Shown: positions 1-37,730 of the stretch, piece by piece
Position numbering within the stretch: the stretch's first letter is position 1
Layout: every line of letters starts with the position of its first letter
Origin: Acidobacteriota bacterium
GTDB lineage: Bacteria > Acidobacteriota > Thermoanaerobaculia > UBA5066
Reading direction: 5' to 3'
Length of the DNA stretch: 37,730 nucleotides
Assembly (NCBI GenBank): GCA_003152095.1
Contig: PLZI01000093.1
Coordinates: 1 to 37,730 of the forward strand
Notes under the pieces: model-generated
What the model saw: only the letters and a program-made list of their open reading frames with translations
What the model was told of the DNA's origin: nothing
Databases searched by the model: none
Program-made: the position numbers and the translations under genes

Positions 1-394
1 GGCCGGCGAGGCGCACAGCCGCGGCCGCGACCGCGAGGGCCGGCGACACCGCGCGCCACGCGGCGGCCGGAGGAGCGCCGAGGGCCGGCCTGTCCGGGTC
101 TCCGTCACGCGCGCCCAGACGGGAGACGTCTTCGGCGGCAAGGCCGAGACCATGAAACGACAGGAATCCCGCGAGAGAACCGAGCCTCACCAGGTACGCG
201 CGGCGCGCGGGCGCGTCGAGCCGCGCGAGCGGAACCGGCCCCGCACCTTCCACGCCGAGCACGAGACCCTTCGGGCCCGGCCGCGCCGACACGAACGCGG
301 GCAGAAGGGGATGCGCGAGCCGCACGAGCGCCGAACCGCCCGCCGCGAGATCGCGGCGCGGAATCGTCCACTGCCGGAGCGCCTTCGAACGCAC
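1..394 (-). CDS. Unknown protein, N-terminal part (runs off left edge)
   Basis: An open frame on the minus strand begins at a GTG codon (392-394) and runs uninterrupted to the window edge, giving about 131 residues. The start was chosen because GGAGG lies 7 nt upstream of the GTG and an in-frame stop lies a little further upstream. The product is rich in Ala, Leu, Arg and Pro. It has no signal peptide or obvious membrane span, and contains a recognisable stretch FLSFHGLGLAAEDVSRLG. I do not recognise a family. It lies 71 bp downstream of the methyltransferase on the same strand and may be co-transcribed with it. The frame, the ribosome binding site and amino acid usage like its neighbours support a real gene; its function is unknown. 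Confidence 0.55.
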   Translation of the reverse strand, partial: MRSKALRQWTIPRRDLAAGGSALVRLAHPLLPAFVSARPGPKGLVLGVEGAGPVPLARLDAPARRAYLVRLGSLAGFLSFHGLGLAAEDVSRLGARDGDPDRPALGAPPAAAWRAVSPALAVAAAAVRLAG

Positions 395-465
395 CGTCCG
401 TCCTCCCGCCGAGCGCCGTTGCCGGGCTGCCTTTCACCGGACGATTTCGGAAAAAGCGCGCGGCG

Positions 466-1164
466 TCAAGCGGAGGGGCGCCGCGCCGTGGCGAGCTCGA
501 AACCGTGGAGAGTGCCGCGACCGACGTCGACGATCCCGACACCGAGGAGACCCGCGCGAATGAGGAGGTCCGCGACCTCCCCTCCATCGCACGTGGCCAT
601 CGCCGCACCCCGCGTGATACCGAGGCCGACGGCGAGTCGCTCCTGCGCGGCGTCCAGCCGGCGCTTCCAGCGTGGCCCTCCTCCGCTCGTCAGCGCCACG
701 AAGCGCCCGCCCGGCGAAAGGGCGCGGGCGGCCCGCGAGACGAAGCCGGCCCTCTCGCCCGGCGGCACGAGGTACAGGACGTCGATCAGGGCCGCCTGCG
801 AGAACGCGCCCGGGGGAGCCGCATCCACCTCGCCCACCTGGAACCGGCGTGCCGCGGTTTCCGGAAGCCAGCGGCGCGCGCGGTCGATCTTGCGCGGGTC
901 CGGATCGAGACCGAGATACGTCCCCGAGAAGCCGGCGCGGGAGAGGAGATGCGCGAGCAGGCCGGGCCCGCACCCGAAATCCACGAGCGCGCCGCCCGAC
1001 TCGAGGGCGCCTAAGACCTTCGTCCAGGGCGCGCTTCGAAACCGCAGGGCGAGGTGGGCACGCTCGGGCAGCGTGAGCGCGGCCGCGGCTTTCCACAGAG
1101 CCGCCGACTCGCCGCTTCCGAGCGCGAGGAGACCCTCCGCCGTCGTCCCGATGTGCCTCTCCAT
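466..1164 (-). CDS. Class I SAM-dependent methyltransferase
   Basis: This encodes a 232-residue soluble protein with the Rossmann methyltransferase signature. Motif I (DFGCGPGLL) is at about residues 62-70, and an acidic residue ending the second strand (GLDPDP) is near residue 87. A helical stretch of about 50 residues precedes the catalytic fold, and a later motif (ALSPGGRFVALTS) is typical of the family. Family knowledge says it transfers a methyl group from S-adenosylmethionine to a small molecule; the substrate cannot be read from the sequence. The start is the ATG at 1162-1164. It has no clear Shine-Dalgarno sequence but has a TAGTCT box 10 nt upstream. The gene is divergent from the mannosyltransferase-like gene at 1255. 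Confidence 0.85.
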   Translation of the reverse strand: MERHIGTTAEGLLALGSGESAALWKAAAALTLPERAHLALRFRSAPWTKVLGALESGGALVDFGCGPGLLAHLLSRAGFSGTYLGLDPDPRKIDRARRWLPETAARRFQVGEVDAAPPGAFSQAALIDVLYLVPPGERAGFVSRAARALSPGGRFVALTSGGGPRWKRRLDAAQERLAVGLGITRGAAMATCDGGEVADLLIRAGLLGVGIVDVGRGTLHGFELATARRPSA

Positions 1165-1174
1165 CGGCGCTCGT

Positions 1175-1180
1175 AGACTA
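1175..1180 (-). promoter_or_regulatory. Candidate -10 box (TAGTCT) for the methyltransferase gene
   Basis: TAGTCT on the minus strand ends 10 nt before the ATG at 1164 and no ribosome binding site intervenes, which fits a leaderless or near-leaderless transcript. The surrounding GTAGACTAC is nearly palindromic, so the opposite strand carries TAGACT at 1174-1179, which could serve the divergent gene at 1255. I see no convincing -35. Confidence 0.4.
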
Positions 1181-1254
1181 CAGGTACGAGCGCCCCCGAA
1201 TCCTCCGCCGCCTTTCCGTGGCCCTTTCGAGGCGCCGAGAACCGGCGCCTCGCC

Positions 1255-2346
1255 ATGCTCGCGCTCGCGTGGCTCGTCCTTCTCCACCTCTGGGCCGCCT
1301 TCGCCGTCCACGTGCTGCCGCTCGCGCGCCCCTCGCCGTGGGGCGAGGCGGCGACTCCCTATTTCGCACGCTACGACTCGGGCTGGTACTTCAGCATCGC
1401 CCGCGACGGGTACGGCCCGCCTCCGCCCCCGGGGACGGAATCGGCGCATGCGTTCTTCCCGCTCTACCCGATGCTCGCGCGGTGCCTCCACCTTCTCACG
1501 GGGCTCGACCCCCTGTGGGCACTCACGGCCGTTTCGTGGATCACGTTCGTCTTCGCGCTGCCTCTTTTCGGAGAGGAGTGCCGCGCGCGCCTCGGACCGG
1601 AGCGCGCGAGGGGACCGCTGCCGTTTCTGCTCCTCTATCCCGTGGCGTTCTTCTTCGCGGCCGCGTACACCGAATCGCTCTTCTTCCTGCTGCTGCTCCT
1701 CGCCTTCCGGCTGATCCGCACGGAGCGTCCTCTGGCGGCGATCCTCGTCGGCCTGTTGCTCGGCCTGACCCGCGCCCCGGCCGCCGCCGTCGGCCCCGCG
1801 CTCGCGCTCGCGTACGTTCTTCGCCCTGACGCCCGGAAAAGGCTGCCGATGGCCGCCGCCCTCACCGTCGCACCGCTCGCGGGTGTCCTCGCGTACGTCC
1901 TCGGGATCGGATGGTGGAAGGGAGAGCCCGGGCTCTTCTTCCGCGCGATGGGCGCCTGGGCGCATCGCTCGACGAGCCCGGTCGGGGGGGCTGCGTCGTT
2001 CCTGAGAGAGCAGGTCGCCCTCTTTTCGGGCGGCACCGTCTTCCGGCATCCGGGCGCGCTCGCGCCGCTCGCGCACTTCACGCTCTTCGCCGTTCTCGCC
2101 GTCGTGCAGATGCGCCGGCGCCGCTATTCCGACGCGGCGTGGACGGCGGGAGTCCTTGGCCTGGCGTTCCTCACGGGCACGACGAACGGCGTGCCGCGGT
2201 ACACCGCGACGATCTTTCCCGGACACATCCTGCTCTTCGAGCTGCTCGAGCACCGGCCCATCCTCCGTACGGCGGCACTCGCGCTGTCGACGGCGCTGCT
2301 CCTCCTGCGCGCCGCTCTCTTCGTGAACTGGCACTTCGTCTCGTGA
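1255..2346 (+). CDS. PIG-V-like multipass mannosyltransferase
   Basis: A 363-residue integral membrane protein whose hydrophobic segments span nearly the whole length. Its hallmarks match the PIG-V/GT-C type mannosyltransferases. An Asp-containing loop (DSGWY, residues 41-45) follows the first membrane span. FFPLYP is at 67-72 and YTESLFF at about 138-144, each in the expected order. Family knowledge: such enzymes transfer mannose from a polyprenyl-phosphate-mannose donor to a lipid or glycan acceptor on the outer face of the membrane. The next gene is a GT2 of the dolichol-phosphate-mannose-synthase type, the expected donor-making partner, only 10 bp downstream. The start is ATG 1255; an in-frame stop at 1174 with no other start codon between forces this choice. 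The acceptor is unknown. Confidence 0.8.
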   Translation: MLALAWLVLLHLWAAFAVHVLPLARPSPWGEAATPYFARYDSGWYFSIARDGYGPPPPPGTESAHAFFPLYPMLARCLHLLTGLDPLWALTAVSWITFVFALPLFGEECRARLGPERARGPLPFLLLYPVAFFFAAAYTESLFFLLLLLAFRLIRTERPLAAILVGLLLGLTRAPAAAVGPALALAYVLRPDARKRLPMAAALTVAPLAGVLAYVLGIGWWKGEPGLFFRAMGAWAHRSTSPVGGAASFLREQVALFSGGTVFRHPGALAPLAHFTLFAVLAVVQMRRRRYSDAAWTAGVLGLAFLTGTTNGVPRYTATIFPGHILLFELLEHRPILRTAALALSTALLLLRAALFVNWHFVS

Positions 2347-2356
2347 GGGGCCGGGT

Positions 2357-3133
2357 ATGCTTCGGGCCGTGACACCGAGAGAGCCCGGCTCGAGCCCGGC
2401 GGGCGCCGCGCGTCCGGCCCGCTCCGTCTCTCTCGTCGTCCCGATGTTCAACGAGGAGAAGAGCGTCTCACGCCTCCTCGACGTCGCGATTCCGGCTCTC
2501 GAGGAGCACGCCGACGACTGGGAGATCGTGCTCGTGGACGACGGCTCCACGGACGCGACCCTCTCGCTCGCCCGGGCGCGCGCCGAAGCGGAGCCCCGGC
2601 TGCGGGTGATCGCGCACGCGTCGAACCGGGGCCTCGGGGGCACGCTCCGGACCGGCTTTAAGGCCGCGCGGCGCGACTGGATCCTCTACAGCGACTGCGA
2701 CCTGCCGTGGGACCTCGCCGAGACGGGCCGCCTCTTCCGCGCCGCCGAGATCACGGGCGCGGACGTCGTCTCCGCCTACCGGCTGGATCGCACGGGAGAG
2801 GGAGTCCTGCGCTCGCTCTATTCGTTCGCCTACAACGGCCTCGTGCACCTGCTCCTGGGGATCGTCCTACGCGACGTGAACTTCTCGTGCAAGCTCATCC
2901 GGCGAAGTTTCCTCGAACCCCTGACGCTCAAAAGCGAGGGGTCTTTCATCGACGCCGAGCTCCTCGCGCGCTGCGTGGCGCGCGGCGCCGTGGTCCAGCA
3001 GGTGGGCCTCGACTACTTTCCCCGCACGCGCGGGCTCTCCACGCTTTCTTCTCCGCGCACAGTGCTGACGATCCTGCGCGAGATGGCGCTTCTCGCGCCC
3101 GAGATCCGCGCGGACCGCCGGGCGAAGCGTTGA
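2357..3133 (+). CDS. Family 2 glycosyltransferase, dolichol-phosphate mannose synthase-like
   Basis: A 258-residue GT-A fold enzyme. Residues 24-33 hold the opening strand with NEE. DDGSTD at 61-66 binds the nucleotide sugar and DCD at 113-115 is the metal-binding DxD. A late CKLIRR segment is typical of the DPM1/DPG synthase group. There is no C-terminal membrane domain, so it resembles the soluble type that works with a separate membrane partner. Predicted role: transfer of a sugar from a nucleotide donor to polyprenyl phosphate at the inner membrane, supplying the PIG-V-like enzyme just upstream. ATG 2357 lies inside a TATGCT box (2356-2361), and GTG 2369, in frame 7 nt after that box, may be the true leaderless start. 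Confidence 0.88.
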   Translation: MLRAVTPREPGSSPAGAARPARSVSLVVPMFNEEKSVSRLLDVAIPALEEHADDWEIVLVDDGSTDATLSLARARAEAEPRLRVIAHASNRGLGGTLRTGFKAARRDWILYSDCDLPWDLAETGRLFRAAEITGADVVSAYRLDRTGEGVLRSLYSFAYNGLVHLLLGIVLRDVNFSCKLIRRSFLEPLTLKSEGSFIDAELLARCVARGAVVQQVGLDYFPRTRGLSTLSSPRTVLTILREMALLAPEIRADRRAKR

Positions 3134-3975
3134 CGCGGCTCGTCCTGAACGCGGACGACTTCGGCCTCGCGCCGGCGCATTCGCGCCGCATCGCCGCGCT
3201 GCGCGCAAAAGGCCTCCTCACGGACACGAGCCTTCTCGCGAACGGCATCTCTTTCGAGGCGGCGGTCGCGGACCTCCGGCGAGCGGGGCTCTCCGAGAGC
3301 GGTGTCCACCTCTGCCTGACCGGCGGCGAGCTGCCCGTGTGCGCGCCGCGCGACATTCCGTCGCTCCTCACGGGCTCCGTCTTCCGGCCGCATTGGTTCC
3401 CTGTTCTCGCCGCGCTCGCGGCCGGCCGGATCCGCCGCGCCGAGGTGGAGCGCGAGTGGGAAGCGCAGATCGCACGGGCGGCGGGCGCCGGACTCAACGT
3501 CACGCATCTCGACTCGCACCAGAACCTGCATCTCTACCCGCTGCTCTTCCCCGTCGCCGTGGCGCTCGCGCGCTGCTTCAACGTGCCCTTCGTGCGCGCG
3601 CCCCGGGCGGACGATCCGCCCACGCGGCCCGATGCGCCGCTCGGCGCGCGCCTTCGCGCCGGCCTTCTCGCGCGCCTCGGCGGCGGCGGCCGGCGGCTTC
3701 TGGAGAAGGCCGGGCTTTCCGAGCCGCCGCGCGTCCTCGGCCTCGCCGAGGCAGGCCATATGACTGCAGCACGCTTCGCGCGCGCCGTCGCGGATCTGCC
3801 CGAGGGCGACTACGAGGTCGCCCTCCACTCCGGCGACGAGGACGACGTCACGCGCGCGCGCTACCACTGGGGATATGCGTGGCGCGAGGAGTCCGAAGCT
3901 CTGGAATCGGGCGCGATCGCGGCGGCGCTCGCCGCCCGCGGCATCGCGGCCGTCAGCTTCAGCGCTCTCATCTGA
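3130..3975 (+). CDS. YdjC/ChbG-type carbohydrate deacetylase
   Basis: A 281-residue protein whose start must be the TTG at 3130, overlapping the stop of the previous gene as TTGA; from it the sequence reads directly into the diagnostic N-terminal strand with NADDFG (residues 7-12). The ADD motif, a His in GVHLCL (about 60) and the THLDSH segment (125-130) are the metal-binding and catalytic features of YdjC/ChbG deacetylases, which remove acetyl groups from N-acetylated sugars. The C-terminal HSGDEDD region is also typical. The translational overlap with the GT2 gene suggests it modifies the same glycan. The real substrate is unknown. The gene is convergent with the broken Sel1 gene downstream. 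Confidence 0.87.
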   Translation: MTRLVLNADDFGLAPAHSRRIAALRAKGLLTDTSLLANGISFEAAVADLRRAGLSESGVHLCLTGGELPVCAPRDIPSLLTGSVFRPHWFPVLAALAAGRIRRAEVEREWEAQIARAAGAGLNVTHLDSHQNLHLYPLLFPVAVALARCFNVPFVRAPRADDPPTRPDAPLGARLRAGLLARLGGGGRRLLEKAGLSEPPRVLGLAEAGHMTAARFARAVADLPEGDYEVALHSGDEDDVTRARYHWGYAWREESEALESGAIAAALAARGIAAVSFSALI

Positions 3976-3983
3976 CGGGCGAC

Positions 3984-4010
3984 GACAGCTACGACTCTCG
4001 AAAAGCTGTC
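3984..4010. terminator. Hairpin between convergent genes
   Basis: GACAGCT and its reverse complement AGCTGTC enclose 13 nt, within which CGA and TCG can pair further to leave a three-base loop. It starts 8 nt after the deacetylase stop and ends 31 nt before the 3' end of the minus-strand Sel1 pseudogene. It could therefore act as a bidirectional terminator. There is no T-run, so this rests on position and the stem only. Confidence 0.45.
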
Positions 4011-4040
4011 AAGCGCCACGACGAGGGACCGTGCGATGTT

Positions 4041-4673
4041 TCATCGATTCGATCGCAGCCAGTCGGCCGCCTCCCGACTTCCCATTTTCGCGGCTCGCTG
4101 GTACCAGTTTCGAGCCTGTTCCTTGTCTTCCTGCACGCCGATTCCGTTCCAATAGAAACGACCGAGTTTCAACGCTGCATCGGCATTGCCGTCGGCGGAC
4201 CAGTCAGCACTCTCTCATGCGACCCCGGGAGGCGTATGGGGCCTTATCGCGGTCGCCAGCTCTTGCTAGCGCACTCTCCCTGACGATTTCATCTCTCGTC
4301 GCCGAAAGGTCCGAAGGCACGTCCGCGGACGAGGCAGAGAAGCCGGCAAATGGCATCCCCCTGACGAGAGCTGAAGCAGATCCGCTCCGTTCTCCGTGCG
4401 AGGCGCCTTTGAGTTTCTCCCCTGGATCTTGGGTGTCACGAGCGGTCGTCACCGTCTCTGAAATGCCCGATGTCGCCCGTAAATGGCGAGCCTCTGAACC
4501 CGGCACGGTACGCTGGCCAGACCGGAACGGCAGCTGAAGTAGGGCCACAACCGCCATCCCAGGGGCCAGAAGCGAGAGTATCGCCAGGATGATCGCCACC
4601 ACGGCGATCCAGCCGCGGGCTCCAACCAGTTCGGCGAGTGCCCTTCCCCTTTTCGCTCCCCCCCGATGCCCAT
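4041..4673 (-). pseudogene. Broken membrane-anchored Sel1-repeat protein gene (two frameshifts)
   Basis: A start with a perfect GGAGGT 4 nt ahead (ATG 4671-4673) opens a frame that makes sense for only a few residues. After a run of seven G (4658-4664) the meaningful sequence continues in another frame as AKRGRALAELVGARGWI followed by a strongly hydrophobic span (VVAIILAILSLL). That frame stops at 4204. The sequence then continues in the first frame as a textbook Sel1 repeat (ALKLGRFYWNGIGV, then WYQRAAKMG) ending at the TGA at 4041-4043. An eighth G in the run would join the first two parts, and a second shift near 4204-4214 would restore the third. Intact relatives would carry one membrane anchor and periplasmic Sel1 repeats for protein contacts. 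GC content is lower than in neighbouring genes. Either the gene is decayed or the assembly has indels here. Confidence 0.7.
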
Positions 4674-5028
4674 GCTGACCTCCGCTCCCGGCCGCAGTGA
4701 GGTCTAGAGCAAGGCGGCGGATGGCCCTCCAACCGGCCTTCCATCCTCCGCCTGACCTCGTCCTGTCGGTTGGGCGCTCTCTACCAGTAGATCTTGCGGC
4801 TTAAGCTATCTGATTGATGCTTAACGGGCTGCGCAACGGTAACCATGAAGCCGCTAAATCACCCGAGAGGTACTTCGACGGAGGATTGCTCATAGAGTGT
4901 TCAATCCCATTTGACGAACCTGTGCGCCGCAGCCCCTTATTCAGGCCATTGACACTCTCCACAATGAGAGTGTCCGCCGGCGTCGTCGTTTGACCCCGGG
5001 CTGATGAAGCCTGAGCCGTCCGGCGCGT
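4674..5028. other. Intergenic stretch of lower GC, no gene recognised
   Basis: About 355 bp between the Sel1 pseudogene and the first HbpS-like gene. It is visibly poorer in G and C than its surroundings, with short AT-rich words such as GCTTAAGC and GCTTAACG around 4799-4830. I find no open frame with coding character on either strand. The only clear structure is the hairpin at 4951-4974. Confidence 0.6.
4951..4974. terminator. Perfect 9-bp hairpin downstream of the HbpS-like gene
   Basis: GACACTCTC and GAGAGTGTC form a perfect 9-bp stem around a 6-nt loop (CACAAT). On the minus strand it lies 54 nt beyond the stop of the gene ending at 5029, a plausible place for transcription to end. No T-run follows on either side, so it could equally be an RNA-processing or protein-binding site. 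Confidence 0.45.
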
Positions 5029-5442
5029 CTACTTCAGCGCGGCCGCTCCCGGCGTGGCGCACTGGTTGTCCTGCGCGCTCGAGCCTCCCGAGACGCCGAT
5101 CGCGCCGACGACCTTCCCGTCCATGATGAGCGGCTGGCCGCCCTCGATCGGCACGGCGCCTGTCATGCTCAGCACGCGCAGGCCCTCTCCGCCGGCCGCG
5201 AGCATCTCCTGAAACGCCTTCGTCGGGCGCTTGAACAGCGCGGCCGAGCGCGCCTTGTCGACGGCGACGACGGAGCTTGCCGTCTGCGTCCCGTCGATCT
5301 TCTCGAAGTAGACGAGAAACCCGGCCGTGTCCGTGATCGCGACCGCCATGGTCCAGTCGTTCTTGCGCGCCTCGGCCAGCGCGGCGGCAGCCGCCTTCTT
5401 CGCATTTTCGGTGGAGATCGGAGCGCCGTAGAGGTTAGACAT
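5029..5442 (-). CDS. GlcG/HbpS-like haem-binding family protein, copy 1 (no signal peptide)
   Basis: A 137-residue protein of the GlcG/HbpS (DUF336) family. Family members bind haem or small ligands, often outside the cytoplasm. The hallmarks are NAKKAAAAALAEARKN near the N-terminus, ITDTAGFLVYFEKIDGT in the middle, KARSAALFKRPT, and the C-terminal GAIGVSGGSS-Q-C segment. I start it at ATG 5440-5442 (MSNLYGAPI), which aligns with the mature part of the paralogue at 7140-7667; an upstream ATG at 5460 is possible. Unlike that paralogue it lacks a signal peptide, so it would be cytoplasmic. The two share the great majority of residues, so this is a recent duplicate. A TAGACT box lies about 32 nt upstream. 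Confidence 0.82.
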   Translation of the reverse strand: MSNLYGAPISTENAKKAAAAALAEARKNDWTMAVAITDTAGFLVYFEKIDGTQTASSVVAVDKARSAALFKRPTKAFQEMLAAGGEGLRVLSMTGAVPIEGGQPLIMDGKVVGAIGVSGGSSAQDNQCATPGAAALK

Positions 5443-5474
5443 GTGTTGGAGCGCCCCCAATACGCTCGGCCCGA

Positions 5475-5480
5475 AGTCTA
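5475..5480 (-). promoter_or_regulatory. Candidate -10 box (TAGACT) for HbpS-like copy 1
   Basis: TAGACT followed by TCGGGCC on the minus strand closely matches the box before the M13 peptidase gene (TAGACT then TCGCGCC at 29887). It would give a leader of roughly 25 nt before ATG 5442. No -35 is obvious. Confidence 0.35.
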
Positions 5481-5534
5481 GAACAGACAGGCGAGAGGCG
5501 CCACGCAGCGTGTCTCCGCCTTCCTCTCGCTACC

Positions 5535-7112
5535 TCACCCGCCCAGCCTGAACCAGATGAAGGACCTGGCCGTCGGGGCGGGGACGACGACCCCGTGAGG
5601 AGCTGACGGATAGGTCCCGCGAAGCCATGAAACTCGAAGATCGCGAGGCGAGACGAGGAGCAGAGTGGGTCGCACCGCGGAGTCTGCCGCGAGAAAACGC
5701 CCGAGGTCGTAGCCGCGCGGGTCGGTTTCGAAGCAACGCGTCTCCGGGGAAACAAATCGCAGCGCCTGATGGCGGCAGTCCAGCGGGGCGCCGGTTGCGT
5801 TCACGAGTGCCTTCGTTCCCGGCCTCGCCACGAGGAGCCCGGCCGCTTCCTCCAAGAACCCGGCCGGCCTCTCCTCCCTGTAAGTCAGGAAATAGCTTTC
5901 GAGATTTCCAAACCAGGAGAAAACGAGAACGACCATGAGGCCGATGGGGCCCAACCAGCGGAGAGGTGGGGTTGGCGTTCGGCGAAGCCGTCGCCACGCC
6001 TCGTCAAAGAAAAGCGCGGGAAAGAACAGAACGGCCGTAGCCATGCCCGCGAGGTGTGGAGAAAATAGAGCGTCCACGCTGAGGACGCTTCCGGCCACGA
6101 GGGTTTCGGCCTGCCAGAGAAGGAACAACGAGATGCCCGGGCGGCGGAGCTGCCTCAGCGCCAGCCCGAGACCCAGGATGAACGGCACCAGTAGCGTCGG
6201 TTCGACGAAGCCACTGCGGTAGCCGTACTGAAATGAAGTGTCGTACCCGCCGAACCAGAAGCCGGCCGTCTGCCAAAGATGTTGCGCCAGGACTCCGGCG
6301 GGCGAGCTCGTACCGGACACGTTGCGCACGTGTTCCGCTACTTCGGCACTGAAGACCCAGACACGGCTGAGCCGGTGGAAAAAGAGACCCGGCGTGGCGC
6401 GGTATGTCATCAGAAGGGGCACCGAAACGGCCCCCGCCACGAGCGCGACCACGCCGAGGCCGCGGAAAGCCGGGCGAGCCTCGGGCTGCCCCCCGATCGC
6501 GAGCGCGACAGCCCAGCTCACGAGAAGGAGCGGCGTCAGCTTCGCCCCGTCGTAGACCTGAAAGCAAAGCCCCAGAGCCAGGCCGGCCAACCCGAACAGG
6601 AAAACCCGGCCGGTCCGGACGGCCAGGACAAAAAAATAAAGCGTGAGAACGGTGAAGAAGGTCGCCTGGATGTAGATGTGGCCCGTGCGGCTGAGATGAA
6701 CGTGCCAATGGAACGGTACGGTCAGCGCGAGGAGCCAGAGCGCGAGAAGCGAAAGCACTCCGAGCGCGACCGAGCCCGCGCGCAGGCCGAGGAGGGAATC
6801 CCCGGCGATCCTCATCGAGAGGCTCGCCAGGAAGAAGCTGAAATTCGGGATGGCGTACCAGCCCGTGCCGAAGAGCGGCGGCGGATCGCCCCCGAGGAAG
6901 CATCTCGCCTCCAGCCCGCATGACATCTCGTCGTTGTGGAGCTCGGCGGGAAACCCGGCCAGATCGACCGACCGGAGCAGGACCGCGGCGCCCAGTAAGG
7001 CAAGAACACCGATGACCTCTGCGGGCGAAATCGGGTCTCGCCTCACCGCCTCTGCCACGTCGCCGGCGGCCGTCGGGTTATCGACGCGAGCGGCATTCGC
7101 GTCCCTAGCCAC
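5535..7112 (-). CDS. GT39-type (ArnT/PMT-like) membrane glycosyltransferase
   Basis: A 525-residue protein with many hydrophobic spans and a C-terminal soluble domain of about 120 residues. The first periplasmic loop contains HNDEMSCGLEARCFLGG (residues 59-75), the acidic-pair motif of GT-C enzymes of the ArnT/PMT family, which use polyprenyl-phosphate sugars. VPFHWHVHLSRTG matches the second conserved loop. The segment between GVLSLLALW and that motif looks shorter than in relatives I remember, which may mean a small in-frame deletion. The start is GTG 7110-7112. The gene sits exactly between the two HbpS-like paralogues, 74 bp after one and 27 bp before the other, all on the minus strand. 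The sugar and acceptor are unknown. Confidence 0.8.
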   Translation of the reverse strand: MARDANAARVDNPTAAGDVAEAVRRDPISPAEVIGVLALLGAAVLLRSVDLAGFPAELHNDEMSCGLEARCFLGGDPPPLFGTGWYAIPNFSFFLASLSMRIAGDSLLGLRAGSVALGVLSLLALWLLALTVPFHWHVHLSRTGHIYIQATFFTVLTLYFFVLAVRTGRVFLFGLAGLALGLCFQVYDGAKLTPLLLVSWAVALAIGGQPEARPAFRGLGVVALVAGAVSVPLLMTYRATPGLFFHRLSRVWVFSAEVAEHVRNVSGTSSPAGVLAQHLWQTAGFWFGGYDTSFQYGYRSGFVEPTLLVPFILGLGLALRQLRRPGISLFLLWQAETLVAGSVLSVDALFSPHLAGMATAVLFFPALFFDEAWRRLRRTPTPPLRWLGPIGLMVVLVFSWFGNLESYFLTYREERPAGFLEEAAGLLVARPGTKALVNATGAPLDCRHQALRFVSPETRCFETDPRGYDLGRFLAADSAVRPTLLLVSPRDLRVSWLRGTYPSAPHGVVVPAPTARSFIWFRLGG

Positions 7113-7139
7113 TTTCCGCCGCCGTGCCCTCCGACGCGT

Positions 7140-7667
7140 CTACTTCAGTGCGTCCGCCCCGGGCTTCGCGCACTGGCCGTCCTGCGCGCTCGTTCCTCCC
7201 GAGACGCCAATCGCGCCGACGACCTTACCGTCCATGACGATCGGAAAGCCGCCCTCGATAGGCACCGCCCCTTCCAGTCGCAGAAAACGGAGGCCCTCTC
7301 CTCCAGCCGCGACCGCGTCCTGGAACACTTTGGTCGGACGCTTGTACAGCGCCGCCGAGCGCGCCTTGTCGACGGCCACGAAAGTGCTTCCGGTCTGCGT
7401 CCCGTCGATCTTCTCGAAGTAGACGAGGTATCCAGCGGTGTCCGTGATCGCTGCAGCCATGGTCCAGTTGTTCTTCCGCGCCTCGGCGAGCGCGGCGGCA
7501 GCCGCCTTCTTCGCGTTCTCGAGGGTGATCGGGGCACCGTATGGGTTCGGCATCTGAGCGGGCGCGTTCGTGGCGCCGAGCACGAGTAATAGAACAGCCA
7601 GAGTTTTCGCGATCGCTAGAGCCGCGGACTCTTTGGCTCGACTGGATTTCGGACGCGGTTTGTTCAC
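7140..7667 (-). CDS. GlcG/HbpS-like haem-binding family protein, copy 2 (secreted)
   Basis: 175 residues. A basic N-terminus and hydrophobic core (TLAVLLLVLGATNAPAQ) form a Sec signal peptide ending near residue 38. A complete GlcG/HbpS domain follows, with TMAAAITDTAGYLVYFEKID, VAVDKARSAALYKRPT and GAIGVSGGTSAQD. It starts at GTG 7665-7667 with AGGAGGT 5 nt upstream, the strongest ribosome binding site nearby. Relatives bind haem outside the cytoplasm and can signal redox stress; here a periplasmic location is inferred from the signal peptide. The paralogue at 5029-5442 matches its mature part almost residue for residue. A CATACT hexamer at 7704-7709 could be a promoter element within the end of the upstream zincin gene. 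Confidence 0.86.
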   Translation of the reverse strand: MNKPRPKSSRAKESAALAIAKTLAVLLLVLGATNAPAQMPNPYGAPITLENAKKAAAAALAEARKNNWTMAAAITDTAGYLVYFEKIDGTQTGSTFVAVDKARSAALYKRPTKVFQDAVAAGGEGLRFLRLEGAVPIEGGFPIVMDGKVVGAIGVSGGTSAQDGQCAKPGADALK

Positions 7668-7701
7668 GGGGGACCTCCTTTTAATGCCTTTCGGGACTCT
7701 C

Positions 7702-8076
7702 TTAGTATGGCATCTCGTCGTCCTCGAGGCCGAAGTAGTGGCCGAGCTCGTGGACGAGCGTGTCCTTGATCTCCTTCACCGCTTCGCCGCTATTCCTCGT
7801 GTTGCGGAGGATGGGGCCGCGGAAGACGACGACCTGAGGCGGGAGTCCGGGGAGCATGTCGAAGCTCATCTCCGTGCGCATGGGGCCGCGGAAAATGCCG
7901 AACAGCTCTTCGTCGTCCGGTGTATTCGTCAGCTCGTAGTCCTCGTCGGAGGGCTCGTCCTCGACGGCGATGACGACGTTCTCGAGGCGGCCTTGGAACT
8001 CCGTGGGAAGCTGCTCGATGGCCTTCTCGACGAGCCGCTCGAACTCGCCAAGGGAGAGGCGGGGCGGGCGGGCCAC
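7702..8076 (-). CDS. Small metallopeptidase of the zincin_1 family
   Basis: A 124-residue protein with the extended zinc-binding motif HELGHYFGLEDD at residues 109-120: His109, Glu110, His113 and the third ligand Asp119. This HExxHxxGxxD pattern and the short length fit the minimal zincins (Pfam Zincin_1, PF06262) common in actinobacteria, acidobacteria and proteobacteria. The N-terminus (FERLVEKAIEQLP) is also the usual family opening. There is no signal peptide, so it is cytoplasmic. The natural substrate of the family is not established. It starts 11 nt after the TatD gene stop and probably belongs to the metG-LOG-tatD transcription unit. Confidence 0.88.
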   Translation of the reverse strand: MARPPRLSLGEFERLVEKAIEQLPTEFQGRLENVVIAVEDEPSDEDYELTNTPDDEELFGIFRGPMRTEMSFDMLPGLPPQVVVFRGPILRNTRNSGEAVKEIKDTLVHELGHYFGLEDDEMPY

Positions 8077-8087
8077 GCGGAATTCTC

Positions 8088-8912
8088 CTAGGGAACGCGG
8101 AAGAGACGGCCAAAGTTGTCCGTCGTGGCGCGCGCCACTTCCGCGACCGAAACGCCCTTCACGTCGGCCAGCCTCGCGGCCGTCTTTGGCAGAAACGCCG
8201 ATTCATTGGGCTTGCCGCGAAACGGCGTAGGCGCGAGATAGGGAGCGTCCGTCTCGATGAGCATCGAGGCGAGCGGCAGCGCCGCCGCGGCCTCGCGCAC
8301 GTTGTCGGCCGCCTTGAACGTCAACATGCCCGAGAAGCTCACGAGATAGCCAAGGGCGAGCGCCCGCTCCCCCGTCGCGACGTCGGCGCAGAAAGAGTGA
8401 AAGACACCGCGCAGCTCCGTCGGCGAGCCGGGGTTCTCCTTCTCGAGGATCGGCAGGAGATCCGCCTCGCTGAGGCGGTTGTGGAGAAGGACTGGAAGCT
8501 TCCGGCCGCGGGCAAAGCACAATTGGGCGGCCACGACGCGCTTCTGGACGTCGCGCGGCGAGTGGTCGTAGTGGTAGTCGAGGCCGATCTCCCCCACGGC
8601 GACGACCTTCTTCGAAGCGCACAGCTCCTCGAAGAGTTTGAGGTCCCGGTCCTCGTCGAACTCCTTGGCCTCATGCGGGTGGAACCCCACGGCGGCATAG
8701 ACGCCCTCGTGCGCTTCGGCGATCTCCACGGTGCGCCTTTGGTCGCCCGGCTCGGTCGCCGGCACGAGAATGCGCGTGACGCCCGCATCCCGCGCGCGGC
8801 CCACGAGCTCCTTCACTTCGGCTGCGCTCGGCGCGCGCGGCGCGCCCTTCATCTCGCCGCCGTCGAAGACCATCGTGAGATGGCCGTGCGAATCGGCGAG
8901 CTCGGTCGTCAT
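8088..8912 (-). CDS. TatD-family metal-dependent hydrolase/nuclease
   Basis: A 274-residue TIM-barrel hydrolase. The metal ligands are all in place: DSHGH at the N-terminus (His9, His11), GEIGLDYHYD with Glu108, LLHNR (His144), FHSFCAD (His172) and ETDAPYLAP with Asp222. Family knowledge: TatD enzymes are metal-dependent exo-DNases or RNases linked to DNA repair and RNA quality control. The start at ATG 8910-8912 overlaps the stop of the LOG-family gene as ATGA, which fixes it. It lies between the LOG gene and the small zincin in a compact minus-strand operon headed by metG, the usual neighbour of tatD in many bacteria. Confidence 0.93.
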   Translation of the reverse strand: MTTELADSHGHLTMVFDGGEMKGAPRAPSAAEVKELVGRARDAGVTRILVPATEPGDQRRTVEIAEAHEGVYAAVGFHPHEAKEFDEDRDLKLFEELCASKKVVAVGEIGLDYHYDHSPRDVQKRVVAAQLCFARGRKLPVLLHNRLSEADLLPILEKENPGSPTELRGVFHSFCADVATGERALALGYLVSFSGMLTFKAADNVREAAAALPLASMLIETDAPYLAPTPFRGKPNESAFLPKTAARLADVKGVSVAEVARATTDNFGRLFRVP

Positions 8913-9724
8913 TTCGGGCCGTTCAGGAATGGTGAGCCCGCGGGCATCGGGTACTTCCCGTAATAATCCACGATTGCACCCCAGGCCTCGGCGGCCGTCT
9001 CGGCGTACGCGATGAGATCGAGGTCCCTTTTCGCGATCGCGCCTTCGTCGACGAGGAATTGCCAATTGATGAGCTTCTCCCAATACGCGCGCCCGACGAG
9101 GACGACGGGCACGCGACTCATCTTGCCCGTCTGGATGAGCGTGAGCGTCTCGAAAAGCTCATCCAGCGTGCCGAACCCCCCTGGAAACGCCACGAGCGCC
9201 TTGGCACGCATGAGGAAGTGCATCTTGCGGATGCCGAAGTAGTGAAAGCGGAAGCAGAGCGACGGCGTGATGTACGCGTTCGGCCACTGCTCGTGCGGGA
9301 GCTGGATGTTGAGGCCCACGGTCTTGGCGCCCGAATCGAACGCGCCGCGGTTCGCGGCCTCCATCGCGCCCGGGCCGCCTCCCGTCGTGATGACGAAATC
9401 GCAGAGGCCGTCCACCTGACACGTCGTGGAGACGAGGCGGCCGAACTCGTAGGCCGCGCGGTACCACGGGCTCGATTCCGTGAGGCGCGCGCCGCCGAAG
9501 ACGACGACCGTCGAGCGGATCGCCTCTTCGTTCAGAAAGTCGTCGGTCTTCTCGAGCTCGAGGAGGAGGCGTACGCCGCGGAGGCCGGGCCGCGCGAGGT
9601 ACGCCACGTCGTCCTGGGCACGCACGTAACTCGGCGACGAGAGGATCCTCGTCAGGTTCTCCCGCGCCGCCGGGTCCGTCGGGACGGGCGGCGCGGGCAC
9701 CTTAGGAGCCTCTCCGCCGGACAT
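8909..9724 (-). CDS. LOG-family protein (lysine decarboxylase-like fold)
   Basis: A 271-residue protein with both LOG signatures: GGGPGAMEAANRG at residues 115-127 and PGGFGTLDE at 181-189. Family members cleave nucleoside 5'-monophosphates to release the base, the reaction that activates cytokinins in plants. In bacteria the role is probably nucleotide salvage or clearance. It has about 70 extra N-terminal residues (Pro-rich, then helical) before the core fold, like the longer TIGR00730-type members. The start lies 3 nt after the metG stop, with AAGGTGA inside the end of metG as ribosome binding site. The next gene overlaps it by 4 nt, so translational coupling is likely. Confidence 0.9.
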   Translation of the reverse strand: MSGGEAPKVPAPPVPTDPAARENLTRILSSPSYVRAQDDVAYLARPGLRGVRLLLELEKTDDFLNEEAIRSTVVVFGGARLTESSPWYRAAYEFGRLVSTTCQVDGLCDFVITTGGGPGAMEAANRGAFDSGAKTVGLNIQLPHEQWPNAYITPSLCFRFHYFGIRKMHFLMRAKALVAFPGGFGTLDELFETLTLIQTGKMSRVPVVLVGRAYWEKLINWQFLVDEGAIAKRDLDLIAYAETAAEAWGAIVDYYGKYPMPAGSPFLNGPK

Positions 9725-9727
9725 CGG

Positions 9728-11725
9728 CTATTTCACCTTGGCGCCGGAGGGCACGGAGGGATCGACGGCGAGGAGCGAGGCTTCGCCCGTCTCGGGCAGC
9801 GTGGCGGCGAGCACCATCCCGTTCGACTCGATGCCCATGAGCTTTGCCGGCGCAAGATTCGCGACGAAGACGAGCTTCCGGCCGACGAGCTGCTCCGCGG
9901 TGTAGGCGGTCGCGATGCCGCCCACGATCGTCCGGACTTCTTCACCGATGCGGACGGTCATCTTCATCAGCTTCTTCGATTTCTCGACCTTCTCGGCGGC
10001 GATGACTTCACCCACACGAAGATCGATCTTCAGGAAGTCGTCGATGGAGATTTTGGTTTCGGGGGAAGACGGGGGGATTTGCTTAGAAGGAGAAATATTC
10101 TCTTTCGTGTCTGCCACAGAGCTCTCCTTTGAAGCACCAGCGGTGCCGGCACCTCTGGAAGCAAAATATTCTTTCGCGTCCGCCCTCGGAAAGAGCGGCG
10201 GTGCCGCGGGAAGCGGAGCGTCGAGGGGCAGGAGGCCCCACGCAAGATCGGAGGCGCGGAGGTCTTCCGCCCGCTTGTCGGTGCCGAGGCGCCGAAACAC
10301 TTCCGTCGCCGTGCGCGGCGCGATCGGCGCGAGCATGCACGCCGCGACGCGTAGCGCTTCGAGACAGTCGTAGAGCACGTGGGAACGGAATTCGAAGAGT
10401 TCTTCTGAAGAAAGAGGGGGCTGGCGGAGCGCCTTCCACGGCTCGGTCGCTGTGATTTCGGCGTCGATCGCGCCGAGAAGATAGCGGATTGCGGCTGCCG
10501 CGTCCTGGAGCCGATAACCTTCGAAGGAATTCTTCCAGTCATCTCCTGCCTTCTGGGCGGCGACGAAAACGAGGGGCCCTCCCGGCGTCGTCTTCCTCCG
10601 AACCGAAGGCGTTTTCCCGCCGAAGAAGTCTCTCGACATCTTCACGGCGCGCGAGAGCGTGTTGCCGAGGCCGTTCGCGAGGTCGGCGTTATAGCCCGCG
10701 AGAAAGTCCTCGTCGGAGAAGTTCGCGTCTTGCCCGAACGACATCGCCGAGACGAGGTGCCAGCGGAGCGCGTCCACGCCGAAGGCCGCGACGAGGTCGT
10801 CGGGCCGCACGACGTTGCCCGTGGACTTGGACATCTTCTTCGCATCGCGCAGCCACCACCCGTGCGACACGATCTGGCGCGGCACTGGGAGACCTGCCGA
10901 CATGAGGAACGCCGGCCAATAGACGGCGTGGAAGCGCAGGATGTCCTTGCCGATGACGTGGATGCCGGGCCAGTAGCGCTCGTAGAGCGTAAGGTCCGAC
11001 GAGCCGAGGCCGAGCGCCGTGATGTAGTTCACGAGCGCGTCGAGCCACACGTACACGACGTGCCCGGGCCGGCCGGGAAACGGGATGCCCCACGAGATCG
11101 TCGTGCGCGAGACGGAGAGGTCCTTGAGTCCCGACTCCACGAACGAGCGCACCTCGTTCAGGCGCGACTCGGGGAAGACGAACGGCTTGCCCTCCACGCC
11201 CTTCTCGTACAGCTCGAGAAGGCGAGGGCCGTACTTCGAGAGGCGGAAGAAGACGTTCTCCTCGCGCTGCCACTCCGTCTTGAAACCGTGGACCGGGCAA
11301 TTCCCGTCCACGAGATCCTTCTCCGGGTAGAACGCCTCGCAGTTCGCGCAGTACCAGCCCTCGTGGCCGGCCGAGTAGAGGTCGCCCGCCGCATCGATGC
11401 GCCGGATGATCTCCTCGACGCCCAACCGGTGACGCAGCTCGGTCGTGCGGATGAAGTCGTCGTTGGAGATGCCGAACTCTTTCCAGAGGTTCCGGAACGT
11501 CAGCGCGTGGCGGTCGGCCACGACGATCGGGGCGACACCTTCTTTCTTCGCGACTTTCTCGATGTTCTGGCCGTGCTCGTCGGTGCCGGTCAGAAGGCGC
11601 ACGTCCTCCCCCTGCTGGCGGAAGAAGCGCGCGAGCGTGTCCGTGACGACCGTCGTGTAGAGGTGCCCGATGTGGGGCCGGTCGTTGACGTAATAGATCG
11701 GCGTCGTGAAGTAGCGGCGGGCCAT
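9728..11725 (-). CDS. metG: Methionine-tRNA ligase with C-terminal tRNA-binding domain
   Basis: A 665-residue class I aminoacyl-tRNA synthetase that charges tRNA-Met. HIGH is at residues 18-21 and KMSKS at 297-301. A zinc knuckle is visible as Cys126, Cys129, Cys143 and His146; with His replacing the fourth Cys, this single knuckle fits the MetG2-type enzymes. Residues from about 560 form an EMAP/Trbp-type tRNA-binding domain (KIDLRVGEVIAAE, then VGRKLVFVANLAP) that promotes dimerisation. A linker rich in Ser, Ala and Lys separates it from the catalytic body. The start is ATG 11723-11725. It has no Shine-Dalgarno sequence but has TATCCT 9 nt upstream, suggesting its own leaderless promoter between lhgO and metG. 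Confidence 0.97.
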   Translation of the reverse strand: MARRYFTTPIYYVNDRPHIGHLYTTVVTDTLARFFRQQGEDVRLLTGTDEHGQNIEKVAKKEGVAPIVVADRHALTFRNLWKEFGISNDDFIRTTELRHRLGVEEIIRRIDAAGDLYSAGHEGWYCANCEAFYPEKDLVDGNCPVHGFKTEWQREENVFFRLSKYGPRLLELYEKGVEGKPFVFPESRLNEVRSFVESGLKDLSVSRTTISWGIPFPGRPGHVVYVWLDALVNYITALGLGSSDLTLYERYWPGIHVIGKDILRFHAVYWPAFLMSAGLPVPRQIVSHGWWLRDAKKMSKSTGNVVRPDDLVAAFGVDALRWHLVSAMSFGQDANFSDEDFLAGYNADLANGLGNTLSRAVKMSRDFFGGKTPSVRRKTTPGGPLVFVAAQKAGDDWKNSFEGYRLQDAAAAIRYLLGAIDAEITATEPWKALRQPPLSSEELFEFRSHVLYDCLEALRVAACMLAPIAPRTATEVFRRLGTDKRAEDLRASDLAWGLLPLDAPLPAAPPLFPRADAKEYFASRGAGTAGASKESSVADTKENISPSKQIPPSSPETKISIDDFLKIDLRVGEVIAAEKVEKSKKLMKMTVRIGEEVRTIVGGIATAYTAEQLVGRKLVFVANLAPAKLMGIESNGMVLAATLPETGEASLLAVDPSVPSGAKVK

Positions 11726-11734
11726 GAAGAATCG

Positions 11735-11740
11735 AGGATA
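11735..11740 (-). promoter_or_regulatory. Candidate -10 box (TATCCT) for metG
   Basis: TATCCT on the minus strand ends 9 nt before the metG ATG, inside the 26-bp gap after lhgO. No ribosome binding site lies between, which fits a leaderless transcript and makes metG the head of a sub-operon (metG, LOG, tatD, zincin). Confidence 0.45.
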
Positions 11741-11751
11741 CCGCGCCGGCT

Positions 11752-12957
11752 CTAGTCCCGCCGCATCGCGAGGACGCGCGTGGCGATCCTCTCGCCGATC
11801 GCGAGAGACGCCGTGGCGGCCGGCGACGGGGCGTTCAGGACATGGATGGCGCGCCCGTGCGTCACGATCCGGAAATCGTCCTCGAGTCTCCCGTCGGGAA
11901 GCATCGCCTGCGCCCGGACGCCGGACCCGCCCTCCTCGAGGTCCTCCCCGCGAAGATCGGGCATGAGGCGCTGCAGGGCTTTCACGAACGCCCGCTTGCT
12001 GAAAGAGCGGTGGATCTCGCCGAGGCCCATTCCCATGTGCCGTACGGCCATACGCCAGAAGCCGGGATACGTGAACGTGTCCCACGCGTCGCGCAGGTCG
12101 AACGAGGTCCGCGTGTAGCCCTCGCGCGCGAGAGCCGGCACCGCGTTCGGCCCTGCCTCGGCACCGCCGCCGATCATCCGCGTGAAGTGGACGCCGAGGA
12201 ACGGGAAGCGCGGATCGGCCACGGGATAGATGAGGTTCTTCACGAGCCCGGCGCGATCGGGCACGAGGCGGTGGTAATCGCCCCGGAACGGGACGATGCG
12301 CAGACCCGGCTCAGCTCCATCCAGCCGCGCGAGCCGGTCGGACTGGAGACCGCCGCAATTCACCGCGAGGCCCGCTTCGATCTCCTCGCCGCCCGCGACG
12401 ATCCTCACCTCGGATTCCGACGATGACAGCGCCGTCACGCGAGCCCCCGTCCGCACGCGGCCCCCTGCCGCGGCGATCACTTCCGCGAATTTCGCGGACA
12501 CGGCGCGGTAGTCGACGATGCCCGTGGCCGGGACATAAAGCGCGCGAAGTCCCGCGGCGTGGGGCTCGATCTTCCGAAATTCCGCGGGCGCGAGCGTGCG
12601 CAAACCCGAGAGACCGTTCTCCCCCGCGCGGCGCTCGAGCTCCGCGAGGGCGGGCAGCTCGGACTCTTTCGTGGCGACGACGAGCTTGCCGCAGATCTCG
12701 TGCGGGACGCCGTGTCTTTGGCAGAACGCTACGAGCAGGCGCCGGCCTTCCACGCAGGTTTTCGCCTTCTCGGAGCCCGGCTTGTAGTAGAGGCCCGAAT
12801 GGATGACGCCGCTGTTGTGGCCCGTCTGGTGCGCGGCGACCTCCTTCTCCTTCTCGAGGACCACGACGGAGAGGCCCGGCGCGCGCTCGAGGAGCTTCAG
12901 GGCCGTGGCGAGGCCCACGATGCCGCCGCCCGCGATCGCGACGTCAACACGCGCCAT
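11752..12957 (-). CDS. lhgO: L-2-hydroxyglutarate oxidase/dehydrogenase (LhgO family)
   Basis: A 401-residue flavoprotein of the DAO family. The FAD-binding GGGIVG is at residues 10-15 and the family-specific HNSGVIHSGLYY at about 48-59. CVEGRR, GIVDYRAV and NCGGLQSDRLA follow in the usual order, and the C-terminal NAPSPAATASLAIG is diagnostic of LhgO. It oxidises L-2-hydroxyglutarate, a side product of malate dehydrogenase and of lysine catabolism, back to 2-oxoglutarate and passes electrons to the membrane quinone pool. The start ATG 12955-12957 is 2 nt after the radC stop. It fits a metabolite-repair role next to DNA- and protein-repair type genes. Confidence 0.93.
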   Translation of the reverse strand: MARVDVAIAGGGIVGLATALKLLERAPGLSVVVLEKEKEVAAHQTGHNSGVIHSGLYYKPGSEKAKTCVEGRRLLVAFCQRHGVPHEICGKLVVATKESELPALAELERRAGENGLSGLRTLAPAEFRKIEPHAAGLRALYVPATGIVDYRAVSAKFAEVIAAAGGRVRTGARVTALSSSESEVRIVAGGEEIEAGLAVNCGGLQSDRLARLDGAEPGLRIVPFRGDYHRLVPDRAGLVKNLIYPVADPRFPFLGVHFTRMIGGGAEAGPNAVPALAREGYTRTSFDLRDAWDTFTYPGFWRMAVRHMGMGLGEIHRSFSKRAFVKALQRLMPDLRGEDLEEGGSGVRAQAMLPDGRLEDDFRIVTHGRAIHVLNAPSPAATASLAIGERIATRVLAMRRD

Positions 12958-12959
12958 CG

Positions 12960-13682
12960 TCAGCTCCTCAGGAGCCCGCGCTCGTGGAACGACACGACGC
13001 GCCCGCGGCCGATCACGAGGTGGTCCTTCACTTCGATGCCGATCTCGCGCCCGGCCGCCACGAAGCGCTGCGTCGTCGCGACGTCCTCGGGCGAAGGCTC
13101 GGGGTCGCCCGACGGATGGTTGTGGTACAGGATGACGCCCGCCGCGCCTGCGAGAATGGCCTGGCGAAAGAGGGGCGCCGGCGCCACCGACGCGTGTGAC
13201 ACGGTCCCTTTGAAAATGACGGCATCGTGGATGAGGCGGTTCTTCGCGTCGAGAAGAAGGCCGCCCATCACCTCGCGCGTCTCGCCGATCAGGCGCGCTT
13301 CGAGATAACGCGCCACAGCGGGAGGGTCGGAAAGAAGATCTTTTTTCGAAAGTCCCGTGCGGGCGACGCGCGCCGCGATTTCGAGAACCGCTCCGACGCG
13401 GGCGGCCTTCGCGGGACCGATTCCGCGGGAGAGCGCCGCGAGGTCCTTGGCCCCGCGGGTGAAAAGGGCCGGAAAGCCTCCCGAAGCGAGAAGCTCGTGG
13501 GCCATCTCGAGGACCGGCTTTCCCGCCGTGCCCGTGCCGAGGATGATCGCCAGAAGCTCTTCGTCGTCGAGAGTCTCGGGACCCTTCGCGAGCATCTTTT
13601 CCCTGGGTCTCTCTTCCTCGGGCGTGTCGGCGAGTCGGCCCCTCGCTGGGCCCGGCCGCCGCCGCGGGCGCGGCTCGCTCAC
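12960..13682 (-). CDS. radC: RadC family JAB/MPN-domain protein
   Basis: 240 residues from the GTG at 13680-13682, which overlaps the sirtuin stop as GTGA. The N-terminal UPF0758 helical region is recognisable (ERPREKMLAKGPETLDDEEL, then LSRGIGPAKAARV, a helix-hairpin-helix-like turn). The C-terminal JAMM/MPN metal site reads HNHPSGDPEPSPED at residues 187-200. Despite its name, the role of RadC in DNA repair is unsettled; the fold is that of a metalloprotease. An arginine-rich stretch of about 20 residues precedes the conserved part. The gene is translationally coupled to cobB upstream and abuts lhgO downstream. Confidence 0.93.
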   Translation of the reverse strand: MSEPRPRRRPGPARGRLADTPEEERPREKMLAKGPETLDDEELLAIILGTGTAGKPVLEMAHELLASGGFPALFTRGAKDLAALSRGIGPAKAARVGAVLEIAARVARTGLSKKDLLSDPPAVARYLEARLIGETREVMGGLLLDAKNRLIHDAVIFKGTVSHASVAPAPLFRQAILAGAAGVILYHNHPSGDPEPSPEDVATTQRFVAAGREIGIEVKDHLVIGRGRVVSFHERGLLRS

Positions 13683-14431
13683 GGGATCGTCCTCACGAGC
13701 GCCTTCGCGATCGCGGGCAGAACCTTCGTCGCGCTCGCGCGGAAGACGCCCGCCGCAAGCGGCGCGATCGGCGTCTCCTTGGGGTTGATCTCGAACACGT
13801 AGGCGCCGCCGCGCGCCGCCAGGAGCGCAAGCGACGAGGCCGGCGCCACGACGGAGGACGTGCCGACGACGAAGAACACGGCGCACTCCTCGGCCGCGCG
13901 CACCGCCGCCTCCCACGTCTCCGGAGCGAGCGGCTCGCCGAACCACACGACGTCTGGCCGGAGGAGGCCGCCGCAGATGCAGACGGGAAGCGGCGGAACC
14001 GGGCCCTCCGGCGCGGGTGAACGGCGCGCGCACTTCGTGCAGCGCGCGACGAGCAGCGTCCCGTGCAGCTCGAGCAGGTTCCGGCTTCCGGCCGCCGCGT
14101 GGAGGCCGTCCACGTTCTGGGTCACGAGCGTCATGCGCGGCAGGATGCGCTCCATGCGCGCGAGCGCAAGGTGCCCCTCGTTCGGGCGCGCGCCGCGCAG
14201 CTTCTCGAGGCGCCATGCGTAGAACCGCCAAACCTTCTCCGGGTCGCTTTCGAACGCCTCGGGCGTCGCGAGGTCTTCCGGGCGGTTTCCCTCCCACATG
14301 CCGCCCGGCCCCCGGAAGGTCGGGAGGCCGCTCTCGGCCGAGATCCCCGCTCCGGTCAGGACGACGAGCGGGCGTCCGGCCAGAAGCTCGGGCAGGAGGT
14401 CGAGCAGCGGAGTGAGGTCGGGCTCACTCAT
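13679..14431 (-). CDS. cobB: Sirtuin NAD-dependent protein deacylase, class III-type
   Basis: A 250-residue sirtuin. The NAD-binding GAGISAESGLPTFRG is at residues 27-41, TQNVDGLH at 104-111 and the catalytic His123 in ELHG. The zinc ligands are Cys131, Cys134, Cys151 and Cys153. Residues FYAWR place Tyr71 and Arg74 in the YxxR pattern that marks class III sirtuins (SIRT5, E. coli CobB), which accept succinyl- and malonyl-lysine as well as acetyl-lysine. The start ATG overlaps the upstream gene's stop as ATGA. It probably resets acylation of metabolic enzymes in the cytoplasm. Confidence 0.94.
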   Translation of the reverse strand: MSEPDLTPLLDLLPELLAGRPLVVLTGAGISAESGLPTFRGPGGMWEGNRPEDLATPEAFESDPEKVWRFYAWRLEKLRGARPNEGHLALARMERILPRMTLVTQNVDGLHAAAGSRNLLELHGTLLVARCTKCARRSPAPEGPVPPLPVCICGGLLRPDVVWFGEPLAPETWEAAVRAAEECAVFFVVGTSSVVAPASSLALLAARGGAYVFEINPKETPIAPLAAGVFRASATKVLPAIAKALVRTIP

Positions 14432-15297
14432 CGCAACTCGCGCCCGCGGACGATGCGGTCGAGCCCACGCGTTCGGAAGTCGTCCGGCACGGCCACGAGG
14501 GCCTCATCGCCTTTGGCCCCGGGGCGCGTGGCGAGATTCCTCACGCGGCGTGTGACGGTCGAGCGCGCGGTCACGGGCTTCGGCGGAGGCTCCGTGCCCG
14601 CCGGCATCCCCGGCGCCTCGGCGCTCGACGTGGACGTGACGATGATCTCGACGAACACGGGCAGACCGGTCGCCTTCGCGAGCTCCGCCTCGAGCGTCTC
14701 GCGCGCGGCGCCGCGCGCGGGCACGAGACGCGCGAGTGAATCGAGCGAGGACTGCGCCTCGGGTATGTCGACCGCCTCGACGATCCCGGTCGCCTCGGTC
14801 TTCACGCGCGTGATCCGTCCGGGCGCCGAGAGAACGACGCTCCACGCGGCCACCAGCCGGAAGCGCGACGTGGGCCGGTCCTGGAACGCTCGCCCGGCGC
14901 CGTCGGGCCGGAAGGCGACCGAAACGTCACGCACAGCGGGCGCGGCCGCGCCCGGATCCGAGGGATTTCCTTGGAAGAGCGCGATGAAGTCCGCGGGCGT
15001 CGCGCCGGCCGCGAGCTTCTCCTCCCGGTCGAGAAGCGTAACGCCGTCCGCGTCCGCGACGACGGAGGAGGCGGAAGAGCGCGGGAACGTGCCGTGCGTG
15101 AGATCCCAGCGCGCCCGCCCGCCCCGCACCGCGACGGTTCCGCCCGCCGAGACGGTCCGTTCGCCGGCGGGCGTGACGTTGCGCGTGGATTCGAGGAGCT
15201 CGTACGTCACGAGCGGCGGAAGCGCCTCCGCCTTCGGCGTCACGTCGGCGGGAGCCGCGAGGACCGCGGCGGCGAGAAAGGCGAAGCCGACCGGCAT
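14428..15297 (-). CDS. Secreted or periplasmic protein of unknown function
   Basis: A 289-residue protein starting at ATG 15295-15297. A short hydrophobic N-terminus (MPVGFAFLAAAVLAAPADV) looks like a Sec signal peptide cleaved near residue 15. The body alternates hydrophobic and polar residues as in beta-rich domains: LLESTRNVTPAGERTVSAGG resembles proteins that measure a matrix-like lipoprotein fold, but I cannot name a family. A Pro-rich linker near residue 235 precedes a basic C-terminal tail. It is the first gene of the minus-strand run and overlaps cobB by 4 nt. It lies back to back with the histidine kinase gene, with 63-120 bp between depending on that gene's start. Confidence 0.68.
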   Translation of the reverse strand: MPVGFAFLAAAVLAAPADVTPKAEALPPLVTYELLESTRNVTPAGERTVSAGGTVAVRGGRARWDLTHGTFPRSSASSVVADADGVTLLDREEKLAAGATPADFIALFQGNPSDPGAAAPAVRDVSVAFRPDGAGRAFQDRPTSRFRLVAAWSVVLSAPGRITRVKTEATGIVEAVDIPEAQSSLDSLARLVPARGAARETLEAELAKATGLPVFVEIIVTSTSSAEAPGMPAGTEPPPKPVTARSTVTRRVRNLATRPGAKGDEALVAVPDDFRTRGLDRIVRGRELR

Positions 15298-15417
15298 CGG
15301 CCGAATGATCGCACGCGGCCCGCGGTTGCCCCCACAGCACGCGGCGCGGAGAATGGCGCCGTGCACCGCACAAGAAATGTTCCGGCGGATGCGAAGCGGG
15401 GCAGAGCCCTTCGGCGC

Positions 15418-17055
15418 GTGAAGATCGTGGGCGAGCCCGAGGCGACCTCCTGGGTCGCGCGCACGCTCTCGGCCTCCGGAGTTCTCGTGGAATGCCACGA
15501 CGAGCACGACGTGATCGACCCGCGCTTCTTCAACTACTGGCCCCTCGTGTGGGTGGCGCGGCCGGACGCGTTCGGGCGCGGTTTCGCCCGTCTGCGGCCG
15601 GCGCTCCTCGACGTCGCGCCCCAGACGCCGCCGTGCCTCGTGGTCGTGCCGCCCGGCGTCGAGATTACGGACGAGCTCGTGCGGCGCATCCCGGTCAAGT
15701 TGTTCGAGCTCGTACGCGAGCGCGACGAAGGGCCGCTGCTGGCGATGCGGCTCGAACGGCTTCTCCTGCTGGGCCACGAAAACGCCATCATGGAGCCGCT
15801 CCGCTCCGAGGCGAAGCGAAACGACATCCTCGCGTCCATCGCGCACGCCTCCCGCGACTCGCTCGATCTCGAGGAGGTGCTCGGCGCCGCGACGTCGCTC
15901 CTCGGCAAGCGCTTCACCGCGAACTCCGTTGAGATCTGGTTCTTGAACGAGGACGCCACGTCGTGCACGGTCTTCATGGACTCGCGCGAGGGCGACGAGA
16001 GCTCGTCCCTCGTCGGATACGAGCGCCCGTTGCCCGACAGCGAGCCTTTCCGCGCGCTCGTGGCTTCGCGCGAGCCCTATGTCGTCGCGAACCGCAGCGA
16101 GCTCGACCCCTCGTCGCTCGCGTTCTCGGCGCTCGAGGAGCTTGGCGCGATGAGCCTCGTGGGCATTCCGATTCACCGCGAGGGCGAGCTCATGGGCGTC
16201 CTCGGCATGTCGTGGGCCGAGCCGCGCGCGTTTCCACCCGACGAGATCGTCTTCTTCGGGCGCGTCGCCGACCAGCTCGCGATCGCGATCCGCGCGGCGC
16301 GCCTCTACGGGAACCTCCAGGAGCAGCTCGAAGCTCTCGCGCTCGAGCAGCGCCGCCGCGAGCTCGCCGACCGAGACCGGAGCCGGCTCACGGCGATGCT
16401 CGTACACGACATGAAGAACCCGCTCTCGGCGCTCACCGCCGCGCTCGAGCTCACGCGCGACAAGGAGCGGCGGTCGGGCGACGAGCGCCTCGCGAAGATG
16501 CTCGACGGCTCGCTCGCGTCGGCTCGCGGCCTGCAAGGGCTCATCGAGGACGCGCTTCTCGTCTACCGGGCGGCGGACGCCCCCGAGACCGAGAAGCGCC
16601 CGACGACGCCCGCGGAAGCGCTCTCGCTGCCGCTCGAGGAAGCGCGCTGGCTCGCGGTCGCGCGGCGCGTCACCGTCGAGACCGACGTGCCGAAGGATCT
16701 TCCGAAGGTGTCGCTCGACCCCGCGATGTTCCGGCGCGCGGCGGCGAATCTCTTCGGGAACGCCGTGAAGTTCAGCCCGCCGGGTGGCGTCGTGCATGTG
16801 AAGGCCGAGATCGTGCTTGACGACGGCCGGCCATTTCTGCGCGTTTCGGTGACGGACTCGGGCCCCGGCTTCCCCGCCGCGGAGAAATCCCGGATCGCGA
16901 CGCCTTACTTGAGGTTCCAGGGCAGCGAAACCGTGCCCGGCACCGGCCTCGGCCTCACCGTCGTGCAGAAGGTCCTCCAGGCCCACCGCGGCCGCCTCGA
17001 CGTCGCGAACAACGACGGGCCCGGAGCGACGTTCACGCTCTGGATCCCGGCGTAG
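15418..17055 (+). CDS. Soluble GAF-domain sensor histidine kinase
   Basis: 545 residues from GTG 15418; an in-frame GTG at 15361 with GGAG 9 nt ahead is a possible longer start. The first 110 residues look like a degenerate receiver-type alpha/beta domain (KIVGEPEATSWVARTL, then LVWVARPDAFG and CLVVVPPGVEI) without a clear phospho-accepting Asp. A GAF sensor domain spans about 150-295. The dimerisation helix carries the phospho-accepting His330 in MLVHDMKNPLSAL. The ATPase domain shows NLFGNAVKFS, DSGPGF at 480-485 and GTGLGL at about 508-513. There is no membrane span, so it senses a cytoplasmic signal. No response regulator gene adjoins it, so it is an orphan kinase. Confidence 0.9.
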   Translation: MKIVGEPEATSWVARTLSASGVLVECHDEHDVIDPRFFNYWPLVWVARPDAFGRGFARLRPALLDVAPQTPPCLVVVPPGVEITDELVRRIPVKLFELVRERDEGPLLAMRLERLLLLGHENAIMEPLRSEAKRNDILASIAHASRDSLDLEEVLGAATSLLGKRFTANSVEIWFLNEDATSCTVFMDSREGDESSSLVGYERPLPDSEPFRALVASREPYVVANRSELDPSSLAFSALEELGAMSLVGIPIHREGELMGVLGMSWAEPRAFPPDEIVFFGRVADQLAIAIRAARLYGNLQEQLEALALEQRRRELADRDRSRLTAMLVHDMKNPLSALTAALELTRDKERRSGDERLAKMLDGSLASARGLQGLIEDALLVYRAADAPETEKRPTTPAEALSLPLEEARWLAVARRVTVETDVPKDLPKVSLDPAMFRRAAANLFGNAVKFSPPGGVVHVKAEIVLDDGRPFLRVSVTDSGPGFPAAEKSRIATPYLRFQGSETVPGTGLGLTVVQKVLQAHRGRLDVANNDGPGATFTLWIPA

Positions 17056-17058
17056 CGC

Positions 17059-18093
17059 TCACGCGACCTTCAGCACGATCTTCCCGAAGCCCGCGCCGGA
17101 AGCCATCCGCTCGTAGGCCTTTCGCACGTCGCCGAGCGGCAAAACGGTGTCGACGACGGGCTCGAGTCGCCCCGCCTCGACCGCGGCCAGCATCGCGGCG
17201 AATTCCGCGTCCGTGCCCATCGTGGACCCGAGGATCGAGAGCTGCTTCCAGAAGATGACGTTGATGTTCTCGGCGGGACCGGGGCCTGAAGTGGCGCCGC
17301 AGGTCACGATGCGCCCCTTCTTCGCCGCCGCCGTGAGCGAATGCCGCCACGTGGCCGCGCCCACCGAGTCCACGACGACGTCCACGCCGCGCTTCCCCGT
17401 CAGCTCGCGGATCGCCTTGCCGACGTCCGTCGTCGTGTAGTCGATCGCCTCGTCCGCCCCGAGCTCCTTCGCCCGGGCGCGCTTCTCCTCCGAGGACGAC
17501 GTGACGAAGACGCGGGAAGCGCCGCAGAGCTTCGCGATCTGGACCGCGAACGTCGAGACCCCGCCGCCAACGCCGTGGATGAGCACCGTTTCCCCCGGCC
17601 GGAGCGCCGCGCGGGTCACGAGCATCCGCCACGCGGTGAGCCCCGCGAGCGGGAAGGCCGCCGCCTTCTCGGGAGAGAGGCGGTGCGGAGCCGGGAAGAC
17701 GTTCGCGCGCGGGATGGCGATCTTCTCCGCGAACGTGCCGGGCAGGTGTTCGCCGAGGATGCGATAGCTCACGCAGAGGCTGCGCTCGCCCGTGAGGCAG
17801 AACTCGCACGTCCCGCACGAAAGGCCGGGCTGGAGGACGACGCGGGTCCCGACCGCGGGGTCCTTCACGCCCGGCCCGAGCGCCTCGATGACGCCCGCGC
17901 CGTCCGCGCCCGGCACGTGCGGAAAGGCGACGGGGACACCGGGAATCCCGTCCCTCACGAAGAGGTCGAGCCGGTTGAGCGCGGCCGCCTCGACCCGCAC
18001 GAGGACCTCGCCGGCGCCCGGCACGGGGTCCGGTCGCTCGCCGAGGGTGAGGACTTCGTTGCCGCCGTGCGCCGTGAAAAAGACTGCTTTCAT
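17059..18093 (-). CDS. MDR-family zinc-type dehydrogenase / quinone oxidoreductase-like
   Basis: A 344-residue medium-chain dehydrogenase. The structural zinc site is complete as Cys93, Cys96, Cys99 and Cys107 (CGTCEFC...C). The nucleotide-binding GVGGGVSTFAVQIAK is followed by TSSSEEK, suggesting NADPH preference. At the catalytic zinc position, Asn40 replaces the usual Cys, and GADGAG replaces GHE, so a catalytic zinc is unlikely and a quinone-oxidoreductase or enoyl-reductase reaction is more plausible. The start is ATG 18093 because AGGAGG lies 5 nt ahead; a GTG at 18096 is adjacent. Its substrate is unknown. It ends 3 bp from the histidine kinase gene, tail to tail. Confidence 0.9.
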   Translation of the reverse strand: MKAVFFTAHGGNEVLTLGERPDPVPGAGEVLVRVEAAALNRLDLFVRDGIPGVPVAFPHVPGADGAGVIEALGPGVKDPAVGTRVVLQPGLSCGTCEFCLTGERSLCVSYRILGEHLPGTFAEKIAIPRANVFPAPHRLSPEKAAAFPLAGLTAWRMLVTRAALRPGETVLIHGVGGGVSTFAVQIAKLCGASRVFVTSSSEEKRARAKELGADEAIDYTTTDVGKAIRELTGKRGVDVVVDSVGAATWRHSLTAAAKKGRIVTCGATSGPGPAENINVIFWKQLSILGSTMGTDAEFAAMLAAVEAGRLEPVVDTVLPLGDVRKAYERMASGAGFGKIVLKVA

Positions 18094-18112
18094 CACCGCC
18101 TCCTGATGGCTG

Positions 18113-18142
18113 AGATTAGCTTGTGGCCCCGTCGTTCATAAT
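18113..18142. promoter_or_regulatory. Divergent promoter region with two -10-like boxes
   Basis: TAATCT on the minus strand (18113-18118) precedes the dehydrogenase gene by 19 nt with a Shine-Dalgarno sequence between. CATAAT on the plus strand (18137-18142) precedes the small gene at 18183 by 40 nt. Both fit the -10 pattern seen elsewhere in this window. -35 elements are not convincing. Confidence 0.35.
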
Positions 18143-18182
18143 GAGGGGTTCCGGCGCTCGGGCGCGCCCGGAAAGGAGCCGC

Positions 18183-18506
18183 ATGAGGGCCTGGGAAATC
18201 CGTCAGAAAAGAGCGCAGAAGCGGGCTCGCGAGCTCGCGCGCAAGGACAAGAACAAGCACTCGAAGGAGACGTCCACGTTCCGGCTCGTCGTGGCCGGGC
18301 GCGAAGGCGACGCCTCCGTCGTGGAGTCGGTCATCGTGAAAAACTCCGACGAGTCGGTGGCCGAGGCCACGTTCGAGGAGATCGAGCTCGGAGTCACGCT
18401 GATCGTCGAGGGCGAGCGCGGACTCATCCAGCGCGTCGTGGTCGAGGAGAAGGTGGAGCTCACCGAGCCGGAGCCGATCCGCGAGGTGCGCGTCCGAGTC
18501 CTGTAG
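18183..18506 (+). CDS. Small protein of unknown function with a very basic N-terminus
   Basis: 107 residues. The start ATG 18183 has AAGGAG 4 nt upstream. The first 30 residues are strongly basic and helical (RQKRAQKRARELARKDK). The rest is acidic, with beta-like repeats of valine and glutamate (VVESVIVKN, then GVTLIVEGE and RVVVEEKVEL). This suggests a nucleic-acid- or ribosome-binding tail joined to a small beta domain, but I do not recognise a family. The last 47 bp overlap the 3' end of the dehydrogenase gene on the opposite strand. The coding bias and ribosome binding site support a real gene. Confidence 0.65.
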   Translation: MRAWEIRQKRAQKRARELARKDKNKHSKETSTFRLVVAGREGDASVVESVIVKNSDESVAEATFEEIELGVTLIVEGERGLIQRVVVEEKVELTEPEPIREVRVRVL

Positions 18507-19569
18507 CCGTTCGGCCGCCGAGGCGCGCGACGACGGCGTCGCCCGCGTCCGAGGTCGACAGCCTTCCTCCGAGGTCTCGCGTCGTCTCCCCCGCCGCGAT
18601 GCAGGCGGCCACGGCGCGCTCGACACGCTCCGCGAGATCCGCGCGGCCGAGGTGCGCAAGAAGCATCCCGAGGCTCCGAATCGACCCGAAGGGGTTCGCG
18701 ATTCCCTTGCCCGCGAGATCCGGGGCCGAGCCATGCACGGGCTCGAAGACGGACGTGCGGCCCGCGTGTACGTTTCCGGACGGCGCGAGGCCAAGGCCGC
18801 CTTGCAAGGCGGCGCCGAGGTCGGATAGGACGTCGCCGAAGAGGTTGTTCGTGACGACGACGTCGAGCGAGGCCGGATCGCGCACCATCTCGTGCGCGAG
18901 CGCGTCGGCGAATAGGTGACGGGTCTCGCAAGAGGGAAACGTCGTCGCCACCTCGAAAAAGACACGGTGCCACAGGCCGCCGCCTCGCTTCTGGACGTTG
19001 TGCTTGTCGGCCATGAGGACCCGCGGGCGGCGCCCAAGCCGCAATGCCTTGTCGAAGACCTCCGCGAACGTGAAGGCGGCGCGGCAGATGCGCTCGACGC
19101 CGCGGCGCGTCGTCACGTCCTCCTCGATCGCTTCTTCGTCCGGAGTGCCCTCTCCCGCGACCCGCCCGCGGCCCGAGTAGGCGCCTTCCGTGTTCTCGCG
19201 GAAGAGGACGAAGTCCACGTCGGACGCGCGCGCATTTCGGAGGGGAACGACGGAGTCGTGGAGGGCGCGCACAGGGCGAACGTTCGCGAAGAGGTCGAGG
19301 TGTCGGCGCAACCCGAGCAGGATTTCGTCGGCATGCCGCCCGTCCGGGACGCGCGGGTCGCCGAACGCGCCGGCGAGGACGGCGTCGAAGTCGCGCGCGA
19401 GCATGTCGAAAGCGCCCTCGGGAACGGCCTCGCCGGTCTTCAGGAAGTGATCCGCTCCCCAGGGAAAGACCTCGATTCCAATCTCCAATTCCATCGCCCC
19501 CAACACCTTCAGCGCCTCGCGCGTCGTCTCGACGCCGATCCCGTCGCCGGGCACGACCGCGAGCCGCAC
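18460..19569 (-). CDS. Isocitrate/isopropylmalate-family beta-decarboxylating dehydrogenase, tartrate/D-malate-like
   Basis: 369 residues from GTG 19567-19569. The fold signature is clear: VVPGDGIG at 5-12, LFANVRPVRAL at 93-103, Lys189 in DKHN, metal-binding Asp246 and Asp250 in NNLFGDVLSD, and FEPVHGSAPD at 275-284. The substrate loop reads RENTEGAYSGRG followed by GTPDEEAIEEDV and TRRGVERI. This is the pattern of tartrate/D-malate dehydrogenases rather than the RELTGG of classical LeuB. So oxidative decarboxylation of D-malate or tartrate is at least as likely as leucine synthesis, and no leu genes adjoin. Its 3' end overlaps the opposite-strand gene at 18183 by 47 bp. It begins 10 bp after the kinase stop. 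Confidence 0.85.
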   Translation of the reverse strand: MRLAVVPGDGIGVETTREALKVLGAMELEIGIEVFPWGADHFLKTGEAVPEGAFDMLARDFDAVLAGAFGDPRVPDGRHADEILLGLRRHLDLFANVRPVRALHDSVVPLRNARASDVDFVLFRENTEGAYSGRGRVAGEGTPDEEAIEEDVTTRRGVERICRAAFTFAEVFDKALRLGRRPRVLMADKHNVQKRGGGLWHRVFFEVATTFPSCETRHLFADALAHEMVRDPASLDVVVTNNLFGDVLSDLGAALQGGLGLAPSGNVHAGRTSVFEPVHGSAPDLAGKGIANPFGSIRSLGMLLAHLGRADLAERVERAVAACIAAGETTRDLGGRLSTSDAGDAVVARLGGRTATGLGRAPRGSAPAR

Positions 19570-19579
19570 CGCGCGCGTC

Positions 19580-22387
19580 CTACGCTTCGAGCCCGAGGAG
19601 CGCCGCGAGCAGCTCGCCGCCGTCCAAGTAGCGGTCCGGGCGGTGGCGCGCGAGCGTTCGCATGACGATGGCGACCTCGCCCTCCTTGAGGAATGGCGCG
19701 TAGGGGCGGGGATCGTCGGGATCGCGCTCGAGCCTCGCCACGAGGACGTCCTCGCCGATGTAGGGCCACCGGCCCGTCGCAAGCGTGTAGAAGGCGGCGC
19801 CAAGCGAATACACGTCGGAGGCCGTGCTCGGCATCTCGCCGCGCAGCACTTCGGGCGGGAAGAACGCCGGGCTGCCGATGAGCTTGGACGTGCCGCCTGC
19901 TTCGGCCTCCGGAAGCGCGAGACCGAAGTCGAGAATGCGCAGCGTCTCGTGCTCGTCGAGGATGAGGTTCGCGGGCTTGAGGTCGCGGTGCAAGATGCCC
20001 TTCGCGTGGGCGGCTGCGATGCCGCGCGCCGCCTGCACGAACCAGCTCCGCCAGTTCTTCCGCACCCGCTCGGGATCTCCCTTGATGAGCTTCTGCAGGT
20101 TCGGCCCTTCGAGGTACTCCATCGCGAGATACAAGCTGCCGAAGCCCTCGCCGTAGTCGTACAACGCGACGATGTTCGGGTGATTGAGCGCCGCGATGGC
20201 CTTGGCCTCACGCTTGAAATAGCGCATCGCCGTCTCGTCGCCTCGGAGCTGCCAGGGCAGGATCTTGAGCGCGACCGATCGGCCCAACTTCCTGTCGAGC
20301 GCCTTATGCACGACACCCATGCCGCCGCGCCCGAGCTCGGAGAGAACTTCGTAGCGCGACTCGGGCGTCTCGGGCAGGCCGAAGCCCCCCGCGGGCGCCG
20401 CGGGCGAGGCCGTGGACGAGGGGATGCGCAGCGGCGGGGGCTGCACGGGCTGCAGCGAAGCAGCGCGCGGGAACACCTGATAGGGCCCCGACTTGTGCAC
20501 GGCCGGCGTCTCGATCAGCGCGGCGGGCATGGAATTGTTGAGCCCCGCGTTCGCGAAGGGCACGGGACGCATGGCGGCACCCTCGAGGACCGATGGGTCG
20601 AACTCCGCGATTCGCGCCAACTCCGCGCCCTCTCCGGACGCCCCGGACGCGCGAAGCAGCTCGAGCAGCGTCATGTGAAGCGGGAGGTTCGCGGCCTCGA
20701 CCTTTCCGCGCCCGATCAGCTCGCGCAGGACGTGCACGGCGTCCTGGCTCTCCCCCGCCGCCATGTGCGCGCGCGCGAGCTGGTGGAACACGTCGGCGAG
20801 CCCAGGTTCGCTGCGCGGGACTCCGGTGAGGTACTCCCACGCCTGTTCGCGATGCCCGCCGAGGAGCGCGCACCGGGCGGCGTCGAGGCCGCGTCCCGTG
20901 CGGAGGAAGAGCTGCGCCGCGTCATCGAACTTTCCGCCCGCCTGAAGCGCCGCCGCCGCCGCGGGAAGGCGGCCAGCGCCGCGCAAGAGGGTCGCCGCCT
21001 TGTCATAGTCCTTGAGCTCGCTGTAGATCGCGGCCGCCTTCTCCACCTGTCCCGAGGCCGCGAAGGCCTCGGCCGCCGCCTCACGATTCCCGCCGCGCTG
21101 GTAGAGAGGCGCGGCTTTTTCGTGGCGCCCCGCTTCCTTCCAGGTGGCTGCAGCTCGCTCGTATTCCCCCGCTTTCTCGAAAAGGCCCGCCGCGCGCGTC
21201 GCCTGTCCGGCCCGCTGCCACGCATCCGCCGCCCCCACGAGGTCTCCGCGTCCCTCGGCATCGCGCGCGAGAAGCTCCTGCGCCCCCTTCTCATCGCCGG
21301 CACGGGCGGCCGCCAGCGCCGCCTTCGTGAGGGCGCCGCTCCTCTCGAAGGCCTGGATCGCCTCCGTCGAGCGGCCGCTCTCCACGAAAAGCTCGCCCGC
21401 GAGCATGTGCTCCTGCGCGTTCCGATAGGCCTCCGCTGCTTTCCCGGGACGCCCGGCGTTGCGGTGAGCGTCCGCGGCCCTCCTCCAGAGCGCCGCGCGC
21501 ACCGGTCCCGGTGGCGTCGCCTCGGCAAGGTGCCGGCAGGCGTCCGCGAGAGCGTCGTGGTCTCCAAGGACTTCGGCGATCTCGGCGAGCCGGTCCCAGC
21601 GGGACGCCGCCCGCGCCATCAGGAGCGCCCTCTTGCCGAACTCCGCGGCAGCCGCCGCCTCGCCGGCCGCGTCCCACGCGCGCGAGGCCTCCCACGCGTA
21701 GGCTTCCCCGGCCTCTTCGTAGAGCCGCGCGGCCCCGCGGGGGTTCCCGTCTCGCTGCTCGAGCGCGGCCAGCCGGGACCACGCCCGGCCCTTCTTGAAC
21801 ATTCGGCGCGCGCGCCGGGAGTCGCCCGCCTTCAGGAACGCGTCGCCGGCCCGGACCCAATCCTTGCCGGCCTGAAAACTCCGAGCCGAAAAAACCTCGG
21901 GATGCGCGGGCTGCCCGAGACGGACCGCGAAGAGGCAGACGAGAAGCCCCGCGATGTCGATGACGAAGCGCAACGTGGCGATGCGCCCCAGGAGACGGAA
22001 AGGCGGCGAGGCGGCCAGGTCGCGCGACACGGCCTGCAGCGCCGGCTGGTGCGCGAGAAGCGCCAGGACGTTGAGGATCTGGTCGAAGTGCGCGGCCAGG
22101 AGGAAGCCGACGCCCACGATGAGGAAGGGGATCGAGGAGCGGAGCCACTCGCCGATTTCCACGCCGCGCAGGTTGAGCGCCTTCACGACGAGCCAGCCGA
22201 GAATGAACACGACGAGGACCGCGCCGATCTGCGGCGCGAAGTAGAAGCGCTCCTCCACGAGTCGGCGGGCGAGGTCGCTCGTCTCTGTGTTCGCGCGCGC
22301 CCAGTCCACCACGCGCACGAGCCCGAATTGGGCCGCGAGCGCGAAAATCAATGTCGGGAGGTCGTCTTTCCAGGTTCGGGTCGCCAC
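19580..22387 (-). CDS. Membrane-anchored TPR protein with C-terminal Ser/Thr protein kinase domain
   Basis: A 935-residue protein with reversed architecture. Residues 1-160 contain about three or four hydrophobic spans (for example 52-72, 84-101 and 138-157). Residues 170-600 are a long run of degenerate TPR-like helices of the form AAEAYRNAGR or AAALYQRGGN. A Pro-rich linker follows, then a complete kinase domain from 678. Its key residues are GRGGMGVV, Lys708 in VALK, HRDLKPAN with Asp802, DFG with Asp820, and FPPE and DVYSLG. Bacterial kinases of this type usually put the kinase first. Start GTG 22385-22387 has no Shine-Dalgarno sequence but has CATAAT 9 nt ahead. Target proteins are unknown; the TPR array suggests it recruits partners at the inner membrane. 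Confidence 0.9.
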   Translation of the reverse strand: MATRTWKDDLPTLIFALAAQFGLVRVVDWARANTETSDLARRLVEERFYFAPQIGAVLVVFILGWLVVKALNLRGVEIGEWLRSSIPFLIVGVGFLLAAHFDQILNVLALLAHQPALQAVSRDLAASPPFRLLGRIATLRFVIDIAGLLVCLFAVRLGQPAHPEVFSARSFQAGKDWVRAGDAFLKAGDSRRARRMFKKGRAWSRLAALEQRDGNPRGAARLYEEAGEAYAWEASRAWDAAGEAAAAAEFGKRALLMARAASRWDRLAEIAEVLGDHDALADACRHLAEATPPGPVRAALWRRAADAHRNAGRPGKAAEAYRNAQEHMLAGELFVESGRSTEAIQAFERSGALTKAALAAARAGDEKGAQELLARDAEGRGDLVGAADAWQRAGQATRAAGLFEKAGEYERAAATWKEAGRHEKAAPLYQRGGNREAAAEAFAASGQVEKAAAIYSELKDYDKAATLLRGAGRLPAAAAALQAGGKFDDAAQLFLRTGRGLDAARCALLGGHREQAWEYLTGVPRSEPGLADVFHQLARAHMAAGESQDAVHVLRELIGRGKVEAANLPLHMTLLELLRASGASGEGAELARIAEFDPSVLEGAAMRPVPFANAGLNNSMPAALIETPAVHKSGPYQVFPRAASLQPVQPPPLRIPSSTASPAAPAGGFGLPETPESRYEVLSELGRGGMGVVHKALDRKLGRSVALKILPWQLRGDETAMRYFKREAKAIAALNHPNIVALYDYGEGFGSLYLAMEYLEGPNLQKLIKGDPERVRKNWRSWFVQAARGIAAAHAKGILHRDLKPANLILDEHETLRILDFGLALPEAEAGGTSKLIGSPAFFPPEVLRGEMPSTASDVYSLGAAFYTLATGRWPYIGEDVLVARLERDPDDPRPYAPFLKEGEVAIVMRTLARHRPDRYLDGGELLAALLGLEA

Positions 22388-22396
22388 GGGGAGTCG

Positions 22397-22450
22397 ATTA
22401 TGAGCGATCCCGCGCTCCTCGCGCCGGGTCGGCGTCAGGCACGGTAAAGT
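22397..22450. promoter_or_regulatory. Divergent leaderless-type promoters (kinase / outer-membrane protein)
   Basis: On the minus strand, CATAAT (22397-22402) ends 9 nt before the kinase GTG. On the plus strand, TAAAGT (22445-22450) ends 9 nt before the ATG at 22460. Neither gene has a ribosome binding site in the short gap, so both transcripts may start at or next to the start codon. Confidence 0.4.
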
Positions 22451-22459
22451 CGCGTCCCG

Positions 22460-23032
22460 ATGCGCTCGAGAGCCCCGATCCTTCTCGCCGCCGCCCTCGC
22501 CTCGGCCCTCCCCGCCGCCGCTCAGTCGTACTCGGACCCAGGGCTGGGCTACGGCGCGGACGCCGGATACACGAGAGGGCCCGATGCGGAATCGGGCGGC
22601 GCGACCGCCGGAGTCCACGCGCGCCTGCGCCTCACCGGCGGGCTGGGCCTCGAGCTGTCAGCGGGGTACCGGCGCGACACGTTCGCGACGGACGGCGCGC
22701 GCGTCCTCACCGTCGATGAGATCCCGATCGCGGTCTCTCTCCTCACCTTTTTCCTGCACGAGGGGCGCGTCCAGCCGTACGCCCTCGCAGGAATCGGCTA
22801 CACGTGGGCAAAGCCGCGGGGCGAAGGGACGAACGCCGGCACGCCGTATCCCGCAGAGAACCTCTTTGCGCTTCACGCCGGGGCGGGTGTCGACGTGAGG
22901 ACGAGCTTTAGGACGTCGGTCTTCGTCGACGGCCGATACGTCTTTCTCGACGTCGACGCGGTCAAGGCTCTGCCGAACCAGCCGAAGGCCGACACTCTCC
23001 GCATCGCGGCGGGATTCAACGTCTACTTTTAG
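22460..23032 (+). CDS. Outer-membrane beta-barrel protein
   Basis: 190 residues with a clear signal peptide (hydrophobic ILLAAALASALPAAAQ, cleavage near residue 22). The mature part is made of alternating amphipathic strands (HARLRLTGGLGLELSAGY, LHEGRVQPYALAGIGYTW, FALHAGAGVDVRTSF, VFVDGRYVFLDV) and ends in VYF. That terminal aromatic residue is the BAM recognition signal of outer-membrane proteins. Size and strand number fit an eight-stranded OmpA/OmpW-like barrel. It confirms a didermic cell. It is divergent from the kinase gene, and its stop overlaps by 4 bp the stop of the convergent dehydratase gene. Confidence 0.85.
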   Translation: MRSRAPILLAAALASALPAAAQSYSDPGLGYGADAGYTRGPDAESGGATAGVHARLRLTGGLGLELSAGYRRDTFATDGARVLTVDEIPIAVSLLTFFLHEGRVQPYALAGIGYTWAKPRGEGTNAGTPYPAENLFALHAGAGVDVRTSFRTSVFVDGRYVFLDVDAVKALPNQPKADTLRIAAGFNVYF

Positions 23033-24012
23033 ACGGCGTCCGGCCCGAGGCCGGTCACGAGCCGGCCGAACGCCTCCGGATCGACGTTGCCGCCGGACAG
23101 CACGACGCCCACGCGCTTGCCCGTCAAGCGCGGCACGCGCCCGGAAAGCACGCCCGCGAAGGCCGCGGTCGCGCCCGGCTCGACGACGAGCTTCATCGCC
23201 GTGAAGAGAAACGACAGCGCGCGCCTCAGCTCGAGGTCGCTCACGGTGATGACGTTCTCGACAAGGGCGGACACGAGGGCGAATGTGTGGATGCCCGGCT
23301 TCGTCGTCTGAAGGCAGTCCGCGATCGTCTCGGGGACCGGAATGGACACGGGATGGCCCGCGGCGAGCGAGCGCACGAAGTCGTCGCCCGCCTCGGGCTC
23401 CACCCCGAAGACTCGGACGGACGGGCGGAGAGCCTTGATGGCCACCGCCACGCCTGAGAGAAGCCCTCCGCCGCCGAGCGGCGTGAGAACGGCGTCGAGA
23501 TCCGGCACGTCCTCGATCAGCTCGAGCCCGGCCGTGCCCTGCCCCGCGATCACGGCCACGTCGTCGAACGGCGGAACGAGGATGCGGCCCTCGTTCGCGA
23601 CGATCTCCTGCGCAATTTTCTCGCGGCTCTCCTCGGCACGGTCGTAAAGGCGCACCTCGGCTCCGTAGCCGCGCGTCGCCGCGAGCTTGAGCGCGGGCGC
23701 ATCGTGCGGCATGACGATGACAGCCGAGACGCCCAGCTCTTTCGCCGCGAGGGCCACGGCCTGCGCGTGGTTTCCGGACGAGAACGCCACCACGCCGCGC
23801 CGCTTCTCCTCCGGCGTCAGGAGCAAAAGCCGCGAGAAGCCGCCGCGCACCTTGAAGGCGCCCACGCGCTGGAAGGTCTCGCACTTGAAGAAGAGGCGGC
23901 ATCCCGCGCGCGCGTCCAGTCGGCGCGAGGTCATCACCGGTGTGCGGTGGACGTGCCCGGCAATTCGCTCGCGCGCGGCTTTCACGTCTTCGAGAGTCAC
24001 GGGCAGGCTCAT
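23029..24012 (-). CDS. Threonine ammonia-lyase / serine dehydratase-like PLP enzyme
   Basis: A 327-residue fold-type II PLP enzyme. Lys54 in GAFKVRGG is the Schiff-base lysine, SSGNHAQAVA near 79-88 is the substrate loop, and GGGGLLSG near 180 holds the cofactor phosphate. The length and the absence of a C-terminal ACT domain fit the catabolic threonine dehydratase or serine racemase group rather than biosynthetic IlvA. It would deaminate threonine to 2-oxobutyrate or serine to pyruvate. The ATG start overlaps the stop of the acyltransferase gene as ATGA, so the two are coupled despite unrelated functions. Confidence 0.9.
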   Translation of the reverse strand: MSLPVTLEDVKAARERIAGHVHRTPVMTSRRLDARAGCRLFFKCETFQRVGAFKVRGGFSRLLLLTPEEKRRGVVAFSSGNHAQAVALAAKELGVSAVIVMPHDAPALKLAATRGYGAEVRLYDRAEESREKIAQEIVANEGRILVPPFDDVAVIAGQGTAGLELIEDVPDLDAVLTPLGGGGLLSGVAVAIKALRPSVRVFGVEPEAGDDFVRSLAAGHPVSIPVPETIADCLQTTKPGIHTFALVSALVENVITVSDLELRRALSFLFTAMKLVVEPGATAAFAGVLSGRVPRLTGKRVGVVLSGGNVDPEAFGRLVTGLGPDAV

Positions 24013-24671
24013 GTCTTCATTTCCCTTTCGCGCGGGGCATTCGGGACGCCGCACAGCCGGTCCGCTTCGGAGGTGGCGGCGTCGATCGCCGTGGCCACGC
24101 GCACAAGGAATGCCTCCTCGGTCTCGCTCGAGGCGCGCTCGAGCGGCGGTCCGAAGACCACGACGCATTTCGAAAACGGCTTCGGCACGAGGAAACGATC
24201 CCAGGAATTCAGAAACAGCGAGCGCGTGGACGAGGACGCAGACGGCAGGACGATTCCATTTCCCTCTTCGGCGAGGGAGAGGATTCCGCGCTTGCAGCGC
24301 CGGGCCGGCCCGCGCGGCCCGTCCGGCGTGAGGGCGCCCCCGGGGGCGCCGGCGAGCGCGTCGAGAAACTCGCGCGAGGCCACGTCGCCGCCGCGCGACG
24401 AGGAGCCGCGCACCGCGCGGAACCCCCAGAACCTGAGGAACGTGGCGATGATCTCGCCGTCCGCGCTCTGCGACGCCATCGTGACGTAGCCCTCGCCCCG
24501 GTGCGCGAGGATTCCGCCGACCATCCGCTGGTGCCAGATCGCGTGCAGGGGCTGCTTCCCGCGCGCGCGAATGGCCGAGCGGTGCTCCTCGCCGACGATC
24601 GAGAGGCGCAGCGTCAGGCGGTAGAGCGAGACCGCGAGGAAGACGAGAAAGCCGAGGAACCGGAAACGCAC
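24009..24671 (-). CDS. DUF374 lysophospholipid acyltransferase-like protein
   Basis: A 220-residue protein with a hydrophobic N-terminal anchor (FLGFLVFLAVSLYRL). The DUF374 hallmarks are SQSADGE at about 67-73, VRGSSSRGG at 87-95 and LTPDGPRGP at 114-122. This family belongs to the LPLAT superfamily and probably acylates a lipid A or phospholipid precursor at the inner membrane. It starts at GTG 24669-24671 without a ribosome binding site; CATAAT lies 9 nt upstream. The gene is divergent from ccmA with only 23 bp between the two start codons. Confidence 0.87.
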   Translation of the reverse strand: MRFRFLGFLVFLAVSLYRLTLRLSIVGEEHRSAIRARGKQPLHAIWHQRMVGGILAHRGEGYVTMASQSADGEIIATFLRFWGFRAVRGSSSRGGDVASREFLDALAGAPGGALTPDGPRGPARRCKRGILSLAEEGNGIVLPSASSSTRSLFLNSWDRFLVPKPFSKCVVVFGPPLERASSETEEAFLVRVATAIDAATSEADRLCGVPNAPREREMKT

Positions 24672-24680
24672 GCGGGACCG

Positions 24681-24688
24681 ATTATGCT
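24681..24688. promoter_or_regulatory. Overlapping divergent -10 boxes between acyltransferase and ccmA
   Basis: The bases ATTATGCT contain CATAAT on the minus strand (24681-24686), ending 9 nt before the acyltransferase GTG. They also contain TATGCT on the plus strand (24683-24688), ending 6 nt before the ccmA ATG. Both genes lack Shine-Dalgarno sequences, so one 23-bp segment seems to hold two leaderless promoters that cannot be occupied at once. Confidence 0.5.
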
Positions 24689-24694
24689 GTCGCC

Positions 24695-25321
24695 ATGCGC
24701 CTCGTCGCCGAGAACCTCTCGCGCTCCTTCGGACGCCGAGCCTTCGGGCCGGTTTCGTTCAGCGTCGAGGCGGGGCGTGTCCTCGGTGTCGCGGGAGAGA
24801 ACGGGAGCGGAAAGACCACCTTGCTGAAGACCCTCGCAGGCCTGATTCGGCCGAGCGGAGGGCGTGCGAGGATTTTCTTCGAAGGTGAAGACGCCGGGGA
24901 TGGCTGCGAACCGCGCGACGTTCCCTGGCGCATCGGGTGGGCGGCGCCGGATCTCGCCCTTTACGGAGAGCTGACGGCCGAAGAGAACATGATCTTCTTC
25001 GAAAGGGTCCGCGGCCTGGTGCCGACTCCCGGCCGCGCGCGCGCGCTGCTCGAGGGCGTCGGCCTTCCGCCCGATTCCCATTCTAAAAAGCCTCTCTCCT
25101 CTCTCTCGACCGGCCAGCGCCAGCGCGTCAAGCTCGCGTTCGCGACGCTCCACGAGCCCGATCTTCTCTTCCTCGACGAGCCGGGCGCGAATCTCGACGA
25201 GGCGGGGCGCTCCATCGTTCAGAAGGTCGTCGCCGAGCAGCGGCTCCGGGGAATCACCGTGATCGCCTCGAACGACCCGCGCGATCTCGCGCTCGCGGAT
25301 GAAAGAGTGACGCTGTCGTGA
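24695..25321 (+). CDS. ccmA: Cytochrome c maturation ABC ATPase CcmA
   Basis: A 208-residue ABC ATPase. Walker A is GENGSGKTT at about 34-42, the signature is LSTGQRQRVKLA near 140 and Walker B is LLFLDEP. With CcmB and CcmC it forms the complex that releases haem-loaded CcmE for cytochrome c assembly. Assignment rests on the short length and on the ccmB, ccmC, ccmE and ccmF genes that follow in order. Its GTG-overlapping stop (tga 25319-25321) couples it to ccmB. The transcript is probably leaderless because the -10-like box is 6 nt before the ATG. Confidence 0.92.
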   Translation: MRLVAENLSRSFGRRAFGPVSFSVEAGRVLGVAGENGSGKTTLLKTLAGLIRPSGGRARIFFEGEDAGDGCEPRDVPWRIGWAAPDLALYGELTAEENMIFFERVRGLVPTPGRARALLEGVGLPPDSHSKKPLSSLSTGQRQRVKLAFATLHEPDLLFLDEPGANLDEAGRSIVQKVVAEQRLRGITVIASNDPRDLALADERVTLS

Positions 25322-26019
25322 GCGCGCCGCGCCCGGCTGCCGGAATCCTCCCGGCGGCCATCGCCGTGTTCCGGCGGGAGCTCCTCGCGGAGTGGCGGAC
25401 GCGCGTGGCCGTGAACTCGCTCTTCCTCTTCGCCTTCGCCGTTCTCGTCCTCGTCGCCTACGCCGTGGGCCCGACGCGCCTTTCCCCGGAGGACAGGCCC
25501 ACCGTGAACGCCGTTCTTCTCTGGATCGTTCTCTTTTTCTCCGCGATGACAGGCCTTTCGCGCACGTTCGTTCACGAGGAGGACGCGGGGACCGCCGCGG
25601 CCCTTCGGCTGTCGGCGCCCCCGTCGGGGGTTCTCCTCGGAAAGCTTCTCGCGAACGTGGCGCTGCTCGGCGCGGTGACCGTGTTCATCGTGCCGCTCTT
25701 CGTCGTCCTCATGGGCTTCGAGATCATGGATCCGCCGCTCTTCGTTCTCCTGCTTCTGCTCGGAACATTCGGGCTCGCTTCGGCCTCCACGTTCACGGCG
25801 GCGCTCGTTTCGAAGGCGAGTGCCAAGGGCGCGCTCTTCGCGGTGCTCGCGATCCCGCTCCTCCTGCCGCCTCTCGTCGGCGCCGTCCTCGCGACCCGGG
25901 TCGCGGCCACCGAGGCGGATTTCTCGGCGGGAACCGATTTCGTGAGGCTGCTCGTGGCGTACGACGGGGTCGTCACGACGGCCGCATTCCTGCTCTTCGA
26001 CGCTGTCTGGCGGGAATAA
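25318..26019 (+). CDS. ccmB: Cytochrome c maturation permease CcmB
   Basis: A 233-residue inner-membrane protein with about six hydrophobic spans. It opens with FRRELLAEWRTR, the usual cytoplasmic start of CcmB, and has the SAMTGLSRTF.EE segment typical of the family. It partners CcmA in the haem-handling ABC complex. It starts at GTG 25318, overlapping the ccmA stop. A gap of 79 bp follows before ccmC, in which a second promoter may lie. Confidence 0.93.
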   Translation: MSAPRPAAGILPAAIAVFRRELLAEWRTRVAVNSLFLFAFAVLVLVAYAVGPTRLSPEDRPTVNAVLLWIVLFFSAMTGLSRTFVHEEDAGTAAALRLSAPPSGVLLGKLLANVALLGAVTVFIVPLFVVLMGFEIMDPPLFVLLLLLGTFGLASASTFTAALVSKASAKGALFAVLAIPLLLPPLVGAVLATRVAATEADFSAGTDFVRLLVAYDGVVTTAAFLLFDAVWRE

Positions 26020-26094
26020 ATCGGGCGCCGGGGACCGTTCCCGGGCCCGATAAAGATGATTCGCCTGCTTCAGAGAATGATTCTCGACAGGCGG

Positions 26095-26100
26095 TATCAT
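26095..26100 (+). promoter_or_regulatory. Possible -10 box (TATCAT) for ccmC
   Basis: TATCAT lies in the 79-bp ccmB-ccmC gap and overlaps the annotated ATG 26099. An in-frame GTG at 26108 is 7 nt after the box, the same geometry as at the GT2 gene (2356-2371). If it is a real promoter, ccmC starts at GTG 26108. AGGCGGT just upstream can also serve as a ribosome binding site for ATG 26099, so the call is tentative. Confidence 0.3.
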
Positions 26101-26770
26101 GCAAGCCGTGAAGAGCCTCGGTTTCCTCCTCAAAGCCCTCCTGGGAATCGGAATGGCCGCCATCTGCTGGGGGGCCTTCCTTTACGCGCGCCCCGCCCAG
26201 AGCTTCGTCGGCGAATCCTCCCGGATCGTCTTCTTCCATGTGCCAATGGCATGGGTCTCGACGCTTGCTTTCTTCATCGCCGCCTGGCATTCGGCCGTCT
26301 ACCTCAAGAAGCGCCGGATCGAGAGCGACGACGCGGCGGCCGGCGCGGCGCGCCTCGGCTTCGTGTTCTGCGTTCTGGCCACGGTCACGGGTTCGATCTT
26401 CGCCCGCGTGATGTGGAACTCGTACTGGAACTGGGATCCGCGCGAGACGTCGATCGTGCTCCTGCTCCTCGTCTACGGCGCGTATCTCGGCCTTCGCGGC
26501 GCGCTCGACGACCCCGAGCGGCGCGCGACTCTCTCGGCGGCCTACGCCCTCGTCGCGGTCGTGACGGTGCCGTTCCTCACGTTCGCCGTCCCGCGCATGT
26601 ACCAGTCGCTCCACCCCGACACCGTGATCAACGCCCGCGGAAAAGTCGAAATGTCCGCGGACATAAGGACCGTCTTCTTCTCCTCGATGGTGGCTTTCAT
26701 GGGACTTTTCTACTGGATGTGGAATCTCGACCGGCGCGTCTCCCGCATCGTACGCGAGAGGGCGGCATGA
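26099..26770 (+). CDS. ccmC: Haem handling protein CcmC
   Basis: 223 residues with six membrane spans. The WWD haem-binding segment reads WNSYWNWDPRETS at 106-118. Flanking histidines His47 (FFHVP) and the one in YQSLHPD near 186 would be the axial haem ligands. CcmC loads haem onto CcmE at the periplasmic face. The start is ATG 26099 or, if the transcript is leaderless, GTG 26108. The stop overlaps the next small gene's ATG as ATGA. Confidence 0.95.
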   Translation: MQAVKSLGFLLKALLGIGMAAICWGAFLYARPAQSFVGESSRIVFFHVPMAWVSTLAFFIAAWHSAVYLKKRRIESDDAAAGAARLGFVFCVLATVTGSIFARVMWNSYWNWDPRETSIVLLLLVYGAYLGLRGALDDPERRATLSAAYALVAVVTVPFLTFAVPRMYQSLHPDTVINARGKVEMSADIRTVFFSSMVAFMGLFYWMWNLDRRVSRIVRERAA

Positions 26771-26895
26771 GCGGGGCGCTCGGCTACGTCGCGGCGGTCA
26801 ACATCGTGATCTGGGCTGGAATCTTCGGCTACCTCGTCTACCTCGACCGCAAGGTCCGGGCCGCCTCCGGGCCCGGGCAGGAGAAACCCCGATGA
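26767..26895 (+). CDS. ccmD: CcmD-like small membrane protein
   Basis: A 42-residue protein with one membrane helix (VAAVNIVIWAGIFGYLVYL) followed by DRKVR and a polar tail. This length, topology and position between ccmC and ccmE match CcmD, which ties CcmE to the CcmABC complex. The start overlaps the ccmC stop and the stop overlaps the ccmE start, both by 4 nt. It is too short for sequence alone to prove; the context is strong. Confidence 0.85.
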   Translation: MSGALGYVAAVNIVIWAGIFGYLVYLDRKVRAASGPGQEKPR

Positions 26896-27290
26896 AACGC
26901 GCGTACTGGGCCGGCGCCCTCCTCGTCGTCGGCTTTCTCGCCCTCGGTCTGTCCACGTTCACCCGATCGATGACGCCATACGTCTCGTTCGCCGAGGCGA
27001 AGGCGGCGCCCCGCACGGTCCAGGTGATGGGCGCCCTCGAGAAGGGCACCTCGCGCTACGACGCCACCTCGAAGACGCTGCACTTCACGCTCCTCGACAT
27101 GAACACGAAAGAGCCCATCGCGGTCTCCTACACGGATGTGAAGCCCGCGAACTTCGAGGACGCCGTCTCCATCGTGGCGATCGGACGTTACGAGAACGGC
27201 GTCTTCGCCGCCGAGAAGCTCCTCGTCAAGTGTCCCTCGAAATATCAGGGAGAGGAGATCGAGAAGCAATACGGCGCCAAGAAGGCCTGA
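26892..27290 (+). CDS. ccmE: Haem chaperone CcmE, Cys-type variant (CxxxY)
   Basis: 132 residues: an N-terminal membrane anchor (AGALLVVGFLALGL) and a periplasmic beta-barrel (OB-fold) domain with RTVQVMGALEKG and the later VAIGRYENGVFAAEKLLVKC. In most bacteria the haem-binding residue is a His in HxxxY. Here the codons encode KCPSKY, so Cys114 and Tyr118 make a CxxxY motif. A Cys-type CcmE is known from Desulfovibrio and archaea, where the pathway is called System I* and CcmH is absent. The operon here likewise has no ccmH after ccmF. The flexible C-terminus is short and lysine-rich. Confidence 0.93.
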   Translation: MKRAYWAGALLVVGFLALGLSTFTRSMTPYVSFAEAKAAPRTVQVMGALEKGTSRYDATSKTLHFTLLDMNTKEPIAVSYTDVKPANFEDAVSIVAIGRYENGVFAAEKLLVKCPSKYQGEEIEKQYGAKKA

Positions 27291-27322
27291 AAGAAAACCA
27301 GGCGCCAAACACTTCCGAACAC

Positions 27323-29764
27323 ATGAATAATCTCTCCGGTCCCCTCGGATTCGCACCCGGCACGCTGGCCATCTGGGCGGCCATGCTCTTCGGAGTCACG
27401 TGCGCTCTCGCCTACTTGCGTTCGATGCGCACGGGATTCGCAGCCGGGGATTTTCTTAGAAAGGGTAAGAGGGGCGCCGGCGTTGCCGAAGCGACGGACG
27501 GTTCCGCAGCCCTATTTCCATTCGAAGAAAATCCGAATCTTCTCCTGGCCCGTCGCCTCTATTACGCCTATGTCTTTTCGGTTCTCCTCGCGTCGTTCCT
27601 CCTCCTGACGCGGCTCCTCTCGCACGACTTCCGCCTCTCGTACGTGGCGTCGTACTCGGGGCGCGACCTGCCGTTCTACTACCTCTTCTCGACGTTCTGG
27701 GCGGGACAGGAAGGCTCGTTCCTGCTCTGGCTCTTCTGGGGTGCGCTCATTGGGCTCTTCGTCCTCCGGTCGGCCAAGGAGCAGGAAGCGCCCGTCATGG
27801 TGGTTTACGTCGCGTCGTTCATCGGGATCGTCGCGATCCTCGTCAAGCAGTCCCCCTTCCGCTTCCTCGCGCAGCTCCCGCCCGACGGCCAGGGCCTGAA
27901 TCCGCTGCTGCAGGACCCGTGGATGGTCATCCACCCGCCGGTCATGTTCTCGGGGTTCGCGTCTCTCTCCGTGCCGTTTGCGTTCGCGATCGGCGCGCTG
28001 TGGATGAAACGTTGGGACGGCTGGGTCGTGCGCGCGATGCCCTGGGCGCTCTTCACGTTCGTCACGCTCGGCACGGCGATCCTCATGGGCGGGTACTGGG
28101 CCTACAAGACGCTCGGATGGGGCGGCTATTGGGGCTGGGATCCGGTCGAGAACACGTCCCTCGTTCCGTGGCTTGCCACGGTGGCGCTCGTACACGGCAT
28201 GTCCCTCCAAAAGGCGCGCGCCAAGCACCGCAAGATCAACATCATCCTCGCGATCCTCGCCTTCTGCTGCATCCTTTACGGCACGTTCCTGACGCGCTCC
28301 GGCGTCCTCGCGGACTTCTCCGTCCACTCCTTCATCGACCTCGGGATCACCGGCTGGCTCATCGGAATCATCCTCGTCTTCCTCGGGGGCGGCCTCGGCC
28401 TCCTCGCGTGGCGCTGGAGGGAGATCCCGGTCGTTTCAGACGTCGATCAGGCGACCGGCAAGGAGAAGGAAGAGCCGTTCCTTTCCCGCTCGGTCCTTTT
28501 CATCCTCTCCGTGACGCTGTTCTGCGCCTCGGGCCTCGTCATCCTGCTCGGCACATCCGCCCCGATCCTCACGCGGGTCCTGGGCAAGCCCTCGCAGGTC
28601 GCGACGAGCTTCTACAACGTGACGCACCGGCCGATTGCGACGCTCATCGCTCTCCTCATCTTCCTCGTGCCGTATCTCTCCTGGCGCGGCGAGACCGGGA
28701 AGGGCGTGATCAGGAAGGCGGTTGTCCCGGGCGCCGTGGGCCTCCTCAGCGTCGGGGTCTTCTTCGCCGCCGGCGTGCGCGGGTTCGGCGACCTTCTGAT
28801 CCTCGGTCTCGCGGTGGCCGGATTCGTCGCGAACGCCGGGACCGCAATCCTCTTCGTGAGGCGAAAGGCCGTCACGACCATGGGCGGCTACCTCGCGCAC
28901 ATCGGGATGTCCATCATGCTCGTCGGCATCCTCGTGTCGGGCGTCTACGAGAAAAAGACAACGGTGAACCTCATCAGAAATCAGCCCATGACCGTCGGAA
29001 GGAACACGCTGACCTTCACACGCACGGTCTTCGTGACGGAGAGCGGCGAGGTGAAGCGCTTCGACGAGCTGAACGCGTTGAGCCTCTCCGACCGCCGCGC
29101 CAAGCAGGCGATGGAGGTCGAAGTGACCTCGCCGGGCGGCTCGGTCTGGAAGGCCTACCCGAAGCTCTTCACGAACGCGCGCACGAACCAGATGATGGCG
29201 AACCCGGACGTGAAGTCCTCGCCGCTCATGGACCTTTACCTCTCGCCACAGTCCTACGACCCGGGCCAGCCGGCGCGCATCGAGGGCACGACCGTCACGA
29301 TGAAGAAGGGCGAGTCGAAGACCGTCGAGGGCGTAAAGGTGAAGTTCCTCGACTTCTCGGCCGACCGCTCGCAGGTCTCGTCGGACCGCCCGCGCGTGAC
29401 GGTGACGGGCAACTTCCTCGTGACGACCGCGGAGGTCTCGGAAGAAAAGACGGCAAAGCTCGTCATGTACTTCGGCGGAGGCGCACCGGAGTCCTCGACC
29501 GAGTCGCCGGAAACGCCTCTTCCCGGCAAGGGCCGCCTGAAACTCCGCCGCGTGTCGCCGAACGAAGGCACGTGCGAGCTCGAGCTTCTCGGCCTCTCTC
29601 CGGGGAGCGACCTGAAGCCCGCAACCGGCGAGACGTTCTCGGTGGACCTCACGACGAAGCCGCTCATCTCGCTCGTGTGGGGAGGCTTCTACGTGATGAT
29701 GGCCGGAGGCATCACGGCCCTCCTGCGCCGCGCCCGCGACTCACGCCAGGCGGCGATCGTGTAG
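27323..29764 (+). CDS. ccmF: Haem lyase CcmF
   Basis: An 813-residue membrane protein with about fifteen hydrophobic spans. The WWD domain is WGGYWGWDPVENTSLVPW at 266-283, and conserved haem-ligand histidines include His204 in IHPP. A large periplasmic domain lies at about 560-785, followed by a final membrane span (LVWGGFYVMMAGG). CcmF attaches haem to apocytochrome c, normally with CcmH and CcmI, neither of which is encoded here. An in-frame ATG at 27230 would add 31 residues overlapping ccmE; I prefer ATG 27323 because MNNLSGPLGFAPGTLAIW matches a first periplasmic end and membrane helix. The ribosome binding site is weak. Confidence 0.95.
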   Translation: MNNLSGPLGFAPGTLAIWAAMLFGVTCALAYLRSMRTGFAAGDFLRKGKRGAGVAEATDGSAALFPFEENPNLLLARRLYYAYVFSVLLASFLLLTRLLSHDFRLSYVASYSGRDLPFYYLFSTFWAGQEGSFLLWLFWGALIGLFVLRSAKEQEAPVMVVYVASFIGIVAILVKQSPFRFLAQLPPDGQGLNPLLQDPWMVIHPPVMFSGFASLSVPFAFAIGALWMKRWDGWVVRAMPWALFTFVTLGTAILMGGYWAYKTLGWGGYWGWDPVENTSLVPWLATVALVHGMSLQKARAKHRKINIILAILAFCCILYGTFLTRSGVLADFSVHSFIDLGITGWLIGIILVFLGGGLGLLAWRWREIPVVSDVDQATGKEKEEPFLSRSVLFILSVTLFCASGLVILLGTSAPILTRVLGKPSQVATSFYNVTHRPIATLIALLIFLVPYLSWRGETGKGVIRKAVVPGAVGLLSVGVFFAAGVRGFGDLLILGLAVAGFVANAGTAILFVRRKAVTTMGGYLAHIGMSIMLVGILVSGVYEKKTTVNLIRNQPMTVGRNTLTFTRTVFVTESGEVKRFDELNALSLSDRRAKQAMEVEVTSPGGSVWKAYPKLFTNARTNQMMANPDVKSSPLMDLYLSPQSYDPGQPARIEGTTVTMKKGESKTVEGVKVKFLDFSADRSQVSSDRPRVTVTGNFLVTTAEVSEEKTAKLVMYFGGGAPESSTESPETPLPGKGRLKLRRVSPNEGTCELELLGLSPGSDLKPATGETFSVDLTTKPLISLVWGGFYVMMAGGITALLRRARDSRQAAIV

Positions 29765-29775
29765 CCGAGCTGCGA

Positions 29776-29803
29776 CGGGCGTCGGGATTTCGCCCGACGC
29801 CCG
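29776..29803 (+). terminator. Strong 11-bp hairpin after ccmF
   Basis: CGGGCGTCGGG and CCCGACGCCCG pair perfectly around a 6-nt loop (ATTTCG), starting 11 nt after the ccmF stop. No T-run follows, but the position and stability fit the end of the ccm operon. Confidence 0.6.
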
Positions 29804-29886
29804 CGCGCGCTGTCTGAGCGACGCGAGTTCGCGCGCGAAGGAGGGTAGGACCCCGGGCACGGAGCGCCGTCCTTCCGATGTTTGAG

Positions 29887-29892
29887 TAGACT
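29887..29892 (+). promoter_or_regulatory. Candidate -10 box (TAGACT) for the M13 peptidase gene
   Basis: TAGACT followed by TCGCGCC, nearly the same context as the box before HbpS-like copy 1. It lies 20 nt before the start codon, leaving room for the GGAGGAG ribosome binding site. Confidence 0.35.
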
Positions 29893-29912
29893 TCGCGCCC
29901 GGAGGAGAACCC

Positions 29913-31949
29913 ATGACCATCCGCTTGGGCCTCGCCCTTGCCGTTCTTACGGCCGTCGCCGCCGGCGCGCAGACCCCGCCCCCCGCAAAGACCCGCGCGA
30001 TCGACCCCGCCAACTTCGACACGTCCGCGAAACCGTGCGAGGACTTCTACACGCACGCGAACGGCAGCTGGCTGAAGGCCCATCCCATCCCCGCCGACCG
30101 GGCCAGCTACGGCGCGTTCCAGGAGCTCGCCGACCGCAACCGCGACGTCTTGAAGAAGATCCTCGAGGAGACGTCGGCCCGCACGGACTGGCCGCAGGGC
30201 TCGGCCGAGCAGAAAGTTGGGGATTTCTACGCGAGCGGCATGGATGCGGCCGGCCGCGAGAAAGCCGGCGCCGCGCCGCTCGCGCCGGCGCTCGCGGCCA
30301 TCGCGAAGCTCAAGAGCCCGAGCGACCTCCCCGCCGTCCTTGCCGAGCTGCACCTGTCCGGCGTGAGCGCGGGTTTCGGCTTCCGCGTCGCTCAGGACGC
30401 GAAGGACTCCACGCGCTACATCGGCATCTTCAACCAGGGAGGCCTCGGCCTGCCCGACCGTGACTACTACCTGAAGGACGACCCGAAGTCGAAGGACCTC
30501 AAGGCGGCCTACGAGGCTCACGTCGCGAAGCTCCTCGAGCTGGCCGGCTCGGCGCCCGACGCCGCGAAAGCCGAAGCCGCGGCGATCCTCGCGCTCGAGA
30601 CGAAGCTCGCGCAGGCGTCGATCACGCGCGTCGAGAACCGCGACCCGCAGAAGACCTACAACAAGCGGACGGTTGCGGCGCTGAACGCCGAGGCACCCGG
30701 CTTCGACTTCGCGAAGTTCCTCGCCGATCTCGGAGCGACCACCGCGACGGAAGTGAACGTCCGGCAGCCCGGGTTCTTCACGGCCTTCGCCGCTCTCACG
30801 CGCTCCGTGCCTCCCGCCGAATGGCGGACGTACCTGCGCTGGCACGCCGCGCGTACCGACGCGCCGCTCCTCTCGAGGGCGTTCCAGGACGAGGACTTCG
30901 CGTTCAACGGGAAGAAGCTCAACGGCACGCCACAGCAGGAGGAGCCCTGGCGGCGCGTGCAGGCCGCCACGGACTTCGCGCTCGGCGAGGCAGTCGGTCC
31001 GATCTACGTCGCCCGTGCCTTCAGCCCGCGCGCCAAGGAGCGCACGAAGATCCTCGTCGAGAACATGCGCGCCGCCCTCAAGGAGCGCATCGACGCGCTC
31101 CCCTGGATGAGCCCCGAGACGAAGGCCCAGGCGCAGCGCAAGCTCGCCGCCTTCGGCGTGAAGATCGGCTACCCGGACGTCTGGAGGGACTATACGGCGC
31201 TCGTCATCTCGCGGAGCGTCTCGTACGCCGAGAACGTGCGCCGGGCGCGGATCTTCGAGACGAAGCGCAACCTCGCGAAGCTCGGGAAACCCATCGACCG
31301 GACGGAGTGGGGCATGACGCCTCCGACCGTGAACGCGTACTACAACGCCTCGATGAACGAGATCGTCTTCCCGGCCGGGATCCTCCAGCCTCCGTTCTTC
31401 TACGAGGACGGGGACGACGCCGTGAACTACGGGGGGATCGGGGTCGTCATCGGGCACGAGATGTCGCACGGCTTCGACGACTCCGGCAGCCAGTACGACG
31501 CGGACGGGAACCTCAGGAACTGGTGGACGCCCGAGGACCGCAAGGCCTACGACGCGCGCACGGCTCTCATCGTGAAGCAGTTCGATTCCTACAAGCCGCT
31601 GCGCGACCTCGCCATCAACGGCAAGCTGACCCTCGGCGAGAACATCGGCGACCTCGGCGGGATCAAGATCGCGTACGCCGCGCTCCAGAAGGCGCTCGCC
31701 GGGAAGCCCCGGGCGAAGATCGACGGCTTCACGCCCGAGCAGCGGTTCTTCCTCTCGTACGCGACGATCTGGCGGAGCCAGTACCGCGACGAGTCGATGC
31801 GCGTGCAGCTCAACACGAACCCGCACAGCCCGGGGCACTGGCGCGCGATCGGCCCGCCCTCGAACCTGCCCGAGTTCTACGACGCGTTTGGATGCGCGGA
31901 AGGCACGCCGATGCGGCGCGCCGAAGCGGACCGGCCGAGCATCTGGTGA
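29913..31949 (+). CDS. M13 family (neprilysin/PepO-like) metallopeptidase
   Basis: 678 residues with a signal peptide (LGLALAVLTAVAAGAQ, cleavage near residue 20), so exported. The N-terminal M13 domain opens with CEDFYTHANGSWLK. The catalytic domain carries VNAYYNASMNEIVFPAGIL, the zinc motif HEMSH (His515, Glu516, His519) and ENIGDLGG with the third ligand Glu576 and Asp580. It ends in the usual PxxxxxxxxAxRPSIW-like tail. M13 enzymes cleave short peptides outside the cytoplasm. The start ATG has GGAGGAG 5 nt upstream. It follows the ccm operon but is separated from it by a hairpin and its own promoter. Confidence 0.96.
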   Translation: MTIRLGLALAVLTAVAAGAQTPPPAKTRAIDPANFDTSAKPCEDFYTHANGSWLKAHPIPADRASYGAFQELADRNRDVLKKILEETSARTDWPQGSAEQKVGDFYASGMDAAGREKAGAAPLAPALAAIAKLKSPSDLPAVLAELHLSGVSAGFGFRVAQDAKDSTRYIGIFNQGGLGLPDRDYYLKDDPKSKDLKAAYEAHVAKLLELAGSAPDAAKAEAAAILALETKLAQASITRVENRDPQKTYNKRTVAALNAEAPGFDFAKFLADLGATTATEVNVRQPGFFTAFAALTRSVPPAEWRTYLRWHAARTDAPLLSRAFQDEDFAFNGKKLNGTPQQEEPWRRVQAATDFALGEAVGPIYVARAFSPRAKERTKILVENMRAALKERIDALPWMSPETKAQAQRKLAAFGVKIGYPDVWRDYTALVISRSVSYAENVRRARIFETKRNLAKLGKPIDRTEWGMTPPTVNAYYNASMNEIVFPAGILQPPFFYEDGDDAVNYGGIGVVIGHEMSHGFDDSGSQYDADGNLRNWWTPEDRKAYDARTALIVKQFDSYKPLRDLAINGKLTLGENIGDLGGIKIAYAALQKALAGKPRAKIDGFTPEQRFFLSYATIWRSQYRDESMRVQLNTNPHSPGHWRAIGPPSNLPEFYDAFGCAEGTPMRRAEADRPSIW

Positions 31950-31972
31950 GGCCGCGGCGAAGGCCGCCAGCC

Positions 31973-32731
31973 TCAGAACCCCTTGACCGTCGCGGCCTTC
32001 TTGTACATCCAGTACGTGAAGCCCCAGCCGAGGAGCACGACGACGGGCAGCGCCCATTCGTAGCTCGCGGCCCACGTCGCGTGCTGGGCCATCATCGTGA
32101 AGATGAGCGGCACGGACATGTACGTGTTGTGCTTGCTGCGGAGGCCCGCCATCGCGGCGACCGCCGGGTCCGGCTTCTCGCCGTTCTTCGTGGCCGTGAT
32201 GATCTTCTTCTGCGCGGGCCAGATCCGCATCCAGACGTTCGCGGCCATGATCGTCCCGAACATCGCGCCGAGGTGGATCGCCGTGCCGCGGAACCCGAAG
32301 CCGCCGAAGTGCGAGAAGAAGAGCACGGCCGCCGTGGCGACGACGAGGCCGAGCCAGAAATGGACCTCGGTCTTCGCGATCGCCTTCGCGAGCGGGTCGT
32401 AGACCGCAAAGAAGAGGAGCGCCACGAGGACGGCGATGCCGCCCGTCCCCCACGTCTTCACCGCCGGGTCTTTGAAGAGGAGGCCGGTGTTGTAGTAGAC
32501 GAGGCCGAGGAGCACGAGCCCGGTGATCCACGTCCAGGCGGCGCCCCAGCGGAACACCCACAGCGCGCGCGGCATCAGCTCGGGAACGACCTTCCTCTTC
32601 GTGTCCCCGTCCATCGTGGGAACGAAGTTCGAGTTCACGAAGTTGAAGAACCAGAGATGGCCGATCCAGAGGACGCCCGCGATGATGTGCGCCCACCGGA
32701 ACAGCGATTCAAGAAGATTCATGCTGTCCAT
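31973..32731 (-). CDS. Multipass membrane protein resembling the PuuD/urate oxidase N-terminal membrane domain
   Basis: A 252-residue protein with about seven or eight hydrophobic spans. The opening RWAHIIAGVLWIGHLWFFNFVN and the downstream VHFWLGL and HLGAMFGTIMAANVWMRIWP resemble the membrane domain of PuuD-type urate hydroxylases (Urate_ox_N), with histidines inside the membrane suggesting haem ligands. The cytochrome c domain that PuuD proteins carry at their C-terminus is absent, so this is a stand-alone membrane domain of unknown reaction. The start is ATG 32729-32731 with GGAGGT 4 nt ahead, although open sequence continues upstream. It is convergent with the M13 gene, 23 bp apart. Confidence 0.7.
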   Translation of the reverse strand: MDSMNLLESLFRWAHIIAGVLWIGHLWFFNFVNSNFVPTMDGDTKRKVVPELMPRALWVFRWGAAWTWITGLVLLGLVYYNTGLLFKDPAVKTWGTGGIAVLVALLFFAVYDPLAKAIAKTEVHFWLGLVVATAAVLFFSHFGGFGFRGTAIHLGAMFGTIMAANVWMRIWPAQKKIITATKNGEKPDPAVAAMAGLRSKHNTYMSVPLIFTMMAQHATWAASYEWALPVVVLLGWGFTYWMYKKAATVKGF

Positions 32732-32756
32732 GAACACCTCCATTAATTGAGACTGG

Positions 32757-32762
32757 ATCTTA
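32757..32762 (-). promoter_or_regulatory. Candidate -10 box (TAAGAT)
   Basis: TAAGAT on the minus strand lies 25 nt before the ATG of the multipass membrane protein gene, leaving room for its GGAGGT ribosome binding site. No -35 is evident. Confidence 0.3.
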
Positions 32763-32915
32763 GCAGCCGTCCGGGGACGCGACATCCGGCCGGCGTTTGA
32801 CGGACGCCCGCGCTTTCCCTACACCGGCAACGCCCCACGCGGGCCGCTCCATCCCCGCCTCCAGAATGGCTCTGTGCTGGCCGAAAAGGCGTCTCCGAGC
32901 GCCGGGTCCCGCCTC

Positions 32916-35900
32916 CTACCGGAAGAATCCATTCACATCCAGGATGAAGTCCACGGTGGCCGCGGAGTTGTTGAAGAGGGAGAACGTCGTACTCGATTTC
33001 GAGAAGGAGACGATCGCGTTGTTGGCGCGGGTGCGGCCCGCCCGGAAGCTGAGCGCGCTCGCGTTCGGCTGCAAAACATCCGCCGGGAAGACGACGAGTT
33101 CACCTGGAGCCCCGACATTCGTGACAGTCAAGTTTGCCGAGATCGCGAACGCGTCGGCCGGGATGCCACATGGGGATGCCGACGGGTCGAACGTCCGTGT
33201 CGCGCCCGGCTGCAATGGCGGCGCGCCCAGCGTCCCGGTCTGGTTCCTCGTGTCAAGCACTCGGCACGGCGTCAAAGTGTAGAAGAGGCCCGCATTGACA
33301 GCCGCCGTTAGCCCCAACTCGACTCCGGTCAGTTCCACTCCGCTGGCGCTGGTGCCGAAGCCGTCAAGGCGAAAAGCAATGCGGTGGCTTCCCGGCGCCA
33401 GCGTGCCTGTTCCGCCGCCGATGTAGATCTGCTCGGTGGTGAGCGATGCCAATGACACGTGGCGCTGGTCGATCTCGCGCACAAGAACGTCGTCCACGAA
33501 GACGCGTAGGAAGCCTTCACCGGCGGCCGCGAAACGCCAGTCGAAGCGCAAGATGTTGACTGGTTGCGTCGTCGTCACCTGTACCGTGATCCAGGAGGGC
33601 GATTCGGTGGGCGTCGCAGAAGGTGCCATACGGCCCGGTGTGACGGAACCAGGAAGCAGCGAGATCGCCCCCAGCCTCAGAGAGTTCAACACCGTGGCGC
33701 CGATGCCAACGACGTAGTCGACCGCGCCGACTGTTGCATCGACGGCGGTTTCGACGCCGGCGAAGAAAGCGGACCAGGCGCTCGGGATAGGAGGCGACCC
33801 CGGAACACAAGTTCCCCCATCCATCGCGCACGTTCCCCACTTCGGATACAGGTAGTTCAGTGTGCTCAGCGACTTTCCATTCTCGGCGGAAAGCGGAAAT
33901 CCCATCGCGCCAGTGCCGTTCACCGCGATCGGATCGAAAGCCTTGGAGGCGGCGTCACCCACGAAGGACGGGTCCACGGAAACGCCATAGAACCGGTAAG
34001 GCCGATTGTGACGACATCCGAACACGATCCCCATGCTGTTGATCGGATGAACCGGGTCGTACAACGCCATACATGGGTCGCCATCAGAGGTTGGTGGCGT
34101 GACATCGACGTTGTAACCGTTCGAAAGAAACAATCTGGTGCCGTCGAGGGCGTTCACGCCAAACATGGCGGCCACGTCCCGTGTATCCACGTAGTTGTCG
34201 GTCCAATCCGCCTTCTTGCCGTAGTTCGTGGAATTCTGTTGGGGATCGTAGGCATCCAGGAATGTCTCGTGTACTTCTATGGCCGGTCGGTTCGCCTTCA
34301 GTGCGATCGTCGCCGAATGGATCACGTTGGCGCCGGCGCTATGCGCGATGAGATGGACGGGCGAATAGCTGTTTGCTCCGAGTTCTGAGGCCAGATTCTC
34401 ACCGACGGCGACCGCGTTGTCGAAGGCGTTCCACGGCCCTACCGTGGCCGCCTTGCTCCACCAATCCAGGATCCAGACATCCCAGTTGTTCGCCTGACAC
34501 ATCTTGGTCAAGGGTTTCCCTTGGGAAGAGGAGACGACGCTGGACGCGCCGAGCCTGTTGCAGACCTTAGTCGCCATTTCCATGACCCAGCCCCCGGCAG
34601 CGTCCTTCCAGCCATGGGTGATCACTACTGCCTTGGTGGCCGGAGTGGGCCAGGACCCCGAATCCTCAGGTAGATCCCCGCGGTCCGGCGGCGTCTGCAC
34701 CGGCGGCGTATCGCTGAAGGTGAAGCCTCCGGTGAGCGTCCCCGTCTGCCCGTCCGGGTTGCGGACGACGACATTGGCTGCTCCAGCCGCGTGGGCCGGA
34801 GTGGTCGCGGTGATCGTCGTGGCCGTCACCGAAGCGACGGTTGCGGCCGTACCGCCGATGGTCACCGTGGCGCCCGCCACGAAATTAGCCCCCCTGACCG
34901 TGACGGCCGTGCCTCCTGCCGTCGGGCCGGACGATGGGCTCACCGCGCCGACTGTGGGCGCCGGAGAGACGGGGGACGTGGCGGTAATGCTCGTCCGCTG
35001 TTCCGCGGGTGGCGCGCTGCCACGCTCGATGATGACCTTCGCGCTGTACGTGCCTGGGGCGGCGTACGTCGTGCTCGCCGTCTGGGTGGCGCCGTTCACG
35101 CTGTCGAATTTCGCTCCGAACGTCGCGTTCGTCGGGTCGCCGCATGCCACGGTCACTGTGCTCACGCTCGTTCCTGCGTCGGAGCAGTTCCACCAGAAGG
35201 TGTAGTTGACCGTTCCCGTCGCCGTTCCTCCGGCTGTCGCCGTGAGGGTAGTACTCAGCGGCGCTGTCCCGCTTGCCGGGTTCGCGCTGAGCGCCGCTGT
35301 GAGTGTTGGTGTGGCGCCAGCGGAGGCGAAGACCCACGCGGCCCCAACCCAGTTGTTGTCTCCCCACCCTCCGACGATGGCCGTGCTGCCGTCGGCGGAG
35401 AGGGACACGGACTTGCCTTGTTGAACGGGGAAATTAAGGGTTCCCACGGCGCCCGAGCCGGCCAGCTTGGGTCCCTGCTGGGTCCAGGCTCCTCCGCTCC
35501 TCGTCCAGACCCACGCAGCCCCAGCGAAGTCGTCATCTGCGTTCCCTCCGACGATGGCCGTGTTACCGTCGGCGGAGAGAGACACGGAATCGTATTGTTG
35601 AGCGTTTCCCACGGCGCCCGAGCCGACCAGCTTGGGTCCCTGCTGGATCCAGACTCCTCCGCTCCTTGTCCAGACCCACGCGGCCCCAGCGGAATTGTTG
35701 TCGCCCCACCCTCCGACGATGGCCGTATTGCCGTCGGCGGAGAGGAACACGGAAACGCCTTGTGCAGCAACCCCCACGGCGCCCGAGCCGACCAGCTTGG
35801 GTCCCTGCTGGGTCCAGACTCCTCCGCTCCTCGTCCAGACCCACGCGGCCCCAGCGGAATTGTTGTCGGCCAACCCTCCGACGATGGCCGTGTCGCCGTC

Positions 35901-36053
35901 GGCGGAGAGGGACACGGAATTGCCTTGGAGAGCGTTCCCCACGGCGCCCGTCCCCACTAGCTTCGGCCCCTGCTGCGAGAACTGAGCGAAGGCTGGATGG
36001 GAAAAAAGCAGCGCGGCATAGACGGGGACGATGGACGCAATGTGATGGCGCAT
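32916..36053 (-). CDS. Large secreted lipase-like protein with N-terminal FG-GAP-type repeats and an IPT/TIG domain
   Basis: 1045 residues from ATG 36051-36053, chosen because a signal peptide follows directly (SIVPVYAALLFSHPAFAQ); an ATG at 36110 would prepend 19 residues. Residues 27-248 are four 55-residue repeats containing SVSLSADGNTAIVGG and AGAAWVWTRSGG, like FG-GAP propeller blades. A PKD-like domain follows (about 250-355), then an IPT/TIG domain (about 363-443) and an alpha/beta hydrolase domain with HLIAHSAGANV, whose nucleophile is Ser572. This AHSAG variant occurs in lipases. The C-terminal 130 residues begin FYTLTPCRVLDTR and end DVNGFFR, a tail I associate with acidobacterial secreted proteins. 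Predicted role: an extracellular esterase or lipase. The codon usage looks more relaxed than in neighbouring genes. Confidence 0.82.
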   Translation of the reverse strand: MRHHIASIVPVYAALLFSHPAFAQFSQQGPKLVGTGAVGNALQGNSVSLSADGDTAIVGGLADNNSAGAAWVWTRSGGVWTQQGPKLVGSGAVGVAAQGVSVFLSADGNTAIVGGWGDNNSAGAAWVWTRSGGVWIQQGPKLVGSGAVGNAQQYDSVSLSADGNTAIVGGNADDDFAGAAWVWTRSGGAWTQQGPKLAGSGAVGTLNFPVQQGKSVSLSADGSTAIVGGWGDNNWVGAAWVFASAGATPTLTAALSANPASGTAPLSTTLTATAGGTATGTVNYTFWWNCSDAGTSVSTVTVACGDPTNATFGAKFDSVNGATQTASTTYAAPGTYSAKVIIERGSAPPAEQRTSITATSPVSPAPTVGAVSPSSGPTAGGTAVTVRGANFVAGATVTIGGTAATVASVTATTITATTPAHAAGAANVVVRNPDGQTGTLTGGFTFSDTPPVQTPPDRGDLPEDSGSWPTPATKAVVITHGWKDAAGGWVMEMATKVCNRLGASSVVSSSQGKPLTKMCQANNWDVWILDWWSKAATVGPWNAFDNAVAVGENLASELGANSYSPVHLIAHSAGANVIHSATIALKANRPAIEVHETFLDAYDPQQNSTNYGKKADWTDNYVDTRDVAAMFGVNALDGTRLFLSNGYNVDVTPPTSDGDPCMALYDPVHPINSMGIVFGCRHNRPYRFYGVSVDPSFVGDAASKAFDPIAVNGTGAMGFPLSAENGKSLSTLNYLYPKWGTCAMDGGTCVPGSPPIPSAWSAFFAGVETAVDATVGAVDYVVGIGATVLNSLRLGAISLLPGSVTPGRMAPSATPTESPSWITVQVTTTQPVNILRFDWRFAAAGEGFLRVFVDDVLVREIDQRHVSLASLTTEQIYIGGGTGTLAPGSHRIAFRLDGFGTSASGVELTGVELGLTAAVNAGLFYTLTPCRVLDTRNQTGTLGAPPLQPGATRTFDPSASPCGIPADAFAISANLTVTNVGAPGELVVFPADVLQPNASALSFRAGRTRANNAIVSFSKSSTTFSLFNNSAATVDFILDVNGFFR
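35310..35975 (-). repeat. Four in-frame tandem repeats with a 165-bp period
   Basis: The string GCCCGAGCCG or a close match recurs at 35451, 35616, 35781 and (GCCCG only) 35946, exactly 165 bp apart. Each unit encodes 55 residues of the lipase-like protein. The three complete intervals look highly similar at the DNA level, whereas the fourth coded unit (lowest coordinates) has a small in-frame insertion and diverges at its end. This points to recent unequal recombination or gene conversion. Confidence 0.88.
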
Positions 36054-36405
36054 CTTCAGGGAGAACTTTCCGAAGGGACGCCAGCTTGCACGGCGGAACG
36101 CTGAAAGCATCGCTTCCGAGGTGCCGTATCCTCCCCGCCCCGTCAAGTGACATTCCTGTCGTACGCCCGACCGGCAGCCGTGCCTCAGAGCCCTGCAAGA
36201 GACCGCGGACCGGCCTCTTCGGAATTCTCGCTCGCTCATGCTTCCTCCGATCGGGTTGACATTCCCCCGCCGAGGTCCTGCCCGAATCAGTACTGGAGTC
36301 TAGCCCTTAACCGGATGTTTGTTCGGTCGTCGCCTGGAACCACGCGACTCCGTCGAGAATCTCTATCAGGGGACGCGCCGGAAGCCGCAGCCCCGCTGCT
36401 TCCTA
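36054..36405. other. Upstream region of the lipase gene, no other gene recognised
   Basis: About 350 bp between the lipase-like gene start and the permease remnant. The minus strand stays open to 36239 in the lipase frame, but the translation there (Arg- and Cys-rich) looks non-coding. A short AT-richer part around 36295-36325 may carry the lipase promoter; I cannot identify its boxes with confidence. Confidence 0.5.
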
Positions 36406-36504
36406 CTACTCGTACCTGAGCGACTCGATCGGGTCGAGCCGGGCAGCGCGGATGGCGGGATAGAGGCCCGACGCGAGACGCACGGTCGCGCCGATGCTGA
36501 AAGG
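36406..36504 (-). pseudogene. Remnant of the 3' end of a MacB/FtsX-type ABC permease gene (copy A)
   Basis: On the minus strand 33 codons ending in TAG (36406-36408) read PFSIGATVRLASG then LYPAIRAARLDPIESLRYE. The second part is the well-known C-terminus of MacB/FtsX-family permeases, where the last membrane helix leads into YPA.RAARLDPIEALR. Upstream the match stops abruptly, with no membrane spans, so only the tail survives. A second, similar remnant lies at 37295-37462. Confidence 0.72.
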
Positions 36505-36609
36505 CCTCTGGATATGGCCAGCCCGAATTCCCGCTCAACGCGTCAGCGGGGAGCTTCGCCGCTACGTGTCGTGTTCCCGAACGCCTGGAGCAGCCCCCGG
36601 AGACCGACG

Positions 36610-36643
36610 TCTACACCTGGTAGTATGCCTGTGGAGGTGTAGA
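36610..36643 (+). promoter_or_regulatory. vapBC operator: 9-bp inverted repeat with embedded promoter and ribosome binding site
   Basis: TCTACACCT (36610-36618) and its exact reverse complement AGGTGTAGA (36635-36643) flank 16 bp, giving 25 bp between corresponding arms. A -10-like TAGTAT (36621-36626) lies inside the spacer, and the right arm overlaps the GGAGGT ribosome binding site of vapB. VapB or VapBC bound here would block both promoter and translation start, the usual autoregulation of such modules. Confidence 0.65.
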
Positions 36644-36856
36644 GTGCGCACGAACATCGTGCTCGACGACAATCTGGTACGGGAAGCCGCCCGGCTCACA
36701 GGTATTCGAACGAAACGCTCCCTCGTCGACGAGGCATTGCGGCTCCTCGTGAAAACGAAGAAGCGCCGCTCAATCCTCGCGCTGAAGGGGAAGATCCGGT
36801 TTGCCGACGGCTACGACTACAAGGCGCTCCGGGGCCGCGACCTTGGTCCTCGTTGA
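36644..36856 (+). CDS. vapB: VapB-family antitoxin
   Basis: 70 residues from GTG 36644, with GGAGGT 5 nt upstream. The N-terminus (RTNIVLDDNLVREAARLTG) and KRSLVDEALRLLV are the ribbon-helix-helix DNA-binding domain of VapB antitoxins of the PF09957 type. The C-terminal part (ILALKGKIRFADGYDYKALR) would wrap around the toxin. It represses its own operon, probably through the inverted repeat at 36610-36643. The toxin gene starts inside its last codons. Confidence 0.92.
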   Translation: MRTNIVLDDNLVREAARLTGIRTKRSLVDEALRLLVKTKKRRSILALKGKIRFADGYDYKALRGRDLGPR

Positions 36857-37250
36857 CAGCTCGGTCCTCATCGACTTCCTCCGTGAGCGGGACACTCCCG
36901 CGGTCCGGCGCCTCTCGGAGATCGAAGCCTCAGGGGAGGCCGTCGGCTGGGCCCTTCCGCTCATCTGCCTCCAGGAGGTCCTCCAGGGAGCCAAGAACGA
37001 AAGGGAGTGGAAACTGCTCCGCGGCGTCCTGGAATCGCAGGAGATCGTTGCCCCGCTGGACCCGCTGGCGGTTCACGTCGAGGCCGCACGAATCTATTTC
37101 GACTGCAGGCGGAAGGGTCTGACGGTCCGCAGCTCCACGGACTGCTTCATCGCCGCCCTCGCGCTGGAGCGCCAGCTACCGCTCCTCCATGACGACACGG
37201 ACTTCGACGCGATCGCCAGAGTCCGGCCGCTTCGGTCGATTCGAAGGTGA
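36843..37250 (+). CDS. vapC: VapC-family PIN-domain ribonuclease toxin
   Basis: 135 residues from a TTG at 36843 that overlaps the end of vapB by 14 bp; no ATG or GTG is available near the conserved start. The PIN active-site acids are present: Asp5 in VDSSVLIDFL, Glu45 in LQEVLQG, Asp100 in STDCFIAALA and Asp118 or Asp120 in DDTDFD. All four are intact, so the toxin should be an active metal-dependent RNase, typically cutting tRNA or rRNA. The weak TTG start and the overlap would keep toxin below antitoxin. Confidence 0.92.
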   Translation: MVLVDSSVLIDFLRERDTPAVRRLSEIEASGEAVGWALPLICLQEVLQGAKNEREWKLLRGVLESQEIVAPLDPLAVHVEAARIYFDCRRKGLTVRSSTDCFIAALALERQLPLLHDDTDFDAIARVRPLRSIRR

Positions 37251-37294
37251 ACGGAGCCACCATTCCATGCCTCGATGAGCATCGCCTTCGTCCC

Positions 37295-37462
37295 CTACTC
37301 GTACCTGAGTGCCTCGATCGGGTCGAGGTGGGGGGCGCGGATGGCCGGATAGGGGCCGGAGACGAGGCCCACGGCGGCGCTGGCTCCGGTGGAGAGGGCC
37401 AGCGACCAGAATGTGACGACGGCCGGCCACCCGGCGGACGCCGCCTTCGGAACCGCCGCGCG
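37295..37462 (-). pseudogene. Remnant of the 3' end of a MacB/FtsX-type ABC permease gene (copy B)
   Basis: On the minus strand, 56 codons before TAG (37295-37297) read, near the end, FWSLALSTGASAAVGLVSG and YPAIRAPHLDPIEALRYE: the last membrane helix and C-terminus of a MacB/FtsX permease. A TAA lies in frame at 37463-37465, directly beside the stop of the mrp gene, so the 5' part is missing. Its DNA resembles copy A at 36406 over about 95 bp, and the two copies bracket vapBC. Confidence 0.72.
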
Positions 37463-37466
37463 TTAG

Positions 37467-37730
37467 TCAGGCGCCGACTGCCTTCGCGACCTGTTCGGCG
37501 AGGCGAAGGAACGCCTTCGAGACCGTCGAATCCGGTTCGGACACCATGATGGGCGTCCCGGCGTCGCCCTGGATCGCGACGCGCGGGTCGATCGGGATCT
37601 CGCCGAGGAAGGGGACCTTCAGGAGGTCGGCCGTTTTCCGACCTCCGCCGTGCTTGAAGATCTCGTCGCGGTTCCCGCACTTCGGGCACTCGTAGTAGCT
37701 CATGTTCTCGATGATGCCGAGGACGGGCAC
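37467..37730 (-). CDS. mrp: Mrp/ApbC/NBP35-type Fe-S cluster carrier ATPase, C-terminal part (runs off right edge)
   Basis: 88 codons including the stop, open to the window edge, so the N-terminal P-loop part lies outside. GIIENMSYYECPKCG contains the CxxC pair that bridges an Fe-S cluster between two subunits, and FLGEIPIDPRVAIQGDAGTPI is the highly conserved end of the family. The protein carries and transfers Fe-S clusters in the cytoplasm. The codon at the edge (GTG, 37728-37730) is internal. The permease remnant lies immediately downstream. Confidence 0.93.
   Translation of the reverse strand: MPVLGIIENMSYYECPKCGNRDEIFKHGGGRKTADLLKVPFLGEIPIDPRVAIQGDAGTPIMVSEPDSTVSKAFLRLAEQVAKAVGA

Follow-up and report, generated by a model that had tools for sequence, protein, structure and literature searches.

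The ccmABCD-E-F operon described here, from an Acidobacteriota bacterium of the class Thermoanaerobaculia, probably encodes a complete and working cytochrome c maturation system of the System I* kind, in which the synthase is modified: the periplasmic beta-domain of CcmF is followed by what is evidently a second copy of itself. Across the genomes surveyed in two phyla, it is this doubled domain, rather than the cysteine of CcmE, that tracks the absence of CcmH. The System I* kind is already published; neither the doubled cap nor its exclusion of CcmH was found in the open-access literature searched, mostly titles and abstracts. The finding bears on an open question in haem biology, namely the role of CcmH and how System I* and the archaea manage without it, and it offers a concrete candidate for a CcmH replacement that can be addressed as one domain.

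The window, that is the whole stretch of 37,730 nucleotides that was analysed, is contig C175 of a genome of 3.64 Mb in 182 contigs, which is 99.3% complete. The operon occupies positions 24695-29764 of the forward strand, and its genes and the elements discussed below are the following:

24695-25321, forward strand: ccmA, ABC ATPase of the haem exporter, adjoining ccmB (ABC_tran 3.8e-26; TIGR01189 ccmA 108 bits, below cut-off)
25318-26019, forward strand: ccmB (PF03379 CcmB 81.7 bits, cut-off 24.9)
26099-26770, forward strand: ccmC, WWD-domain haem handler (PF01578 101 bits; TIGR01191 ccmC 7.9e-33)
26767-26895, forward strand: ccmD-like gene, 42 aa with one transmembrane helix (TIGR04391 34.4 bits, cut-off 24)
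26892-27290, forward strand: ccmE of the Cys type (CPSKY), 132 aa (PF03100 69.3 bits, cut-off 24.6)
27231-27245, forward strand: C-P-S-K-Y motif of CcmE; codon of Cys114, the presumed haem-binding residue, at 27231-27233 and of Tyr118 at 27243-27245
27323-29764, forward strand: ccmF, cytochrome c synthase subunit, 813 aa, best start ATG 27323 (PF01578 110 bits; CcmF_C 64.6 bits)
28121-28144, forward strand: WWD motif GGYWGWDP of CcmF (sequence comparison)
28940-29242, forward strand: ordinary CcmF periplasmic beta-domain, residues 540-640 (alignment; model pLDDT 77 over residues 540-782)
29243-29641, forward strand: insert at residues 641-773, a further copy of that beta-domain, not present in His-type or ordinary CcmF (hhalign to the ordinary domain)

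Behind ccmF lie an M13 peptidase gene and then a gene for a Urate_ox_N membrane protein; the latter (31973-32785, reverse strand) encodes 270 aa and apparently does without the C-terminal cytochrome c part. Elsewhere in the window two similar GlcG/HbpS-like proteins, which look like paralogues, are encoded on the reverse strand at 5029-5460 and 7140-7667, and a membrane protein gene (5535-7112, reverse strand) sits between them.

A preliminary description of this DNA had read the operon as System I*, with a cysteine and a tyrosine in CPSKY in place of the usual HxxxY of CcmE. The stretch around Cys114 and Tyr118 reads LLVKCPSKYQGEE, and its CPSKY aligns with the His130/Tyr134 motif of the E. 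coli CcmE. This motif is the commonest one of Cys-type CcmE (PMC3601427). A genome-wide search gave a single copy of CcmE, whose closest named relatives, 87-91% identical, come from Acidobacteriota MAGs, and a search of the PDB retrieved an 80-residue stretch of the D. vulgaris CcmE. The retention of CcmABC and of a CcmD-like protein, also part of that description, is borne out by the profile matches, including a CcmD-like match above the TIGR04391 cut-off.

We then have to consider which maturation parts are missing. Genome-wide searches gave no match for CcmH (PF03918), CcmI (TIGR03142) or ResB (PF05140), each of which was found in control genomes; thus the operon does end after ccmF without the CcmH and CcmI partners, as had been proposed, and the counter-case named at the time, a His-type ccmE together with ccmH at some other place in this genome, does not occur. 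The genome accordingly has neither the His-type CcmE with CcmH of classical System I nor the ResB/CcsB of System II. An unassembled gap could hide ccmH or a second ccm locus, the genome being in 182 contigs, and we regard this as very improbable given the completeness of the assembly, the absence of CcmH from all 70 Cys-type genomes of the class and the fact that the sampled relatives share no gene behind ccmF. The claim that CcmG is missing holds for the operon: none was found in or beside it here or at 69 loci of the class, and those loci have neither a gene nor a WCxxC reading frame in common behind ccmF. For the genome as a whole the claim is only half settled: several unlinked TlpA-like redoxins with WCxxC occur, one of which (C2:25466-25852, WCGPC) has an N-terminal hydrophobic stretch and looks membrane-anchored. 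Moreover, a full-length DsbD (contig C132, WCLPC) is present, and there are 17 Cytochrome_CBB3 matches with CXXCH, including a CoxB fusion and multihaem proteins, so that a substrate for maturation exists. With the Cys-type CcmE, the absent CcmH and an operon without CcmG, the evidence supports assigning these Acidobacteriota genes to System I*, a kind already published.

These redoxins raise the question of whether the system is only apparently reduced, the work of CcmH and CcmG being done by an unrelated protein encoded elsewhere, such as a membrane-anchored TlpA-like thioredoxin. DsbD and the redoxins, above all the one with WCGPC and a hydrophobic N-terminus, would suit such a role, but no gene of this kind is linked to the operon in the 69 loci of the class, TlpA-like proteins are common and do not point to CcmH, and System I* functions in a foreign host with no partner added (PMC3601427). 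We consider this explanation unlikely.

Within the class, CcmE is present in 130 of 139 genomes and CcmH, above cut-off, in 58. The CcmE motif could be read in 108 genomes, 70 of the Cys type, in all of which CPSKY is unvarying, and 38 of the His type. CcmH above cut-off is found in none of the 70 and in 37 of the 38, the exception being G376, where a contig end interrupts the sequence (Fisher p = 3e-28, although relatedness means that the genomes do not count as independent). The three CcmH matches below cut-off in Cys-type genomes turned out to be PilC/GspF proteins. Both modules occur within each of the families f11, f82, f84 and f86, and no surveyed genome has both, which indicates that whole modules are exchanged; the alternation suggests that the operon has been swapped repeatedly as a unit, or else that contigs were mis-binned, which could explain single cases. 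For example, two genomes of one genus, G238 and G395, alternate between the His-type and the Cys-type module.

The cysteine of CcmE by itself is not a predictor of absent CcmH. In the sampled Acidobacteriota outside the class a Cys-type CcmE is the rule, and CcmH is present in 33 of the 56 genomes that have one; a 2011 review likewise found that about one third of bacteria with Cys-type CcmE retain CcmH (PMC3601427). This is a correction to the preliminary description, which had set the two features side by side. The CcmH paired with Cys-type CcmE outside the class usually carries C-x-C-G-(x)-C...C-x-C and not LRCxxC, and its gene directly follows ccmF, or the protein forms the C-terminal part of CcmF-CcmH fusions of 826-854 aa. 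Loci with this variant motif are L172-L191, L193, L195, L197, L205, L206, L210 and L211, with fusion to CcmF in several genomes.

The feature that does separate the two kinds of operon lies in CcmF. The window protein matches the Thermus CcmF (6zmq) at 5e-62, contains both domains of the family, Cytochrom_C_asm and CcmF_C (110 and 64.6 bits), and retains His204, His335 and His526. Its cap, measured from the His of AHxG to the last helix, is 255 residues long, and the 68 Cys-type CcmFs measured in the class all fall between 221 and 334; the cap has 117-120 residues in 11 His-type CcmFs of the class and, in 30 Cys-type CcmFs accompanied by CcmH, 116-125, apart from three with 172-174. The extra sequence enters at a single point, behind the DLYxSP strand, and aligns with the ordinary CcmF periplasmic domain over 93 columns (hhalign E = 3.8e-10), where CcmE and CcmH as controls gave 0.08-0.3 and column-shuffled profiles 0.2 or worse. 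By this profile alignment, the insert is a second copy of CcmF's own periplasmic beta-domain. Families f7 and f12 (e.g. L088, L086, L115) have a third tandem copy, with E = 5e-23 between copies. A full-length CcmF with a large periplasmic domain had been described as retained; full length and domain are indeed there, and the domain is not simply kept but enlarged.

A model of residues 540-782 (pLDDT 77) contains two beta-domains of similar strand order. Compared with the PDB, this model gave no convincing solved-structure match for the cap, the best being a weak one to CcsBA 7s9y (E = 0.007, TM 0.24); the model of the whole protein is of low quality (pLDDT 58), yet it matches the Thermus CcmF. 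Two other identities for the insert were considered. It is not a fused CcmH, because it matches the CcmF cap and not CcmH, and true CcmF-CcmH fusions elsewhere place CcmH behind the last helix. Nor is a ResB domain supported, since the ResB match of 0.0026 falls on the preceding helix. One haloarchaeal CcmF, from Natronorubrum, is enlarged too, by an unrelated insert at another position; this CcmF is encoded at 4926-7262 of the N. bangense plasmid NZ_CP031306.1 (L267), its large periplasmic insert being unlike that of the window. The annotated archaeal CcmE of the same plasmid (198-653) is without CPSKY and reads TVRAHEGEH.

The association extends to a second phylum. The CcmF of a member of the Halobacteroidaceae (L035) also has the insert, and no CcmH is found in its genome. 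In its phylum, Bacillota, 75 of 398 genomes have CcmF; the 19 best matches all have the insert, and CcmH lies within 1.5 kb of none of them but next to 8 of 11 ordinary CcmFs, this search having covered the surroundings of ccmF and, for G403, the whole genome (none). All the CcmEs found beside either kind of Bacillota CcmF are of the Cys type. In a tree of the CcmF core, which leaves out the periplasmic domain, doubled and ordinary forms are split with support 100, the window CcmF groups with the Cys-CcmE systems of Bacillota, and the doubled clade of Acidobacteriota (support 91) is nested within the Bacillota ones. As a consequence of this nesting, the doubled CcmF looks like one subfamily that was brought into Thermoanaerobaculia by horizontal transfer. 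Because all the doubled CcmFs fall in one clade, their link with absent CcmH may rest on one evolutionary event despite the many genomes.

This leads to the main alternative, in which a Cys-type CcmE and CcmF suffice, as in any System I*, and the extra domain is baggage of the lineage with no role or with another one, such as CcmE docking, stability or the handling of multihaem substrates. The single clade agrees with it, as do Desulfovibrio and M. acetivorans, which do without CcmH (PMC3601427, PMC9084895), and several Acidobacteriota families, f14 and f40 among them, that have a CcmF of ordinary size and no detected CcmH; a doubled cap is thus not required to dispense with CcmH. It fits less well with the absence of CcmH from all of the roughly 87 doubled CcmFs examined, with the many Cys-CcmE systems that retain CcmH beside a single-domain CcmF, and with the renewed rise in copy number to three in two families, which suggests selection. 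We hold this alternative to be a serious but less probable one. The doubled cap is a better guide than the cysteine of CcmE to whether an operon has CcmH, and as a marker it would aid the annotation of cytochrome maturation in two large uncultured groups.

The explanation that we mildly favour as a whole is that the extra beta-domain stands in for CcmH and CcmI within a working System I*. CcmABCD would move haem outward and onto CcmE, which would hold it through Cys114, with Tyr118 as the likely axial ligand, and pass it on to CcmF at the WWD/His site. CcmF would then operate without CcmH or CcmI because the cap above its haem site is doubled: the extra copy would widen the periplasmic chamber and hold the unfolded CXXCH peptide, which is the scaffold role of CcmH/I in System I. 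Of the two tasks of CcmH, reducing the thiols of CXXCH and helping to hold the acceptor, only the second could be taken over by the insert, which is nearly free of Cys and contains no CXXC. DsbD, together with a redoxin that is presumably a general TlpA-like thioredoxin, would have to reduce the thiols. The more general proposal, that doubling or tripling of the cap has made the CcmF subfamily of Thermoanaerobaculia and of part of Bacillota a stand-alone synthase with no need of CcmH or CcmI, is put forward more tentatively, and we stop a little short of favouring it. If true, such a CcmF would be a one-protein counterpart of CcmFH, working more like the CcsBA chamber, with which a published account has already compared the CcmF beta-domain, seen there as capping the haem site (PMC10663686).

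System I* is known from Desulfovibrio desulfuricans and D. vulgaris and from archaea (Allen 2006, Goddard 2010; reviewed in PMC3601427), where Cys-type CcmE occurs without CcmH; this absence is usual but not strict, CcmI is variable, being helpful and not absolutely required, and the Desulfovibrio operon functions in E. coli without CcmG/H (PMC3601427). The window operon shares with these systems the Cys-type CcmE with CPSKY, CcmABC, CcmF and the lack of CcmH and of an operon-encoded CcmG, and, like the bacterial members, it retains CcmD; it differs by the tandem second periplasmic beta-domain of CcmF (and a third in relatives), a comparison drawn, for these systems, with the single haloarchaeal CcmF from Natronorubrum. 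With classical System I, that of E. coli and of the His-type operons of the class, it has in common CcmABCD export and the WWD motif and haem-ligand His of CcmF, whereas classical System I has a His-type CcmE, CcmH and a single-domain CcmF, whose core is split from the window type with support 100. System II (CcsBA/ResBC) resembles it in having a synthase without need of CcmH and a beta-stranded chamber over the haem site, but the window genome is without ResB, haem arrives through CcmE and the synthase is CcmF. A MAG of Dethiobacter sp. (L036:5888-10584) presents another combination, ccmA-ccmB-ccmC-ccmE (Cys type, CPSKY) followed directly by resB (PF05140, 164 bits), a ccsA/resC-like gene and hemA, in which the haem export and CcmE of System I are joined to the synthase of System II; its genome has a separate ccmF-ccmH-ccmI-like locus on L233. 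Finally, in Methanosarcina the Cys of CXXXY is required and CcmABCEF is sufficient (eLife 2022, PMC9084895). The M. acetivorans system is like that of the window in its Cys-type CcmE, which is required there for haem binding, and in having no CcmH/I; it differs in being archaeal, in lacking CcmD and in a CcmF that is split into CcmF1 and CcmF2 (PMC9084895).
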